DNA of 64,000 nt, from positions 248,001-312,000 of the forward strand of contig NZ_JAMXWN010000002.1 of assembly GCF_024125425.1 (NCBI RefSeq), in the 5' to 3' direction. The translations under genes were made by a program, and so were the position numbers. This DNA comes from Sporolactobacillus kofuensis (GTDB lineage Bacteria; Bacillota; Bacilli; Bacillales; Sporolactobacillaceae). Shown here piece by piece: positions 1 through 64,000 of this stretch. Each line of letters begins with the position of its first letter. Positions within the stretch are counted from its first letter, which is position 1. The notes beneath the pieces are model-generated. The model was not told the origin of the DNA. It did no database searches and saw only the letters and a program-made list of their open reading frames with translations.

Positions 1-22
1 TTAATGTTTAAATAAAGAAAAG

Positions 23-311
23 CGATGAAGAGAAGAAGTAGAAAGGGAACGGATCCGCAGAGAGTCCCGGATGGTGAGAAGGGGCATCGGTGAACTTTCG
101 AACATGGCCTCTGAGCTGCGTGGCTGAACGGTGATTCATGATCAAAGTAAGTCACGACAAGTTAAGGTTCTTGTTGTCAAAACCAAAGTATAAGGTGCTG
201 GAGCACTTCGTACTTATTGAGGCCGATCATGAAAATGGTCGGTGAAGTAAGGTGGTACCACGGGATAACCAACCCCCGTCCTTAGTCGAAAGATTAAGGA
301 CGGGGGTTTTT
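23..311 (+). promoter_or_regulatory. T-box riboswitch leader, predicted tRNA-Met specific
   Basis: This is a T-box leader that senses uncharged tRNA and controls the SAM hydrolase-family gene beginning at 358. Stem I is visible: CGCAG near 55 pairs with CTGCG near 137, with the AGAGAG GA-motif on the 5' side and GAG on the 3' side. The 3' half reads GAA-C-ATG-G-CC-TCT-GAG, placing ATG (Met) at 111-119 as the specifier codon followed by a purine. The T-box core GGTGGTACCACGG lies at 251-263. Its variable base is T, which would pair with discriminator base A, fitting tRNA-Met. An intrinsic terminator follows. The 5' boundary is approximate because the promoter was not identified. The Met assignment is an inference from these two matching features. 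Confidence 0.88.
273..311 (+). terminator. T-box intrinsic terminator
   Basis: A 12-bp perfect stem (273-284 with 295-306) and a 10-nt loop is followed by five T. It is the OFF-state terminator of the T-box leader and overlaps the downstream side of the antiterminator. Confidence 0.92.
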
Positions 312-357
312 AACATTTAGAATGGTTAAGAATAGAGTGGAAGGAAAGGTGATTGGA

Positions 358-1197
358 ATGAGCAAGGCATTGGTATTTCAAACGGATTTCGGACTTGTAG
401 ACGGAGCGGTTTGTGCGATGTACGGCGTTGCCAATTCCGTAGATCCGACTTTGAGAATTTTTGACTTGACGCATGATATTCCCCAGTACAATATTTGGGA
501 AGCTTCTTATCGGTTACGCCAGACAATCGATTATTGGCCGGAGGGAACAGTTTTCGTTTCGGTTGTCGATCCCGGTGTCGGTTCTGCCCGACGCAGTGTG
601 ATTGCCAGAACACGCCGCAATCAGTACATCATAACCCCTGACAATGGAACACTGACACATATAAAAAAAATCGAAGGTATTGAAAGTGTGCGTTATTTCG
701 ATGAAAAGAAGAACAAGTTACCCTCAGCAGGGGAATCCTTTACTTTTTTCGGTAGAGATATTTACGCGTTCACCGGTGCAAAACTTGCATCAGGCATCAT
801 TGACTATGATCATTTTGGTGAAGAGGTTCCGGTCTCTTCGATCGTCGAATTACCGATTGTTCCAGCCTATCGTGAGGGCAACCAATTGAACGGTACGATT
901 GACATCCTCGATGTTCGCTTCGGTAATCTCTGGACAAATATAGATCACTTGCTTTTCCGGGAATTGCAGGTTGGGCGTGGTGATCGGCTAGCGGTCAATA
1001 TCAAAAATGATACGCGTACAGTTTATGAGAACACGATGACATTCGCACGTTCGTTCGCTGAAGTTGCCATTGGTGAGCCACTCATCTATATCAATTCGCT
1101 CGAAAACATCGGCATCGCGATTAATCAAGGCTCGTTTGCGAAGGCGTACAGTATCGGTACCGGAACCAACTGGCATATTTCTTTTCGCAAAGCGTAA
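358..1197 (+). CDS. SAM hydrolase / SAM hydroxide adenosyltransferase family protein (DUF62)
   Basis: Members of this family split S-adenosylmethionine with water to adenosine and methionine. They are related to the SAM-dependent chlorinase and fluorinase. The protein has the family landmarks FQTDFG (Asp10), SVVDPGVGS (Asp71), an Arg pair at 78-79 and PDNG at 94-97. The residue expected in the FHGRD motif is Phe, giving TFFGRD near residue 140, so the His of the reported Asp-Arg-His triad seems to be absent. The start at 358 follows AAGGTGAT; an in-frame ATG at 322 has no SD. Length 279 aa is normal. The Met T-box upstream implies induction during methionine shortage, consistent with methionine recycling or SAM control. 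Whether the protein is catalytically active is uncertain. Confidence 0.85.
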   Translation: MSKALVFQTDFGLVDGAVCAMYGVANSVDPTLRIFDLTHDIPQYNIWEASYRLRQTIDYWPEGTVFVSVVDPGVGSARRSVIARTRRNQYIITPDNGTLTHIKKIEGIESVRYFDEKKNKLPSAGESFTFFGRDIYAFTGAKLASGIIDYDHFGEEVPVSSIVELPIVPAYREGNQLNGTIDILDVRFGNLWTNIDHLLFRELQVGRGDRLAVNIKNDTRTVYENTMTFARSFAEVAIGEPLIYINSLENIGIAINQGSFAKAYSIGTGTNWHISFRKA

Positions 1198-1311
1198 CTT
1201 TTTTCATCGTGATTTCCTTGGAAATTCATCTGAGAAGATGTCTCCTTCGATGAGCTACACAGATCAGAAAAAGGGAAGACAGTATTTTTCACTCAGTAAT
1301 TGCATGTTAAA

Positions 1312-1361
1312 AAAACGAAACAGCATAAACGTTTGAATGACGTTTGTGCTGTTTCGTTTTT
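1312..1361. terminator. Bidirectional intrinsic terminator
   Basis: A long A/T-flanked stem (1312-1332 with 1340-1361) lies between convergent genes. It has T-runs on both strands, so it can serve the SAM hydrolase-family gene and the aldo/keto reductase. Confidence 0.85.
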
Positions 1362-1380
1362 AATCGTCAGGATCTGTAAA

Positions 1381-2286
1381 TTAGACAATATCCAGCGGAA
1401 CTTTTCCCGAAGGACGAGGGAAAGCCAGATTGAGGGTACGCTCTTCTTCAGCTGTTAACCGAATGGCAACAGCTTTAGCATTCTGAAGCACATGCTCAGG
1501 CTGTCCGGCCTTTGGAATGGCCACAATATGCTGGTTTTCGGCATGACGGATGCTCCATGCCAGTAGTAATTGAAGCGGTGTGATCTGGTGCGCCTGGGCA
1601 ATTTTGATCACCGAAGAATCGTGGAGCAGAGCATTTTTAAGCGAACCGCCTTCTGCAAGCGGGCAATAGGCCATGAATGGTACGTGATGTGCCGCTTGCC
1701 ATGGAATCAGATCAAATTCAATACCGCGAGAGCCAAGATGATAGAGGACTTGATTGACTGCACAGTGGGTACCGCCGGGTACGGACCATAGTTCTTCCAT
1801 ATCTTTTGTGTCAAAATTGGAAACACCCCAGCGAAGGATTTTGCCTGCTTTTTTTAATTCCTCCATACCGCGGACTGTCTCCTCCAGAGGTGTGGCTCCG
1901 CGCCAATGCAGCAAGTAGAGGTCAAGATGATCGGTACCCAGCCTTTTCAGACTCTGCTCACAAGCTGTTTTCAGTCGTTTTCGATCCGCATGGTTTGGGT
2001 ACGCCTTACTCACAAGAAATACTTCATCTCGAAGATCAGTGATCACCTCGCCAATCAGTAATTCCGACCGTCCTTCGCCATACATTTCTGCAGTATCAAT
2101 CAGCGTTAATCCTAAACGTACACCAAGGCGCAAAGATTCGATTTCATTCTGATGCTTGAACGGGTCGTCCCCCATACGCCAAGTGCCTTGACCAATAGCA
2201 GGAATCTTTGTTCCGTCTGCAAGTGTTATTTTTCGATTTTCCAAATCGTGTCGAATACGCGCAGTCTCGTCGTCTTCCAAATGCAT
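1381..2286 (-). CDS. Aldo/keto reductase family oxidoreductase
   Basis: Cytosolic NADPH-dependent reductase of the aldo/keto reductase superfamily, a (beta/alpha)8 barrel. The catalytic tetrad is visible as Asp64 (LIDTAEMYGEG), Tyr69, Lys94 (LVSKAYP) and His127 (LLHWRG). The 301-aa length and the N-terminal GTWRMGD motif fit the family. ATG at 2286 follows a clear SD (AGAGGAGG). The gene lies 19 nt downstream of an AlkD-like gene on the same strand, so the two are probably cotranscribed. The substrate cannot be read from sequence. Pairing with an alkylation repair enzyme suggests, but does not prove, a role against reactive aldehydes. Confidence 0.9.
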   Translation of the reverse strand: MHLEDDETARIRHDLENRKITLADGTKIPAIGQGTWRMGDDPFKHQNEIESLRLGVRLGLTLIDTAEMYGEGRSELLIGEVITDLRDEVFLVSKAYPNHADRKRLKTACEQSLKRLGTDHLDLYLLHWRGATPLEETVRGMEELKKAGKILRWGVSNFDTKDMEELWSVPGGTHCAVNQVLYHLGSRGIEFDLIPWQAAHHVPFMAYCPLAEGGSLKNALLHDSSVIKIAQAHQITPLQLLLAWSIRHAENQHIVAIPKAGQPEHVLQNAKAVAIRLTAEEERTLNLAFPRPSGKVPLDIV

Positions 2287-2305
2287 GATGGATCTTCCTC
2301 CTCTT

Positions 2306-2986
2306 TCAGGTTGAATGGCTATTTAACCATTTTAATCCTTCACGTTTGCTTAATGGTTTAAGATCATGATGCTGAATAAATTGCTGGACCGAATCCGGAG
2401 CTGTCTTCGAATATTCACGCAGTACCCACCCGATCGCCTTCTGGATAAAAAATTGATTTGAATCTGTGTTCAGCAGTATGTATCGGTACAAGCGTTCCTC
2501 GTCTGTTGCATCTTTGTACTTTAGTTGAAAGAGTAGGGCGGCACGGCGCAGCCAAAAGTTGTCATCAATGATCCATTTTTCAGCATACTGTTCAATAAGA
2601 TCAGGATACTTTTGAAAAAGTGGACCGCAGCTTTGCGGTGAAATGGTGTCCACCGAATCCCACCATGATTTGGTGACAATCATCCACTCTAGTAAAGGTA
2701 TGTGTTGGTCATTTAAGACACGCCGAGCACGTTGCAAGAGATCGAGTGCGGCAATCTGACATTCGCGCTCAGGCTGATTCCAGAGCATCGTGGTGACATC
2801 ATGGAGTTCGTCTGCTTTTGGAAGCCCGTTTGTTTTCGTGAAATCGCGAACCAGTTGCCTGCGCTCTGGTGCCGGGATGCCGAAGAAAGGGAATTGGTTA
2901 CGCATATAGCGCTCCATTTGCTGTGCTTTCTCAGCATTGCGATGCGCGTTAAAAGTGTGAATTAATGGTGATAGGTCATAAGACAT
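2306..2986 (-). CDS. DNA alkylation repair protein, AlkD-like glycosylase
   Basis: Belongs to the AlkD/AlkC HEAT-repeat DNA glycosylases, which remove positively charged 3-methyladenine and 7-methylguanine from DNA without base flipping. The 226-aa protein is all-helical in character. It carries the family pattern PFFGIPAPERR near the N-terminus and the Trp/Asp-rich TKSWWDSVDTI stretch near residue 107, where AlkD has its substrate-contacting Trp and Asp, plus FFIQKAIGWVLREYSK near the C-terminus. ATG at 2986 follows AAGGTG. It is the first gene of a two-gene minus-strand unit with the aldo/keto reductase. Confidence 0.9.
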   Translation of the reverse strand: MSYDLSPLIHTFNAHRNAEKAQQMERYMRNQFPFFGIPAPERRQLVRDFTKTNGLPKADELHDVTTMLWNQPERECQIAALDLLQRARRVLNDQHIPLLEWMIVTKSWWDSVDTISPQSCGPLFQKYPDLIEQYAEKWIIDDNFWLRRAALLFQLKYKDATDEERLYRYILLNTDSNQFFIQKAIGWVLREYSKTAPDSVQQFIQHHDLKPLSKREGLKWLNSHST

Positions 2987-3351
2987 TGGCGCACCTTCTT
3001 TTTACTATTTAGCTATGTCTAAAATTAATGGTGTTTTTCTGACCAAAAGGCAGTGTGTGAGACGCCTGTGGGATCGTTCCTGATGATTGGTGCCAGTGAG
3101 CCCCGCAGATTTTAACAAAGCCTAACAGTTAATTGTTTAAAGGGGTCACTGTGTGACTATTTTCTGTAAATCGTTTCTTCTATAATCCCACAATTTCATA
3201 CACAATACGAATGATTTGATGCAAAGAATTTCAAATTCTTTCATTCCCTAAAACTTGCCATTCTTTTTTTCTCCTAAACTATGATCTTCATTGTACAATT
3301 AAGTAAAAATAAAAATTTCCGAAGGATTTTCTATTAAGGAGTTACTGTGTT
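2987..3351. other. Intergenic region between divergent genes
   Basis: Holds a partial copy of the dispersed repeat family (about 3057-3115) and AT-rich promoter DNA for the YfhO gene and the alkD-like gene. No further gene was seen. Confidence 0.6.
3057..3115 (+). repeat. Dispersed repeat family, copy A (partial)
   Basis: Matches the GAGACGCCTG...CCAGTGAG-CCCCGCAGA core of the family seen best at 47.9 kb. Only the first third of the unit is recognisable, and it has several substitutions. Confidence 0.65.
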
Positions 3352-5685
3352 GTGATACTGCTTATTTTTCTGAAGAAAATGTACCGATCAAATTATATAA
3401 AAGTATTTCTGCTCTGCTTGCTGACCTCAGGATTGATGTTCTTACCTTCAATTCTTGCAAACAAGGGCCTATTTACGTTAGTAGGAGATTTTAATTATCA
3501 ACAGATTCCTTTTAATATGCTGAGTAATCGTGCTATTAAGAGCGGTGATATATTTTGGAACTGGTCGACCGATTTGGGGAGTAATTTTATAGGTTCATAC
3601 AGTTTCTATACGCTAGGAAGTCCATTTTTCTGGCTGAGTCTTCTTTTTCCGGCATCTTTTTTTTCTTATATTATTGGTCCGATGCTGATGCTCAAGTATT
3701 GTGTGGCAGGAATGACCGCCTATGCCTATATTCGGCGCTATGTGAAGGATGGCCGTTATGCAATCATGGGTGCTTTGCTGTACGCATTTTCAGGTTTTTC
3801 AACCGTTAATCTGATGTTCAATCACTTTCACGATGTGGTCGCGTTCTTTCCTTTATTATTGGTTGGTTTTGATCGCTTGGTTGAGGACAAGAAGAAGGGC
3901 TGGTTTGCTGCGGCTGTCGCATTGAACGCTACGCTGAACTTCTTTTTCTTCATCGGTGAAGTGGTTTTCTTAATCCTTTATTTCGTCTTCCGGTATGTCG
4001 TCGAGGATTGGAAAAACTCTATTCAACGCTTGCCGCGAATTGTTTTGGAAGGGGTGCTCGGCATTGGGATGGCCGGTATCCTGTTCGTTCCTGCAATCCT
4101 GTTTACTTTGCAAAATCCGCGTCTCGACTCTTTTCTCTATGGACCGAACGCGTTGGTTTACATGGGCAGTCGCTATCTGCTAATGATTAAGGCTATTTTG
4201 ATGCCGGCGGATCTGATGCCGCATCAGTCCGCAATTTTTCCGTCGGATTTTACATCCAGCAGTGCGTACTTGCCCCTGTTTGGCCCGGTGCTCGTGATTG
4301 CGATGATGCTTGGCCGCAAAAATTGGATGAAACGGATGATCATTGTCTCGTTCATTATGGCGTTAGTACCACTTTTGAACAGCTTTTTCTATGTATTCAA
4401 CGCTTCCTATTATGCGCGCTGGTTTTACATGCCGGTGCTGATTATGGCGTTGATGTCCGCTGTGGCGCTTGAGCAACGAGAGCATATCCAGTTAAAAAAA
4501 AGCTTATTGATCACAGCGACTGCGCTGGCAGTGCTTTCGGCATTTCTCCTTTTCTATCCATGGAGCGAGACTCAGAAGAGTGGGGTTTTTCATTATGATC
4601 AGTTTCTTTTTTATCTAACCACAGCCGCTGCAGGCCTTGCCGCCACCTATTATCTTGTGTGGCGATTTAGAAATGCTCGTTATTGGTACAGAGCGACGCT
4701 GCTCATGCTTGTTCTTTTTTGCGGCGGACTTGGTTTGTTTAATATTTTCGCAACACATTCAATCTATGACTATCAATCCGGACAAGCGATTCAAAATAAC
4801 GTCGTGAAAACAGGGCGAATGGTGAAGGCTGCGCTGCCAAAGACGGAAAACTATCGCATCGGGATCAGCGATGATGGCTGGAATCTGGCGATGGTTGCCG
4901 GCTTGCCGACAGTAAATTCGTTTACAAGCATGGTTAATGGTTCTATTTTTGAATTTTATCAATCGATTGGATCACCACGAGCTGTAAAAACGGTCATTCC
5001 TGAGTATGCTTATGGGCTGAAGCCATTATTATCGGAACGCTTTTATGTGACCACAATAAAACAGGATAGTGGAAAACTCTATACTTCTTTCTTTAATGGG
5101 ACCAATTGGATTTATATCTATGAAAACAAGGATACACTGCCGATTGGCTTCACTTACGACTACTATATTACGCAGAGTCAGTTCCAGCATGTGCCTGATG
5201 AGTTCAAACATTTGGTACTGCTACGTGCCGTCGTGATTAAAGCAAATGATGTAACAAAAGTAAAAAATTTCCTAGTACCGTTGCCGGAATCTGAGCTGTA
5301 TACCACAACGAAGGCAGGGTATCGGCATGATTTGAAGATGCGTGCAAAAGAAACGTCAACCGATTTTCATCGTGATCGTTATGGCTTTACTGCTGACATT
5401 CGGGCTAATGCTGACAAATATGCCTTTTTCAGTGTGCCTTATGATAAAGGATGGTCGGCCAAAGTGAACGGAGTGTCCGTGCCGATTCTCGACGCAGACG
5501 GGATGATGATTGTTCCAATCGGTGATGGGACCAACCATATACGCTTTGATTATCGAACACCAGGCATAATAAGTGGCTTTCTCTTGGCGCTTTTCGCTTT
5601 TTCGACTTTTTCTGTATACATGTTCTATGGAAGGATTTTCGCACGTCATCAGCGTCCAGCAACAGGGTCATTCATCGAAAAATAA
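3352..5685 (+). CDS. YfhO family integral membrane protein
   Basis: A 777-aa polytopic membrane protein of the YfhO family. Relatives in Bacillus and Listeria are needed for glycosylation of lipoteichoic acid and act outside the membrane as GT-C-like transferases. The N-terminal 480 residues contain about a dozen hydrophobic segments. The early loop GDFNYQQIPF carries the acidic residue typical of the family. Residues from about 490 to 740 form a large extracytoplasmic domain ending in the conserved FFSVPYDKGWSAKVNG pattern, and a last membrane segment follows. GTG at 3352 is preceded by AAGGAG with 10-nt spacing; ATG at 3379 is an alternative. It stands alone between repeats, and its acceptor is unknown here. 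Confidence 0.87.
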   Translation: MILLIFLKKMYRSNYIKVFLLCLLTSGLMFLPSILANKGLFTLVGDFNYQQIPFNMLSNRAIKSGDIFWNWSTDLGSNFIGSYSFYTLGSPFFWLSLLFPASFFSYIIGPMLMLKYCVAGMTAYAYIRRYVKDGRYAIMGALLYAFSGFSTVNLMFNHFHDVVAFFPLLLVGFDRLVEDKKKGWFAAAVALNATLNFFFFIGEVVFLILYFVFRYVVEDWKNSIQRLPRIVLEGVLGIGMAGILFVPAILFTLQNPRLDSFLYGPNALVYMGSRYLLMIKAILMPADLMPHQSAIFPSDFTSSSAYLPLFGPVLVIAMMLGRKNWMKRMIIVSFIMALVPLLNSFFYVFNASYYARWFYMPVLIMALMSAVALEQREHIQLKKSLLITATALAVLSAFLLFYPWSETQKSGVFHYDQFLFYLTTAAAGLAATYYLVWRFRNARYWYRATLLMLVLFCGGLGLFNIFATHSIYDYQSGQAIQNNVVKTGRMVKAALPKTENYRIGISDDGWNLAMVAGLPTVNSFTSMVNGSIFEFYQSIGSPRAVKTVIPEYAYGLKPLLSERFYVTTIKQDSGKLYTSFFNGTNWIYIYENKDTLPIGFTYDYYITQSQFQHVPDEFKHLVLLRAVVIKANDVTKVKNFLVPLPESELYTTTKAGYRHDLKMRAKETSTDFHRDRYGFTADIRANADKYAFFSVPYDKGWSAKVNGVSVPILDADGMMIVPIGDGTNHIRFDYRTPGIISGFLLALFAFSTFSVYMFYGRIFARHQRPATGSFIEK

Positions 5686-5763
5686 TTGTTAATTTTCCCT
5701 ATGAAACTGCCGAATTTTTATGATTTACAAAGGTTCAGCGGTTTTTGCTCAAAAGAAAAGAAT

Positions 5764-5955
5764 GTATAACCTTTTTGCATAAAAATACAGCGAAGATTCG
5801 AGACGCCTGCGGGACCGTTTCTGTTGATGCGAGCCGAGTGCGACCCCGCAGATTTTTGTGTGTTTGAGGAGGCTCACGGATCGCCCGCGTCAAGCGAGCA
5901 ATCAAAGCACAATTAATGCAAAATAAGAACTGGGCGGTTTTTGCTCAGTTTTTTC
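5764..5955 (+). repeat. Dispersed repeat family, copy B
   Basis: A near full-length copy running from ATAACCTTTTTGCATAAAAA through GAGACGCCTGCGGG, ACCCCGCAGA, GAGGAGGCTCACGGATCGCC and AAGCGAGCAATC, to the GACTGGGCGG-like tail AACTGGGCGG. It fills most of the 5686-6146 gap. Confidence 0.8.
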
Positions 5956-6146
5956 TTTTTAAAAAAACTTTAGTGATTAAACGCGTTGTATCGACATATG
6001 GATGAATACTTGATAGAATAGCAAGCACAGGTTCATTTCTAAAGAGGATATTCTATAAGTATTGTCCTTATTCTTAAGCAACCTCGGTAGAGATGAACAA
6101 GATACAGAAAAAATACGAAACAGAAGATGGATGGAGGGTGTTGAAG

Positions 6147-7214
6147 TTGACAAATGAAGTGAAGCACGAAGGATTGACAGTGAAGAAATACGTGAATAAT
6201 GTGCTTACTGGTTTAGCAATAGGAATTGTTGCCGGATTGATTCCGTCTGCATTGCTCAGTGAAATCTGTAAGGCGCTTGCCCCTCACGCACCGATTTTCG
6301 GGATTATCTTGCAGATTGTTACAACAATTATGTTCACGGTCCCATTATTAATCGGAACCGCCATTGCCTTCAACTTCAAGTTGAATCCGATCCAAATGGT
6401 GGCAGTCGCATCGGCAACGTACATTGGTTCCGGAGCTTTGAATTTTACCCCGAACGGTGTCCTTGTGACCGGCATGGGCGACTTGATTAATACATTGTTA
6501 ACAGCCAGCATAGCCGTTGGTGTTGTACTCATCGTTGGCGATAAACTGAAGGCATTCGCGCCTCTTGTCTTACCGACCATCGTGTGTATTGTTTCAGGCG
6601 GTCTTGGTCTATGGATGCTGCCCTTTGTCCGTAAGATTACGATGGCCGTCGGTCAGCTCGTGGACAGTTACTTTGCGCTACAACCAATTGTTATGGGGAT
6701 TATGGTTGCAGTCAGCTTTTCAATTATCATTCTTTCTCCGATCTCTACAGTCGCAATTGCGACAGCGATTAGTATGAGCGGGATTGCATCCGGCGCGGGT
6801 AACCTTGGAGTTGTTGCAGCAGCGGTGGGCATGTTTATCGGCGGACTGCGTGTGAATCCAATCGGTCTCTCGCTTTCCGCTTTGCTCGGTACACCGAAAA
6901 TTATGATCGCGGCGGTTGTACGCAAACCGAAGATTCTGATTCCGGTCGTATTAAATGCTGCCTTACTTGGCATCCTTGCTGTTGTTTTTGACATTAAAGG
7001 AACGCCGATTAGTGCAGGATTTGGCTTTTCTGGTCTTGTCGGACCAATCAACGCGATTCGGTTTATGTCCGGCGGTGCCACATTGAGCAATCTGCTGATT
7101 ATTGTGCTCGTGTTTATTATCATTCCTTTCGCAGGCGGTTGGTTCTTTGAATGGCTGTGCCGCAAGCTGCATCTCATTACCAAGGAAGACTACAGTACAA
7201 GTCAAAATAAATAA
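6147..7214 (+). CDS. PTS IIC-like transporter (PfoR/PTS_EIIC_2 family)
   Basis: A membrane protein of about 355 aa with roughly ten hydrophobic segments, resembling PTS sugar transporter subunit IIC proteins of the PTS_EIIC_2 group that includes PfoR. Family-type stretches are AIAFNFKLNPIQMVAVASAT and the Gly-rich GGLRVNPIGLSLSALLGTPK. TTG at 6147 is chosen because GGAGGG lies 8 nt upstream; the ATG at 6093 has no good SD. No IIA, IIB or sugar-catabolic gene is adjacent. Whether it transports by phosphorylation or has a regulatory or transport role without PTS partners cannot be decided here. Confidence 0.78.
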   Translation: MTNEVKHEGLTVKKYVNNVLTGLAIGIVAGLIPSALLSEICKALAPHAPIFGIILQIVTTIMFTVPLLIGTAIAFNFKLNPIQMVAVASATYIGSGALNFTPNGVLVTGMGDLINTLLTASIAVGVVLIVGDKLKAFAPLVLPTIVCIVSGGLGLWMLPFVRKITMAVGQLVDSYFALQPIVMGIMVAVSFSIIILSPISTVAIATAISMSGIASGAGNLGVVAAAVGMFIGGLRVNPIGLSLSALLGTPKIMIAAVVRKPKILIPVVLNAALLGILAVVFDIKGTPISAGFGFSGLVGPINAIRFMSGGATLSNLLIIVLVFIIIPFAGGWFFEWLCRKLHLITKEDYSTSQNK

Positions 7215-7227
7215 TTTTAATAAGCTG

Positions 7228-7259
7228 ACATCGATGCCGATCGGCATCGATGTTTTTTT
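7228..7259 (+). terminator. Intrinsic terminator at intron insertion site
   Basis: A perfect self-complementary 26-base palindrome (7228-7253) is followed by seven T. It ends the PTS IIC-like gene. The group II intron begins five bases further on, the typical target context of class C introns. Confidence 0.92.
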
Positions 7260-7263
7260 CATT

Positions 7264-9151
7264 GTGCGCCCGGCATGGGTGACAACTCGGCGGTGAAAGT
7301 CCGCTACAGGCTTGGCAGTAGGAACTGTTAGCTAAAGGCAAGGGTGTCCACCGTGAGATGGAATCTGGAGGAAGCCGGAGGCAAACTCCTGAGGTGACGA
7401 ACAGAAACTGGATACAAAGGCTGAATGGAGACGGATAAACCTGCTGAACAAGGCGAAGTCCGATACTGCCCGAATCTCTTACAGTAAATCCAGCACCTAC
7501 ATGGGAGGAAAGTTGTCATTCTTACCCGGGGAGGTCTTACAAGGGTTCCCAACAAGAGGAAAGCGATTTTCCACAGGAACAATCATGCCAGTGATGGTGC
7601 GATGAATTGTAAGAAGTCAGCAGACGCCATAGTAGTCCATCAGGACGAAGGGCTGAACAATAGTAATCTTGGAAACAGCGGAGGTGTGAGCCATGCGACA
7701 ACCACAGACAACATCAAATGATGACTATTTATCGAAGAATAGGATGGAATCCGAAGGTACGGTAGAAGTGTGCAGTACGGCTTGCGGTGAAACTGAAAGA
7801 AGAGATGGTGTGCATGATCTCATCACGAAAATCGCCGACCGCATGAACCTAAATCGAGCCTATAAACGAGTCAAGGCGAATAAGGGATCGGCCGAAACGG
7901 ATGGAATGACTGTTGACGAGTTGTTCCCTTACCTCATACGAAATAGGGATAAACTCATGAGACAGATTAAAGATAGCTCATACGAGCCACAACCCGTAAG
8001 ATGTGTGGAAATCCCGAAACCAGATGGATCGAAACGAAAACTTGGCGTTCCAACTGTGTGCGATCGCCTAGTCCAACAAGCGATACTCCAAGTAATAGAA
8101 CGGATCTTCGATCCGACATTTTCAGATAGCAGTTTTGGCTTCCGCCCCAACCGTAGTGCCCACGACGCGCTGAAGCGTGCCAAGGCTTACTACGAGGAAG
8201 GATACAGATACGTGGTTGATCTTGATCTGAAATCCTACTTTGATACGGTGAATCACGATAAGTTGATGTACTGTGTGGAAAAACGGATCAAGGATAAAAG
8301 GGTTCTTCGGCTTATTCGTAAGTTCTTACGGAGTGGTGCAGTCATTAATGGAAGGGTGAACCCGACTGAAGAAGGAGTTCCGCAAGGGGGCCCACTCTCA
8401 CCAATTCTAGGAAATATCTATCTCGATCAACTGGACAAAGAATTGGAACGAAGAGGACATAAATTTGTCCGCTACGCTGATGACAGCAACATCTACGTCA
8501 AGAGTCGAAAAGCGGGAGAACGCGTCATGAAAAGTATCACCACGTTCCTCGAAAAGGAACTGAAACTAACAGTCAATCGCGAGAAAACCCAGGTTGGCAG
8601 TCCCACCAAACTCAAATTTCTTGGGTTCTGCCTGTACACAACGAAACAAGGAACGGGATTTCGTCCTCATCAAGAATCGAAAAAGCGCCTTGAACGAAAG
8701 CTCAAACAGCTGACAAAAAGAAGCCGAAGTGGTAACATCCGTGAGATCATTCAAGAAATTAATGAAGTAACCACTGGATGGATCAACTACTATGGAATCA
8801 GTTATATGAAGAATTATATTCGGCACATTGATCAGTGGCTCCGGCGCAGAATCCGGCAGATCATCTGGAAACGTTGGAAGAAGGTTAAGACGAAATATAA
8901 AAACCTTATCCAACTCAAAGTGCCGAAACAAAAGGCATGGGAATGGGCAAACACACGAAAAGGCTACTGGCGCATTGTCTGTAGCCATATCCTACATCGG
9001 TCGATTACAAATAAAATACTCGAACAGATGGGTTTAAAGAATCTTACTCATCTGTTCGAGCATGCACACTCAAGCTATTGAACCGCCGTATACGGATCCG
9101 TACGTACGGTGGTGTGAGAGGTCGGAAACCGAAGGTTTCCTCCTACTCGAT
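7264..9151 (+). mobile_element. Group II intron, bacterial class C, with maturase
   Basis: A retroelement of about 1.89 kb. The 5' end is the canonical GTGCGCCCGGCATGGG at 7264. Ribozyme domains I-IV occupy 7264-7692 and hold no separate gene. The intron-encoded protein lies at 7693-9081. Domain V is a clear hairpin at about 9081-9115, with arms ACCGCCGTA and TACGGTGGT and the internal TACGGATCCGTACG. Domain VI follows, and the 3' end is near CTACTCGAT at 9151. Insertion immediately after an intrinsic terminator and an endonuclease-less protein identify class C. All recognisable ribozyme parts and the reverse transcriptase appear intact, so it may be active. The 3' boundary is uncertain by a few bases. 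Confidence 0.92.
7693..9081 (+). CDS. ltrA: Group II intron reverse transcriptase/maturase
   Basis: A multifunctional intron-encoded protein that promotes splicing and retrohoming of the host intron. Reverse transcriptase blocks are clear: FGFRPNRSAHDAL, YVVDLDLKSYFDTVNHD (first catalytic Asp), GVPQGGPLSPILGNIYLD, and the YADD box at about residues 261-264. The maturase/thumb domain X follows, with GWINYYGISY near residue 360. There is no C-terminal HNH endonuclease domain. The 462-aa length matches class C proteins. ATG at 7693 lies behind GGAGGTG. It is encoded inside domain IV of the intron. Confidence 0.95.
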   Translation: MRQPQTTSNDDYLSKNRMESEGTVEVCSTACGETERRDGVHDLITKIADRMNLNRAYKRVKANKGSAETDGMTVDELFPYLIRNRDKLMRQIKDSSYEPQPVRCVEIPKPDGSKRKLGVPTVCDRLVQQAILQVIERIFDPTFSDSSFGFRPNRSAHDALKRAKAYYEEGYRYVVDLDLKSYFDTVNHDKLMYCVEKRIKDKRVLRLIRKFLRSGAVINGRVNPTEEGVPQGGPLSPILGNIYLDQLDKELERRGHKFVRYADDSNIYVKSRKAGERVMKSITTFLEKELKLTVNREKTQVGSPTKLKFLGFCLYTTKQGTGFRPHQESKKRLERKLKQLTKRSRSGNIREIIQEINEVTTGWINYYGISYMKNYIRHIDQWLRRRIRQIIWKRWKKVKTKYKNLIQLKVPKQKAWEWANTRKGYWRIVCSHILHRSITNKILEQMGLKNLTHLFEHAHSSY

Positions 9152-9160
9152 TGTAAATGA

Positions 9161-9271
9161 CCTCTTAAACATCAAGATCCAAAATATAAAGAATTCCATA
9201 AGAAAAAAGGACAGTCGATCATGAATAGCCTTGAGGCCATGAGAAAAATATTCTTGTTTAACGGTAAATAA
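9161..9271 (+). pseudogene. Possible C-terminal gene remnant after the intron
   Basis: An open frame without start (36 codons, preceded by an in-frame TGA at 9158) reads PLKHQDPKYKEFHKKKGQSI and continues to a TAA at 9269. Its charged, protein-like composition suggests a relic of a gene interrupted or eroded near the intron. No family was recognised, and chance cannot be excluded. Confidence 0.3.
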
Positions 9272-9473
9272 TCAGTAAAATTAAGAAGATTATGTTGCCA
9301 GAAACGTAAATAGCAATATGCGCTAATTTTCGATCATAGTAAATATTAATAATCGAAACGATAAGACATGTCGTGAAAGCACTCCAATAAGCTAATGGAT
9401 TTCTGAAAAATATACAAAATATTGCTGTGATAAAGAGAACTGCGGGCAAAATATCTTTTCGCAAAATTTTCAT
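9258..9473 (-). CDS. Small hypothetical membrane protein
   Basis: A 71-aa protein with three predicted hydrophobic segments (about residues 6-20, 23-40 and 50-68) and a short basic N-terminus MKILRKD. The start at 9473 is preceded by AAGGTGGGG, which is why the longer form starting at 9497 is rejected. It stands alone between the intron and the small RNA candidate. I do not recognise the family. It overlaps the end of the plus-strand remnant by a few bases. Confidence 0.6.
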   Translation of the reverse strand: MKILRKDILPAVLFITAIFCIFFRNPLAYWSAFTTCLIVSIINIYYDRKLAHIAIYVSGNIIFLILLIIYR

Positions 9474-9732
9474 GTTACCCCACCTTTTAGATCCCATTAA
9501 GTTATTACAATATTAAACCAAAGAAGTCCCCGCCGTCTATTCTTGGCGAAGACTTCTTTTGCATGTCTAGTTTAATTTGGATAACCTGGTGAATACTTTA
9601 TACTTATGTAAGTAGAACCAATTTGATGGGTTCTTGAGATGGGTATCTTTTTGTCAGTAGCTTCTATGACTTGAATAATCCACAGGCAAAAATTGCAAGT
9701 CGTTTAAGGTCAGGGAGAATTGTCCCATACAC

Positions 9733-9760
9733 TTGAAAATATCAAGCAAAAGGTTATAAT
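9733..9760 (+). promoter_or_regulatory. Sigma-A type promoter for the small RNA candidate
   Basis: TTGAAA (9733-9738) and a perfect TATAAT (9755-9760) are separated by 16 bp. The predicted transcript would begin near 9767 and end at the terminator at 9890-9916. The 9474-9732 stretch before it holds nothing recognisable. Confidence 0.7.
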
Positions 9761-9766
9761 AAAGAA

Positions 9767-9916
9767 AGAAGGTCAATATTATAAATACGGATATTAAGGT
9801 GGGAAAGGTTCCCCATGCGCCGCCGATCAAGTCAATTGGTGGTTAAAAGAGATCCTGGAGTGCCGTCCAGGTGATGTCCGTTACGGTTAGGGCTCCCAAA
9901 AGGGAGCCCTTTTATT
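9767..9916 (+). ncRNA. Candidate structured small RNA of about 150 nt
   Basis: Bounded by a good promoter and a strong terminator. It contains three successive hairpins: CCGCCGAT/ATTGGTGG (9820-9827 with 9835-9842), CCTGG/CCAGG (9854-9858 with 9867-9871) and the terminator. A micro-ORF of 19 codons (ATG 9815 to TGA 9874) follows a purine-rich AAGGTGGGAAAGG and encodes an Arg/Ser-rich peptide, so a leader or small mRNA is possible instead. The IS200-type left end starts just after the terminator. No known RNA family was recognised. Confidence 0.45.
9890..9916 (+). terminator. Intrinsic terminator of the small RNA candidate
   Basis: GGGCTCCC and GGGAGCCC form a perfect 8-bp stem around an AAAA loop and are followed by TTTTATT. 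Confidence 0.88.
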
Positions 9917-9925
9917 GTATGTAAT

Positions 9926-10668
9926 GAAAACCTTAGGCTATGCCTAGGGTTCCGGAAAGCTCCAAGCGATGTATCAAAAAAAGCCTCCCTTCGTGCTAAG
10001 ATAAATTTTGGTTCGCCAACCAAATTCATCAGACAAGGGGAGACTTTTTTAATGCCATCGGATGTTAACAGTTTCGCACATACAAAATGGAATTGTAAGT
10101 ATCATATCGTATTCGCACCTAAGTACCGAAGACAAATCATCTATGGAAAGCTAAAAAAAGATATAGGTATGATTTTGCGACAGTTATGCGAGCGAAAAGG
10201 TGTAGAGATTATCGAAGCTGAAGCGTGTAAAGATCACATTCATATGTTAATCAGTATACCGCCTAAGATCGGTGTCTCAGCTTTTATCGGGTATCTCAAA
10301 GGAAAAAGTAGTTTAATGATCTTTGATCGACATGCGAACTTAAAATATCGGTACGGAAATCGGAAATTTTGGTGCAAAGGATTTTATGTGGACACAGTTG
10401 GAAGAAACAAGAAAGTAATTGAAGATACATTCGTAACCAGATACAAGAGAATGTAGTCGCAGAACAATTAAGCATGTTTGAACATATTGATCCGTTTACT
10501 GGAGAAGAAGTCAACCGCAAAACAAAGAAAAAATAAGTGCAGCCCTTTTAGGATAGCCGGGAAAGTAGTGCGGTTGGCGAACGCCTCGGTGCCCGTTTAG
10601 GGCTGGCCAGCAATAAAGGCTTTCAGCCGCAGAGCAAATCACCCGTTCACACGGGTGGTTTTGATTGC
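9926..10668 (+). mobile_element. IS200/IS605-type insertion sequence, single-gene, decayed
   Basis: It has the layout of IS200-group elements: no terminal inverted repeats, a subterminal left hairpin (CCTTAGGC/GCCTAGGG, 9931-9949), one Y1 transposase gene, and a right-end hairpin (CACCCGT/ACGGGTG, 10640-10657) followed by GGTTTTGATT. No TnpB gene is present. The transposase is frameshifted, so the copy is probably immobile by itself. The ends are approximate. Confidence 0.8.
10052..10536 (+). pseudogene. tnpA: IS200-type transposase TnpA, frameshifted
   Basis: A Y1 (HUH) single-strand transposase that would cut and join at the hairpin ends. The first frame runs 10052-10456 and includes the HUH motif in KDHIHML and GFYVDTVGRNKKVIED. 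The family then continues with a Tyr-Ile-Arg-Asn-Gln segment that carries the catalytic tyrosine. This segment is found only in the next frame, TAC at 10426, and that frame continues to TAA at 10534-10536 with the usual C-terminus EHIDPFTGEEVNRKTKKK. One base is missing between 10424 and 10426, so the translated product lacks the nucleophile. No slippery heptamer is visible, so programmed frameshifting is unlikely. Confidence 0.88.
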
Positions 10669-10966
10669 ACAAATAAGAAATTAAAATTCAGTGGAATTGT
10701 GTGTATGTGGGCATTCAAGATTACTAGACAGTTGAGAACGAGCAGGTCTTCGATTAAGTCTTAAAGGTTACCAACTCTCCCCATAACTGATGAGACAATA
10801 AAATCCAACCTCTGGGGTTCAGATCGATATAGGATCAAATTAAAAACTATATAATCAGAATATATCGAAAAATGTCGATAAGTATTTGCTGATATTATTC
10901 CTATTTATGGTAATATGACATAATGAGAGAGGGTTCCACTATTATACTTATGAGGGGGATAAAACA
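10669..10966. other. Intergenic region upstream of the six-gene operon
   Basis: AT-rich, with no gene. A TTGCTG and a TAATAT near 10887-10918 could form a promoter, though the spacing of 19 bp is long. The SD GAGGGGG precedes the first gene. Confidence 0.45.
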
Positions 10967-11416
10967 ATGGTGTTAGATAAGAAAAAATTAATGAAACTAA
11001 TACTTGCTGGTTTAATCGCACTGTGTTTACTTATTCCAACTATTTCTCATGCTGCAGAAAAAAATGAATATAGATATAACTTTAATATAGGTCCGTATCA
11101 AGCTAATTCGCGTGTAAGCGACGCTAACGCTCATAAGCGCACAACTACAAATATACACGAAGCATGGATGGTTAATTTGGAGGGCTCTGAAGAAGGGTTT
11201 AATTCAATTACCCAATTTTGGATGGAAAATAAATCGGGACACAATATAACACCAACGGTTAATGCTTATAGTGGACGAGGAGAGGCCTATGAAAAGGCAT
11301 CCGATGATGCAACTGGGGTGTATTGCTACCTAACCGCTCAGAATAATAACTATAATAATAATTCTTATAACGTATCCGGTTATTGGGATGAAGAATATCC
11401 TAAAATCGTATATTAA
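10967..11416 (+). CDS. Small secreted protein, DUF2712-like
   Basis: A 149-aa exported protein. The signal peptide is clear: basic KKKLMK, a hydrophobic core at about residues 9-25, and a likely cleavage after SHA-A near residue 30. The mature part of about 120 aa ends with an Asn-rich NNNYNNNSY stretch and VSGYWDEEYP, resembling the DUF2712 family of Bacillus secreted proteins. That assignment is from memory of the family pattern, not a search. It has a single Cys in the mature part. It opens an apparent operon with three membrane proteins, an ABC ATPase and an anchored protein, so it may be the exported cargo or a surface factor of that system. ATG at 10967 follows GAGGGGG. Confidence 0.7.
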   Translation: MVLDKKKLMKLILAGLIALCLLIPTISHAAEKNEYRYNFNIGPYQANSRVSDANAHKRTTTNIHEAWMVNLEGSEEGFNSITQFWMENKSGHNITPTVNAYSGRGEAYEKASDDATGVYCYLTAQNNNYNNNSYNVSGYWDEEYPKIVY

Positions 11417-11475
11417 TGAGTAATTTGGATGATCCTCTCTTCAATTAATAATTTTTAATAAAGTTGGTGGCTTAA

Positions 11476-12258
11476 TTGAAGGCTTATTATTATCGTTTCA
11501 TTAAGAGTAAAAGAAGTATGTTGATAATGACCTTGATGATTCTGTTTCCTATCGCCGATTTATTTTTACTAAACAGTCAGTGGTCAGAAAAGTTTACTCC
11601 CAATCAATCAGCTTTCCTTGTTGGAAATTCTGAAGGGCATATGATGCAAATTTTAATGTTGTGGTTTCTTCCCATCTACATATTAATAATGGTTTCCGAG
11701 TATTACATTCAGGATGTTCAATCGAACAGTCAGTCGATCCATATTTTAAAGGTAGGCAAAAGGAAATATTTTGGCCGGCAATTGATATTCTCATTTATCG
11801 TTGCTTTTTCAGTTATGCTTATTTCGCTTCTGATTAATTTTTTGCTCGTTTGGTTAATCAATTATAATGGTACTCAAGATCCATATACAGCTGCACTTCC
11901 CCAATTAAGTAAAATTATCAATCAACATCCAGAATTTATGTATTCGTATTTTATAATAGCTAATCAGACCTTGGCAAATCTCATTTTTATTTTACTTGTA
12001 AGTGTTATTGTTGGTGTCTTAGGCTCAGGATTAACAGCTATCTGTTTCTTTTTTCCGAAAAGAGTTTATGCTTATTTTCTTGCGTTTGCTCTTTGGTTTC
12101 TAGATATTACTGGGGATCATGCCGTTATGATTGTTTTTCAACCGTTCAATGAATATCCATGGAAATTAGTACTCACAAATATTGGACTCTTTCTGAGTCC
12201 AGCGTTCATTCTTATAGTAGCTTCTTATATTTATAAGGTGAAGAGCGATGAGATTTGA
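11476..12258 (+). CDS. ABC-2 type membrane protein of the DUF2705 operon
   Basis: A 260-aa membrane protein with six hydrophobic segments and a short basic N-terminus (MKAYYYRFIKSKRS), typical of ABC-2 permease subunits. The loop after the second segment (SEYYIQDVQSNSQSIHILKVGKR) resembles the cytoplasmic coupling region of such permeases. TTG at 11476 is used, with GGTGG just upstream. The end overlaps the next gene by 11 nt, so the two are translationally linked. No substrate can be inferred. Confidence 0.65.
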   Translation: MKAYYYRFIKSKRSMLIMTLMILFPIADLFLLNSQWSEKFTPNQSAFLVGNSEGHMMQILMLWFLPIYILIMVSEYYIQDVQSNSQSIHILKVGKRKYFGRQLIFSFIVAFSVMLISLLINFLLVWLINYNGTQDPYTAALPQLSKIINQHPEFMYSYFIIANQTLANLIFILLVSVIVGVLGSGLTAICFFFPKRVYAYFLAFALWFLDITGDHAVMIVFQPFNEYPWKLVLTNIGLFLSPAFILIVASYIYKVKSDEI

Positions 12259-12946
12259 CTTAAAAAAACTCGTTCACGTGTCACTCATGTTCATTCTTTT
12301 TTGTGTATTTTATTATTTCTTACTCTATCAATCTCTAGTACGACATATAAGACCAGATACATTGAAGCAGATTACCACAAATTTTTATTGTTATTATGAT
12401 TTTCGCTCAATTGCTTATATATTTGGTGTTATTTTCCTTCTCTTCAGGAACCTCACACTTTATCCGTCAAATGTTATTACATTGCTCCATAAAGATCGTT
12501 ATGATTTTACAAAACATTATGTAGTCAAATTGTGTGTGCTTTCTTTCATTTTTGTGCTGATTCATGGGGGTGTTGCTGCCGGTTTGAATGCATTGTTTCT
12601 AGAAAATAATGTATTGATGCAGCAGCAGTTCTACATTTTGGCATTAATCTATGCCTGCCTGTTCTTTCTTTATTTGAACTTTCTAGGATTGTTGCTTTTT
12701 TTCTTGGAGAACTTTTTCAATAGATTACATGCTCTTGTTCTATGTATTATCTTAAGTTATTTAGGTTTTCTATTAGGAAAAATTACTTGGAGTCCACTCT
12801 TTGATGTTGATCCGTTCATCCAAATGTACTTTGAAAAAGGATTGACAGTTACGGAGTTCATCTCACGCGTATTAAGATTAATTGCCGTCTTTTTAAGCCT
12901 ATATTTAGTCAATAGTATTTTCATTCAAAGAAGGGATTTCCTTTGA
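12248..12946 (+). CDS. Membrane protein of ABC operon, second subunit
   Basis: A 232-aa protein with about six hydrophobic segments and no recognised catalytic motif. ATG at 12248 follows AAGGTGA, lying inside the end of the previous gene. It ends in TGA overlapping the ATG of the next gene (ATGA arrangement). Its size and position match a divergent permease subunit working with the ATPase at 13696. I do not recognise a specific family. Confidence 0.6.
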   Translation: MRFDLKKLVHVSLMFILFCVFYYFLLYQSLVRHIRPDTLKQITTNFYCYYDFRSIAYIFGVIFLLFRNLTLYPSNVITLLHKDRYDFTKHYVVKLCVLSFIFVLIHGGVAAGLNALFLENNVLMQQQFYILALIYACLFFLYLNFLGLLLFFLENFFNRLHALVLCIILSYLGFLLGKITWSPLFDVDPFIQMYFEKGLTVTEFISRVLRLIAVFLSLYLVNSIFIQRRDFL

Positions 12947-13683
12947 TGAGAAAGAATAAACGATTTATTCTATTGTTTTTTATTGGCATTACATTCTTTC
13001 AGGCGTGGACGATGATTCCTGGTCTTCATGATTTTAAGCCGGACTGGCCCGTGTCACTAGCTTTTATGATTAGTGTGTCGAATAATTCAGCACTGATATT
13101 GATGATGGACTGGTATTTTAGTTTTGGTGTGATCAGTTTTTTTATGATGGGAATGTTAAAAAAGGACTTATACGGATTTGGAAAATACATGTTGGTTCGT
13201 AACTATAATCGGAAAAAATTTATCGTGTTGAAACTAGTAAAAACCCTTGCATTGGGAATCGGGTTTATCTTGATCCAAGTTGGGATATTTAGTGTAGTAG
13301 GAGAGCTTTTTCTGAACGATGAAACTTATATTTATTGGTATGAAAATGTTTATGCGTTGCCATTCTATATCCTTATTGTTGTCTTTCTATTAATGAGTCA
13401 ACTTATACTCGAACTGGTTTTCTCAGAGATTACCTCTTTTCTGATTATCAATATATATGTCACTTTATCACTATCATTTTGGAATTATCTCCAAGCAATT
13501 GGAAAATGGACATGGCTGATCTATTTCTTTGTACCCAATGCAATGTTTCCACTTAGAACGAACCACTATATTCATCAAGGGTTATTCATTGAGACGGTGC
13601 TTTCACTCGTCATAGTCTGTACACTGATAACAATTCTAATCTTCTTTGCGACACGCTTAATAAAAAAAGTGGATATCTATTAG
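12946..13683 (+). CDS. Membrane protein of ABC operon, third subunit (DUF2705-like)
   Basis: A 245-aa polytopic protein with six hydrophobic segments. A central cytoplasmic loop reads YGFGKYMLVRNYNRKKFIVL, comparable to the KR-rich coupling loops of DUF2705/ABC-2 proteins. ATG at 12946 overlaps the preceding stop, with AAGGGA upstream; the TTG just before is less likely. It ends 12 nt before the ATPase gene. Confidence 0.62.
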   Translation: MRKNKRFILLFFIGITFFQAWTMIPGLHDFKPDWPVSLAFMISVSNNSALILMMDWYFSFGVISFFMMGMLKKDLYGFGKYMLVRNYNRKKFIVLKLVKTLALGIGFILIQVGIFSVVGELFLNDETYIYWYENVYALPFYILIVVFLLMSQLILELVFSEITSFLIINIYVTLSLSFWNYLQAIGKWTWLIYFFVPNAMFPLRTNHYIHQGLFIETVLSLVIVCTLITILIFFATRLIKKVDIY

Positions 13684-13695
13684 GGGGAATTTGTC

Positions 13696-14340
13696 TTGAC
13701 AACAGTCATTGCAGATCATGTGAGTAAAAAAATTAAACGTGCAGATGTATTAAATGACATTAGTTATACATTTTATGATAAGCATATATACGGGTTAAGC
13801 GGGCGCAATGGTTCAGGAAAAACAATGCTGATTCGTGCTCTTTGTGGATTGATCTATATTAACCATGGAACCATAAAAATTAATGAGAAAGTATTGCATC
13901 GGGATATATCATTCCCGTCAAGTATTGGTGTTATTATTGAAAAAACGGATCTGCTGCCGGAATACAGTGCATTTACGAACTTGAAAATTTTATCCAAGGT
14001 GAAGCGGGTTGCTTCAGACCAAGACATTAAATCAGCTATTGAAAGAGTGGGACTTGATCCGACAAGTAAGATGCCTGTCAGAAAATTTTCGTTGGGGATG
14101 AAGCAGCGGCTTAGTATTGCTCAAGCGATTTTCGAAAAACCAGAGATCTTGTTGCTTGATGAACCGACCAATGCAATAGACAAAAACGGTGTTGAACTGG
14201 TCCGAGACATTTTGGTTGAAGAAAAGGAACGAGGCGCACTCATTGTCATTGCGAGTCATAATCAAGATGATTTGGACATTTTGGCTGACACTGTTCTTAC
14301 AGTAGAGGAAGGACATTTGGTCGGAAATGACGAAAAATAA
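13696..14340 (+). CDS. ABC transporter ATP-binding protein
   Basis: A 214-aa nucleotide-binding subunit powering the membrane subunits encoded upstream. All motifs are present: Walker A GRNGSGKT (36-43), signature SLGMKQ (132-137), Walker B ILLLDEP (151-157) and the switch His of ASH (about 188). The start is a TTG behind AGGGGGAA. The C-terminal end overlaps the following gene by 14 nt. The canonical signature LSGGQ is replaced by SLGMKQ, as in many export- and immunity-type ABC ATPases of Firmicutes. With three different membrane partners this looks like an export or self-protection pump. Confidence 0.88.
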   Translation: MTTVIADHVSKKIKRADVLNDISYTFYDKHIYGLSGRNGSGKTMLIRALCGLIYINHGTIKINEKVLHRDISFPSSIGVIIEKTDLLPEYSAFTNLKILSKVKRVASDQDIKSAIERVGLDPTSKMPVRKFSLGMKQRLSIAQAIFEKPEILLLDEPTNAIDKNGVELVRDILVEEKERGALIVIASHNQDDLDILADTVLTVEEGHLVGNDEK

Positions 14341-14968
14341 AAAAATTGTATTTGTTGTTCTTATTCTTGCTTTGGCAGGTGTTTTGATATCCCGATATCT
14401 CTTAAGTGATGAATCATATAAAACCTTTAGGAGAAATACCAAAAGTAATACGGCGCAAATGATAACCTTGAGAAGCGGAAACACTTATACTGTAGATAAT
14501 AAACGGTTTAAACCAGGATATTATGATATCAAGGCGACAAGTGGGCATGTAACTGTTGGCATCATTCATCTTAAAAAAGGTGATCGGATTGTAAATCGTT
14601 TATATACTATGAATAATAAAGTGCAGGTTTCCGGGAAGGGAGCAGCCTTACTCACTCCATCTAAGTTCAAAAAAATAATTGTGCAAAATAAACGTTTTGA
14701 ATTGCTTAATGAAACAGGAAACTTTCGAGCAGGGCAGGAAATCGAGAGTGGAACCTACAAATTAAGTGTGGAGAATAATAAGAATACGCCATTTGAATTG
14801 TTCGTTCAGGTAGTGGATGCAAAGACATTCCAAGAAAAAAATAGTGACGATATCAAGAAAAATAGAGATACCTTTGAATTTAAATTGAAAAAGGGTGAAG
14901 ATCTGCAACTGACTAATTTCTCGAAAAAAGATACAGACTTGGTCATTGAACTAATAAAAATGAAATGA
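14327..14968 (+). CDS. Membrane-anchored extracytoplasmic protein, unknown
   Basis: A 213-aa protein with an N-terminal hydrophobic anchor (about residues 7-24) and no cleavage site of the lipoprotein type. The remainder is hydrophilic and would lie outside the cell. It has two similar segments of the type FKPGYYDIKATSG and FRAGQEIESGTYKLSVEN, suggesting an internal duplication of a beta-rich domain. The start ATG lies within the last codons of the ATPase gene. It is the final gene of the six-gene unit, followed by a terminator. I do not recognise the family. Confidence 0.65.
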   Translation: MTKNKKIVFVVLILALAGVLISRYLLSDESYKTFRRNTKSNTAQMITLRSGNTYTVDNKRFKPGYYDIKATSGHVTVGIIHLKKGDRIVNRLYTMNNKVQVSGKGAALLTPSKFKKIIVQNKRFELLNETGNFRAGQEIESGTYKLSVENNKNTPFELFVQVVDAKTFQEKNSDDIKKNRDTFEFKLKKGEDLQLTNFSKKDTDLVIELIKMK

Positions 14969-15005
14969 ATTTTTATGGATAAGAGGCAATTTCAATCAGT
15001 GGCTT

Positions 15006-15042
15006 TAAAAAAAGATGAGAGGAATTTTCCTTTCATCTTTTT
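15006..15042 (+). terminator. Operon terminator
   Basis: AAAAAGATGA and TCATCTTTTT arms with a short inner AGGAA/TTCCT stem end the 10967-14968 operon. Confidence 0.88.
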
Positions 15043-15519
15043 AATCGCTTTTATACAACTGCATTGACAACCGAATTATATAAGTAATAAAGCCTCCGTT
15101 TATGAGACAAGAATATTTTTTTTCTTATGAGAAGATCATTTGTTGGTTCAAGTCCATTGGCTATTTGTGTTATGTGATTTATTCTAAAAAGTTAGAAAAA
15201 TTGTTTAAACAATGAAAGTGATTAGGGAACTGAGGGATGTTCATGGTCTGTATTATTGAACAATTTGTGAAAATATGGAAAATAGTGTCTGAAAAGCTCT
15301 ATATTTAATTGAAAAATATAGTGAATTCTGTATAATTATAGGTATAAATGCAGGGTTCCAAATACTCTGAAATTTATTCAGTACACCTCTCACTGGTTAA
15401 CCGCAAAAATGAAAAATCCTCTATCGCGGTTCTTTCCAACACAATGTAAGGAAAACAGGTACCTTTTTCACCCAGCAATTTGTAAGACACCAAATCAAAT
15501 TTAGATGAGGAGCATGTTA
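15043..15519. other. Long upstream region of comK
   Basis: About 480 nt without a gene. It is AT-rich, with several A-tract/T-tract clusters such as the one near 15190-15206, and it carries the promoter at 15309-15336. A stem AACCGC/GCGGTT (about 15400-15433) lies in the predicted leader. Individual ComK or other regulator sites could not be assigned with confidence. Confidence 0.5.
15309..15336 (+). promoter_or_regulatory. Predicted promoter of comK
   Basis: TTGAAA (15309-15314) and TATAAT (15331-15336) with 16-bp spacing. It predicts an untranslated leader of about 175 nt before the comK start at 15520. Confidence 0.6.
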
Positions 15520-16113
15520 ATGGAGAACGAAAAACTGTATATTATTCGTCCGGAAACAATGGCCTTGCTTCCCTACGACCGTTCTGACGGGAGTTTAGGC
15601 ACGCTGATTATTGAGGAAACGCGAACATGTCAAGTGGCGCAAACACCGTTACAGATCGTCCAGGAATCCTGCAGTTATTATGGGTCAACCTACAGCGGCA
15701 GAAAGAAAATTGCCATGATGATGGGTTACAAAAGCATGCCGCCTATTTGTGTATGCAACGAACTGGGTATCTATTTTCTGCCGCTCATGGCGGAAGCGTC
15801 AAGAAACTGTGTGTGGCTTGCCCATTCCCATATTCGTCAATGGGCAAAGAGTGAAGAGACCCCCGGAACTATTTTCGCTTATTTAACGCATAATCAAAAA
15901 ATTGAATTACCAATAAATATTCGCCCGTTTTTCAACAAGGTCATGAAAACAGCACAATACCGACTTCAGATTCGCGAACGAATCGCACCTTATCAGATTC
16001 TTGATACTGGTGTACCTCGAAAGCAAGTCCATGAGCACAACATTAGAATTAATGAAAGAGGTACATTTTTCATTCACCTGAATGACGAGGGAGAGGATTT
16101 ATCCGAAGCATAA
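15520..16113 (+). CDS. comK: Competence transcription factor ComK
   Basis: The master regulator of genetic competence, which binds paired AT-boxes in late competence promoters. The 197-aa protein shows the family core PLQIVQESCSYYGSTYSGRKK, followed by PPICVCNELGIYFLP, WLAHSHIRQW and ELPI near the middle. This is the order found in Bacillus ComK (about 190 aa). The start at 15520 is set by GAGGAG seven nt upstream; the in-frame ATGs at 15505 and 15514 overlap or abut that SD. It is monocistronic and followed by a terminator. The divergent C-terminus is normal for non-subtilis homologues. Its presence suggests genetic capacity for competence, not proven transformability. Confidence 0.88.
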   Translation: MENEKLYIIRPETMALLPYDRSDGSLGTLIIEETRTCQVAQTPLQIVQESCSYYGSTYSGRKKIAMMMGYKSMPPICVCNELGIYFLPLMAEASRNCVWLAHSHIRQWAKSEETPGTIFAYLTHNQKIELPINIRPFFNKVMKTAQYRLQIRERIAPYQILDTGVPRKQVHEHNIRINERGTFFIHLNDEGEDLSEA

Positions 16114-16127
16114 TAGCGTGATCAAAG

Positions 16128-16173
16128 CACCCCGATGATTGGCGTAATCCAGCCAATAGTCGGGGTGTTTTTT
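16128..16173 (+). terminator. Terminator of comK
   Basis: CACCCCGA pairs with TCGGGGTG, with an inner ATTGGC/GCCAAT stem, and is followed by six T. Confidence 0.92.
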
Positions 16174-16251
16174 GTAAGAAAGGAAAGTATAAAATTTTGG
16201 ACTTAGATACTAGGATGAACGGCATTTATTTCGTCAAAATTTAAGCTCAAA

Positions 16252-16402
16252 ACCGAAAGTACGAGACTCCTTCGGGACCGTTCTAGTTGATGCGAGCCAA
16301 GGGAGACCCCGTAGATAGAGGATTGACCGAGGAGGCTTCCGGGTCGCCTGTGGCAATCGATCGAAGCACAATGATAAAAAATATGAGACCAGAGTTTTTT
16401 AC
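16252..16402 (+). repeat. Dispersed repeat family, copy C
   Basis: Recognisable by ACGAGACTCCTTCGGGACC, GCGAGCCAAGGGAGACCCCG and CGAGGAGGCTTCCGGGTCGCC. It is more diverged than the 47-48 kb copies. The apparent short reading frame across it is a by-product of the repeat. Confidence 0.75.
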
Positions 16403-16566
16403 CAAGCTAAATCTCCTACGCGTATCTGAAGTCTGTAAACCCGCATACACTGACTTAGATAAAATACCTAGAGAAAAGGGTATACTAATTCAAAAAGGTC
16501 AATCGGGTTGAGTAGGTAAATGATTTTCATCATTTCGACATATTGGTTACGTTTGCATGAAAATAA

Positions 16567-16607
16567 AACAGATAATTTATCTGTTATACTATAACTGTAA
16601 TATAACA
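16567..16607 (+). promoter_or_regulatory. Operator cluster upstream of the HAD/G1PDH operon
   Basis: Two overlapping inverted repeats are present: AACAGATAA-T-TTATCTGTT (16567-16585), a perfect 9-1-9 palindrome, and TGTTATA-N12-TATAACA (16582-16607). The 15-mer ATCTGTTATACTATA at 16579-16593 recurs exactly upstream of the gntR gene at 40902-40916. TATACT at 16585-16590 may be a -10 element. Confidence 0.6.
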
Positions 16608-16631
16608 GAACAAATAAAGGAGAACTATTAT

Positions 16632-17303
16632 ATGACAAAATCCTTCCTTTTTCTTTCTGATTTCGATGGCACACTCTCCGATAAAGATTTTTTTCATGTG
16701 ATCATTGACCGACATTTTGCTGATCAACGTGACAAGCTCTATGATGATTGGGATAAGAAAGTCATGACTGATCTTGACTATCTGAGCCGATTATTTAAAT
16801 CTATAGATCGCGATCAAGTAGGGATTGATGAAGATATTGATGCGGTACCTTTTGATCCCTATGCCAAAAAGGTGATTGAACACGTTAAAGCGCTTGGCGG
16901 TGCGTTTGTAGTCATCAGTGCAGGTACAGATTACTATATTAAACGTATTTTTGAGAAACAGGGTATAACAGATGTTAAAATCTATTCTAATCCTGGTGTA
17001 TATGAAAATCGTGGAATTCAGCTCAAGCCTGATCCAAACGGTTCTTATTACTCAGAACTGTATGGTATTGACAAACAGAAGCTTGCGCGTGATCTGATGA
17101 AAGAGTACAACACCGTATTGTTTGCAGGAGACAGTCTTCCTGATCTGAAAGCAGCCATGCTGGCAGATACCATTTTTGCCAAAGGAAAGCTTCAGAATTT
17201 GCTGGATCAAGAAAATAAAGAGTACGTCGCCATTAATAGTTTTAAAGATGTAGAGAACTATCTGGCCACACATGAGGAGGCGATCATCAATGGGCAGCGA
17301 TAA
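16632..17303 (+). CDS. HAD-family phosphatase, MtnX/phosphoserine phosphatase-like
   Basis: A 223-aa cytosolic haloacid dehalogenase-type phosphatase. The nucleophile motif DFDGTL is at Asp10-Asp12, motif II is in VVISAGTD, and motif IV is FAGDSLPDLKAA near residue 160. It resembles the MtnX-like group that dephosphorylates small phosphate esters. ATG at 16632 lies behind AAAGGAG; the longer reading frame from 16557 runs through the operator and is not used. The gene overlaps the next gene (glycerol-1-phosphate dehydrogenase-like) by 14 nt, so the two act together. It may remove phosphate from the dehydrogenase product or a derived lipid precursor; that is inference. Confidence 0.85.
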   Translation: MTKSFLFLSDFDGTLSDKDFFHVIIDRHFADQRDKLYDDWDKKVMTDLDYLSRLFKSIDRDQVGIDEDIDAVPFDPYAKKVIEHVKALGGAFVVISAGTDYYIKRIFEKQGITDVKIYSNPGVYENRGIQLKPDPNGSYYSELYGIDKQKLARDLMKEYNTVLFAGDSLPDLKAAMLADTIFAKGKLQNLLDQENKEYVAINSFKDVENYLATHEEAIINGQR

Positions 17304-18351
17304 TCATCAAATTGTTGTACCGTCACTCTTGGATGTACGGAAAGGGAATATGGCGGAAATCGGCAGGTTGCTTGGTCGCCATCAATTTAAAAAAGTAGTT
17401 CTTTTCTTCGGCATGGGCTTAACAGAAATGCTTGGAGAAACCGTGTTTGCATCAATGAAAGAAGCGGGTATCGATGTTTTGGAAACAACTGAGATCAACG
17501 ATATTGATATTGATCATGTTGTTGATTACGCTTTTCAGCTTCCATTCCAGACAGAGGCAGTGGTCGGGATCGGCGGAGGTAAAGCGCTTGACGCGGCGAA
17601 ATACACAGCGTTATTGCGTAAATGGCCGTTCATCAGTGTGCCGACTTCGACATCAAACGATGGGTTCTCAAGTTCCAACACATCGCTGACCATTCATGGT
17701 CGCCGTATTTCGGTGCATGCGAAGATGCCCTATGGCATTCTCATTGATATTGATGTTGTGAAAAGTGCACCGGAATGCTTTATCTATTCCGGAGTTGGGG
17801 ATCTTGTTTCTAAGATTACGGCAGCTGAAGATTGGATTTTAGAGGAAAAGAAAGGCGTCACACGGGTAGATGATTGTGCGTTAATGATCTCGAAGAAAGC
17901 GGTAAACAGTTTTGTCCGCACCGATTTTGGTACGATCCGTGATGACCTCTTTCTTAAAGAATTGGTAGACTCTTTGACAATGGCTGGTATATCGATGGAA
18001 ATTGCCGGGAACAGTGCACCGACCAGCGGCAGTGAACATCTGATTTCACATGCACTCGATACTTTTTCAGCAAAACCGCAGCTTCACGGCATCCAGGTTG
18101 GTGTTGCCACCTACCTGATGAGCAAGGTACAGGATCATCGTTATGAACGCGTGACAAAAGTGTTGCAGAGCACCGGCTTTTTCACATACGCAAAGTCCGT
18201 GGGGATGACTATTGCGGATTTTGACATGGCGATCGATCGAGCACCGGAGATGAAACCGATGCGTCATACCTACCTTCATGAAGAAAAATATCGAGAGCTT
18301 GCACATCAGATCTTACATGACGATCCGATTTTGCAGGACATACTTATTTGA
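17290..18351 (+). CDS. sn-glycerol-1-phosphate dehydrogenase family protein (AraM/EgsA-like)
   Basis: A 353-aa metal-dependent dehydrogenase of the glycerol dehydrogenase/AraM superfamily. Such enzymes reduce dihydroxyacetone phosphate to sn-glycerol 1-phosphate. In Bacillus AraM supplies heptaprenylglyceryl phosphate synthesis, and in archaea it starts ether-lipid synthesis. The NAD-binding GIGGGKALDAAKY (about 93-105), PTSTSNDGFSS (118-128), the metal ligand Asp of GVGDLVSK (171) and the His-containing SGSEHLISHAL are all present. ATG at 17290 follows AGGAGG. It is the second gene of a pair with a HAD phosphatase. No prenyltransferase gene is adjacent. Confidence 0.85.
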   Translation: MGSDNHQIVVPSLLDVRKGNMAEIGRLLGRHQFKKVVLFFGMGLTEMLGETVFASMKEAGIDVLETTEINDIDIDHVVDYAFQLPFQTEAVVGIGGGKALDAAKYTALLRKWPFISVPTSTSNDGFSSSNTSLTIHGRRISVHAKMPYGILIDIDVVKSAPECFIYSGVGDLVSKITAAEDWILEEKKGVTRVDDCALMISKKAVNSFVRTDFGTIRDDLFLKELVDSLTMAGISMEIAGNSAPTSGSEHLISHALDTFSAKPQLHGIQVGVATYLMSKVQDHRYERVTKVLQSTGFFTYAKSVGMTIADFDMAIDRAPEMKPMRHTYLHEEKYRELAHQILHDDPILQDILI

Positions 18352-18378
18352 TTAAGATAATTACTCAATAGATTTAGG

Positions 18379-18407
18379 AAACAGAGGCAATTGTCTCTGT
18401 TTTTTTC
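18379..18407 (+). terminator. Terminator of the HAD/G1PDH operon
   Basis: AAACAGAG and CTCTGTTT arms are followed by a T-run. Confidence 0.85.
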
Positions 18408-18632
18408 TTTCTCGCCTTAGATTGATCGATAAGTCCTATAAAGCAAATGATCAGCTTCCGAGATGGATCAGTCTCTCGATCCGACATGATCTTGACAAGG
18501 ATTCTGAAAAATTTGTAGTTGAGGCCTTAATAAATCACAGAGTATAATAAAACAAATGGGTACGAAATGAATCGGATTTGTCTCCCTGTGGAAGGACAGT
18601 GGAGCAATTCATCGACAAAGGGGGACCTCACA

Positions 18633-19484
18633 GTGAGCACAATATTATATAATGACCAGTTTATGGCAAGGGAACAGGGTAAGGTTGATATGGAGGACAG
18701 AGGCTATCAATTCGGCGACGGGATCTATGAAGCCCTCCGTGTCTATAACGGAGAGATGTTTCTGCTTGATCTTCATATGAAACGATTGAACCGAAGTGCA
18801 CGGGAATTACGTTTAACGCTTCCTTATGATACGGATCATCTTGTGGAGAACTTGAACAAATTAATTAAAGACAACGAGATGAACGATGGTTACGTTTACT
18901 TTCAGATTACACGTGGTGCGATCGCACGAAAGCATCGTTTTCCAGAAAAACCGATCAGCTCTGTACTTACTGCCAGTGTCGAAGCGACGACTCAAGATGA
19001 AGATCTCTATCCGGATGGCATTAAGGCAAGTTTGATCGACGACATTCGCTGGCTGCGCTGCGACATCAAGACACTGAATTTGCTTGGAAATGTGCTCGCC
19101 AATCAGGAAGCCTTTGAAAAAGGAAGTGCCGAAGCGATCTTACATCGGGACGGCGTGGTGACTGAAGGATCAACATGTAACGTATTCATCGTGAAGGATG
19201 GTGTATTAATTACGCATCCGGCCAATCACTTTATATTAAATGGGATTACACGTCTCTTTGTCTTGCAGCTTGCGGAACAGCTTGGCATTCCGGTTGAGGA
19301 GCGTACATACACAACCGATGAATTGCTGGATGCGGATGAAGCTTTTATCACAAGTACCGGCGTACGTGTGACTCCGGTTGTGCAGATTGACGAGCATCCG
19401 GTTGGAGATGGCAAGCCGGGCGCAATCACAAGCCGCCTACTTGATGCGTTTAATCATGAAATCGCGCAATTCATCGCAAAATAA
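18633..19484 (+). CDS. dat: D-amino acid aminotransferase
   Basis: A PLP fold-type IV transaminase making D-alanine and D-glutamate for peptidoglycan. The catalytic Lys is Lys146 in DIKTLNLLGNVLANQ, which matches Lys145 of the Bacillus enzyme. EGSTCNVFIV near residue 180 and the STGVRVTPV phosphate-binding segment are also typical. GTG at 18633 is behind AAAGGGGGA and gives 283 aa, the normal family length. The upstream in-frame ATG at 18567 would add 22 unconserved residues. A possible promoter (TTGAGG, 18-bp spacer, TATAAT near 18543) lies before it. It is monocistronic. Confidence 0.93.
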   Translation: MSTILYNDQFMAREQGKVDMEDRGYQFGDGIYEALRVYNGEMFLLDLHMKRLNRSARELRLTLPYDTDHLVENLNKLIKDNEMNDGYVYFQITRGAIARKHRFPEKPISSVLTASVEATTQDEDLYPDGIKASLIDDIRWLRCDIKTLNLLGNVLANQEAFEKGSAEAILHRDGVVTEGSTCNVFIVKDGVLITHPANHFILNGITRLFVLQLAEQLGIPVEERTYTTDELLDADEAFITSTGVRVTPVVQIDEHPVGDGKPGAITSRLLDAFNHEIAQFIAK

Positions 19485-19511
19485 TTCCCTTTTTTCAAGG
19501 ATGTACATGAA

Positions 19512-19540
19512 TTGTCACGATACAATAAATGCAGTATAAT
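19512..19540 (+). promoter_or_regulatory. Strong sigma-A promoter
   Basis: TTGTCA (19512-19517), a 17-bp spacer and perfect TATAAT (19535-19540). The only reading frame with an SD downstream is the 35-codon ORF at 19609. Confidence 0.75.
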
Positions 19541-19608
19541 GCAAGAACCGCGACATTTTTAATGGCGCACAAGCACGGTAAACTGTATCAGAATAAGAGG
19601 GTTGAATC

Positions 19609-19716
19609 ATGACTGCACGCATTGATAAGAGCTTAATGGCAAATGAGAAAATGAATGCACTTGTCTTCACATTGTTTGTGCCTCAAAGCTCAAAAGGTGA
19701 TTATCAAATCGCGTAG
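19609..19716 (+). CDS. Candidate small protein of 35 aa
   Basis: ATG at 19609 follows AAGAGGG and reads MTARIDKSLMANEKMNALVF, then a short hydrophobic stretch and a polar tail QSSKGDYQIA, ending at TAG 19714-19716. A near-consensus promoter is 70 nt upstream, and a terminator-like hairpin with nine T follows at 19748-19799. The three elements together make a self-contained transcription unit. No family was recognised. It could also be a regulatory RNA with a fortuitous frame. Confidence 0.5.
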   Translation: MTARIDKSLMANEKMNALVFTLFVPQSSKGDYQIA

Positions 19717-19747
19717 CGGTGCTGTGGTTCAAGACTTTTGATAAAGA

Positions 19748-19799
19748 GAGTCTGTGGTCCGGCATCTTACATGCCGGCCATGGATTCTTTTTTTTTGAT
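19748..19799 (+). terminator. Terminator of the small-protein unit
   Basis: CCGGCAT/ATGCCGG core extended by GTGG and CCAT pairs, then TTTTTTTTT. Confidence 0.78.
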
Positions 19800-19806
19800 A
19801 ACGAAG

Positions 19807-19978
19807 GATAACCTTTTTACTTAAAAATACAGCGAAGTTGCGATACTCCTGCGGGAGTGCAGGCGAAACGCAGGTAAAAGTATGTCTGAGGAGGATCCTG
19901 GACTGCCGGAGGAAAGCGAGCAATCGAAGTGTAAGTGATGCAAAATAGGGACTGGGCGGTAGTTGCCCAGTAGTTCTC
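19807..19978 (+). repeat. Dispersed repeat family, copy D
   Basis: Starts with ATAACCTTTTTACTTAAAAA, as copy B does. It continues with GATACTCCTGCGGGAG, AAGCGAGCAATCGAAGTGTAA and GACTGGGCGGTAGTTGCCC. Its middle part is diverged. Confidence 0.72.
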
Positions 19979-20079
19979 AACGGAGAAAAATGAAGTGAGC
20001 AGAAACACGTGTGTATACAGGTAGACTGTTTCTCACAAGTTTTTACGGTTTTCTGGTCGTTAAGGTGGGATTTATAGTA

Positions 20080-21369
20080 ATGAAATGGCGTGACTGGGAC
20101 ATTAATTTAAAAGTACGATTAATTGGTGAAGGATTATTTAACATTCTGTTCTGGATGTATTTTCCTTTTATGGCGATTTACTTTTCCAATCATTTCGGTC
20201 AGGAAGTGGCTGGGTTTCTTTTGGTTCTTTCGCAAGTACTCGGTACGGTAATTGGGTTATTTGGCGGCTACTGTGCCGATCATTTCGGTCGTAAGCGGAT
20301 GATGGTTTTCTCGGCAATTGGGCAGACCGTTTGTTTTGCATTCTTCGCTTTAGCCAATTCACCATGGCTTGTTTCTCCATGGGTGACCTTTATCAGTTTT
20401 TCATTTTTGGGTCTGTTTGGCCAATTGTATTGGCCGGCAAGCAGTGCGATGATTGCTGATGTAGTACCCGAGAAGCATCGGGCAAACGTATTCGCCGTCT
20501 TTTATACTTCAATTAATGTGACGGTTGTTGTGGGACCGCTGCTGGGTGCAACCTTTTTCTTTAATGATCGATTCGCTTTTCTGCTCGTTTGCACAGTGGT
20601 CAGTGCCGGGCTCATTTGGGCACTTCAGCACTGGATTCACGAGACGGTTCCGCAAAAGAGCCAAGTGGAGCAACAGACTGGGAAACAGAACTGGACGCAT
20701 CATGTGAAAAATCAATTGAGTGATTATCATGTTATTTTTACCGACCATATTTTTCTGCTGTATATCTTGGCGGGGGTGCTGGTTGCTCAGACATTTATGC
20801 AATTGGATATGCTGATTGCCGTATACACAACGGATAAAGTGCCGATGCAGACTCTGTTCTCATTAGGCGGATGGCATTTCGATGTGAATGGAAAGAATCT
20901 GTTCAGTCTGATGGTATCCACGAATGGACTTTGTGTTGCACTGTTTACGGTCATTGTCACCAAATGGATGACAAAATTTCGTGAAGGCAAAGTATTTATG
21001 GGTTCAGCATTCTGCTATGGTGTTGCGATGATCGTGATCGGCCAAACGTTGAATGTCTGGCTGCTGCTGGGCATGATCGTTCTGTTCTCCTGGGCTGAAC
21101 TCATGGTTGTCGGTGTTCAGGATAGTTTTATTGCGAAGCTTGCTCCGGAGCACTTGCGTGGTCAATATTTTGCTGCTGCAGGATTGCGTTTCTCTCTTGG
21201 GCGGACACTTGCGCCGTTGGCGATCCCGATGACTGTCTGGTTCGGCTATTCACAGACATTCGTTATTTTGGGTATTGTGGCGTTTCTTGGAGTGTTTATT
21301 TACGGACTGATGTTCTCCTTGTTTGATCGTCGGGAAGTACCGATTAACGGTCACTCAGAACATGTATAA
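20080..21369 (+). CDS. Major facilitator superfamily transporter
   Basis: A 429-aa membrane transporter with twelve predicted segments. The MFS motif A appears between segments 2 and 3 as GYCADHFGRKRMM, and a central cytoplasmic loop separates the halves. It is of the drug/H+ antiporter (DHA1-like) type by its motif layout. ATG at 20080 has AAGGTGGG upstream; the longer frame from 20011 lies in repeat-derived DNA. It is transcribed alone toward a convergent ABC operon. The substrate is unknown. Confidence 0.85.
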   Translation: MKWRDWDINLKVRLIGEGLFNILFWMYFPFMAIYFSNHFGQEVAGFLLVLSQVLGTVIGLFGGYCADHFGRKRMMVFSAIGQTVCFAFFALANSPWLVSPWVTFISFSFLGLFGQLYWPASSAMIADVVPEKHRANVFAVFYTSINVTVVVGPLLGATFFFNDRFAFLLVCTVVSAGLIWALQHWIHETVPQKSQVEQQTGKQNWTHHVKNQLSDYHVIFTDHIFLLYILAGVLVAQTFMQLDMLIAVYTTDKVPMQTLFSLGGWHFDVNGKNLFSLMVSTNGLCVALFTVIVTKWMTKFREGKVFMGSAFCYGVAMIVIGQTLNVWLLLGMIVLFSWAELMVVGVQDSFIAKLAPEHLRGQYFAAAGLRFSLGRTLAPLAIPMTVWFGYSQTFVILGIVAFLGVFIYGLMFSLFDRREVPINGHSEHV

Positions 21370-21428
21370 TGGTGTCTTCTTTAACGAAACCTATTGATTG
21401 GCAAAGGACAATATTATAAATAGTTATG

Positions 21429-21470
21429 AAAAAAAGGATGAGAGGCATTAAGCTGCTTCTCATCCTTTTT
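21429..21470. terminator. Bidirectional terminator
   Basis: AAAAAGGATGAGA and TCTCATCCTTTTT arms lie between the convergent MFS gene and the ABC exporter operon. Confidence 0.9.
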
Positions 21471-21488
21471 CTCAATACACTATTCTGG

Positions 21489-22316
21489 TTAGTGCTTGTT
21501 GCGATAGAGATACATGGTGATTGGTGCGAACACAAGAATCAGTACGGCAGAGGAAAGCAATACCCATCCGATTTCGGCAACATTAACGTGACCTTGCATC
21601 AATCCGCGAACTGCAGTAGTTAATAATGATACCGGATTCGCATTGACGACTGCACGGAGCCATGAAGGCATGGTGGATGGATTGACAAAAATGTTGCTGG
21701 CAAAGGTCACTGGAAATAGGAAGGTCATGCTGATGCCCATTACTGCAGCAGATGTCCGCAAGATCAACCCAAGAACGGAGAAGATCCAAGATATGCTGAA
21801 TGCAAAGACCAGCACGAGCACAATTCCAATCACGATACCGACAAAGCCGCCATGCGGACGAAATCCGAGGATAAGACCTAAGGCGATGACAATGATTGAT
21901 GCGATCATGTATCGTGCAGCGTCAGCAAGCAGTGCCCCGACAAGCGGTGACGGGCTCCATATTGGTAATGATCGGAAGCGGTCGAAGGTACCTTTCGAGA
22001 TATCCGTATTTAGTGCAACGCCGGTATAAACCGTGGTAAAAAGGACCGTTTGAACGAGAATGCCGGGGATAAGAAACTGCAAATAGGCACCGGTTGATCC
22101 GGCCAGTGCACCACCAAATAGATAAGTAAACATCAGTGTGAACATGACCGGAAAGAACGTAACGTCAAGAAGCTGTTCCGGTAAATATTTGATTTTCAAC
22201 AACGCTCGCCAAGCGAACGTCAACGATGCTGAGAGTCCATTCGGCTTAGAAGGACGTTGCTGTTCGACCAAGGCAGTTCTCATTTTCTGTTGATCTTGCA
22301 TCGATTCTACACTCAT
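21489..22316 (-). CDS. ABC-2 type exporter permease, DrrB-like
   Basis: A 275-aa membrane subunit with six hydrophobic segments. It has the ABC-2 family features [19 protein letters not shown] at the first segment and [19 protein letters not shown] before the last, matching daunorubicin-resistance type permeases. Its first four bases overlap the end of the ATPase gene, so the pair forms one exporter. The N-terminal 25 residues are polar. Confidence 0.88.
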
Positions 22317-23308
22317 TTTGCAGCACCTTCTTCTTGAGTTGTGGGTTCTGCCGGTTTTCCGGTCAATGTCAGGAACACTTCATCAAGGCTAGGCTGACCA
22401 AGTGAAAATTGACTTACCTTGATTTGATTGCTGTTCAGCACATTCAAGGCATCACCAGCATGTTCTGTATCTGCAAGTTGTGCAGACAGAGCGACAGGGT
22501 CTGAGGAAAGGTGAATAGGTACATTCAAGACATCAGCGAGTAAGTGCTGCGCCTGTTCACGCACAGCCGGATCGAGTAAACGAACATGGAGGACACCTGA
22601 ACCAACTGATGCCTTTAACTCGCCGCTTGTTCCTTCGGCAATCATTTTGCCATGGTCAATAACCGCAATGCGGTCGGCAAGCTGATCGGCTTCATCAAGA
22701 TATTGTGTGGTTAGCAGGACTGTTGTTCCCGTATCAACCAGTGCACGCACAATATCCCAAATTTGGTTGCGGCTACGCGGATCGAGTCCGGTCGTCGGTT
22801 CATCGAGAAACAGCAGATCCGGACGAACAACCATACTGGCAGCGATATCGATGCGGCGGCGCATGCCTCCTGAATATTTTTTTACTTGCCTTTTAGCGGC
22901 ATCTTGAAGGCCAAAAGCATCGAGCAATTCGAAAGCTCTCTTTTTTGCTTCTCGCCAAGAATAGCCCATCAAGCGGGCGATCATGATCAAATTTTCAAGA
23001 CCTGACAACACTTCATCGACCGAAGCAAATTGTCCGGTAAGACTAACCCTGCTGCGTACAGCATCCGGTTCGGTTATTAAATCATGCCCCATGATGCGTG
23101 CTTGTCCTTCATCAGGGCGCAACAAGGTGGCAAGCATCTTAATCGTAGTCGTCTTCCCTGCACCATTTGGACCGAGAAAGCCATATACTGTGCCTTGGGG
23201 TATGGCGAGATCAATGCCGTCAACTGCGCGGTTCTTACCGAAGCGCTTCACAAGCCCCGTTGCCTCAACCGCAAGCGCATTGGTCTTCATTTGTTTTGCG
23301 TCGCTCAT
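22313..23308 (-). CDS. ABC exporter ATP-binding protein, DrrA-like
   Basis: A 331-aa ATPase of the daunorubicin-resistance family. Walker A is GPNGAGKT (46-53), signature [10 protein letters not shown] near 144, Walker [13 protein letters not shown] near 165, and the switch His position is Gln in [11 protein letters not shown] as usual in DrrA. The C-terminal extension of about 100 residues is the typical regulatory domain. ATG at 23308 follows GGAGG. It drives the permease downstream and probably gives resistance to a hydrophobic compound; the compound is unknown. Confidence 0.92.
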
Positions 23309-23567
23309 TTTCTATCCTCCGTTAATCTTTTTCACTCATTCACTAACTTTTCTAGAACACAAGAAAGTTGAATATAAGTCAATTATATGAAATTTTTTCA
23401 ATGAAGGCGAACGTGAGGCAGTAACAGGTGACGATTCATAGCTAGTGAATCAATTACAGGCATGAATTAAAGAGAGAATAGAAGATCTTTTCATCACGTA
23501 TTTTGACTATGTAGTTGCTATAATAAGTGAAGGAGATAACGTTTACATGGAATGGGGAGATCAGACT

Positions 23568-24446
23568 ATGTATCTTGGAGCTATCGAAGCCGGGGGCACG
23601 AAATTTGTTTGTGCGGTTGGTGATGCATCGGGCAAAATTCTAGCTACTGAACGTATTGCAACAGAAACACCAGAGATAACTATGGAAAAGGTCATCAAGT
23701 TTTTCATGAATTTCAAAATTGAAGCGTTAGGCATTGCAACATTTGGTCCGGTGGATTTGGATCCGGAAAGTGGAACGTACGGCACGATCACATCCACACC
23801 GAAACAGGGTTGGGCAAATTATCCATTGCTAAAAACAATGAAGAAAAAGCTAAGCTTGCCGGTGGGCATCACTACGGATGTGAATGGAGCGGCACTTGGA
23901 GAATTATATCGGGGGGCAGGAAAAGGACTAAATGGCTGTCTGTATCTGACCGTGGGGACTGGTATTGGAGGAGGAGCAATATCAGAAGGCCATGTACTTC
24001 AAGGGATGAGCCATCCGGAGATGGGGCATATCCTACTGCGCCGACATCCGAATGATCAAGAATTTGAAGGAATTTGTCCCTACCACAAGGACTGCCTTGA
24101 GGGACTTGCCTCCGGACCAGCGCTTCAAGCCCGCTGGGGGAAACCAGCGCGTGCATTGCCTTCAGATCATAGTGCTTGGGAAATCGAAGCGGATTATCTG
24201 GCCCAAGCGTTGATGCAATACGTATTGATTGTTTCACCAAAACGGATCATTTTGGGCGGTGGGGTCATGAAACAGGCACAACTCTTCCCATTAATTCGAG
24301 AAAAATTACGCTTGTATCTCAATAACTATGTCGCTTTTCCTGAGCTCAATGCGGATATTGATGCGTACGTTGTACCACCAGCGCTTGGTGACAACGCAGG
24401 AATTACCGGAGCACTAATTCTCGCAAAACAAAGTTTAGTAAAATGA
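23568..24446 (+). CDS. ROK family fructokinase
   Basis: A sugar kinase that phosphorylates fructose. The phosphate-binding EAGGTKFVCAVG is at residues 7-18, with sugar-binding DVNGAALGE and GTGIGGG near 103 and 128. The ROK zinc-binding pattern HPEMGH...CPYHKDCLEG is complete. The protein begins with conserved sequence at MYLGAIEAGG, so ATG 23568 (SD GGGGAGA) is preferred over 23547 (SD AAGGAG, 10-nt spacing). It is monocistronic with no sucrose genes nearby, and other hexoses remain possible. Confidence 0.88.
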   Translation: MYLGAIEAGGTKFVCAVGDASGKILATERIATETPEITMEKVIKFFMNFKIEALGIATFGPVDLDPESGTYGTITSTPKQGWANYPLLKTMKKKLSLPVGITTDVNGAALGELYRGAGKGLNGCLYLTVGTGIGGGAISEGHVLQGMSHPEMGHILLRRHPNDQEFEGICPYHKDCLEGLASGPALQARWGKPARALPSDHSAWEIEADYLAQALMQYVLIVSPKRIILGGGVMKQAQLFPLIREKLRLYLNNYVAFPELNADIDAYVVPPALGDNAGITGALILAKQSLVK

Positions 24447-24474
24447 CTAGCGTTTTGAGTATAGTCCATTCAGA

Positions 24475-24506
24475 GACGAACGGAAAAATCTTTCCGTTCG
24501 TTTTTC
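24475..24506 (+). terminator. Terminator of the fructokinase gene
   Basis: GAACGGAAA and TTTCCGTTC arms followed by GTTTTT. Confidence 0.9.
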
Positions 24507-24648
24507 ATTATTCGCAGACTAATATCAATGTTCCTGGTATTCTTACAACGCCTCGAACCCATGAAAGAGAGGCAATGGATAACTTCCTTGTATTCTGTTG
24601 TACACTGAGGCGCGCATGTCCATGGTCAAATAAGAATCTGAGCAGTTT

Positions 24649-26055
24649 TCATTGATTGCTAATAAATTCAGGTTCTTGATAGGTAAAATAGCTGCTTAAA
24701 TAGTCATGGCGATTATCGAGAAAAAGTGCACTGGCTACAGCTTTTGCGATTTTCGGCAAGCTGTATTTCATTCCGGAAAGTGCAGAAGCCGAAAGTCCGC
24801 AACTGATCATCGCCGAATAGTTAAAAGCAAAGAGGCCATGAAGCAGTTCTTTACCTTCTTCATCTCGGCTGAGTAAGCCGAAACCGGGACTAAGGTAGGG
24901 ATGTGCATCAAGAAGCTGATTCTTTATTTCTTCCGGGGCATTGTAGCAGTCGCTCCAACGGGCAATGTATTTTTCGACGAGTCTTAGTTCAGGACGCAAG
25001 GCGGGATCTGTGCGAAGACCAGTGCTGACAATTAGAAAATCAAAGGAGAAGGAGTCTTTTGCAGTGGTTACCTTTGCGGTGTCCTCAGTTCGAGCAACAT
25101 CAAGCCAGGGGGATCCGAGGTGGAGGTGGAATCCCGGCCACGCAGATGCACGCGCAAACATGTCATTGGTTGGCGGTTGATTTAGCTTGAAGAAGTGGGC
25201 CATTACTGCGTACTTTTCTGCATCGGTCAATAAATGAAAATGCTCAATCAAACCTGACGGCTCCAACTGGCGGATTGGATTTACGCGTGGCAGTGCTGGG
25301 CGCCGAACAAAAACATGGACTTCTGAAGCACCTTTCGACAATGCAAAATGAGCATTGTCAAAGGCTGAGGCACCTCCGCCTAATACTGCAATTTTCTTTC
25401 CGTTTAGCCGATCAAAATCAATAGCTTCAGAAGTGTGCGCATAGAGATTCTTTGGAAGCTTATCTGTGATCATCGGTGGAATATACCAGCTGCCGCCGCC
25501 TTGAATACCAGTAGCTAGAATCACTTTTCGGGCGAGTAGAGTATCGGATGGCGCATGTGTACCGCCAACATGCAAACGGTAAATCCCATCTTTAATCGGT
25601 TCGATTAAGTTCAATTTGACTTTATTCATCACTGGAAGATCAAGCACATGCCGATACCAGCGTAAGTAGTTCATCCAATCGCCCCGCGGAATTTTGTCAA
25701 GAGCCGCCCAACTCTCCTGCCCAAACTGTGCCTCCCACCAGGAGCGGAAGGTTAGTGAGGGGATTCCGAAATCTAGAGGTGTTAGCTGTTTTGGTGTTCG
25801 TAAGGTAACCATGCGGGCATAGGTCACCCAAGGGCCTTCCAAGCCCTCTTCGTTCTCATCAATAACCAGAATGTTGGAAATCCGTTCGCGCATAAGACCA
25901 AAGGCAATCCCCAGGCCACACTGCCCGCCTCCGACGATTACTGCGTCGTAGACATGACCATCAGGATGATTGACCGGGCGTACCCAATCCGGGCTGTTCA
26001 TGACAAGATAGGAGAGATCTTGTTTTACCCGTTCGTTCAACGCGTCCAGACTCAT
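24649..26055 (-). CDS. FAD/NAD(P)-binding oxidoreductase, group B monooxygenase-like
   Basis: A 468-aa flavoprotein with two Rossmann motifs: VIVGGGQCGLGIAFG for FAD near residue 40 and IAVLGGGASAFDNA for NAD(P) near 225. This layout fits flavin monooxygenases of group B or N-hydroxylases, not the single-motif HpxO urate hydroxylase. The segment WVTYARMVTLRTPKQLTPLDFGIP is a conspicuous conserved-looking block. ATG at 26055 has AAAGGAG upstream; TTG 26061 is too close. It faces the amidase gene divergently at the edge of the purine island, which lacks uricase. It is therefore a candidate for purine-ring or urate oxidation, or for electron supply to the Rieske protein. That role is inference. 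Confidence 0.75.
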   Translation of the reverse strand: MSLDALNERVKQDLSYLVMNSPDWVRPVNHPDGHVYDAVIVGGGQCGLGIAFGLMRERISNILVIDENEEGLEGPWVTYARMVTLRTPKQLTPLDFGIPSLTFRSWWEAQFGQESWAALDKIPRGDWMNYLRWYRHVLDLPVMNKVKLNLIEPIKDGIYRLHVGGTHAPSDTLLARKVILATGIQGGGSWYIPPMITDKLPKNLYAHTSEAIDFDRLNGKKIAVLGGGASAFDNAHFALSKGASEVHVFVRRPALPRVNPIRQLEPSGLIEHFHLLTDAEKYAVMAHFFKLNQPPTNDMFARASAWPGFHLHLGSPWLDVARTEDTAKVTTAKDSFSFDFLIVSTGLRTDPALRPELRLVEKYIARWSDCYNAPEEIKNQLLDAHPYLSPGFGLLSRDEEGKELLHGLFAFNYSAMISCGLSASALSGMKYSLPKIAKAVASALFLDNRHDYLSSYFTYQEPEFISNQ

Positions 26056-26236
26056 AGCCAAACCACTCCTTTAATTGTGAGAATTTTTACTATTTATAGT
26101 ATCGTTTTCGTCGACATAGATCAATTGCAATAGATCTAAATATTCTCTTTATAATTAGTCACTTTCACTAGAAAAATGGTCATAGCCTGCTTCCCTGTGG
26201 CTATACACGATTCATCCATAGAACACAAATAGTTTT

Positions 26237-26251
26237 TGTACGATTCGTACA
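26237..26251. promoter_or_regulatory. Palindromic operator candidate
   Basis: TGTACGA-T-TCGTACA, a perfect 7-1-7 inverted repeat, lies in the divergent region between the flavoprotein and amidase genes. TATAAT at about 26300 with an upstream TTGTA-like box would be the amidase promoter. The regulator is unknown. Confidence 0.5.
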
Positions 26252-26356
26252 GAAACAAATGCCCGGATTTGAGTTAGACTTGTATTAGGCGATGATGACG
26301 TATAATAGGAGTTAACTTGTTTTCTTAAAATTAGGATAAAAAGTGGTGATCGGAAA

Positions 26357-27547
26357 ATGGAGAAGGATCAATTTGGTGCTTTCGTCCAGGATCAGATGAA
26401 TATTGAACCTACAAGAAATGGGTTACTCGATCAGATGAGTTTTGCTGTTAAAGATGTTTTCGCTGTTCGAGGTCATGTCAATAGTGGTGGAAATCCAGAT
26501 TGGCAGAAGACACATTCAGCTGCGGACAAACATGCCTGGACGGTCGAGCGACTGCTCGAAAACGGGGCGACATTGCGCGGTGTAACCGTGACCGATGAGC
26601 TAATGTACAGCCTGAAAGGGGATAATATTCACTACCCACCAACGATAAATCCGCGTATCCCAAGTTCTTTCTCAGGAGGTTCGTCAAGCGGTTCGGCCGT
26701 TGCTGCAGCTGCCGGGTTAACCGACTTTGCAGTGGGCACTGATACCGGTGGATCTGTTCGTATTCCATCATCTTATTGTGGACTTTTCGGCATCCGTACA
26801 ACGCATGGCGCAATTCCACTTGATGGTGTGATCCCTTTGGCACCAAGCTTTGACACGGTTGGATGGATGGCAAAGAAGGCAGAAGTTCTAGCGGCAGTGG
26901 GGCAATGTCTGCTCTCCGATGAAGCAATTGCCACTTACAAGCATATGTACATTCTCGAGGATGCATGGGACCTCATTACGTCTGAAACAGTAAAAGAAAC
27001 TTTGGAACAGGCGGTCTCCCATATGTTCCTTGATCAGACTATTCAGCATGTCCGTTTACCGTTAACCTCACTGGAGGAACTCGTCGAGACTTTTCGTCTC
27101 ATTCAAGGTATCGAGGCTTGGGAGGCACATGGCAGATGGATTGAAGCTATTCACCCTCGGTTCGGTCGAGATATTGCCGGTCGATTTGAAGCTGCGTCGA
27201 AAATGAAGCGAGATGAAGCCTTTGATCGAGCGGTACAGATTAAAACGCAATTTGTCCACGAGATGAGAAGTTTCGTTGGATCAGACAGCCTGCTCATCTT
27301 GCCGACTACCTATGGGCCTGCACCTGACCGGGATGCATCATTTGAAGCGAGTGAAAAAGTACGTGCGCAAACGATGAAACTGACCTGTATCGCCGGTGTT
27401 TCAGGATTGCCCCAGGTCACAATTCCAGTCATGGATCATGGCCGACCACTTGGACTTTCTTTGATTTCCGGCGCGCACACGGACCAACAACTGCTGGCAT
27501 TTGTTGAAGAATTATGCAGAACAAGTGGTGACGCATACATAGGATAA
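26357..27547 (+). CDS. Amidase signature family hydrolase
   Basis: A 396-aa Ser-cisSer-Lys amidase. The triad is visible: Lys32 (FAVKDVF), cis-Ser109 (SGGSSSGSA) and nucleophile Ser133 (GTDTGGSVRIP). The size fits single-domain AtzF/AtzE-like amidases without the C-terminal allophanate domain. It is the first gene of a set with OHCU decarboxylase and 5-hydroxyisourate hydrolase. In the same island the ureidoglycine transaminase would release oxalurate, so hydrolysis of an N-carbamoyl compound or an amide in this pathway is plausible but not shown. The gene spacing to uraD is 63 nt. Confidence 0.85.
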   Translation: MEKDQFGAFVQDQMNIEPTRNGLLDQMSFAVKDVFAVRGHVNSGGNPDWQKTHSAADKHAWTVERLLENGATLRGVTVTDELMYSLKGDNIHYPPTINPRIPSSFSGGSSSGSAVAAAAGLTDFAVGTDTGGSVRIPSSYCGLFGIRTTHGAIPLDGVIPLAPSFDTVGWMAKKAEVLAAVGQCLLSDEAIATYKHMYILEDAWDLITSETVKETLEQAVSHMFLDQTIQHVRLPLTSLEELVETFRLIQGIEAWEAHGRWIEAIHPRFGRDIAGRFEAASKMKRDEAFDRAVQIKTQFVHEMRSFVGSDSLLILPTTYGPAPDRDASFEASEKVRAQTMKLTCIAGVSGLPQVTIPVMDHGRPLGLSLISGAHTDQQLLAFVEELCRTSGDAYIG

Positions 27548-27610
27548 TTCAAGAGCTGTCCGTGCCAAGAGTACAAAGCCTCGATTCACCATTGAATGGG
27601 AGGATGCCAA

Positions 27611-28108
27611 ATGAAACTTGAGACATTGAATCGAGCGGATTCAGATCATTTTGTCGAGCTGCTTGATGGGGTCTTTGAACACGCGCCATGGATTGTCAAG
27701 AAAATCGATCATTTGAGACCTTTCTCATCGATTGATACATTATTCAGAGCAATCGCGTCTGCATTAACAACTGCATCATACGAGCAAAAAGAGGCATTGA
27801 TCAATGCTCATCCTCGGCTCGGATCATCTGGAAAAATGACGGAAAGATCTACACGTGAGCAGCAACAAGCAGGGCTTCAGAACATGGAAGAGGAAGAGGC
27901 GACTGCTTTCGCAAAATTAAATGCCGACTATGAAAAAAGATTTGATCTCCCGTTTATCATGGCAGTTCGAGGAAAAACAAAATCTGAAATATACGCAGCG
28001 ATGGAAAAGCGAATCCACAATACCAAAAAGAAGGAATTTGAAACGGCAATTGACGAGATTCTGAAGATTACACGTTTTCGATTGGATGATCTGTTGCATG
28101 AAGAGTAA
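27611..28108 (+). CDS. uraD: OHCU decarboxylase
   Basis: 2-oxo-4-hydroxy-4-carboxy-5-ureidoimidazoline decarboxylase forms S-allantoin as the last step of urate conversion. The 165-aa protein contains the catalytic His67 in INAHPRLG, then QQQAGL, LNADYEKRFDLPFIMAVRGK and a basic C-terminal helix, in family order. ATG at 27611 lies behind GGGAGG; the upstream ATG at 27596 precedes the SD. In many bacilli this domain is fused to uricase in PucL; here it is a free-standing protein, and no uricase domain follows. Confidence 0.93.
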   Translation: MKLETLNRADSDHFVELLDGVFEHAPWIVKKIDHLRPFSSIDTLFRAIASALTTASYEQKEALINAHPRLGSSGKMTERSTREQQQAGLQNMEEEEATAFAKLNADYEKRFDLPFIMAVRGKTKSEIYAAMEKRIHNTKKKEFETAIDEILKITRFRLDDLLHEE

Positions 28109-28175
28109 CTAGGATCAGAGATTTTCATACGCCAATTGATTGGTCAATCCAATCAGAACCAATGGGGGAATGGTT

Positions 28176-28526
28176 ATGGGCCAGCTCACGACACATATTT
28201 TGGACTTGACACAAGGGAGACCGGCGTCAAATGTCCAAATCGATGTGTACAACGTGGATGGGGAAATGATCACTTTTTTACAGAGCAGCAGGACAAACGG
28301 TGATGGACGTTTGGACGCTCCGTTGCTTGTCGGAATGAATTTTTACGAAGGCATCTATGAATTGCATGTTCATATTGGCGACTATTTCAAGCGAACAAAT
28401 CATTCTTCAGATTTAACTTTTCTAGATATTGTCACCGTTCGTTTTCGTGTTGCAGATGCTGAACAAAACTACCATGTACCGTTGCTTGTGTCTCCGTTTG
28501 GCTATCAAGTTTATAGAGGCAGTTGA
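28176..28526 (+). CDS. uraH: 5-hydroxyisourate hydrolase
   Basis: A transthyretin-like enzyme that hydrolyses 5-hydroxyisourate to OHCU. The 116-aa length, the N-terminal LTTHILD (His7) and the C-terminal signature YRGS are diagnostic. The start at 28176 has GGGGGA upstream. The longer frame from 28140 contains the SD. It lies 67 nt after uraD, and the two catalyse consecutive steps. The operon ends at the terminator at 28803 shared with the convergent permease gene. Confidence 0.95.
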   Translation: MGQLTTHILDLTQGRPASNVQIDVYNVDGEMITFLQSSRTNGDGRLDAPLLVGMNFYEGIYELHVHIGDYFKRTNHSSDLTFLDIVTVRFRVADAEQNYHVPLLVSPFGYQVYRGS

Positions 28527-28589
28527 AGAAAACTAGGTGACGCCAGATCCTTGCTCTATGCTGGAATGTTGGATTTTGAACGTCGATAT

Positions 28590-28740
28590 GTGCTCGATTA
28601 CACTCCAGTTGCTCTCTTTCCGAGGGTGATCTGGGAGCCTCCTTGAACAACCTGCTGCCTGCGGGGCTCCCTGGTTCGCATCACAAGTGGTCCAAAAGCA
28701 GTCCCGCACTTTCCTGTTTAATCCTAACGTGTTCAAAGAG
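28590..28740 (-). repeat. Dispersed repeat family, copy E (inverted)
   Basis: Read on the minus strand it matches the family: GAACA...GGATTAAACAGG, GTGCGGGACTG, GCGAACCAGGGAGCCCCGCAGG and AAGGAGGCTCCCAGATCACC. It is the only clear minus-strand copy in the window and explains the 28527-28800 gap. Confidence 0.7.
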
Positions 28741-28802
28741 TACTCCGTTGATCGGAACACTGGATTTATCCAAATAGTTATATGTTCTTACTTAGTAAGA
28801 AG

Positions 28803-28838
28803 AACAAGAAGCGCGGCAATTTCACCGCGCTTCTTGTT
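28803..28838. terminator. Bidirectional terminator
   Basis: AACAAGAAGCGCGG and CCGCGCTTCTTGTT form a 14-bp perfect stem between convergent uraH and the permease gene. Confidence 0.88.
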
Positions 28839-28871
28839 GTAGATTATGAGTTTGGGGAAACACAGAACCAT

Positions 28872-30209
28872 TTAAGATTTTGCCGCACTCGTTTCAGCAA
28901 CCATTTGCTTTGAAAGATTGGTAACCTCTTCTTCGTGTGTATGACGGCCAACATTAAAAATAACATTTAGAATAAGGGCGGTAAGACTACCGGAAACAAT
29001 TCCATTATTGGTGAGAATCTGGATGAGACTCGGAAACTTTGCGAACAACTCGGGTTGGACCGTGACGCCGAGCCCGATGCCGATCGAGCAGGCAATGATC
29101 AACAAGTTTTCCTGACGCGAGAAGTCAACTTTTCCGAGCATGCGCACACCGGAAGCAATGACCATGCCAAACATGGCAAGAGTCGCACCGCCAATCACAG
29201 CACTCGGAATCAATACGGTCAACGCACCAATTTTAGGAATCAAGCCAAGCGTAATCAGTGCAACACCGCAGACGATCGCCACTTTGCGGGTTTTTACACG
29301 AGTCATTTGGACAAGTCCGACATTCTGTGAGAAAGTCGTGTAAGGAAAAGCGTTGAAAAGCCCACCAATCAGAATTGCCAGCCCTTCCGCACGATACCCG
29401 TGCTTCATTGCCTTCTCATTAATCGGCTGTTCACAGATTTCGCTGAGTGCGAGATACACACCGGTCGTTTCGATCATACTGACAATGCCGACAATCGACA
29501 TGGCAATAATGGCGTCAATGTGGAATGTCGGGGCACCGAAACTGAATGGTTTGATCAGGCTGAACCAGCCAGCACTACTTGCTGATGAAAAATCAACCAT
29601 GCCCATAAAAGCAGCAGCAATCGTACCGACGACAATACTGAGTAGGATGGAAATCGTGCGCAGGAATCCTTTGAAAAAACGGTTCAGGACAATAATCAGC
29701 GCGAGCACGCCGAAACCAAGTCCTAAGTTTTGGGGACTACCGAAGCCCTTAGCCCCGACACCGCCTCCCAAATTGTTGATTGCAACGGGGATCAGCGTAA
29801 TGCCAATGATCATCACAACTGTACCGACAACAACAGGTGGAAAGAAATGGACGATTTTCCCGAAAATAGTGGACAGAATGAGTACCACCAGCCCGGCAAC
29901 GAGAATGGCACCGCAAATTCCGGGCATTCCGTACGATTTACCAATGATGATCATTGGCGACACCGCTGTAAAGGTACACCCCATGACGATTGGAAGACCA
30001 ATACCGAAATACCGGTTTTTCCAGGCCTGAAACAGCGTGGCGAGCCCACAAGCGGCAAGATCAATGGAAACAAGCAGTGCAAGTTCAGCACCATTCAAGC
30101 CAACAGCACCACCGACAATCAGGGGAACGATGACTGCACCGCCATACATGGCAAGCATGTGTTGAATGCCAAGCGATAATATTTTTCCGGATTTTTGTGT
30201 CGTGCCCAT
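28872..30209 (-). CDS. NCS2 family purine/urate permease
   Basis: A 445-aa proton-coupled purine transporter of the nucleobase-ascorbate (NCS2) family with about twelve to fourteen membrane segments. The family signature SQNVGLVQMTRV lies near residue 297, and the substrate-binding EICEQP loop comes before it. It is related to the PucJ/PucK and xanthine/uric acid permeases of bacilli. ATG at 30209 follows GAGGAG. It is the last gene of a minus-strand set after the Rieske protein and ferredoxin, so the oxygenase system and substrate uptake are probably expressed together. Urate versus xanthine cannot be separated by sequence alone. Confidence 0.9.
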   Translation of the reverse strand: MGTTQKSGKILSLGIQHMLAMYGGAVIVPLIVGGAVGLNGAELALLVSIDLAACGLATLFQAWKNRYFGIGLPIVMGCTFTAVSPMIIIGKSYGMPGICGAILVAGLVVLILSTIFGKIVHFFPPVVVGTVVMIIGITLIPVAINNLGGGVGAKGFGSPQNLGLGFGVLALIIVLNRFFKGFLRTISILLSIVVGTIAAAFMGMVDFSSASSAGWFSLIKPFSFGAPTFHIDAIIAMSIVGIVSMIETTGVYLALSEICEQPINEKAMKHGYRAEGLAILIGGLFNAFPYTTFSQNVGLVQMTRVKTRKVAIVCGVALITLGLIPKIGALTVLIPSAVIGGATLAMFGMVIASGVRMLGKVDFSRQENLLIIACSIGIGLGVTVQPELFAKFPSLIQILTNNGIVSGSLTALILNVIFNVGRHTHEEEVTNLSKQMVAETSAAKS

Positions 30210-30270
30210 TTTTCACACTCCTCTTCGATTCTTCTTCTATTAATAATGAGATAACACCAATGGAGTTAGC

Positions 30271-30546
<276 letters not shown>

Positions 30547-30579
30547 TTAGATCGTTCCATCTTTCAGATCTACGCGATG

Positions 30580-31620
30580 TCAACTTGTATACTGTTTGCC
30601 GAGTCCCATTTCTTTGAGCAGTTTGCGATAAGCAATCGATGTCTTGTCTGCCATAATATGCGCTTCAGCCATCAGATCGAGCGGAAGCTCTTCTGGCTTT
30701 TGGTTTTCGACCATTTCCTTGTCCTCGTTGAAAATTCTCAAGTTGAATGCACAAGCATCTTCAATGGATAGGTTCTTATCGAAGTTTTGGGTAATCGGGC
30801 AAAAGAGTCGAGTTTTTCTTGCGGAGATCGGACTGGCAGCATTCAGAATACAAAGCAGCTTATCATCTGGAAAATGTACAATCAATCTGGCGGCGAGTGG
30901 GGGAAAGATGTCATATTCTCTCAGCCATTTGAAATCAGCGGGTGAAGGATCATCCATGCCTTTGGGATAGTTGCTGACCGAACTGAGGTAGTCCGTGTGA
31001 ATACCATCTTCGGTACGATACACTTTATAGCTTGGAACAAATGCATTATTCCGATCGGCAAACGTATCTGTATGGACCCAGGCAAAGTGAGCAACGTCCA
31101 GAAAACCTTCAACCTGACGCCCTGCTGAACCATTAATGTCAATCACGGGCGCGATAAATGATATGTGCTCGGGATCTTCCCAAGTCGGCAAAGACGGAAT
31201 TCTTTCTTCTTCGCCGTTTAACGTTGTCCAAATGAGTCCATAGCGTTCAACTACTGGGAAGACGGTCAAACAGAGACGAGGTGAAATTTTTGCTTCAGGA
31301 TGCGCCGGAATTGCAACACATTGTCCATCAGAAGCATAACTGAATCCATGATAAGGGCAGACAATCGTGTCATTATCAACCCAACCCATGCTTAATGGTG
31401 TTCCACGATGGATGCAGAGGTCGCGTGCAACAACGGGTTTTCCCTTTGCTCGGTAAACGACGAGTTCAACATCAAGCAGTTTTACGGCTACCGGTTTGTC
31501 TGTGACCTCATCGCTTTTCGCAACGGGATACCAGTATTGAGCGAGAACGGTCCAATCTTCCAAACTAAATGTGCACGCGTTCGGATAGGGTGTGTTCCTC
31601 TGAGTGTTCACCATTGCCAT
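30580..31620 (-). CDS. Rieske non-heme iron oxygenase, HpxD-like
   Basis: A 346-aa oxygenase component. The Rieske [2Fe-2S] ligands are Cys69-x-His71 and Cys88-x2-His91 (CIHRG and CPYHGF). The mononuclear iron site shows His178 and His183 in DVAHFAWVH, with the bridging Asp175. The size and single-subunit form match the Klebsiella HpxD type of purine catabolism and the phthalate-dioxygenase group. ATG 31620 is favoured because GGGGAG ends 9 nt upstream; ATG 31626 is possible. It heads the minus-strand unit oxygenase-ferredoxin-permease, divergent from pucR. Hypoxanthine or xanthine hydroxylation is the likely reaction by context. No dedicated reductase gene is adjacent. Confidence 0.88.
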   Translation of the reverse strand: MAMVNTQRNTPYPNACTFSLEDWTVLAQYWYPVAKSDEVTDKPVAVKLLDVELVVYRAKGKPVVARDLCIHRGTPLSMGWVDNDTIVCPYHGFSYASDGQCVAIPAHPEAKISPRLCLTVFPVVERYGLIWTTLNGEEERIPSLPTWEDPEHISFIAPVIDINGSAGRQVEGFLDVAHFAWVHTDTFADRNNAFVPSYKVYRTEDGIHTDYLSSVSNYPKGMDDPSPADFKWLREYDIFPPLAARLIVHFPDDKLLCILNAASPISARKTRLFCPITQNFDKNLSIEDACAFNLRIFNEDKEMVENQKPEELPLDLMAEAHIMADKTSIAYRKLLKEMGLGKQYTS

Positions 31621-31690
31621 AGCCATAATCTCCCCTTATGTTTTAATATCAGAAAGTTTATAATGAATTTAGAAAAATCTGTATTATTAT

Positions 31691-31705
31691 GTTAGATAAT
31701 CTAAC
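31691..31705. promoter_or_regulatory. Palindromic operator candidate
   Basis: GTTAGAT-A-ATCTAAC, a perfect 7-1-7 palindrome, lies between the divergent Rieske and pucR genes, close to the Rieske start. It may be bound by PucR or another regulator. Confidence 0.5.
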
Positions 31706-31886
31706 TGAAATAATCTTTTTTTGTATATTTGATCTATAGACACGTTTTCCTTTGGATGATGTGACAAAAATTTGACGATTTGCTGATATGTTTTTCGCGG
31801 AGACGGAGTGTATGAACACGAGTTGAACAAGCCAAAGCTACTTGCTGAATGCATCAAGACGGTTGTAAAAATGGGGGAACGCATCG

Positions 31887-33524
31887 ATGATTGTCTCTGA
31901 TATTTTTTCGCAATCAACTTTTTCCGGATTTAAACTCATTGCAGGTGATGCGGGTTCTGATCGGGAAATACGCAATATTAATATGATGGACGCTCCGGAT
32001 ATTATTGATTATCTTAAGTCGGGCGACTGGTTGGTGACCTCAGGTTATCACCTAAAAAACAATGCTGATTTTTTTGAGAAATTGGTGCGGCAGATGGCTG
32101 AAAAAGGGTGCGCAGCTCTTGGCATCAAAACGAAGCGGTTTATCGAAGACATTCCTGATGCAGTGATTCAACTGGCAAATCAGCTGTCCTTCCCACTAAT
32201 TTTTATTCCCAACAGCATTCCGCTTGTGGATATCGTGAACCAGACACTGAGTCTTATTCTGAATACACGTACACAAGAGTTGCAATTTGCGATTGATAAG
32301 CACCAACAATTTTCCAGCCATATCATGAATGGCGAAGGGGCCTTACAGATTCTTGATAGTCTTTCACAGTTCATTGGATTCCCTGCAGCGCTGCTTGACA
32401 ATTATTTCAAACCCATTGCAGTCGCGCATCAAGGGTCCATACAGAATCTATTTGATCCCCTAAAACAAGTCGGTTCTGAATTCATACAGACGCGCAGTTT
32501 CTCTTCCTCATTCTGCTTGATCAACACGCATCAAGTGTATACACTCTTCCCACTTTATACGTACAAAACAAAACGCCATTTTCTGGTCATTGCTGGATGT
32601 ACAGCCATGGAAGATCGGATTAGGGTATTGACGATTGAGCAGGCGGTGAATGTACTAGCCTTTGAGTTGATTAAAGATGAGGCATTGAAACAGAGCGATC
32701 GGAAAATTCGTGATGCCTTTTTCATGAAATTAATTACTGATGAATTTTCTTCTAAAGAAGAAATGATCAACCGTGCAAAAGAATTCGGGATGCAGAGCGA
32801 ACAAAAAACGATCGTCATCGTTGGAAAGCTTGACATTGACGATCGTCAGATCAGTTTTACAACCTTCAGAAAGAAAACGAATGATGTCTGTGAATTCATG
32901 GAAGGGGAATTGGCGAACCTACCTTTTCCCGGCTTCTTTTTTGTCAAAGACACTTTCTGTATATGCTTGATTAATGTTGGGGAAGGTTGGACGAATGGAC
33001 AGCGGCAGCTTCTGCCTTATTTGGGCAGAGTTCAGAATCGAGTGGCACAATTCTTTTCCGAAACGCTTTCCTTCGGACTGAGCAATCTCTGCGTGAATCT
33101 GACCGACATCGCGACAGCATACCAGGCAGCTGTTGACGCTCTGCACGTTGGTTTGCGTTCGGGGCGACGCGCGTTTATCCAGATCTATCAATCAAATGGG
33201 TTTGCTGATCTTTTGCGCATGGTACCGATGGAAGATTTGTACAAGCTTTATCGTGAAACATTCCAAGGACTCGCTTTTTCTGAGAAAGAGGAAGACAAAG
33301 AACTTTTCCGTACGCTCATTGTCTACTTTGAGTCGAACTGCCAGATTTCAGAAACAGCGAAGAAATTGTATATTCATCGAAATACAGTCATCTATCGGAT
33401 TGAAAAATGTGAGCAGTTGCTTGGAAAAAATTTAAAAGATCCGGAGACAGGATTTATGATTCGATTTGCATTTCGGCTGAAATCTTTGATGGATGAAGCG
33501 AACAAAACACATCATTGGCTATAA
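31887..33524 (+). CDS. pucR: PucR family transcriptional regulator
   Basis: A 545-aa regulator with the N-terminal purine catabolism domain (residues 1-120, MIVSDIF...NINMMDAPDI...DWLVTSGY), a central GGDEF-like region, and the C-terminal PucR helix-turn-helix ISETAKKLYIHRNTVIYRIEKCEQLLG near residue 500. In B. subtilis PucR activates and represses purine-degradation genes in response to allantoin-type metabolites. ATG at 31887 is used. Its position between the divergent oxygenase unit and the allC-pucG-allB genes strongly suggests that it controls this island. Confidence 0.9.
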   Translation: MIVSDIFSQSTFSGFKLIAGDAGSDREIRNINMMDAPDIIDYLKSGDWLVTSGYHLKNNADFFEKLVRQMAEKGCAALGIKTKRFIEDIPDAVIQLANQLSFPLIFIPNSIPLVDIVNQTLSLILNTRTQELQFAIDKHQQFSSHIMNGEGALQILDSLSQFIGFPAALLDNYFKPIAVAHQGSIQNLFDPLKQVGSEFIQTRSFSSSFCLINTHQVYTLFPLYTYKTKRHFLVIAGCTAMEDRIRVLTIEQAVNVLAFELIKDEALKQSDRKIRDAFFMKLITDEFSSKEEMINRAKEFGMQSEQKTIVIVGKLDIDDRQISFTTFRKKTNDVCEFMEGELANLPFPGFFFVKDTFCICLINVGEGWTNGQRQLLPYLGRVQNRVAQFFSETLSFGLSNLCVNLTDIATAYQAAVDALHVGLRSGRRAFIQIYQSNGFADLLRMVPMEDLYKLYRETFQGLAFSEKEEDKELFRTLIVYFESNCQISETAKKLYIHRNTVIYRIEKCEQLLGKNLKDPETGFMIRFAFRLKSLMDEANKTHHWL

Positions 33525-33568
33525 ACTTTTGTGTACTTTAACTGAATGAAGATAAAAAAATTAGAATT

Positions 33569-33628
33569 AGTGTCAATGGTTAAAGTCAGAAATTTTGCTA
33601 AAATGAGGTTATTCACACTATATGACAT
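33569..33628 (+). promoter_or_regulatory. Putative PucR-like site and promoter upstream of allC
   Basis: TGTCAATGGTTAA (33571-33583) differs at two positions from the B. subtilis PucR box WWWCNTTGGTTAA. TTGCTA and TATATG with 18-bp spacing follow downstream. An activator site just before the -35 would fit. The evidence is weak on motif grounds alone. Confidence 0.35.
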
Positions 33629-33661
33629 TTAACCTCACATGGAAAGAGGGCTCGTCAGACG

Positions 33662-34897
33662 ATGAATCAAGTAGAGCCACTAACGGAAGAGATCGGGAAA
33701 CTCATCAACTGGTTAGCTTCGTTCGGAAGCACCAAAAATGGGGGCGTAACAAGATTACTATACAGCGCTCCATGGTTGGAAGCCCAGACGGCGATTAAAA
33801 AGAAAATGGAAGAAAGGGGACTTTCCGCCCGATTTGATGATGTCGGTAATGTCTTTGGACGACTTGAAGGTACCGAAGAACGTGATCGGGTGATTCTAGC
33901 AGGTTCCCATATCGATACCGTTGTTGACGGTGGCAAATATGATGGTGCATTTGGTGTTCTTGCGGCGATCATTGCCGTGAGCAGGTTGAAACAGCACTAT
34001 GGTGCACCAAAAAAAACGATTGAGACGGTTTCGCTTTGTGAAGAAGAAGGCAGTCGGTTTCACCTGGCTTTTTGGGGTTCAGGGAGTATCACCGGACGTT
34101 ATCAGCTTTCGGATGCAAGAAAAGTTACCGATACAGAGCACTTAACCCTTGAAGATGCCATGCATCAAGCGGGTTTTGGTACCGGCGTTTTCCCACCGGC
34201 AAAACGTGAGGATATTGCTTGTTTTCTAGAAACTCATATTGAGCAGGGGCAAATTTTAGAAGATGAAAAATTAGCGTGGGCTGCAGTCAGCCATATTGTT
34301 GGTATGAAGCGCATGACGATTCAATTAACCGGTGCGAGTAATCATGCCGGAACGACACCAATGAATAGTCGTCGTGATGCACTGTACGCGGCGTCACAGA
34401 TGATCTCTAGTGTGATTGGCGATGGAAAAAGTCAAAACAATGGATTGGTTGCAACTGTGGGCCAAATCAGCGTTCAGCCTAATGTCGGTAATGTGGTTCC
34501 GGGAACATGCACCTTCTCTCTTGATATTCGGCATCATGAGTATGACGTACTTAACGCATTCTACAGTAAGCAACTAGAGAAGTTTCGGTTGATTGCGCAG
34601 AGGGGGCAGATCGACCTGAACATCGAAACTTGGCTTGATGATCCTCCGGTGAAGATGGATCCAATGATGACGCAGCGCCATCTGAAATTAGCACGGGAAG
34701 CAGGTATCCCCTCTAAAAAGATGGTGAGTGGAGCGGGTCATGATTCACAGATTTTCGGAGTCTACTGCCCGACTGCCATGATGTTTGTTCCAAGTCACAA
34801 TGGCGTGAGTCATTCACCTAAGGAATTTACAAGAACAGAGGATTTGGAAATTGGGGTGCAGATGCTGATGAAGATTCTCTATCAGTTAGCCTATTAA
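33662..34897 (+). CDS. allC: Allantoate amidohydrolase
   Basis: An M20-family metal enzyme that hydrolyses allantoate to ureidoglycine, ammonia and CO2. The 411-aa protein carries metal ligands His83 (GSHIDT), Asp94 (GGKYDGAFG) and the Glu pair 128-129 (LCEEEGSRF), with the dimerisation domain and the C-terminal SGAGHDSQIF motif. It is close to N-carbamoyl-amino acid hydrolases. The following transaminase and allantoinase genes make allantoate the likely substrate. It is the first gene of allC-pucG-allB, 27 nt before the next. Confidence 0.9.
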   Translation: MNQVEPLTEEIGKLINWLASFGSTKNGGVTRLLYSAPWLEAQTAIKKKMEERGLSARFDDVGNVFGRLEGTEERDRVILAGSHIDTVVDGGKYDGAFGVLAAIIAVSRLKQHYGAPKKTIETVSLCEEEGSRFHLAFWGSGSITGRYQLSDARKVTDTEHLTLEDAMHQAGFGTGVFPPAKREDIACFLETHIEQGQILEDEKLAWAAVSHIVGMKRMTIQLTGASNHAGTTPMNSRRDALYAASQMISSVIGDGKSQNNGLVATVGQISVQPNVGNVVPGTCTFSLDIRHHEYDVLNAFYSKQLEKFRLIAQRGQIDLNIETWLDDPPVKMDPMMTQRHLKLAREAGIPSKKMVSGAGHDSQIFGVYCPTAMMFVPSHNGVSHSPKEFTRTEDLEIGVQMLMKILYQLAY

Positions 34898-34924
34898 TAT
34901 CTTTATCTAGAAAAGAGTGAGTAT

Positions 34925-36169
34925 ATGGAAAGAACGAAGGAACAAAAAATGTTAAAAATACCGCCTCGTAAAATTATGACGCCAGGTCCAGTAGAAGTGG
35001 ATCCACGGGTGCTCCGCGCAATGTCGATGCCGATACTTGGTCAGTTTGATCCGGCATTTACGCAAATTATGAACGAAGTGATGGACATGCTACGTGAAGC
35101 GTTTCAAACAAAGAACCATTGGGCGTACCCAATTGACGGAACATCACGTGCAGGACTCGAGGCAGTTATCGCAAGTTTAATTGAACCGGGCGATCGAATG
35201 CTTGTCCCTATTTATGGACGTTTTGGTGATTTGTTTGTTGAAATTGGTGAACGCTATGGTGCTGAAATTCACACGATGAACTGTCCATGGGGCACAGTTT
35301 TTGAACCGCAGGAGGTGATTAATGAACTAAAAAAAATTCGCCCGAAAGTGGTGGCCCTTGTCCATGGGGAAACATCTACGGGACGGATGCAGCCGTTGTC
35401 GGAAATTGGTCACGCTTGCCGGGAGTTCGACGCTCTACTGGTCGTTGATAGCGTGGCAACTTTCGGAGGGGCGGATGTTCGTGTGGATGAATGGTGTCTC
35501 GATGCAGTAATTGGCGGCGCGCAAAAATGCCTTTCCGTACCATCAGGAATTACACCAATTACTTATAATGAGCGCGTTGAAAAAGTGATTCTAAGCAGGA
35601 AAAAGGTGGAACGCGGCATTGCAACGGATTCAGATAGACGAGCAGCGTCCGTCATGCCGATCCGCAGTAATTATTTTGACCTTAGCCAGTTACAGGATTA
35701 TTGGAGTGAACGCCGTCTCAATCATCACACCGAAGCGACATCAATGGAGTATGCATTGCATGAGGGGCTGCGTCTTGTCCTAGATGAAGGGCTTGCTGCG
35801 CGTTTTATTCGACATAAAGTGAATGAAAAAGCGTTGATGGTAGGCATCGAAGCAATGGGGCTCGAGTTGTTCGGAGATCCTGATTGCAAAATGCCGACGG
35901 TCACATGTGTCGCAGTTCCAGATGGCGTGAGTGCTGATGATGTACGTAATGTTTTGCTAAAGCAATTTGGTATCGAGATTGCCGGATCTTTCGGATCACT
36001 CCAAGGAAAAATCTGGCGAATCGGCACGATGGGGTATGGCTGCCGCAAAGATAATGTACTTGCTGTACTTGCCGGACTGGAAGCGTCCCTCATTCGATGT
36101 GGGGGTTCCGTTAATCGAGGGGAAGCGCTGCAAGCAGCACTGGATGTGTATGATGAAGCAGCTGAATAA
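34925..36169 (+). CDS. pucG: (S)-ureidoglycine-glyoxylate aminotransferase
   Basis: A PLP fold-type I class V transaminase converting ureidoglycine and glyoxylate to oxalurate and glycine. The PLP lysine is Lys201 in GGAQKCLSVPSG, with the N-terminal MTPGPVEVDP and DGTSRAGLEA typical of the alanine-glyoxylate transaminase/PucG group. At 414 aa the length is usual. Placement between allantoate amidohydrolase and allantoinase favours PucG over serine or alanine transaminases. The product oxalurate needs a further enzyme, for which the amidase at 26357 is a candidate. Confidence 0.88.
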   Translation: MERTKEQKMLKIPPRKIMTPGPVEVDPRVLRAMSMPILGQFDPAFTQIMNEVMDMLREAFQTKNHWAYPIDGTSRAGLEAVIASLIEPGDRMLVPIYGRFGDLFVEIGERYGAEIHTMNCPWGTVFEPQEVINELKKIRPKVVALVHGETSTGRMQPLSEIGHACREFDALLVVDSVATFGGADVRVDEWCLDAVIGGAQKCLSVPSGITPITYNERVEKVILSRKKVERGIATDSDRRAASVMPIRSNYFDLSQLQDYWSERRLNHHTEATSMEYALHEGLRLVLDEGLAARFIRHKVNEKALMVGIEAMGLELFGDPDCKMPTVTCVAVPDGVSADDVRNVLLKQFGIEIAGSFGSLQGKIWRIGTMGYGCRKDNVLAVLAGLEASLIRCGGSVNRGEALQAALDVYDEAAE

Positions 36170-36219
36170 GCTCATGTCTTGATGGGCGGATCTTTTTACT
36201 TTAAAGGGAGATGAAGGCC

Positions 36220-37575
36220 ATGCCTTACGACTTACTGATCAAGAACGGTGATGTTGTGCTCGCTCATGAAGTGAAAAAACTTGATATCGGGATTAAGGAT
36301 GGAAAAATAGCCGCTTTAGGTGACCTATTAGAGGATCAAGCGGAGAAAGTCATCAATGCAAAAGGTAAGACGATAGTTCCTGGAATGATTGATGTTCATG
36401 TTCATTTTGATGAGCCGGGTCGTGAAAACTGGGAAGGATTCGACACAGGATCGGCGATGCTCGCTGCCGGTGGCTGTACCACTTTTTTTGATATGCCGCT
36501 TAACGGGATTCCATCAACTGTCAATAAAAAGGTGTTTGATGAGAAGGTTGTGATTGGCGAGGCAAAATCACACATTGATTTCGGCCTTTGGGGCGGACTT
36601 GTACCGGAGAATTTGATGGATTTGGAAGGGCTGGCCCATGCAGGCGCGATCGGCTTCAAAGCATTTTTATCCCCTTCCGGTAATCCTTATTTCCATTCAG
36701 TAGATGATTCTTCACTTCTTGAAGGCATGAAGCGTATCGCAAAACTTGGAGCAGTGCTTGCCTTGCATTCGGAAAGTGCGCCGATGGTTACCTTCCTTCA
36801 AAAGGAAAAAGAAGCGCAAGGATTAACGGGCTATGATGCTTACGCTGAGTCACGACCCGTACTTGCGGAGATCGAAGCTGTCTCACGTGCCCTAATGTTT
36901 GCCGAGCTGACCGGATGTCCGCTTCATTTTGTTCACATAAGCAGTGCTGAAGCTGTCGACCTGATTCAAACAGCTAAAAAGAAGGGGCAGGATGTAACGC
37001 TCGAAACTTGTCCACATTATTTGCTCTATAACCATGATGATTTTCGCCAAGTTGGTGTCGTTGGGAAATGTGCGCCACCGCTTCGCTCGGAATCTGAGCA
37101 GTATGCGCTTGTTGACCGTCTTGCTCATCAACAGATTGATATGATTTCTTCTGATCACTCCCCATGCGAGTGGAAAGACAAACAGAAAGATAATTTATTT
37201 GAAGCTTGGGGCGGGATTAGTGGTGGACAATTTTCACTGCTGAGCGCTATAGAAATTGCCCTCGCGCATCATCTTCCGCTAACTCAAGTCGCTGAGTGGA
37301 CAGCGAAACGTCCGGCTGAGCGTTTTAGGATTGCAGCAGAAAAGGGAGAAATCCGTGAGGGAGCGGATGCCGACCTTGCGCTTGTTGCCCTTGATGTCCC
37401 TCATGTTGTGACAAAGGATACGCTGTTTCAAAAGAACAAATTCAGTTTATATGAAGGTCATGTTTTTCCGTCAAGTATTCAGATGACGATCAGTCGGGGT
37501 ACACTTGTTTATTCGACTGACAAGCAGATAAATGATGAAGCAAAAGGTAGATGGATCCGCCCATCCAAAATATGA
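36220..37575 (+). CDS. allB: Allantoinase
   Basis: A cyclic amidohydrolase opening allantoin to allantoate. All metal ligands are present: His60 and His62 (DVHVHFDEPG), the carboxylated Lys147 (GFKAFLSP), His183 (ALHSES), His239 (FVHISS) and Asp312 (SSDHSPC). The RENWEGFDTGS motif and 451-aa length point to allantoinase more than dihydroorotase. ATG 36220 lies 9 nt after GGGAG; the ATG at 36211 is immediately against the SD. It is the last gene of the set, followed by a terminator. Confidence 0.93.
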   Translation: MPYDLLIKNGDVVLAHEVKKLDIGIKDGKIAALGDLLEDQAEKVINAKGKTIVPGMIDVHVHFDEPGRENWEGFDTGSAMLAAGGCTTFFDMPLNGIPSTVNKKVFDEKVVIGEAKSHIDFGLWGGLVPENLMDLEGLAHAGAIGFKAFLSPSGNPYFHSVDDSSLLEGMKRIAKLGAVLALHSESAPMVTFLQKEKEAQGLTGYDAYAESRPVLAEIEAVSRALMFAELTGCPLHFVHISSAEAVDLIQTAKKKGQDVTLETCPHYLLYNHDDFRQVGVVGKCAPPLRSESEQYALVDRLAHQQIDMISSDHSPCEWKDKQKDNLFEAWGGISGGQFSLLSAIEIALAHHLPLTQVAEWTAKRPAERFRIAAEKGEIREGADADLALVALDVPHVVTKDTLFQKNKFSLYEGHVFPSSIQMTISRGTLVYSTDKQINDEAKGRWIRPSKI

Positions 37576-37602
37576 TCTCCATACGATCAAAAATTCTATG
37601 CG

Positions 37603-37634
37603 AAATCCGCTCTGAAAGAGATGCGGTTTTTTTT
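37603..37634 (+). terminator. Terminator of the allC-pucG-allB unit
   Basis: AAATCCGC and GCGGTTT arms with an 11-13 nt loop and a run of eight T. A second weaker hairpin (AAGATCA/TGATCTT) with a T-run lies at about 37731-37770. The remaining DNA to 37924 has no gene. Confidence 0.8.
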
Positions 37635-37924
37635 ATACCTTCAACTGGTAACGCCTAAAAAATAAATGGATTTAAGGACAGAAACCACCTACATTAACAA
37701 ACAAACTTCACAGAAATCGGACCAACATAGGGAAAGATCACGAGAAGGCTGCTGCTCTCTTATGATCTTTTTTCTATTTTTCATGATGAGAGATTTAAAA
37801 AAGTAGTTTTTCAAAACTTTTGTCAACGAGAACCAGGTCCATTACACCGATTTATGAGCTCTATTTATTAAAAAAAGAATGGTATAATATAAGCGCATTC
37901 AAAGAGAACGGGGGAACATTGATT

Positions 37925-38881
37925 ATGGATACAACACCGCTATTTCTAGAACCTGCGCTTCATAATAAAATTTGGGGTGGAACTCGGCTACGGGATTTGT
38001 TTGGGTACAAGATTCCGAGTGAAACGACTGGTGAATGCTGGGGAATTTCTGCGCATCCAAATGGTCCAGCTGTGATTAAGAACGGTTCGCTTGCGGGACA
38101 AACACTTGCCGATGCATGGGCGCAACATCGTGAGTTCTTTGATAATTATGAGGGAGATGATTTCCCACTTTTGACAAAAATTCTCGATGCACGCACGGAT
38201 TTATCCGTTCAGGTGCATCCTGATGATGCTTACGCCCAAGCAAAAGAGCATGTCCCGTTTGGTAAGACAGAATGCTGGTATATTATTGATTGCGATGAAG
38301 GTGCTGAGATTGTCTATGGACATACTGCACCATCTCGGGAAGCATTCCGCCAAGCAGTTGAAGAGAAAAAGTGGGACAGCTTGTTGCGGCGTGTAAAAGT
38401 GAAGCCGGGTGACTTTTTCTATGTACCAAGTGGAACAATCCATGCTATTGGAGGCGGCTGCCTTATTCTTGAAACGCAGCAGAGCTCAGACACCACCTAC
38501 CGTGTCTATGATTACGATCGCCCTGGCGCAGACGGTAAACTGCGCGAACTGCATATTCAGCAATCTATAGAAGTCTCTAATTGTCCACATCGTGATCCGA
38601 AACTCACTTATCATGTACGTCAAGAGGCAGAAGCCAAATTCACTGAACTGCTTAGAGAAGATTTGTTCACCGTTTCTCATTGGGAGGTTCGTGGGCACAC
38701 GGAGCCGATCCAGAAGAATTGGCCATTTTTACTCGTGAGTGTTCTGGATGGTCAAGGCAAACTTCAGATTGAACATGAAAACTATGAATTGAACAAAGGC
38801 GATCATTTGGTTGTCCCGGCTTCAGTCAAATCACTACAAATCTTGGGAACCCTGGATTTGATTGTTTCGAGCCCTGTATAA
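37925..38881 (+). CDS. manA: Mannose-6-phosphate isomerase, class I
   Basis: A zinc-dependent isomerase of fructose 6-phosphate and mannose 6-phosphate, of the 318-aa short form found in bacilli. Zinc ligands lie in VQVHPDDAYA (His), GKTECWY (Glu) and SGTIHAIGGG (His). The closing LETQQSSDTTYRVYDYDR is a family hallmark. ATG 37925 follows GGGGGA; the frame from 37820 runs through noncoding DNA. TATAAT near 37883 could be a -10 element. The next gene begins directly at the stop codon. Confidence 0.93.
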   Translation: MDTTPLFLEPALHNKIWGGTRLRDLFGYKIPSETTGECWGISAHPNGPAVIKNGSLAGQTLADAWAQHREFFDNYEGDDFPLLTKILDARTDLSVQVHPDDAYAQAKEHVPFGKTECWYIIDCDEGAEIVYGHTAPSREAFRQAVEEKKWDSLLRRVKVKPGDFFYVPSGTIHAIGGGCLILETQQSSDTTYRVYDYDRPGADGKLRELHIQQSIEVSNCPHRDPKLTYHVRQEAEAKFTELLREDLFTVSHWEVRGHTEPIQKNWPFLLVSVLDGQGKLQIEHENYELNKGDHLVVPASVKSLQILGTLDLIVSSPV

Positions 38882-39331
38882 ATGCGTACGAAGCGAAGAA
38901 AGCCTGCAATTATGGTGGTTGGTGCACCTAATCAATGTTCGTTATCAAATAGAATTGGGACCAACGGGACAGCGAGGATGCAGCGTAAGTGGAAAAAGAA
39001 ATTCATGATCCGGCGTGATCGTGGTGATGCACGTGTCCTTTACCTAGGAAGACCAGGTGAAGAGATTCGTGCAGAAGATTTACGTCAAGCGGAGAAAACG
39101 ATTGCACGATGCAGCGCCGTCCTACTTCTTCAAGATGTTGTGGTTGGCGTAGCCCTGCAGACCGCTGCCCTCGCCAATAAGTATCATGTGAAGGTATTGA
39201 TTGATTCAGAACCGATGCTGTCTCTTAATGACAAGATCAAACGTGTAGCGGAACAACTGACAGTGATGTCGATGAATGACAAAAAGCATACATCCGCCAA
39301 AAAATGGCGGAAAAGAAGAAACATTGCGTAA
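38882..39331 (+). pseudogene. Ribokinase/PfkB-like remnant or divergent small protein
   Basis: A 149-aa reading frame beginning right after the manA stop, without a good SD. The segment IRAEDLRQAEKTIARCSAVL followed by LLQDVV..AALANKYHVKVLID resembles the middle of ribokinase-type PfkB kinases, where two helices precede a beta strand. An N-terminal GARV-like stretch (DARVLYLGRPG) also fits. The C-terminal anion hole and the catalytic GAGD segment are missing, and the protein ends in a Lys/Arg-rich tail. It is most likely a truncated gene. A new small basic protein is the alternative. Confidence 0.5.
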
Positions 39332-39341
39332 ACCAATAAGA

Positions 39342-39397
39342 TGAACGAACCCTCCGAAGTTGGACAATGATGTTGCCAGCTGCGGGGGGTTCGTTTG
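39342..39397. terminator. Possible terminator hairpin
   Basis: AACGAACCCTCCG and CGGGGGGTTCGTT can pair over a 23-nt loop between convergent genes. Only weak T-runs follow, so efficiency is uncertain. Confidence 0.45.
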
Positions 39398-39445
39398 GAA
39401 TTGTTCTTATTCAATTGTCTTTTCTTCATAAAGTTATAAATAGAC

Positions 39446-40489
39446 TTACCGAGAGAAAACAATTGCAATGGCAATGATGCCGACCAAGACAATCCAGGCA
39501 ATCGGACGGGCCATATTGACCGTGTAGCCAATCCCAACTCGCTTTTCCACAAAAATTGACGGGTCGGAGCGATTGAAATAGAAGAGCCCCCAGATCCACT
39601 TGTCATCGTCATCAAGGATTGGTCCGGTTGCACGCTTGCTACGGACAAAGCGGTTATAGAGTAAAATCATTGCGGTGAGAAAACCGAGATCAACAAGTGT
39701 AACGATTATATACAACAGCGTGCGGACAGGTGTAATAAAGCCGATGACGATCAGTAAGAAAAGAAGCTCAGAAAGCAGACAAAAGACGATCAGAAAAATG
39801 CCCATCATTTTTCGATACCGTGCGTAACCGGGGGCAGCATTCGGATTGCCTTTTACGGATGCCGGTGCACGCCGGATGAAAAGAATAAGGATACCTAGAA
39901 GCATTTCAATGAAGACCGGCGACAGAACGGAATGCCAAGATTTCGGCACCCATCGATCTGGACCGGCGATTCCAAAGTGCGTCGGAATTGACTCGGCCAT
40001 GTACGGATAGCCAAACCAAACGACAGCGAGTGTAGCACTGAACAGTGGAATCAGGATTAGAAACCAGCGCAGTGACAGCACGGATTCTCGATCACTTTTT
40101 CCAACCTCGACAATAATTTTATCCGTGGTCAACTGGGCACTCGGCACCATACTGTGCTTCAGTATCCGAGTCCGCCGGTTTGCAAGAACAAAAATGAACG
40201 AATCGATGAAAAAGAGCGCAAACAGAGTGATGTTAAAGCCAGCCGTCACGGTTCCTTTTGGTAAGAAAAAAGGAAGAATGAAAAGAATGAGTAAGAGTGC
40301 AAGTGCGGTGCTAATTGCCTCGATCAGATAACGTCGGCGAATCGTTGCTGCCTGGGCATGTTGCCAGATCGCCTCATCCCCAAAAACCACACCAAACAGA
40401 ACGTTCGTTCTTGAAAACCAAGGCTGCAAAATAAAGAGACAAGCAACAAGGATATAGGTGCAGATAAAAATAAGATTGTTTCCACTCAT
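39446..40489 (-). CDS. DUF1648/DUF5808 multi-pass membrane protein
   Basis: A 347-aa membrane protein with about eight hydrophobic segments. The mid-protein IPTHFGIAGPDRWVPKS is the DUF1648 signature, shared with SdpI-type immunity proteins. The C-terminal DDDDKWIWGLFYFNRSDPSI is the DUF5808 pattern. Its start overlaps the end of a GntR regulator by 4 nt. Such GntR plus DUF1648 pairs are common in bacilli, and the membrane protein may respond to cell-envelope stress or a toxic peptide. That role is inferred. Confidence 0.8.
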   Translation of the reverse strand: MSGNNLIFICTYILVACLFILQPWFSRTNVLFGVVFGDEAIWQHAQAATIRRRYLIEAISTALALLLILFILPFFLPKGTVTAGFNITLFALFFIDSFIFVLANRRTRILKHSMVPSAQLTTDKIIVEVGKSDRESVLSLRWFLILIPLFSATLAVVWFGYPYMAESIPTHFGIAGPDRWVPKSWHSVLSPVFIEMLLGILILFIRRAPASVKGNPNAAPGYARYRKMMGIFLIVFCLLSELLFLLIVIGFITPVRTLLYIIVTLVDLGFLTAMILLYNRFVRSKRATGPILDDDDKWIWGLFYFNRSDPSIFVEKRVGIGYTVNMARPIAWIVLVGIIAIAIVFSR

Positions 40490-40875
40490 GGTTCGTTCCC
40501 CTCCAGTTCGTCATACTGATGATCAATCATGTGATGAAGTACGGCTCGGTCGATGCGGCGGGTGATTGCCTCAGAAACGATTGCCCGCAACTGATCTCCG
40601 GATGTTTGAAGAAAATCAGCAGCACTTTTTGCAGCATTTCCTGCTTTGATAAAGGTTCCTCGGCTACGCTGGATTTCGATGAATCCTTCGTTTTGCAGTA
40701 ATTTATAGGCCTTGTTTACTGTATGGAGATTAACGCCGATTTCCGCACCAAGTGTGCGCACGGAAGGTAATGCATCGCCATCCTGAAGCTGGCCGGAGGC
40801 GATTCCGGTGACAATTCCATTTCGTATTTGCATATAGATCGGCTGATCCGAACTGAGATCAATAGTAAGAAGCAA
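40486..40875 (-). CDS. GntR family regulator, YtrA/YhcF type
   Basis: A 129-aa repressor-type protein. Residues 10-75 form the GntR winged helix (QPIYMQIRNGIVTGIASGQL, LPSVRTLGAEIGVNLHTVNK, AYKLLQNEGFIEIQRSRGTF). The short C-terminal tail lacks a ligand domain, as in the YtrA subfamily, whose members often control neighbouring membrane-protein genes. TTG 40875 lies 9 nt after AGGAGG. It is probably autoregulated through the palindrome at 40905-40925 and transcribed with the DUF1648 gene. Confidence 0.88.
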   Translation of the reverse strand: MLLTIDLSSDQPIYMQIRNGIVTGIASGQLQDGDALPSVRTLGAEIGVNLHTVNKAYKLLQNEGFIEIQRSRGTFIKAGNAAKSAADFLQTSGDQLRAIVSEAITRRIDRAVLHHMIDHQYDELEGNEP

Positions 40876-40904
40876 GTTGATTGACCTCCTTTTATTGTTC
40901 TATC

Positions 40905-40925
40905 TGTTATACTATATGTATAACA
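40905..40925. promoter_or_regulatory. GntR operator candidate
   Basis: TGTTATAC-N5-GTATAACA is a perfect 8-5-8 palindrome 30 nt before the gntR start codon. It contains the 15-mer ATCTGTTATACTATA (from 40902) that also occurs upstream of the HAD gene at 16579. Confidence 0.65.
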
Positions 40926-41039
40926 CAAGCTGAATGAAACGTCTATAAGGCAAATGACTAAAATGTAAATCGAACGAGCGAAGGTAAGGCTCTCCGTTCG
41001 AATCTGTTGAAGCATGGCATATAAAATGAGCAAAATAAT

Positions 41040-41084
41040 GAAACCCCCGAATAAGGACAAAGATCTGTCCAACCTCGGGGGTTC
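41040..41084 (-). terminator. Terminator of the hydroxyacid dehydrogenase gene
   Basis: AACCCCCGA and TCGGGGGTT arms, with an inner GGACA/TGTCC stem, just after the stop codon at 41111 on the minus strand. Confidence 0.8.
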
Positions 41085-41110
41085 TTGTATGACTCAATTT
41101 TTTTAGTTAA

Positions 41111-41974
41111 TTATTTCTTCTTTAAAAAGTCATAAATAGTGGCAAAGTCATAGTCGCCCTTGCCTTCTTGCTGACAAAGACCATAGAATGCTTTCACCAT
41201 GTTTGAGAGCGGAAGTGCGAAGCCATGCCCATACGCTTCCTCAGATGCAAGTTCCATATCTTTATAGATGCTGTTAACCTTGAAATCTGCATTCGCGAAG
41301 TCTTCCTTCATGATCTTATTTTCTTTGAAATGAAGGATCGGAGCTGCCGTCGGTCCTGCAAACAGTGACTTAATGATCCCTTCTTTATCCAAACCAAGGC
41401 TTTCGCCAAATGCCACGGCTTCGGAGAAGGCAGCAACCGTTTGTCCGAGCATCAAATTGTTGACCAGTTTCATCGCTGTACCAGTGCCATTTGCGCCTTT
41501 ATGATGGACTTCTTTACCTAATATTTTGAGAAGTGGTTGTGCGTCTTCGAGATCAGCCGCTGCGCCACCGACAAAGAAAATCAATTCACCTTTTTCTGCA
41601 GGCCCTGTTGAACCGGCAACCGGTGCATCGAGAAAACGGATTTCTTTTTGACTTGCGGATTCAGCGAGTTTTACCGATTGAGTGGGGCTGATTGTGCTGC
41701 TATCGATCCAAAGTGTGCCAGGCTTCATGCCGCTAAGTAGGCTATTCTGCCCATAAGCGACGGCGTCAACAGCCTGGGGGTTTGCGAGCATCGTGAACAC
41801 AATGTCTGCCTGTTGACCAACTTCTCGAGGAGAATCCGCCCATTTTGCTCCTTTTTCAATAAGAGGGTCAGCCTTCGACTTGGTTCGATTGTAAATTACG
41901 AGATCATGCCCTGCGTCAATAAGTCTAGCGGCCATCCGACTGCCCATAATACCAATGCCGATAAATCCAATCAT
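41111..41974 (-). CDS. NAD(P)-dependent beta-hydroxyacid dehydrogenase
   Basis: A 287-aa enzyme of the 3-hydroxyisobutyrate/tartronate semialdehyde reductase family. The N-terminal GFIGIGIMGSRMA is the dinucleotide fold, DAPVAGSTGPAEKGEL the substrate loop, and the catalytic Lys lies in GTAMKLVNNLMLG near residue 171. ATG 41974 follows AGGGAGA; TTG 41977 is an alternative. Reduction of tartronate semialdehyde from glyoxylate would link it to the purine island, but it lies 3.5 kb away and no glyoxylate carboligase is present. The substrate is open. Confidence 0.85.
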   Translation of the reverse strand: MIGFIGIGIMGSRMAARLIDAGHDLVIYNRTKSKADPLIEKGAKWADSPREVGQQADIVFTMLANPQAVDAVAYGQNSLLSGMKPGTLWIDSSTISPTQSVKLAESASQKEIRFLDAPVAGSTGPAEKGELIFFVGGAAADLEDAQPLLKILGKEVHHKGANGTGTAMKLVNNLMLGQTVAAFSEAVAFGESLGLDKEGIIKSLFAGPTAAPILHFKENKIMKEDFANADFKVNSIYKDMELASEEAYGHGFALPLSNMVKAFYGLCQQEGKGDYDFATIYDFLKKK

Positions 41975-42163
41975 CAACGTCTCTCCCTACCTATGGTTTC
42001 GACCTTTTTCCCCGGTCGGAAAACCATTTATTCGATAACATTGTCTAATGACAGCTTAGCATAGTAGAGATGAAATACACACCAAATTGCCTTATCTCTA
42101 ACGTTTTGGGCGTTGTACCAGTGTTATACTAGTCACAATGGAACAAAGAACGGAGGTTTTATT

Positions 42164-43075
42164 TTGATTGAACTCATTACCACTGCAGAGTCGTATCAGC
42201 AGGCTGAAGCGCTGCTTGACGCGGGGGCGGACACACTTTATGTTGGCGGTCATCCATTTGGGCTTCGTTTGCCAAATCCGTTGAGCATTGAAGAAATCGG
42301 GAAAATTGTCACATATGCACATCGTCGTGGAAAAAAAGTGACGGTTGCGTGCAACGCTTTGATGCACAATGAACAGATTGAGAAGTTGCCGCTCTATTTG
42401 ACTCGACTTGCAGAATTAGAAGTCGATACAATAACTATTGGCGATCCGGGTGCCATTTTTGTACTCAAGGAACTTCAATTGCCACTTAAATTCTTCTATG
42501 ATGCTGGGACACTCGTTACGTCAGCAGAACAGATTGCCTTTTGGATCGGTCAAGGTGCTTCAGGAGCTGTTGCCGCTCGTGAATTAACCTTGAAAGAATT
42601 AATTGCGATGCAACAAAAGCTCGAGCAGCCGATTGAGGTCCAAGTCTATGGACCAACGTGCATTCATCAGTCCGGCCGCCCACTGCTCACGAATTACTAC
42701 CACTATACCGGCAGCGATGGTCCGGTGACTAAGGATCAGGGACTTTACTTACGTGATCCGAAAAATGAGGAGAGTCAATATCCAATCTTTGAAGATGAAG
42801 ATGGAACCCATATTTTCTCGACAGAAGATTTGTCACTAATGGGGCAACTGAAGGTAATGCATGAGCAAGGTCTGAATACGTGGAAGTTGGATGGCGTTTT
42901 GCTTCACGGAGAGGCCTTTGTAAGGGTTGCAGCACTTTTTCATGAAGCACGACTAGCAATAGAGTCAGGGGCTTTTGTCCCAGAGAGTTTCTGCAATCGC
43001 TTAGCAAAACTGCAACCGGAACACCGGCCACTTGGTACCGGATTTTACATGAAAAATCCTGAAGATGTCCATTAA
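42164..43075 (+). CDS. yrrN: U32 family protein, TrhP/YrrN-like tRNA hydroxylation factor
   Basis: A 303-aa protein of the peptidase U32 family. In bacilli YrrN and YrrO act in prephenate-dependent formation of 5-hydroxyuridine in tRNA. The N-terminus ELITTAESYQQAEALLDAGA and the middle QVYGPTCIHQSGRPLLTNYY (the U32 motif in diverged form) are family-typical. TTG 42164 has GGAGG eight nt upstream; the earlier in-frame TTG at 42113 has no SD. It is followed 37 nt later by the larger U32 gene, in the same order as in B. subtilis. Confidence 0.88.
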   Translation: MIELITTAESYQQAEALLDAGADTLYVGGHPFGLRLPNPLSIEEIGKIVTYAHRRGKKVTVACNALMHNEQIEKLPLYLTRLAELEVDTITIGDPGAIFVLKELQLPLKFFYDAGTLVTSAEQIAFWIGQGASGAVAARELTLKELIAMQQKLEQPIEVQVYGPTCIHQSGRPLLTNYYHYTGSDGPVTKDQGLYLRDPKNEESQYPIFEDEDGTHIFSTEDLSLMGQLKVMHEQGLNTWKLDGVLLHGEAFVRVAALFHEARLAIESGAFVPESFCNRLAKLQPEHRPLGTGFYMKNPEDVH

Positions 43076-43112
43076 TTGCAAAGATATGATGGTTACTTCA
43101 TGAAAGGGAACG

Positions 43113-44336
43113 ATGATGAACATGATCGAAAAAAAGCCTGAAGTTCTAGCTCCGGCAGGTAATTTAGAAAAATTAAAAATGGCGATCCGATATGGCGCGG
43201 ACGCCGTATATATTGGGGGACAGGCATTCGGCCTGCGCTCACGTGCCGGAAATTTTACTTATGAGGAAATGACGGAAGGCGTCACTTTCGCTCACGATCG
43301 CGGTGCAAAAGTCTACGTTGCAGCAAATATGGTGACGCATGAAGGCGATGCAAAAGGCGCGGACGTATTTTTCAAAACGTTGAAAGACATTCGTGTTGAT
43401 GCCGTGATTGTTTCAGATCCGGCACTGATTGTCGTCTGTGCCAATGCTGCACCGGGTCTGCCGATTCATTTGTCGACACAAGCTTCGGCGACAAATTATA
43501 AGACGCTTGAATTCTGGAAAAGCATGGGTCTTGAACGCGTCGTGCTGGCACGTGAAGTAGGGATTGAGGAAATTCGCGAAATGCGCCGTCATACGGATAT
43601 CGAGATTGAAGCATTTGTCCATGGCGCGATGTGCATTGCCTACTCGGGCCGCTGCACACTGTCCAATCATATGGTCAATCGCGATGCCAATCGGGGTGGA
43701 TGCGCACAATCATGTCGCTGGAAATATGATCTATTTGAAATGGATGGCGGCAAGGAAGAGAGCTTGCTTCGCGATGATGAACCGTTTTCGATGAGTGCTG
43801 TCGATCTTTCCATGCTCCATCACTTGCCCGACATGATTGATGCCGGCGTGAACAGTTTGAAAATTGAGGGGCGTATGAAGTCCATTCATTATGTATCTAC
43901 TGTTGCTAATGTCTACCGCAATGTTGTTGATGCGTACTGCAGCGATCCGGAACACTTCACCTTTGATCCTGCTTGGGATGAGGAAATCTGGAAAGTCGCC
44001 CAGCGTGATCTCTCCACAGGCTTCTATTACGGTGTACCGACAGAAAAGGAACAGCTTTTCGGCAAAGTACGAAAGATTCCTAAGTATACATTTGCGGCAC
44101 AGGTGCTCGATTATAATCCTGATACACACATCGCGACATTGGAACAACGTAATAATTTCGGTGTCGGTGAAGAGGTGGAGTTCTATGGGCCGGGCTTTGC
44201 ACACTTTAAGCAGACCGTTCGTGATCTATGGAATGAGGACGGCGAACCAATCGACCGTGCGCCAAATCCAATGATGACCGTCACCATGACCGTTGATGCA
44301 GCGGTCGAACCTTACTTCCTGATGCGGAAAAAATAA
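43113..44336 (+). CDS. yrrO: U32 family protein, TrhP/YrrO-like tRNA hydroxylation factor
   Basis: A 407-aa protein, the larger partner of YrrN in tRNA 5-hydroxyuridine synthesis. The U32 signature EAFVHGAMCIAYSGRCTLSN lies near residue 170, followed by NRGGCAQSCRWKY with the Cys pair used for an iron-sulfur cluster. VLAPAGNLEKLKMA is the typical N-terminus. Three in-frame ATGs (43113, 43116, 43122) follow AAAGGGA; the exact one is uncertain. The gene ends at a terminator. Confidence 0.92.
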   Translation: MMNMIEKKPEVLAPAGNLEKLKMAIRYGADAVYIGGQAFGLRSRAGNFTYEEMTEGVTFAHDRGAKVYVAANMVTHEGDAKGADVFFKTLKDIRVDAVIVSDPALIVVCANAAPGLPIHLSTQASATNYKTLEFWKSMGLERVVLAREVGIEEIREMRRHTDIEIEAFVHGAMCIAYSGRCTLSNHMVNRDANRGGCAQSCRWKYDLFEMDGGKEESLLRDDEPFSMSAVDLSMLHHLPDMIDAGVNSLKIEGRMKSIHYVSTVANVYRNVVDAYCSDPEHFTFDPAWDEEIWKVAQRDLSTGFYYGVPTEKEQLFGKVRKIPKYTFAAQVLDYNPDTHIATLEQRNNFGVGEEVEFYGPGFAHFKQTVRDLWNEDGEPIDRAPNPMMTVTMTVDAAVEPYFLMRKK

Positions 44337-44351
44337 TACGAATTGGTTAAA

Positions 44352-44388
44352 CCCTTCGCCTGCAATTTCATGGGCGAAGGTTTTTTTT
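44352..44388 (+). terminator. Terminator of the yrrN-yrrO unit
   Basis: CCTTCGCC and GGCGAAGG arms followed by eight T. Confidence 0.92.
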
Positions 44389-44624
44389 GTTCTCTAGGAA
44401 ATTGTCCATGATCGACTTGTGGATTACGTCGCGGAAGTTCAAGGTTATGCGAGCAGTGGCGTGAACGTGTTCTTAAGCTGATTGACCATACCGAACGGAT
44501 TCAAAATTCACCTTGAGAAACACCTAGAAAGTGGGACGATGAGCTCTTTAATGCGTTAGCATGTTCTGAAAAATTATTTTCTAACAACCGGCTGAAAATA
44601 AAAATTAAAACCTTTAATTTCATA

Positions 44625-44653
44625 TTGACAATAATGTTTCCTTAAGGCAAAAT
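44625..44653 (+). promoter_or_regulatory. mntH promoter with MntR operator
   Basis: TTGACA at 44625-44630 and a -10-like CAAAAT at 44648-44653 have 17-bp spacing. GTTTCCTTAAGGCAAA (44636-44651) is the reverse complement of the known Bacillus MntR box in front of mntH. It lies between the -35 and -10 boxes, so Mn-bound MntR would block RNA polymerase. Confidence 0.85.
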
Positions 44654-44687
44654 AATAATACAGACGAAACAAAAGGGGATTGATGAA

Positions 44688-46061
44688 ATGGAGGAATCGT
44701 TTAGCGTTCAGCCACGAACGCAACCAAGACAGCACATGATGCAGTACTCTAATGGACCAAGTTTGGAAGAGATTAACAATACTGTTAAAGTACCGAAAAA
44801 AGCTGGTTTCTGGAAAATGCTTGCCGCATACAGTGGGCCGGGCGCTCTAGTTGCCGTAGGATATATGGACCCGGGAAACTGGATTACATCGATTCAAGGT
44901 GGGGCTCAATATGCGTATACACTTTTGTCGGTGATTTTAATTTCCAGTCTGATTGCTATGTTACTGCAAAGCATGTCTGCAAAATTGGGGATTGTTACTG
45001 GGATGGACCTTGCTCAGGCGACCCGAAAAGCAACCAATAAACCTGTTTCCTTCGTTTTGTGGATACTCACCGAACTTGCGATCATGGCGACCGATATTGC
45101 GGAAGTGATCGGTGGAGCGGTTGCACTACAACTTTTATTTAAACTGCCTTTACTTGTTGGTGTTTTGATCACGACACTCGATGTCCTGCTCTTGCTTACG
45201 TTGACAAAAGTAGGCTTTCGAAAAATCGAAGCGATTGTTGCAACTTTGATTGCGACCATTCTTGTTGTTTTCCTTTATGAAGTTTTGCTCTCGAATCCAT
45301 CTGTAAGTCAGATTCTCGCAGGCTATATACCTAGCCCGGAAATTGCGACAGACAAAGGTGCACTGCTTCTTGCTCTTGGAATTGTCGGAGCAACGGTCAT
45401 GCCGCATAACTTATACCTGCACTCGTCAATTGTTCAAGCGCGCCAGTTTGAACGCAATGATAAAGGAAAGAAACAAGCCATTAAGTTCTCAACGATTGAC
45501 TCAAATATCAGTTTAAGTGTTGCATTCGTGATTAACTGTCTTCTCTTGATCCTTGGTGCGGCCATGTTTTATGGGCACGCAAGCAATCTAGGACGTTTCA
45601 CTGACCTCTATAATGCACTCAGTAACTCACAGATTGTCGGCACAATCGCAAGTCCCGTATTAAGTACCCTGTTCGCTGTTGCACTGCTCGCTTCCGGACA
45701 GAATTCAACCATTACGGGAACATTATCCGGCCAGATTGTCATGGAAGGTTTCATCCGGATGAAAATGCCCATGTGGCTACGCCGAATCATCACTCGATTA
45801 ATTGCCGTAGTTCCTGTTCTCATCTGCGTCATTCTTTATGGAGGAAGAGAGGATGCGGTTGAACAATTGCTGCTGTATACACAAGTGTTCCTGAGTATTC
45901 AACTGCCTTTCGCCATCATTCCTTTGACAATCTTTACAAGCAGCAAGAAGATGATGGGGAAATTCGCCAATCCGGCGTGGATAAAATATCTTTCTTGGAC
46001 CATCGCCATCATTCTCACTTGTTTGAATGTCTTCCTGATTTACGGCACATTTAGCGGATAA
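44688..46061 (+). CDS. mntH: Nramp-family Mn2+ transporter MntH
   Basis: A proton-coupled manganese importer of 457 aa with eleven membrane segments. The metal-binding DPGN in helix 1 is at residues 61-64, and the helix 6 motif MPHNLYLHS is near 240. The N-terminal 35 residues are polar. ATG 44688 is preceded by AAAGGGG. The MntR operator in the promoter predicts repression when Mn is sufficient. It is monocistronic, ending at a strong terminator. Confidence 0.95.
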
Positions 46062-46144
46062 CAAATTCACGAAGCGTCTGCGAAATAATAAAAATACTAA
46101 AAAATCAACTGAATAGGTTGCGCAAAACAGACTCAAAATCACGC

Positions 46145-46194
46145 AAAAAGAAGGTTTATCCAAAGGCCATAGACTTTGGATAAACCTTCTTTTG
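46145..46194 (+). terminator. Terminator of mntH
   Basis: A 20-bp perfect stem (arms start AAAAGAAGG and end CCTTCTTTT) with an 8-nt loop. Confidence 0.93.
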
Positions 46195-46236
46195 CATTAA
46201 TGGTAATAAAACATAGATAAATAGTGTGATTAATCA

Positions 46237-46265
46237 TTGACATCTCTATCATCTGCCCATACGAT
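46237..46265 (+). promoter_or_regulatory. Promoter of the trans-sulfuration family gene
   Basis: TTGACA (46237-46242), 17-bp spacer, TACGAT (46260-46265). No S-box or T-box structure was seen in the roughly 80-nt leader. Confidence 0.65.
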
Positions 46266-46352
46266 GAGGTTAAGTTAAGAATAAATACAAGAATGTGAAT
46301 TTTGTTGCAAATGAGCAACGCTTACGGGGCTAAACAAAAGGGGGATAAGCAT

Positions 46353-47537
46353 ATGGCCGATTTCAGTAATTCAGATTTTTTGACACGATGCATTCATGTC
46401 GGAAACGCCATTGATAAGGAGACAGGTGCAATCCGCAGACCAATTACGATGGCAAACAGCTACCGGCTTCCGGATGATGCATCGACATTGAATTGGAGCG
46501 ATCCGAACAATCTCATTTACACCCGGACGACCTCTGCGAATCAAATCTATCTGCAAGAACGATTGGCATCGCTTGAAGGCGGGGAAGATTGTGTTGTATT
46601 GGCGACTGGTGTTGCAGCACTTGCCGGCATCTTTTTCAGTTTTCTTGATAAGGATGCACATGTGATCTGCACCAATGTTTCATACGTTGCGGTGTACCGC
46701 CTGCTCCACGAGTATTTTCCTGATAAATATGGTGTAGAGGTTTCGTTTGTTGACACTTCGAATTTGGATGAAGTGCGCAAAGCGCTTCGTCCAAACACAA
46801 AACTGATTCATTTAGAAACGCCGGGCAACCCGACCACCCGTGTCAGTGACATTGCTGAAATTGCCAAGATGGCCAAAACGGTTGGTGCACTTGTCTCTGT
46901 CGACAGTACATTTGCGTCTCCGTACATCCAAAGACCGCTCGAACTTGGTGCAGATCTTGTCCTACACAGTTTGACCAAATACATCAATGGACATGGCGAT
47001 GCAATGGGCGGTGCTGTAATTGGACGAAACGAGCTGATTGATAAGATTAAACGGGAAGCAATGGTTAACCTCGGCGGTGCAATCAGTCCGTTTAATGCCT
47101 GGTTGATCATGCGCGGGATGGTTACTCTGCCTTTGCGCATGAAACAGCATAGCGAGACCGGGCAAAAGGTTGCCGAATTTCTGGAAGCTTATCCAGGGGT
47201 AACCTTCGTCGCATATCCTGGTCTTGAAAGCCATCCTCAACATGCAGTTGCCAAGAAACAGATGCACGGGCTGTACTCCGGTGTACTGTCCTTCGGCATT
47301 GATGGCGATGTTGCACGCCACAACGATTTTGTTAACGCATTGCAGCTGATTATTTCCGCTGTCTCCATCGGTCACGATGAGAGCTTAATCGTCTACACTG
47401 GCCCAGATGATGAACGCATCGACTATTATCCGGAAGCCTTTCGCAAAAATGGATTCCTTCGCTTTAGTGTGGGATTGGAAAGTGCCAACGACATTATCGC
47501 TGATTTGAAGCAGGCTTTTGAAAAAGTCGGGCTGTAA
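46353..47537 (+). CDS. Cys/Met metabolism PLP-dependent enzyme (trans-sulfuration family)
   Basis: A 394-aa fold-type I enzyme of the cystathionine gamma-synthase/gamma-lyase/methionine gamma-lyase family. The PLP lysine is Lys209 in LHSLTKYINGHGD. LATGVAALAG (84-93), YTRTTSANQ and LETPGNPTT near 154-162 are typical. ATG 46353 follows AAAGGGGGA; the longer frame from 46302 includes the SD. Which reaction it carries out (lyase or synthase) cannot be told. It is a single gene with its own promoter and terminator. Confidence 0.88.
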   Translation: MADFSNSDFLTRCIHVGNAIDKETGAIRRPITMANSYRLPDDASTLNWSDPNNLIYTRTTSANQIYLQERLASLEGGEDCVVLATGVAALAGIFFSFLDKDAHVICTNVSYVAVYRLLHEYFPDKYGVEVSFVDTSNLDEVRKALRPNTKLIHLETPGNPTTRVSDIAEIAKMAKTVGALVSVDSTFASPYIQRPLELGADLVLHSLTKYINGHGDAMGGAVIGRNELIDKIKREAMVNLGGAISPFNAWLIMRGMVTLPLRMKQHSETGQKVAEFLEAYPGVTFVAYPGLESHPQHAVAKKQMHGLYSGVLSFGIDGDVARHNDFVNALQLIISAVSIGHDESLIVYTGPDDERIDYYPEAFRKNGFLRFSVGLESANDIIADLKQAFEKVGL

Positions 47538-47574
47538 TCTAGATAAAATATCTTTGGATGAGATTAATCTGTGG

Positions 47575-47600
47575 GAACCTGTGATTAGGTTCTTTTTTTT
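47575..47600 (+). terminator. Terminator
   Basis: GAACCT and AGGTTC arms followed by eight T, directly after the trans-sulfuration gene. Confidence 0.8.
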
Positions 47601-47607
47601 TATAAAG

Positions 47608-47792
47608 AAAAAACGGCTAAATATTTTTGCGTAAAAATGTAGCGAGCCAAGTGAGACCCCGCAGACAACGGCTTGAACGAGGAGGCTCACGGATTGCCCG
47701 CGAAGCGAGCAACCGGCGTGTAAGTGAAGCACAAGTTTGGTGATCAAAGTCGCATAAAGAGTAACAGAAAGGACTGGGCTCAGCCTGGTTTT
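47608..47792 (+). repeat. Dispersed repeat family, copy F (tandem block unit 1)
   Basis: First of three units in a tandem block. It has GCGAGCCAAGTGAGACCCCG, CGAGGAGGCTCACGGATTGCC, GCGAGCAACCGGCGTGTAAG and the tail GACTGGGCTCAGCCTGGTTT. It lacks the leading GAGACGCCTGCGGGAG part. Confidence 0.85.
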
Positions 47793-47847
47793 TCCTACAA
47801 GTATAGAAAATATATAAATTTAAATGGTATCCGTGTGCGTAATATTT

Positions 47848-48057
47848 GGAACAAGTAAGGATTCAAACACGAACGTGCGAGACGCCTGCGGGAGTAGCGA
47901 GCCAAGTGAGACCCCGCAGACAACGGCATGAACGAGGAGGCTCACGGATCGCCCGCGGCAAGCGAGCAACCGGAGTGTCAGTGAAGCACAAGTTTGGTGA
48001 TCAAAGTCGCATAAAGAGTAACAGAAAGGACTGGGCTCAGCCTGGTTTTTCCTACAA
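47848..48057 (+). repeat. Dispersed repeat family, copy G (tandem block unit 2)
   Basis: A full unit, starting GGAACAAGTAAGGATTCAAA and ending with GACTGGGCTCAGCCTGGTTT. It is nearly identical to copy H, and the 57-nt AT-rich linker after it (TACAAGTATAGAAAATATAT onward) is also shared with copy F. Confidence 0.9.
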
Positions 48058-48109
48058 GTATAGAAAATATATAAATTTAAATGGTATCCGTGTACGTATT
48101 AGCTAGTCA

Positions 48110-48322
48110 TATTTGGAACAAGTTAGGATTCAAACACGAACGTGCGAGACGCCTGCGGGAGTAGCGAGCCAAGTGAGACCCCGCAGACAATGGCATGAAC
48201 GAGGAGGCTCACGGATCGCCCGCGGCAAGCGAGCAACCGGAGTGTCAGTGAAGCACAAGTTTGGTGATCAAAATCGCATAAAGAGTAACAGAAAGGACTG
48301 GGCTCAGCCTGGTTTTTCTTAT
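48110..48322 (+). repeat. Dispersed repeat family, copy H (tandem block unit 3)
   Basis: A full unit differing from copy G at only a few bases. Reading frames inside G and H are near-identical by descent of the repeat, with no SD-supported start, and are not called as genes. The distance between corresponding points is 254 nt (F to G) and 268 nt (G to H). Confidence 0.9.
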
Positions 48323-48330
48323 TTTAAAAA

Positions 48331-48684
48331 AGAAATGTAGGTATTGCTCTTGAGAAAAAAATAAAAATTTTTTTCTATTAAACAAGGAAACTCGAATTGT
48401 TAATTTTATGAAAGTAACAAAAAAAGATGATTAATTATGATCTTTATGTTATGTTAATGATAACTTTGAAGAATGATTTTGCCGATTTATCTTGAACATG
48501 GACATGAAATTCCAGTGAAACAATAATGATTAGGTCTAGAACCAAACAAATGATTACCTTTAATAAAAGAATTCATGTACATTAGTTAATAGAGTTAACT
48601 TTTCGACGACTGAAAATTTTTTCACACATGTTGCGAGATACATAGGCTTTGAACAGGCAAAAAGTGATTAAAGGAGATGTTCAT
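48331..48684. other. AT-rich intergenic region upstream of the MHS transporter
   Basis: No gene or clear structure was seen. It provides the promoter region for the transporter gene; no confident -35/-10 pair was found. Confidence 0.5.
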
Positions 48685-49995
48685 GTGGCTAACGTTAAGA
48701 CTGTTGAACGTGCGGAATCCCGCCGTATTGCAGGAAATATTTTGAAAGGCTCACTTGGAAATATGATCGAGTGGTATGACTGGTACGTATATGCAGCCTT
48801 TGCGGTCTATTTCTCGACCGATTTCTTCCCATCAGGAGATACGACCTCCCAGCTGCTGAGCACAGCTGCCATTTTTGCGATTGGTTTTCTGATGCGCCCA
48901 ATTGGCAGCTTAATCATGGGACGGTATGCTGACCGACATGGTCGACGGGCAGCACTGACCCTGTCCATCACGATTATGGCAAGCGGCTCACTGGTCATTG
49001 CGGTGACTCCAAATTTCCATACGATCGGCGTATTTGCCCCAATCATCCTGGTCCTTGCCCGACTATTTCAGGGTCTGTCACTCGGTGGTGAGTATGGTAC
49101 ATCAGCAACCTATTTGTCTGAGATGGCGAATAAGGGGCGCCGCGGCTTTTATTCCAGTTTCCAATATGTAACATTGGTTGGTGGCCAACTGGTGGCATTA
49201 GGCGTACAGATTATTCTTCAATTAATGCTGAATGAGGCGGAACTAAAGGCTTGGGGCTGGCGCATCCCATTTATTATCGGAGCACTAGGCGCGTTAGCTG
49301 TATTATGGCTGCGCCTATCGATGGATGAATCCGACCAATTTAAACATATGTCCGGTAAAGAAAAGAAGGAAGCCGGCACGATCAAGGCATTGATGCAATA
49401 TCCGAAAGCAGTGCTTACGGTTGTTGGTCTAACGCTTGGCGGAACAGTTGCTTTCTATACCTATACCACGTACCTGCAGAAGTTCATGATCAACTCTGTT
49501 GGCCTCGACAAGGAAGTAGTCAGCTTGATTAACTTTGTCGCGCTGCTCATCTTCCTGGTTTTACAGCCGCTTGCCGGAATGCTGTCCGATCGTATCGGAC
49601 GTCGACCATTGCTGTTCTTCTTTGGAATCTTAGGAACGGTACTCACCGTGCCGATCTTCTTGTTGATGAAGGCATCGCATAGCGCAACAGCAGCATTCTT
49701 GCTCATGCTCGCCGGATTGGTCATCGTTACCGGCTACACGTCAATCAATGCGATTGTCAAAGCCGAGCTGTTTCCAACAGAAATTCGTGCCCTCGGTGTT
49801 GGCTTGCCGTATGGCCTAACCGTTGCAATTTTCGGGGGTACCGCTGAATTTGTTGCCCTGTGGTTCAAGAGCATTGGCATTGAAACGATGTTCTTCATCT
49901 ACGTCGCTATCTGCATCTTTATCAGCCTGATCGTCTACTGGCGCATGCAGGAATCCTCAAAAAATTCGTATATTGAGGCGGAGATGGAGAAGTAA
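48685..49995 (+). CDS. MHS-family MFS transporter (metabolite:H+ symporter)
   Basis: A 436-aa transporter of the metabolite:H+ symporter branch of MFS, which includes KgtP, ShiA and ProP. NMIEWYDWYVYAAFAVYF at the first segment, RPIGSLIMGRYADRHGRR (motif A), and GLSLGGEYGTSATYLSE are the branch hallmarks. GTG 48685 lies 8 nt behind AAGGAG; the in-frame ATG at 48649 has none. An organic acid or zwitterion substrate is expected. It stands alone between the repeat block and the CRISPR-Cas locus. Confidence 0.9.
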   Translation: MANVKTVERAESRRIAGNILKGSLGNMIEWYDWYVYAAFAVYFSTDFFPSGDTTSQLLSTAAIFAIGFLMRPIGSLIMGRYADRHGRRAALTLSITIMASGSLVIAVTPNFHTIGVFAPIILVLARLFQGLSLGGEYGTSATYLSEMANKGRRGFYSSFQYVTLVGGQLVALGVQIILQLMLNEAELKAWGWRIPFIIGALGALAVLWLRLSMDESDQFKHMSGKEKKEAGTIKALMQYPKAVLTVVGLTLGGTVAFYTYTTYLQKFMINSVGLDKEVVSLINFVALLIFLVLQPLAGMLSDRIGRRPLLFFFGILGTVLTVPIFLLMKASHSATAAFLLMLAGLVIVTGYTSINAIVKAELFPTEIRALGVGLPYGLTVAIFGGTAEFVALWFKSIGIETMFFIYVAICIFISLIVYWRMQESSKNSYIEAEMEK

Positions 49996-50030
49996 AGTCA
50001 ACGACCATTATTAACGTATGAATAAAAAAT

Positions 50031-50070
50031 AAGCATCCGCCTCTGGCTAAAGTCTGAGGCGGATGCTTTT
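50031..50070 (+). terminator. Terminator of the MHS transporter
   Basis: AAGCATCCGCCTC and GAGGCGGATGCTT form a 13-bp perfect stem followed by TT. Confidence 0.9.
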
Positions 50071-50199
50071 ACATAAGTATCTATTTTCATGATTAATTTG
50101 AACTATTTTGAAGGGTTTTTACTTTTATTATGGAATATAAATGTATCGACTCTAAAAAACATTATTAGTCATTTTTATACAAATAGTAGGTGTTGTGCT

Positions 50200-52635
50200 G
50201 TGTATACGTTTGTTGCTCATTATCGTGAGAAGGATCAGCATCCTCAATTGGTAAAAGAACATTTACTTGCTGTAAAAAATTTAGCTGAACACTATGGACA
50301 TGATGTTGGAATTCCACGTATTGCAGGATTGGCTGGCTTGCTCCATGACTTAGGCAAGTATACAGCTACTTTTCAGGACTATCTTCGAATGGCGGTGTTT
50401 TCACCCGAAACCGCACCTCGGCGTGGTTCAGTGGATCATGCAAGTGCAGGCGGAAAATTTTTATTTGAATGCTTGCACACTAAACAGAATCGTGATCAAT
50501 TAAGGTATTTACTTGCTGAAATTGTTGGTAATGCAATTGTGTCCCATCATTCTTATCTTCACGACTATTTTAGCCCCGATGCTGATGTTCCTTTCTATCG
50601 ACGTGTCACCAAAAGTGAGGAGGATCTTCCAGGATACTCTGAGACTATGGATCACTTCTATTCAGAAGTATTTTCACAGGAAGAATTGAAAAAATACGTT
50701 AATACTGCAGTTCAGGAATTAAAATCATTTCTACAAAATAATTCTGGAAATCCAATTGAAAATTTAACCTTGTTAACAAGATTTGTTTTTAGCTGTCTCA
50801 TTGATGCTGATCGGACTGATACTCGATTATTTGAAGAGAACAGTAAGCGTCAAAAGCCGGACACCCACTATCTATTCCAAATCTATGATCAGCGCTTAAG
50901 GGATCAGCTTGCCGTTTTTAATTCACAACACGAGGCACAAACCCCCATTAATCAACTACGGAATGAAATGTCTCAGCAATGCGAACGATTTGCTGAAAAA
51001 CCATCAGGGATTTATACACTGTCAATTCCAACGGGAGGCGGGAAAACATTAGCGAGTATGCGTTATGCACTTGCACATGCCCTCAAATACGGTAAAAAGC
51101 AAATCATTTACATTGTGCCTTATACAACAATTATTGAACAAAACGCGAAAGTCATTCGTTCCATACTCCATGATGATGCACACATTCTTGAACATCATTC
51201 GAATTTAGCTGTTGATGCGAAAAATGATGAACGGGATGAGGATGAAGACGTAATGACTATTCAAGAGCGGTTGAGGCTCGCTAAGGATAACTGGGATTGC
51301 CCGATTATTTTGACCACAATGGTGCAATTTCTAAATACTTTCTATAAATATGGATCACGTAATATTCGCCGTCTTCATCACTTAACCGATAGTGTGATCA
51401 TTTTTGATGAAGTACAGAAGGTCCCCATACACTGCATTTCACTCTTCAACCAAGCCGTTAACTTTCTAAAGACATTTGGCAAATCAAGCATCTTGCTTTG
51501 CACGGCGACACAGCCCGCGCTAAATTATGTTCGTCATTCGCTTAAAGTGAATCCTCATTCAGAACTTATTAATGATCTTGATCGTGTGACGGATGCGTTC
51601 AAACGTGTGGAAATTATTGACCGTTCATACCAGGAAAAATTTAATTCTGACAAACTAACCGATCTTATTATTGAACAACTGGATGATGTAGACAATGTGC
51701 TCGTAATACTCAATACAAAGTCGGTCGTGCGTAAGCTTTATCAGCACATTAGAGAGTTAGATCAATCGGTGATAATCTTTCATCTAAGCACATCAATGTG
51801 CGCAAAACACCGTGAAGATCTTCTTGAACAAATAAAGATTTGTTTAAAGGAAAAAGTAAAAATGGTGTGTATCAGTACACAATTGATTGAGGCGGGAGTT
51901 GATGTCAGTTTCGAATGTGTGATCCGTTCTTTGGCTGGTCTGGACTCCATTGCGCAAGCTGCTGGTCGTTGTAATCGTAATGGTGAATATCCGGGTTATC
52001 GTAAGGTATTTATTGTAGATCATGAAGAAGAAAAACTGGCAAATTTATTTGAGATTAACAGAGGAAAATCAATAACTAAGCGGATTCTTAAAGAATTCCG
52101 TGAGTATCCAGAAAGATTTCAGAATAATATTCTCTCTCGAATTGCAATGGATTGGTATTTTAAAAATTACTTTGGCGAACTCGAAGGAAAGCTTGATTTT
52201 AATTTGCGTCACTATAATGGAACGCTTGTCAATCTAATAAATACGGAACGTAGTCTTAGCGAGTGTGTGCAGAATTTTAGAAATAAGCATGGATTTGTTC
52301 CCCCTCTTTTTCTGCCAAGCAGCTTGAAAACGGCTGCAAAAGAATTCTATGTCATTAATGAGTCCATCAGTGTTCTCGTGCCTTATGGTGAAGGAAAGAA
52401 CATTATCGCTGAGCTGAACGGTGCGACTACCATTGAAGACTTAGGTACCCTATTTAAACGTCTACAGCAATACTCCATCAACATCTATGAGCAAGATAAA
52501 AGGAAACTTGAGAAGGAAAATCTTCTTATTCCATATTTTGAAGGACAAATTTTAGCAATCCGTGAATCGGCTTACAGTAAGGAATTTGGACTCGATCTTG
52601 GGGGTGAAGGTACACTTGATGAATATGTATTTTAA
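50200..52635 (+). CDS. cas3: CRISPR-associated helicase/nuclease Cas3 (type I-C)
   Basis: The effector nuclease recruited by Cascade to degrade target DNA. The N-terminal HD nuclease domain shows conserved His21 (VKEHL), His49-Asp50 (LLHDLGKY) and SHH near 125. The SF2 helicase part has Walker A (PTGGGKT, about 277) and the box II variant DEVQ (about 402), followed by motif VI QAAGRCNRNG near 590. GTG 50200 is chosen: AGTAGGTG precedes it and the HD domain begins right after. The frame is open from 50089 but that region lacks an SD. The 811-aa protein is complete. It heads the cas operon. Confidence 0.93.
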   Translation: MYTFVAHYREKDQHPQLVKEHLLAVKNLAEHYGHDVGIPRIAGLAGLLHDLGKYTATFQDYLRMAVFSPETAPRRGSVDHASAGGKFLFECLHTKQNRDQLRYLLAEIVGNAIVSHHSYLHDYFSPDADVPFYRRVTKSEEDLPGYSETMDHFYSEVFSQEELKKYVNTAVQELKSFLQNNSGNPIENLTLLTRFVFSCLIDADRTDTRLFEENSKRQKPDTHYLFQIYDQRLRDQLAVFNSQHEAQTPINQLRNEMSQQCERFAEKPSGIYTLSIPTGGGKTLASMRYALAHALKYGKKQIIYIVPYTTIIEQNAKVIRSILHDDAHILEHHSNLAVDAKNDERDEDEDVMTIQERLRLAKDNWDCPIILTTMVQFLNTFYKYGSRNIRRLHHLTDSVIIFDEVQKVPIHCISLFNQAVNFLKTFGKSSILLCTATQPALNYVRHSLKVNPHSELINDLDRVTDAFKRVEIIDRSYQEKFNSDKLTDLIIEQLDDVDNVLVILNTKSVVRKLYQHIRELDQSVIIFHLSTSMCAKHREDLLEQIKICLKEKVKMVCISTQLIEAGVDVSFECVIRSLAGLDSIAQAAGRCNRNGEYPGYRKVFIVDHEEEKLANLFEINRGKSITKRILKEFREYPERFQNNILSRIAMDWYFKNYFGELEGKLDFNLRHYNGTLVNLINTERSLSECVQNFRNKHGFVPPLFLPSSLKTAAKEFYVINESISVLVPYGEGKNIIAELNGATTIEDLGTLFKRLQQYSINIYEQDKRKLEKENLLIPYFEGQILAIRESAYSKEFGLDLGGEGTLDEYVF

Positions 52636-52820
52636 AAAGGCCAAATAAAGGCCTTGATGCAATTATCTGTTTATTGGAAACAAACGGATTTTAAATGCTA
52701 TTCCAACAAAACTGTATACTTTTCAGAGTCTAAAAAGTACAACTAAGGGGTGCTGAAAATGGATGGGAAAAAATATCCATAATACTCTTTATGGAAAATA
52801 AATCTTGTGGAGGTGAAAAC

Positions 52821-53540
52821 GTGAAAAATAGTTATTGCTTCGTAGTCTATGGAACCTATGCCCTATTTACCGATCCGCTAACCAAAATTGGGGGAGAAAA
52901 GTCGACCTATCAAATCCCAACCTATCAAGCGCTAAAAGGCATTGCTGAAAGTATTTATTGGAAGCCAACAATCATCCATTATATTGACTCAATCCGCGTG
53001 CTTCATACGATCCGAATGGAAACGAAAGGTGTGCGGCCGATTGAATACAGTGGGGGAAATACATTGGCTAATTATACTTATTTAAAAGAACCGAGATACA
53101 TGGTACAAGGTCACTTTGAATTTAATATGAACCGCCCCGATCTTGCAGCAGACCGTAATGATGGCAAACATTTTAGTATTTTTCAACGCTCGTTGAAGGC
53201 TGGGGGGCGTAGGGATATTTTCTTAGGAACACGTGAATGTCAGGGTTATGTCGAACCTTGTACCTTTGATAAGGAAAAAGGAGACTATGACCAAATTGAT
53301 GAGGTACATTTTGGCACGATGGTGCATGGCATTTCGTACCCTGATGAGACCGGAAAAGATGAATTATCCGTGCGATTATGGCGACCGGTAATGAAAAATG
53401 GCATTATCCATTTTCTCCGCCCCGAATCCTGTACCTTAGTTAGAACAATAAGCAAAATGCAGGCCAAACATTTTGAACTTTCATCGATTCAAACAGCAGA
53501 CGCACTCCTGTTTGAACTTGAAAGGGGGGGAACGAGATGA
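52821..53540 (+). CDS. cas5c: Type I-C Cas5 (Cas5c/Cas5d), crRNA-processing endonuclease
   Basis: A RAMP-family protein of 239 aa. In type I-C it replaces Cas6, cutting the pre-crRNA at the repeat and capping the 5' handle of the crRNA in Cascade. [24 protein letters not shown] at the N-terminus is family-typical. GTG 52821 follows GGAGGTG. The 185-nt gap after cas3 is the largest within the locus and may hold an internal promoter. It overlaps cas8c by 4 nt. Confidence 0.93.
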
Positions 53541-55468
53541 GCTGTTTTCTCAATTTATATGAAACCTATGAGGCAAATCAGCATGTTGTCGGAAGGGAAG
53601 AAGTGAGAAATGGGAAAAGCTATACACTTTTACCTATTTCTCATACGACACAAACAGCTCATATCGAAGTTACAGTCACTAAAGATGGAAATTTTCATAC
53701 TGCAGAACTCATTACAAATAAGAACGAACGCGAAACGGTTATCCCCTGTACGGAGGCTTCGGCAAGCAGGGCAGGTTCTGTGATTGCTCCTTATCCGCTT
53801 CACGACAAACTGAGTTATGTTGCAGGAGACTATGTCACTTTTGGAGGAAAAGTAAAGGATGATAAAGATCAACCCTTTACACATTATATTGAGCAACTCA
53901 GACAATGGGCGGAATATTCGTTTACTTGCCCGCAAATTAATAGCATCTACCTGTATTTAAAAAAGGGACAGCTGATTAGCGACTTAGTCAGTGAACGGAT
54001 TCTGTGGCTTGATGAACAAGGAAAATTAATTGATAAATGGAACGATCAATACAAATCTGTTTGCGAGGGAAAAAAGCCAGAAATTTTTACGATTGCTTCA
54101 GGCGGCCAGTATAGTGCATTTATTCGTTTTAATGTGTATGCACATGATGCGGACTCACCGATCACACCGAAAGTTTGGGCAAATCCAGACATCTATAATT
54201 CTTTTATTAATTTCTACAATCAGCAGCTAGGCAAAAAGGATATCTGTTATGTAACCGGGAGTTTACTTCCATTTACAGAAAAACATGCTAATAAAATTAG
54301 AAACTCCGGTGATAAGGCAAAGCTGATCTCCGCCAATGACACGAATGGCTTCACTTTTCGTGGACTTTTTGAGACTAGCCATGAAGCAGCGAACATCAGT
54401 TATGACGTATCACAAAAAGCACATAATGCATTAAAGTGGCTGATTCGCCGGCAAGGGAAAATAATTGATAATCGAGTATTTCTTGTCTGGGCAGTGTCCG
54501 GCGATACATTGCCGAATCCGGAAGATGACTTTTTTGATCTCGCCCAATTAACCAATGATCAAAATCCAGAGGTTGACCAATCAGCTTTTACCGACCAGGC
54601 ATTTGCTGAGCAATTTAGAAGAGCAATCACAGGATATCAAAATGACCTGACTCATGTCAGTGAAGTTAATATTCTCATCCTTGATTCAGCGACAACTGGA
54701 AGAATGGCGATTTTATATTATCGCAACATGCAAAAGGATGTTTATCTAAATAGTTTAAAAGAATGGCACGCTCAGTGTATTTGGAAGCATCGTTACATGA
54801 GAAAAAAAGACAGACAAGTTGTGAATTTTTACGGAGCGCCTTCAACTTTAGACATTGCTTACGCCGCCTACGGACCCAATGCAAATGAAAAAGTGATTAA
54901 AGAAATTATGGAGCGGATGCTTCCATGCGTTGTTGATCGGAGACATATTCCAAAAGATATCATAACTTCTGTTATTAATCGCGCGATACGTCCACTTGTT
55001 AAGGATCAATGGGAGTGGGAGAAAACGCTAAGTATTGCTTGCGCGTTAATTAATCGTCAAGAATTTGAACGAAAGAAGGGATTTACCGTGGCATTAAATG
55101 AACAAATAGATGATCGGAGTTACTTGTTCGGACGTCTTCTAGCTATTGCGGATGTGCTTGAACATCGGGCACTCAAATCAGAAGACTGGAGAATGAGCAA
55201 TGCCATGCGCTATATGAATGATTTTGCAAAACATCCGGAACGAACTTGGAAGATTATCCAAGCCAATCTGGTTCCATATCAGGCAAAGTTAGGCAGAGGT
55301 GGCTGGTATTTAACTCAGCTCATTGATCAAGTTGCATCAATGTTTCAAATAGAGGATTTTAATGATCGCCCATTAACAGGAAAATTTCTGCTCGGCTTTT
55401 ACAGTCAGCGCAATCAGTTGTATCCGAATAGGTTTGAAGAACCTGCTGTTGCACAATTGGAAAAATAA
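53537..55468 (+). CDS. cas8c: Type I-C Cascade large subunit Cas8c
   Basis: The Csd1-type large subunit of 643 aa, which recognises the PAM and helps R-loop formation. [20 protein letters not shown], the central [25 protein letters not shown] and the C-terminal [13 protein letters not shown] correspond to the Csd1 family. ATG 53537 follows GGGGGG and lies inside the cas5c stop (ATGA). The length fits the family. Confidence 0.92.
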
Positions 55469-55495
55469 AAAACGAAAAATAAGGGAGAAATCAAA

Positions 55496-56356
55496 ATGCC
55501 AGTACTTGATCATAAGATTGACTTTGCAGTTCTGTTGACGGTAATGAAAGCCAATCCAAATGGTGATCCACTTAATGGAAACCGCCCAAGACAAAATTAC
55601 GATGGTTATGGAGAAATATCTGATGTTGCGATTAAACGTAAGATTCGGAACCGACTTCAAGACATGGGAGAATCAATTTTTGTTCAATCCAATGATCGTC
55701 AAGAAGATGAATTTAATAGTTTGCGAGAACGCGCGGATGGTAATGAAGAACTAAAAGCTATATCTAAAGATAAAAAGAAAACGAATGACGATTATGCTGA
55801 AGTGGCCTGTAGGAGTTGGATCGATGTCCGTAGCTTTGGTCAAGTATTTGCCTTTAAAGGCGGATCAAGTAAAGGTGTTTCGGTCGGTGTGCGGGGACCA
55901 GTAAGTATTCAAACAGCTGTTAGTCTTGCACCGATTGACATATCTAGTATGCAAATCACAAAAAGTGTTAACTCGGAACCAGGGGAAGGTAAGGGTTCTG
56001 ACACAATGGGGATGAAGCATCGAGTTGATTTCGGTTTATATCGGTTTAATGGAAGTATTAATACTCAATTGGCTGAAAAAACAGGTTTCACCAGTGAAGA
56101 TGCCAAAAAAATAAAAGAAGCCTTGCTCTCTTTGTTTGAGAATGATGCATCCTCAGCTCGCCCTGAAGGAAGTATGGAAGTCTATAAAGTGTACTGGTGG
56201 GAACATAAAAATAAATTGGGGCAATATTCATCGGCTAAAGTGCATCATTCCCTTGAAGTAAAACCTGTAAACGACATACCGAAAAGACTGGGAGACTATG
56301 AGACCAGCCTTGAAAGACTTGACGGTCTGGATGTGGAAGTTATTGAAGGCAGATAA
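55496..56356 (+). CDS. cas7: Type I-C Cascade backbone Cas7
   Basis: The Csd2-type RAMP subunit of 286 aa that lines the crRNA in several copies. KIDFAVLLTVMKANPNGDPLNGNRPRQ (first part), DVRSFGQVFAF and GPVSIQTAVSLAPI are diagnostic. SD GGGAGA precedes ATG 55496. Its end overlaps the start of cas4. Confidence 0.95.
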   Translation: MPVLDHKIDFAVLLTVMKANPNGDPLNGNRPRQNYDGYGEISDVAIKRKIRNRLQDMGESIFVQSNDRQEDEFNSLRERADGNEELKAISKDKKKTNDDYAEVACRSWIDVRSFGQVFAFKGGSSKGVSVGVRGPVSIQTAVSLAPIDISSMQITKSVNSEPGEGKGSDTMGMKHRVDFGLYRFNGSINTQLAEKTGFTSEDAKKIKEALLSLFENDASSARPEGSMEVYKVYWWEHKNKLGQYSSAKVHHSLEVKPVNDIPKRLGDYETSLERLDGLDVEVIEGR

Positions 56357-57005
56357 CGAAGATGACTATTTAATGTTGTCCGGTATTCAGCATTTTCAAT
56401 TCTGCCGACGGCAATGGGCGCTAATTCATATTGAGCAACAATGGGAGGAAAATGTCCGAACTTTTGAAGGTCAAGTTTTGCATCGTAAAGCAGATCAGCC
56501 ATTTATTCGTGAAAAAAGAGGAGAAAAGCTCATTGTCCGTGCAATGCCTGTTCAATCTAGAAAACTAAGAGTTACAGGAATTTGCGATGTGGTTGAATTT
56601 GTGAACGACGAAGTTCATGGAGTTACGATTAATGGAATGGATGGAAAAGTCATTCCCATTCCCGTTGAATATAAACGTGGCAAGCCAAAAACAGATGATT
56701 CAGATCTTCTGCAACTAACGGCACAAGCATTATGTCTTGAGGAGATGCTCCTTTGTGACGTGAAACAAGGTTTTATTTTCTACAATGAACTTAAGCATCG
56801 CATATCTGTTCCATTTACAGATGAACTAAAAAACAAAGTTTATTCGATGATTTCAGAAATGCAGGATTATTATCGACGTCAATATACACCCAAAGTACGA
56901 ACAGGAAAATTTTGCATGAGTTGTTCACTTCAAAACATTTGTTTGCCTAAACTCATGCAAAAGCAATCTGTTAAGCGATATATTGAAGGGAATATCATTG
57001 AATGA
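56343..57005 (+). CDS. cas4: Cas4 exonuclease (type I-C)
   Basis: A RecB-like nuclease that trims prespacers and selects PAM-containing ends with Cas1-Cas2. The cluster-binding first Cys lies in FCRRQWA, the catalytic residues in EGQVLHRKAD and VEYKRGKP, and the last three Cys in FCMSCSLQNICLP. TTG 56343 gives 220 aa and a normal N-terminus (DYLMLSGIQHFQFCRR); ATG 56373 or an earlier frame start is possible. It overlaps cas7 by 14 nt and cas1 by 4 nt. Confidence 0.9.
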   Translation: MKADNEDDYLMLSGIQHFQFCRRQWALIHIEQQWEENVRTFEGQVLHRKADQPFIREKRGEKLIVRAMPVQSRKLRVTGICDVVEFVNDEVHGVTINGMDGKVIPIPVEYKRGKPKTDDSDLLQLTAQALCLEEMLLCDVKQGFIFYNELKHRISVPFTDELKNKVYSMISEMQDYYRRQYTPKVRTGKFCMSCSLQNICLPKLMQKQSVKRYIEGNIIE

Positions 57006-58033
57006 AGCGGCTGCTGAACACTTTATACGTCACTCAATCTGACACCTATCTTTCCCTTGATGGCGGTAATATTGTCCTTCAAAAAGATCAAGAAAAACTA
57101 GCTAGAATTCCACTTCACAACTTGGAAACAATAATCTCATTTGGATACACAGGTGCGAGCCCTGCGCTCATGGGGTACTGTGCAGAACATAACATTGCAC
57201 TCACTTTTTTTACAATGAATGGGCATTTCTTAGCGCGGGTAATAGGGAAGAGTAGAGGAAACGTCGTTCTTCGAAAAAAACAATATCGAGTTTCAGACGA
57301 CCTTACTGAATCATGCTTAATTTCTAGAAACTTCATTCTTGGAAAAGTATTTAATCACAAATGGATACTTGAACGCACCACACGTGATTATCCTTTACGA
57401 GTTAAAGTTCAACCATTTAAAGAAGCATCACAAGAGCTTACACGCATATTAAAGGACATTCGCGTTTGTAATGATTTAGAGCGATTAAGAGGGTTGGAAG
57501 GACAAGCTGCAACTATTTATTTCTCAATGTTTGATCAAATGATTTTGCAGCAAAAAGATCACTTCATTTTTCATGGTAGATCAAGAAGGCCACCTTTAGA
57601 CAATGTAAATGCAATGCTCTCATTCGCTTACACGTTATTGGCGAACGATGTGACTGCAGCTCTTGAAGGGGTAGGGCTGGATGCGTATGTTGGTTTTATG
57701 CATCGTGAGCGTCCGGGTCGTGCTTCTTTAGCCTTAGATTTGATGGAAGAATTGCGCGGTGTCTATGCAGATCGATTTGTTATTTCATTAATTAATAAGA
57801 GAATTTTGCATAATAACGATTTTTTGAAGAAGGAAAATGGCGCAGTGATCATGAACGAAGAAGCAAGAAGACTCTTCTTAAAAACATGGCAAACAAAAAA
57901 GCAAGAAACGTTGACCCATCCATTTCTAGGAGAGAAAATTTCGTGGGGTCTTGTTCCACACGTTCAAGCGCTGTTATTAGCCCGATTTTTACGAAATGAT
58001 CTAGATGAATATCCGCCATTTCTGTGGAAATGA
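57002..58033 (+). CDS. cas1: CRISPR integrase Cas1 (type I-C)
   Basis: The integrase for new spacers, a 343-aa protein. The metal-binding residues are present in RGLEGQAATIYF (Glu), YVGFMHRERPGRASLALDLMEELR (His, Asp) and the flanking helices. The N-terminal beta domain begins MKRLLNTLYVTQSDTYLSLD. It overlaps cas4 by 4 nt and precedes cas2 by 10 nt. Confidence 0.96.
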   Translation: MKRLLNTLYVTQSDTYLSLDGGNIVLQKDQEKLARIPLHNLETIISFGYTGASPALMGYCAEHNIALTFFTMNGHFLARVIGKSRGNVVLRKKQYRVSDDLTESCLISRNFILGKVFNHKWILERTTRDYPLRVKVQPFKEASQELTRILKDIRVCNDLERLRGLEGQAATIYFSMFDQMILQQKDHFIFHGRSRRPPLDNVNAMLSFAYTLLANDVTAALEGVGLDAYVGFMHRERPGRASLALDLMEELRGVYADRFVISLINKRILHNNDFLKKENGAVIMNEEARRLFLKTWQTKKQETLTHPFLGEKISWGLVPHVQALLLARFLRNDLDEYPPFLWK

Positions 58034-58043
58034 GGTGATAAAC

Positions 58044-58334
58044 ATGCTTGTTCTTATTACGTATGACGTGAGTACACTAACAAATGCCGGACAGAAACGC
58101 CTGAGAAAAGTATCAAAAATTTGTCAAAGATATGGACAACGAGTTCAAAATTCGGTATTTGAATGTGTTGTCGATACGACTCAATTCGCTCAACTAAAAG
58201 TTGAATTGTCTGAAGTCATCAATGAATCCACAGACAGTCTTCGTTTTTATCAGCTCGGTAAGAATTACAAAAATAAAGTTTGGCACATTGGGGCAAAGCC
58301 ATCAATTGATATAGAAGGAACTCTACTCTTCTAG
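58044..58334 (+). CDS. cas2: CRISPR-associated protein Cas2
   Basis: The small ferredoxin-fold partner of Cas1, 96 aa. LVLITYDVSTLTNAGQKRLRKVSKIC and QRVQNSVFEC match the family. ATG 58044 follows GAGGTG; the longer frame from 58005 lies inside cas1. It is the last cas gene; the leader and array follow. Confidence 0.96.
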   Translation: MLVLITYDVSTLTNAGQKRLRKVSKICQRYGQRVQNSVFECVVDTTQFAQLKVELSEVINESTDSLRFYQLGKNYKNKVWHIGAKPSIDIEGTLLF

Positions 58335-58512
58335 TGCGAACTTAATGTGCACATGATTTCTCAAGTTCCTTCGCACCAATAAACTGTAATTAATTTAATA
58401 CTGAATGTAATAAAAACGGAAGTTAGTTTACAACATTTCAAAATAATGCTATTAATGATGCGGAATTTAATAAAAAAACCAAAATTAGGGTTTATTTTTG
58501 TTAAAATCCGCT
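58335..58512 (+). promoter_or_regulatory. CRISPR leader
   Basis: A 178-nt AT-rich noncoding stretch between cas2 and the first repeat, expected to hold the array promoter and the integration anchor. An imperfect inverted repeat GTGCGAA...TTCGCAC lies at its beginning (about 58336-58376). Confidence 0.75.
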
Positions 58513-59211
58513 ATCGCATCCTACATGGATGCGTGGATTGAAATAGATGGAAATGGTTGAAACTCTTAAAGACTATACATCGCATCCTACATGGATGCGT
58601 GGATTGAAATAGCTTATCCATGACCAAGCCTCCTAAGCGATGTAATCGCATCCTACATGGATGCGTGGATTGAAATAGAATTAGAAAGAACAAGGTGGCA
58701 CGACCTTTTACTTATCGCATCCTACATGGATGCGTGGATTGAAATCAATACTTCCACTCGCCTTGTACCTCTTGTGCAAATCGCATCCTACATGGATGCG
58801 TGGATTGAAATCCCAACCGCTTTCGAGAATACCTTGCGCGATAATTATCGCATCCTACATGGATGCGTGGATTGAAATTTTAGTATCGTTTAAATAAACA
58901 AGTTGGAATGTTATCGCATCCTACATGGATGCGTGGATTGAAATTTTTGGCAATCCATGAACCTTTTTAGCGATATTATATCGCATCCTACATGGATGCG
59001 TGGATTGAAATACCTGAAATTAAAAAGGCTTTTGATATTATTAAATATCGCATCCTACATGGATGCGTGGATTGAAATATAAACTGCCCACTCACCATCC
59101 GAGTGTCTCAAATCGCACCCTACATGGATGCGTGGATTGAAATTGACTTAATGTACGATTTTGGTTTGACATATTTTTAATCGCATCCTACATGGGTGCA
59201 TGGATTTAAAT
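58513..59211 (+). CRISPR. Type I-C CRISPR array, 11 repeats and 10 spacers
   Basis: The 32-nt repeat starts ATCGCATCCTACATGGATGC and ends GTGGATTGAAAT, as in type I-C. Repeats start at 58513, 58579, 58645, 58714, 58780, 58847, 58913, 58980, 59047, 59112 and 59180. Spacers are 33-37 nt. Repeats 1-9 are identical. Repeat 10 has one change (GCACCC), and repeat 11 has three or more (GGGTGCATGG...TTTAAAT), marking the old trailer end. The repeat contains the inverted core GCATCC/GGATGC for the crRNA hairpin. The array lies in the cas orientation directly downstream of cas2. Confidence 0.97.
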
Positions 59212-59259
59212 TAATCAATCTCCTTTAAATTTTATAGCTTGGTACATTATTGCCGTTTT

Positions 59260-59600
59260 CGGTCGCAATAGGACAAACTCGTTACCTTTTTTGCAAGATG
59301 GACGTTTGGAGCTAGACCACAATCGAGCTGAACGTTCGATCTAGCACTTTGCGATGGAGTGAAAAAACTGGCTGTTCAGTAATACGCCTAAAGGTGCGGT
59401 AGCCAGCACCACCATTTACATTCTCCTCGAGACAGCGAAAGAAAACCGCCTGATTCCGTTTCAGTACCTTAACAGCAGTCTTATGATGAGGTTTTCGTTA
59501 ACTACTACCCTGGTCCGCAAATCTCCCTGACAGCTGCAAACTCTCTTCCCAATCATCAAAGATTGGGCCCACATCTTTGACTAGGTGTGGGCTATTTGAC
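59260..59600 (+). pseudogene. IS66-family transposase remnant, C-terminal
   Basis: The reading frames spell the C-terminal part of IS66 TnpC: FLQDGRLELDHNRAERSI, then a TAG, then KNWLFSNTPKGAVASTTIYI and LLETAKENRLIPFQYL. In-frame stops (at the TAG after ERSI and a TGA before KNWLF) and a frame shift destroy it. GTGTGGGCTATTTGACG at about 59586-59602 resembles the IS66 right end. Only this 340-nt tail remains, directly beyond the CRISPR trailer. Confidence 0.8.
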
Positions 59601-59611
59601 GCATACGCAGA

Positions 59612-59880
59612 ATGGTATCATTTTTCTTACCAACAGGTTTTTATAAAGGTGAAAAATATCAGAATGAGTGGGAATGGTCCTCCAGGATCACCGGGGATAT
59701 TGAAGAAAATAAGATAAACAGGGACTTCACTATAGAAAAAGCCAATGAGTAAAGTAAAGCCATGGTAATGTGACAGATGCTGCAAGCGAGGTACTTTGTT
59801 GTCATCACATTCGAGGAGGACCAGATCCCCGATGTAAGCGCTATGTCAATAATCTGCATCAAACTTTGCATAACAAAGTT
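59612..59880 (+). pseudogene. Unidentified decayed coding sequence
   Basis: One frame reads MVSFFLPTGFYKGEKYQNEW...IEKANE, TAA (59750), a few codons, TGA (59771), then QMLQARYFVVITFEEDQIPD and on. The protein-like composition on both sides of the stops in the same frame suggests a decayed gene. No family was recognised. Chance openness cannot be excluded. The rest of the stretch to 60018 shows nothing. Confidence 0.35.
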
Positions 59881-60018
59881 AAAAAAGTTGTATAGATGTC
59901 AATTAACCACTTTTTTAGAAAAAAGTACAGCTTTTTAAAAGATTATCATAAAGATCGTGTTCATAGTTGTTCATTGCGAAGAATCAAAGCGTTAACGAGC
60001 AAATGTTTAAAAAATAGT

Positions 60019-61095
60019 TTACAGAAGAATATTCTTTAATGCTTTAATTAATTTCTCTGATTCAGTTTTGTTTATTTTGTAATCAACTCGGGTTCCAGTT
60101 CTTTGAATAGAAACAAGACCGCCGTTAACAAGACTGTTCATGTGATGCGATACTGTCGCAGGCGTAAGATCAAATAAAGAAGCGATGTCTTTGCCGCATA
60201 ACGGTTGTTTACGAAGTGTTTTCAAAATTCCAAGACGTTTACTATCCCCTATTGCTTTTAGACGACTAACAACAATTTTGTCGCTTTGACTATACTTTTC
60301 AATCAATTCTCCAATTTCATTATATAGTACACCAATAAATATATATGTTCGGTTTGAATAACCATCCTCAATGATTTTTATTGCATTAAAGCATGCAATG
60401 GTAGGCATTTTAATTATTTGTTTTCCTGTTGTATCTCCAATGATATCCGAGATCAATTTGTTATTTTTTTCCAAGTCTAGATCAAAAAGCGCAAATTGTT
60501 TCAAAGGTCTCTTTAAATTCGAAAAATTTTGAACGGATTTTTCAACGAAATTAAGAAGTTGGTCCGTCAGTTTTTTAGCATGATACAAGGTGAGTATGCA
60601 AATCCATTTTTTGTAGTTTGTTGAGGGATATTGCCATAGATAATCTGTCAAATCAGAAACTCCATTAAGTGTTGCTAGATTTTCATAATCATCATTTAGA
60701 ATTTGAGAAATCATAAACTTTCTTTTCGTTAATTCCTCACCCTCTATCTGCTCATCGCTTTCAAAAGTTTGTCCATTTTTATTAAAGAGATAGAGGTGGA
60801 GTGCTAGAGACGTGTCGGCTGGTGATTCAACAGTAAAGAATTGTTGAAAAAGACTAAGAGAATCTAAAGGTTTGAATTTATCATATATATTTTCGCGTAT
60901 GTAATCGTATTCACTTTGAACAACATCAATTTGCTTGGAAAAAATATTCAAAGGAATATTATAATTGTCGCTTATCTCACGCATCATGTCCGTCGGTGAT
61001 TGCGGCTGATTTTGTGCTGTCAGGTAGCACTTTTCAAGAAAAAAAAGAAGATCGGTATCAAAAAACAAATCATTCTTTGTTACTCTGGGCATCAT
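60019..61095 (-). CDS. ArsR-type transcriptional regulator with long N-terminal domain
   Basis: A 358-aa protein whose last 90 residues form an ArsR winged helix (SRLKAIGDSKRLGILKTLRK, CGKDIASLFDLTPATVSHHM, NSLVNGGLVSIQRTGTRVDY). The first 250 residues are a helical domain of unknown ligand, as in a group of Firmicute ArsR-like regulators. There is no Cys-pair metal site. ATG 61095 or 61092 is the start. It is divergent from the protease gene, with a palindrome between them, so control of the protease is plausible. Confidence 0.82.
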   Translation of the reverse strand: MMPRVTKNDLFFDTDLLFFLEKCYLTAQNQPQSPTDMMREISDNYNIPLNIFSKQIDVVQSEYDYIRENIYDKFKPLDSLSLFQQFFTVESPADTSLALHLYLFNKNGQTFESDEQIEGEELTKRKFMISQILNDDYENLATLNGVSDLTDYLWQYPSTNYKKWICILTLYHAKKLTDQLLNFVEKSVQNFSNLKRPLKQFALFDLDLEKNNKLISDIIGDTTGKQIIKMPTIACFNAIKIIEDGYSNRTYIFIGVLYNEIGELIEKYSQSDKIVVSRLKAIGDSKRLGILKTLRKQPLCGKDIASLFDLTPATVSHHMNSLVNGGLVSIQRTGTRVDYKINKTESEKLIKALKNILL

Positions 61096-61156
61096 CGTTC
61101 TCCATCCTATTTGAAAGTAAATTAATCTTATCTTTTATTAAAGTAGAATTCAATAG

Positions 61157-61172
61157 TTAGATATACATCTAA
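61157..61172. promoter_or_regulatory. Palindromic operator candidate
   Basis: TTAGAT-ATAC-ATCTAA, a perfect 6-4-6 inverted repeat between the divergent ArsR-like and protease genes. Confidence 0.5.
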
Positions 61173-61276
61173 ATATTAATTAGACAAATATTGAAATATA
61201 GAGTTGATTATGATAAGGTTTTATTTATACAAAAATCTTTTATTAGCATTCTATTTTCAAGGGAGTGAAGAGATAC

Positions 61277-64000
61277 GTGGTTAATGCTATAGTATCAAAT
61301 GTCAGAAAATTCATTGCATTATTATTAATTGGAATGTTGATTCTTTCATCATGGGTTGTAACGCCTACTTCTACATATGCAAGCAATGATCAAAAAGGTC
61401 TTCATAAAGATGTTGCTCATGCATATATCAGCAAACCTGGTGAAAAAATACGAGATCCACTTAAAAAGACCGATAAGAACATTCAATCTAGTAATCTAAG
61501 TAAGAACATTAATCCAAATAAGACGATTAAGCTAATCGTAGAATTAAAGTCTCCGTCAATTCTTCAAAACTATGATCATGATAAATCAAAGCTGACAGCT
61601 GCCAGTTACATAGCAACTAAGCGAATGAAATCTGCATCAAAGAAAATGCTTGTGGAACAAACCAAAATAAAGAAACAAATTATCGACAAAGTTGACAAGG
61701 TCTCATTTAAGAATTCCTATAATTATACCACTGCGCTTAATGGTTTCTCTGTTCAAGTACCTTACAAAGAAATAAATAAAATTAAAAAGTTGAATGGGGT
61801 AAAAAGTGTTCACGAGGCTGTGACTTATTCTTTACCGGATGAAAAAACGATAAATAATAATAAAGTTTCACTCCAGTCGTTAAACACAAGTTCTGATCTA
61901 ATTGGTGCTGATTTAGCAAATCAATCCGGTTTTACGGGTAAAGGAACCGTCGTTGCTGTTCTTGACAGTGGATTGGATACCCAGCATGAGGCTTTTAATA
62001 CTATGCCCAAGGGACCGTTAAAATATACTCAAGCTGCTATTGGTGAAAAAGTTAAATCTTCCGATCTTCAAGCATCAAAAAACACAGATCTATCAACGAA
62101 TTCAACCTATGTGGATGATAAAGTTCCCTATGCCTACGACTACGCAGGTAAAGATACAAATGTCCGGGGTGGAGCTGATCATGGCACCCATGTTTCTGGG
62201 ATTATTGCTGGTAACAATACGGCAATAGAGACTGATGAAGCCAAACAGTTTAAAGGGGTCGCTCCAGATGCTCAGTTGATGATGATGAAAGTTTTTGCCG
62301 ATGGAACCGGATCGACAACAGATGATATCATTCTAGCAGGATTGGAAGATGCAGTGAAACTAGGTGCTGATGCGATTAATATGAGCCTTGGTTCACCAGC
62401 GGGATCTCCAACATCGGGTGATCCTGTAACTGATGAAGTGTACCGTTCGGTCTCAGAAGCAGGTATTGATTTGCTTGTTGCCGCCGGTAATGATACATCG
62501 TCTTCCGTTCAGAATACAACCGGAGTCAATCTTAATCCCGCAAACAGTCCGGATACAGCGATTGTTGGTTCACCGTCATCATACGCGTCGGCATTATCCG
62601 TCGCAAGTTCTGAAAGTAGCTCCTTTCAGTCAAAATATTTTACATTGGGTGGACAAGATGGTGAAAAAATTCCGTACGCTGATGCGGTAAATGTACAAAA
62701 TAATAAGATGATAAGTTTAACGACTGCAATAAATAATAATAATGTAAGTTACGTTTATCTCAATAAATATGGATTTCCCGAAGACTATGATGGTGTTGAT
62801 GTAAAAGGAAAGATCGCTGTCGTCAATCGAGGCGGTACAAAATCTGGAGAATCATTAACGTTCCAGCAGAAAGCAGATAACGCGGAGGAAGCAGGTGCAC
62901 GGGCTGTCATTGTTGTCAATAACGTTGCAGGGGCCATCTCTTCTCCGGGCGTGCAGACCGACGACATCATTCCTACGGTGTTCATTTCTCAAAATGATGG
63001 TAAGAAACTTGCCGATGCAGCGCTTAAAACCATTTATGTGAGCAGTTCCTTCGTAGGAATCCTGGGCAATCCCGGAGCCGGAATGATTTCAAGCTTTTCA
63101 TCGATCGGTCCATCACCAAATTTAGGAATTAAACCTGAAATAACTGCTCCAGGCGGAAATATTTATTCAAGTATTAATGGTGGAAAGTATGAATTAATGA
63201 GTGGCACGTCAATGGCGACTCCTCAACTGTCAGGTGTGTCTTCCCTATTGAAGCAATATTTAAATAGTGAAAATCGATTCGATAATTTAAGCCCAATCGC
63301 AAAAGCTGATCTCATCGAATACTTAGAAATGAGTACGGCAACGCCGATTAAAGATACAAATGACATTGCTTATCCTGTTCGTCGGCAGGGGGCAGGACTA
63401 GTCAACGTTGAAAAAGCAATTGAGACGCCAGCATATTTAACAGTTAATGGTGGACGTCCCAAAGCCGAACTGGGGTCGATTGCGAGGGAACATGGACAAT
63501 CAATTTTAAGGTTACAAATACATCAGATAAAGCAGTCAATTATACGATTGATCCAACCGTATTAACCGGAAAACTACAGGATGGCAAATATCTGTCTACC
63601 GACGCACGTCAACTTTCCGACAGCGAGGCAACAGTTCAAGGAAAAAGTTCGGTTCATGTTGAAGCCAACACTTCTGAAGATGTGACATTGACGTTGAAAC
63701 TAAGTGACGAAGTCAAGAAAGAATTGCAGACTCAGTTCACGAATGGCATTTACGTAGAAGGGTTTATTGGTTTAAAAAGTGAGGATAGTAAAGGCATTGA
63801 TCTGTCACTTCCATTTTTAGGCTTTTATGGTGATTGGGGTAACCTGCCTGTTTTTGACACCCCAATATATGATGGAAAACCACTCAGTCAATCGTTTACA
63901 GCATTGCTCAACGGTGATGAGAATCGAAATGCGATCGTTCTTGGTGTTAATCAACAGGCGTCACCAGCAATAATTGATAAAGATAAAATCGCCTTTTCTC
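61277..64000 (+). pseudogene. Lactocepin-like S8 cell-envelope protease, frameshifted, cut by window end
   Basis: A secreted subtilisin-type protease. A signal peptide covers about residues 1-37 (core ALLLIGMLILSSWVV, then TYA-S), followed by an inhibitor I9-type propeptide. The catalytic residues are Asp230 (VAVLDSGLD), His302 (DHGTHVSG), the oxyanion Asn in AAGND, and Ser645 (SGTSMATP). A PA domain is inserted before the Ser. The first frame stops at 63565, but from GAG at 63484 the next frame continues EGTWTINFKVTNTSDKAVNY and is open to the window end, matching the Fn3-like domain that follows in lactocepins. One base is missing near 63483. This is either a real null mutation or a sequencing error. 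GTG 61277 (SD AAGGGAG) is preferred to 61265. The C-terminus lies outside. Confidence 0.85.

Follow-up and report, generated by a model that had tools for sequence, protein, structure and literature searches.

The puc pathway of Bacillus subtilis comprises the regulator PucR, the UraH and UraD steps, allantoinase, allantoate amidohydrolase and the PucG aminotransferase. In Klebsiella pneumoniae, the hpxDE/hpxO cluster groups the genes for the Rieske oxygenase HpxD and the flavoprotein HpxO together with uraD, uraH and a permease gene of the NCS2 family. A flavoprotein urate hydroxylase of Xanthomonas, HpyO, was reportedly described by Michiel et al. in 2012. The available text of PMC4562309 counts four gene families for urate oxidation, presenting Uox as prevalent in monoderms, the membrane urate oxidase PuuD as reported only in diderms, and HpyO as a second, non-HpxO flavoprotein urate hydroxylase. 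Beyond PMC4562309 and PMC5270733, nothing relevant to purine use in Sporolactobacillus or to Gram-positive flavoprotein urate hydroxylases was found among the literature matches listed.

Within a 64,000-nucleotide stretch of Sporolactobacillus kofuensis DNA (hereafter the window), we confirmed a full oxidative purine breakdown cluster at positions 24649-37575, in which profile searches recovered every gene named in an earlier sequence-only reading, each in the place given there and matching its family:

24649-26061, minus strand: FMO, a two-Rossmann flavoprotein monooxygenase and proposed NAD(P)H-dependent urate hydroxylase (Pyr_redox_3, NAD_binding_9 and Lys_Orn_oxgnase matches; likely ATG start at 26055)
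26357-27547, plus strand: amidase of the PRK08310 family (NCBIfam NF006169, 442.5 bits, cut-off 391)
27596-28108, plus strand: uraD, OHCU decarboxylase (TIGR03164, over cut-off; PF09349)
28140-28526, plus strand: uraH, 5-hydroxyisourate (HIU) hydrolase (TIGR02962, over cut-off; PF00576)
28872-30209, minus strand: NCS2 xanthine/urate permease, PbuX-like (TIGR03173, 536 bits, cut-off 414)
30271-30531, minus strand: single-cluster [4Fe-4S] ferredoxin (Fer4_13 match; the reading frame extends to 30546, and its GGAGGTGG stretch suggests an ATG start near 30531)
30580-31626, minus strand: HpxD-type Rieske oxygenase, proposed hypoxanthine/xanthine hydroxylase (similarity to Klebsiella HpxD; six metal ligands)
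31887-33524, plus strand: PucR-family regulator (PF07905 and PF13556)
33662-34897, plus strand: allantoate amidohydrolase (NF006768, 540.2 bits, cut-off 532)
34925-36169, plus strand: PucG-like class V aminotransferase, presumed ureidoglycine-glyoxylate aminotransferase (Pfam Aminotran_5, PF00266)
36211-37575, plus strand: allantoinase (NF004839, 633.8 bits, cut-off 631; TIGR03178, over cut-off)

The locus shares with the Klebsiella cluster a Rieske oxygenase of the HpxD type, a flavoprotein, and the genes uraD, uraH and that for an NCS2 permease, but differs from it in its regulator (PucR vs HpxR), in its downstream genes, which are of the B. subtilis type, in its flavoprotein and, as far as the available description of the Klebsiella system goes, in that the gene adjoining the Rieske oxygenase encodes a 4Fe-4S ferredoxin in place of HpxE. 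With the B. subtilis puc pathway it shares PucR, allantoinase, allantoate amidohydrolase, a PucG-like aminotransferase and the UraH/UraD steps; unlike that pathway, it comes without the molybdenum domain of xanthine dehydrogenase (XDH) and without a uricase domain. The PucG-like aminotransferase was named by position because it passed no NCBIfam equivalog cut-off, and its gene adjoins those for allantoate amidohydrolase and allantoinase in relatives. The amidase is a cluster member absent from the earlier gene list, with homologues in seven of the clusters compared. Between positions 23000 and 39000, we found no Rfam match at the gathering threshold and no full B. subtilis-type PucR box; a short core of this box matched twice, at 30787 (plus strand) and 28766 (minus strand), in neither case inside the FMO-amidase or the Rieske-pucR intergenic region.

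Across the whole S. kofuensis assembly, which is 99.75% complete, neither the uricase domain PF01014 nor the XDH molybdenum-binding domain PF02738 gave a single match, and both searches scored in B. subtilis as a positive control (14 control genomes). A uricase or XDH elsewhere in the genome, which would have refuted the sequence-only reading, was thus looked for with these domains and not found. Our main reading, to which we assign a probability of about 0.83, is that this cluster encodes a complete aerobic pathway of purine degradation in which both oxidations are carried out by O2-dependent oxygenases, replacing XDH and uricase. Its basis is the gene content, the searches that did not find uricase or XDH, the homology of the Rieske protein to HpxD, and a step-specific complementarity across Bacilli. 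In the proposed pathway, the NCS2 permease would import hypoxanthine and xanthine, which the HpxD-type oxygenase would convert to urate with electrons from the ferredoxin encoded alongside, itself presumably reduced by a housekeeping ferredoxin-NADP reductase. FMO would then use FAD, NAD(P)H and O2 to convert urate to 5-hydroxyisourate, and the later steps would fall to UraH, UraD, allantoinase, allantoate amidohydrolase and the PucG-like aminotransferase. Oxalurate from the final steps would probably be cleaved by the amidase, a candidate oxalurate amidohydrolase.

The distribution of both oxygenases was examined in 378 Bacilli genomes, 48 of which encode uraD. FMO was detected in 32 genomes, all of them among these 48 (0 of the remaining 330), and the Rieske oxygenase in 23, including 22 with uraD. 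Every uraD-encoding genome without uricase carried FMO (17/17), as did 15 of the 31 with uricase, all from a single genus; because these 15 genomes hold both, one enzyme does not simply replace the other in every case. Similarly, the Rieske oxygenase occurred in 8 of the 9 uraD-encoding genomes without XDH and in 14 of the 39 with XDH. Each replacement was also found alone: eight genomes from six genera combined FMO and XDH without uricase or an HpxD-type Rieske oxygenase, and genome G271 combined the Rieske oxygenase and uricase without XDH or FMO, its Rieske gene lying inside the uricase-containing cluster. One genome with uricase and no XDH carried neither protein. These counts are not independent, since many of the 48 genomes belong to one family. 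Overall, the presence/absence patterns over the 48 genomes allow one step to be assigned to each protein separately, and together with gene context and sequence they support the proposed roles of FMO as a urate hydroxylase and of the Rieske oxygenase as a hypoxanthine/xanthine hydroxylase. Replacement of XDH and uricase by a Rieske oxygenase and a flavin enzyme thus appears to recur in other Bacilli.

Linkage to uraD is the exception for both proteins, which counts against the main reading: in the sampled genomes, the distance to uraD was under 20 kb for FMO in 4 of 32 and for the Rieske oxygenase in 3 of 22. No purine genes were seen next to FMO in 7 of 12 contig loci, nor around it in three further genomes. 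Adjoining uraD, FMO and uraH genes were found in Neobacillus, Robertmurraya, Niveispirillum, one other genome and one Priestia plasmid.

The Rieske protein is an HpxD homologue, with 53.6% identity to the annotated Klebsiella HpxD over 95% of its length, and the analogy to Klebsiella drawn in the sequence-only reading is real on account of this identity. Its Rieske cluster ligands C71/H73/C90/H93 and its mononuclear iron histidines H180/H185, counted from the first ATG, were invariant across all 21 aligned rows; the numbering given earlier (C69/H71/C88/H91, H178/H183) is correct if counted from the methionine at residue 3. The enzyme is accordingly of a known type, predicted by analogy to oxidize hypoxanthine and xanthine. 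Its closest relatives in the PDB include SxtDIOX/SxtT and the methylxanthine demethylases NdmA and NdmB, a relationship which, along with the co-occurrence of XDH and the Rieske oxygenase in 14 genomes, would fit a cluster that only degrades imported urate or allantoin while the Rieske enzyme acts on another substrate such as methylxanthines. We consider this unlikely given the identity to HpxD, the presence of the Rieske oxygenase in nearly all XDH-less genomes encoding uraD, and its place in the uricase-containing cluster of the XDH-less G271. In addition, an Asn and a Phe aligned with the pair of NdmA residues changed in chain 6icp, which we take to have a role in xanthine binding, were kept in 18 of 21 Rieske rows, including Klebsiella HpxD, with which the S. 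kofuensis protein agrees at both positions; two reviews searched yielded nothing on the roles of these NdmA residues. At the locus itself, no gene for an HpxE (VanB-type) reductase sits beside the Rieske gene, and a ferredoxin gene takes its place. This ferredoxin, for which the closest solved chain is the ferredoxin 1iqz (E 6.2e-32), is encoded next to the Rieske oxygenase in all 5 distinct Sporolactobacillus Rieske loci examined, and we propose it as the electron donor to the oxygenase.

FMO is distinct from HpxO, as had been suggested from the sequence alone: it showed no significant similarity to Klebsiella HpxO (BLAST E 2.3) and no PF01494 match, and the HpxO family NF033623, on which Klebsiella HpxO scores 606 bits, was outside the 16 NCBIfam families that FMO matched at E<=0.1. 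Nor did Klebsiella HpxO match anything in the S. kofuensis genome at E<=1e-10, and HpxO was ruled out by sequence as the urate enzyme. Among the best 50 of 641 matches (E<=0.001), the predicted fold of FMO, which carries two Rossmann domains, is nearest to SidA/PvdA-type (class B) N-hydroxylating monooxygenases, namely SidA, PvdA, KtzI, DfoA, putrescine and lysine hydroxylases, and SsDesB, which we presume to be an N-hydroxylase (E 4.7e-19 to 4.8e-17, TMq 0.60-0.67). Identity to these enzymes is 14-17%, however, and the gene context and distribution of FMO point to urate rather than an amine as its substrate. More distant homologues (33-39% identity) adjoin ABC-transporter genes and probably have another function.

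The FAD/NAD(P)-binding family matches of FMO, and its position near the Rieske and ferredoxin genes with no dedicated reductase gene adjacent, could also be read as those of a reductase of the Rieske-ferredoxin system, leaving urate to be oxidized by the Rieske enzyme or an unknown protein. The predicted fold speaks against such a role, as do 11 of the 48 uraD-encoding genomes that have FMO without an HpxD-type Rieske oxygenase (eight with XDH and no uricase, three with uricase and XDH), G271 with the converse, and four clusters in which FMO accompanies uraD and uraH with no Rieske gene seen. We rejected this very improbable reading because FMO and the Rieske oxygenase each occur without the other.

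How far FMO as a urate hydroxylase represents new chemistry depends on its relationship to HpyO, which is considered here from the description of that enzyme. FMO covers positions 1-154 of the 155 of NAD_binding_9, a domain named in InterPro after HpyO and CreE. FMO homologues also lie by purine genes in proteobacterial contexts, in a puuE/uraD/FMO/uraH cluster of the alphaproteobacterium Niveispirillum and, on plasmids of sphingomonads, next to uraD or uraH. HpyO, which according to the available text of PMC4562309 hydroxylates urate with NAD(P)H and FAD and has no homology to HpxO, resembles FMO in its proposed role. Based on these features, FMO may belong to the HpyO family, and we judge it somewhat more probable than not that it represents a spread of this family to Bacilli, which would be compatible with the main reading and would make its chemistry not new. 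More doubtfully, FMO could found a third, SidA-fold urate hydroxylase family apart from HpxO and from HpyO as described, taking the place of uricase as a rule in Bacilli and forming, with a ferredoxin-fed HpxD-type oxygenase, a pathway without molybdenum cofactor or peroxide-forming uricase. The earlier proposal, purine oxidation in a Gram-positive by a Rieske-ferredoxin pair and a non-HpxO flavin enzyme, is supported by the searches that found neither uricase nor XDH, by the HpxD homology, by the dissimilarity of FMO to HpxO and by the assignment of one step per protein, with the enzymatic roles predicted. Its claim of a new pathway variant is qualified by the known type of the Rieske enzyme and by HpyO as an existing non-HpxO precedent.

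With one step assigned to each protein, the genes lend themselves to straightforward one-by-one tests in B. subtilis. If FMO works like HpxO or HpyO, it would release water rather than peroxide, as can be inferred from the available text of PMC4562309, which would be of interest for urate-lowering enzymes. Set against the prevalence of Uox in monoderms given there, Uox is missing from 17 of the 48 uraD-encoding Bacilli genomes, and FMO is present in each of those 17. Taken together, the proposed pathway would explain urate degradation without uricase in a number of Bacilli, and points to molybdenum-free purine oxidation in Gram-positive bacteria with an electron donor gene unlike that of Klebsiella.

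The purine catabolism cluster proposed at 24649-37575 proved to be real on the basis of gene calls and family matches. Its 11 genes encode the flavoprotein (FMO), an amidase, OHCU decarboxylase (uraD), 5-hydroxyisourate hydrolase (uraH), an NCS2 permease, a ferredoxin, a Rieske oxygenase, PucR, an allantoate amidohydrolase, a PucG-like aminotransferase, and an allantoinase, including:

24649-26061, minus strand: FMO, two-Rossmann flavoprotein, proposed urate hydroxylase
26357-27547: amidase, PRK08310-type
30580-31626, minus strand: HpxD-type Rieske oxygenase

The Rieske, ferredoxin, and permease reading frames share a strand, with intervals of 33 and 61 bases, and look like a single operon divergent from pucR. 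The same set of genes was present, as far as the stretches examined extend, in S. vineae (L002), Sporolactobacillus sp. THM19-2 (L005), and a congener (G129, L123), with pucR at a different cluster position in all three. The cluster was seen in part in S. laevolacticus (L001, examined stretch stopping within pucR), which encodes the closest named relative of the window FMO (83% identical), and the FMO locus of Sporolactobacillus sp. THM7-7 (L004) had no purine neighbours. An ABC-exporter-like gene pair, recognized by eye, adjoins the cluster (21489-23308, minus strand), and a similar pair flanks that of G129 (L123:14111-15936).

The sequence-only reading had noted the absence of a uricase and of a molybdenum hydroxylase, and both absences, the second for the XDH type, extend to the whole genome (2.96 Mb, 43 contigs, 99.75% complete): searches with PF01014 (uricase) and PF02738 (XDH molybdenum-binding domain) returned 0 matches, and both were positive in B. 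subtilis among control genomes. Its view that the flavin enzyme is not of HpxO type likewise held, with no match to Klebsiella HpxO at E<=1e-10 in this genome. Three matches to FAD_binding_3, barely above the Pfam cut-off and spanning 33-47 residues each, are what a generic FAD fold would be expected to produce. One of these lies, together with the sole other Rieske domain of the genome, in a 553-residue open frame (C34:43877-45289), a combination suggesting that this frame is probably a flavin oxidoreductase and not a ring hydroxylase. PuuD is reported from diderm bacteria only (PMC4562309).

In an evenly drawn sample of Bacilli, 48 of 378 genomes encoded uraD. FMO homologues (E<=1e-60) occurred in 32 of these 48 and in none of the other 330, and HpxD-type Rieske genes, counted only below E 1e-100 and hence leaving out weaker matches in G344 (34%), G030, and G078, in 23 genomes, 22 of them with uraD. 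The sole case without a uraD match was G048 (C15:65235-66254, 59% identity). Within the 48, FMO was found in all 17 genomes lacking uricase vs 15 of 31 with uricase (all 15 in one genus, g49), and the Rieske gene in 8 of 9 lacking XDH vs 14 of 39 with XDH. Fisher tests gave p values of 2.2e-4 (FMO) and 7e-3 (Rieske) by genome; counting every distinct genus-pattern a single time gave 2.8e-5 and 0.02, kinship being otherwise uncorrected. The combinations were uricase and XDH (14 genomes), all four enzymes (12), FMO and XDH (8), FMO and Rieske (7), uricase, FMO, and XDH (3), FMO, XDH, and Rieske (2), uricase and Rieske (1), and uricase only (1). A single genus (g26, 9 genomes) spans uricase with XDH (2), FMO with XDH (2), and FMO with Rieske (5).

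Several results stand against a simple replacement. Genus g49 retains uricase alongside FMO, XDH accompanies the Rieske gene in 14 genomes, and one genome (G293) has uricase and uraD without XDH, Rieske, or FMO. Outside Sporolactobacillus linkage is rare: among the sampled genomes, 4 of 32 have FMO, and 3 of 22 the Rieske gene, no more than 20 kb from uraD. In addition, 7 of 12 FMO loci from genome contigs had no purine genes in the DNA examined (one stretch just 3.7 kb). Given these co-occurrences and this rare linkage, the wider-family case rests mainly on presence and absence, in a sample where family f18 is frequent. The 12 genomes with all four enzymes belong to g49 (e.g. G027, G090) and seem doubly equipped at either oxidation step; G293 also contains an HpxO-like match (28% identical).

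Loci in which each replacement occurs alone assign one step to each protein. Two genomes without uricase or HpxD-type Rieske (G026, G112) carry XDH, uraD, uraH, and FMO within 20 kb, the purine genes in 21 kb of a Priestia plasmid are permease, uraD, uraH, and FMO, and in Novosphingobium the FMO match begins 29 bases after the end of the uraD match. Conversely, a ~9 kb stretch of G271, whose genome has neither XDH nor FMO, holds Rieske, PucG, allantoate amidohydrolase, allantoinase, pucR, uraH, uricase, and uraD. Taken together, these separate occurrences make FMO the predicted urate step and Rieske the predicted hypoxanthine/xanthine step.

FMO exceeded the Pfam cut-offs of Pyr_redox_3, NAD_binding_9, Pyr_redox_2, and Lys_Orn_oxgnase and passed no NCBIfam cut-off, and its AlphaFold2 model (mean pLDDT 80.8, 13 sequences) resembles SidA/PvdA-type N-hydroxylating monooxygenases among the best 50 matches listed. 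In a midpoint-rooted tree of the window protein and 47 of 59 other FMO loci, with several long outer branches, Bacilli and sphingomonad proteins formed one supported clade (39 rows). The neighbouring group included homologues adjoining uraD, uraH, and puuE (Niveispirillum), near 8-oxoguanine deaminase (Rhizobium ACO-34A), near an XDH-family gene (Mesorhizobium), and without purine-type neighbours (one Bradyrhizobium protein); three of the five outermost rows adjoin ABC-transporter genes.

The window Rieske protein is 50-54% identical to the best 40 plasmid matches listed, among them Klebsiella pneumoniae HpxD (53.6% over 95% of the length); the records annotated as hpxD carry the product name "molybdenum cofactor-independent xanthine hydroxylase subunit HpxD". 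In the PDB, SxtDIOX and SxtT come closest to the window protein, followed by NdmA and NdmB. Six metal-ligand residues are invariant across 21 aligned rows (the window protein and 20 of 38 loci with a match). At two positions distinguishing NdmA chains 6icp and 6ick, which presumably contact xanthine, 18 rows, including Klebsiella, Komagataeibacter, and Acinetobacter, carry Asn and Phe, the exceptions being three distant proteins (L010, L105, L106). A second, distant Rieske type (34-35% identity; L010:11933-12937 and G344 C28:266678-267637, the latter L105) has Gln in place of this Asn, and in L010 adjoins ABC-transporter-like genes (by eye).

The ferredoxin resembles 1iqz (E 6.2e-32) and would pass electrons to the Rieske protein. 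All 5 distinct Sporolactobacillus Rieske loci examined have a homologue of it adjoining the Rieske gene, vs 0 of 20 other Bacilli loci (L085-L104, flanks of only ~1.5 kb). The Komagataeibacter Rieske gene adjoins one for a PDR/VanB-family oxidoreductase, the family of HpxE. A dedicated ferredoxin therefore appears to be a variation of Sporolactobacillus.

Amidase homologues are present in several clusters, and in L119 one adjoins a gamma-glutamyltranspeptidase-family gene (PF01019, by profile), a pairing also seen by eye in L120 and L010. Since Klebsiella HpxW, the oxamate amidohydrolase, is presumably of this family, the amidase may by analogy cleave oxalurate, and the two genes are candidates for an oxalurate/oxamate branch after PucG.

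The proposal of a new pathway variant stands, with qualifications. HpxD was already known, as was a non-HpxO urate hydroxylase, HpyO of Xanthomonas (PMC4562309), and FMO more likely than not belongs to the HpyO family. Within the literature searched, the combination in Bacilli seems new whether or not FMO is HpyO-type, as does a ferredoxin adjoining an HpxD-type gene, and FMO would seem to represent a common, previously unreported substitute for uricase in Bacilli.
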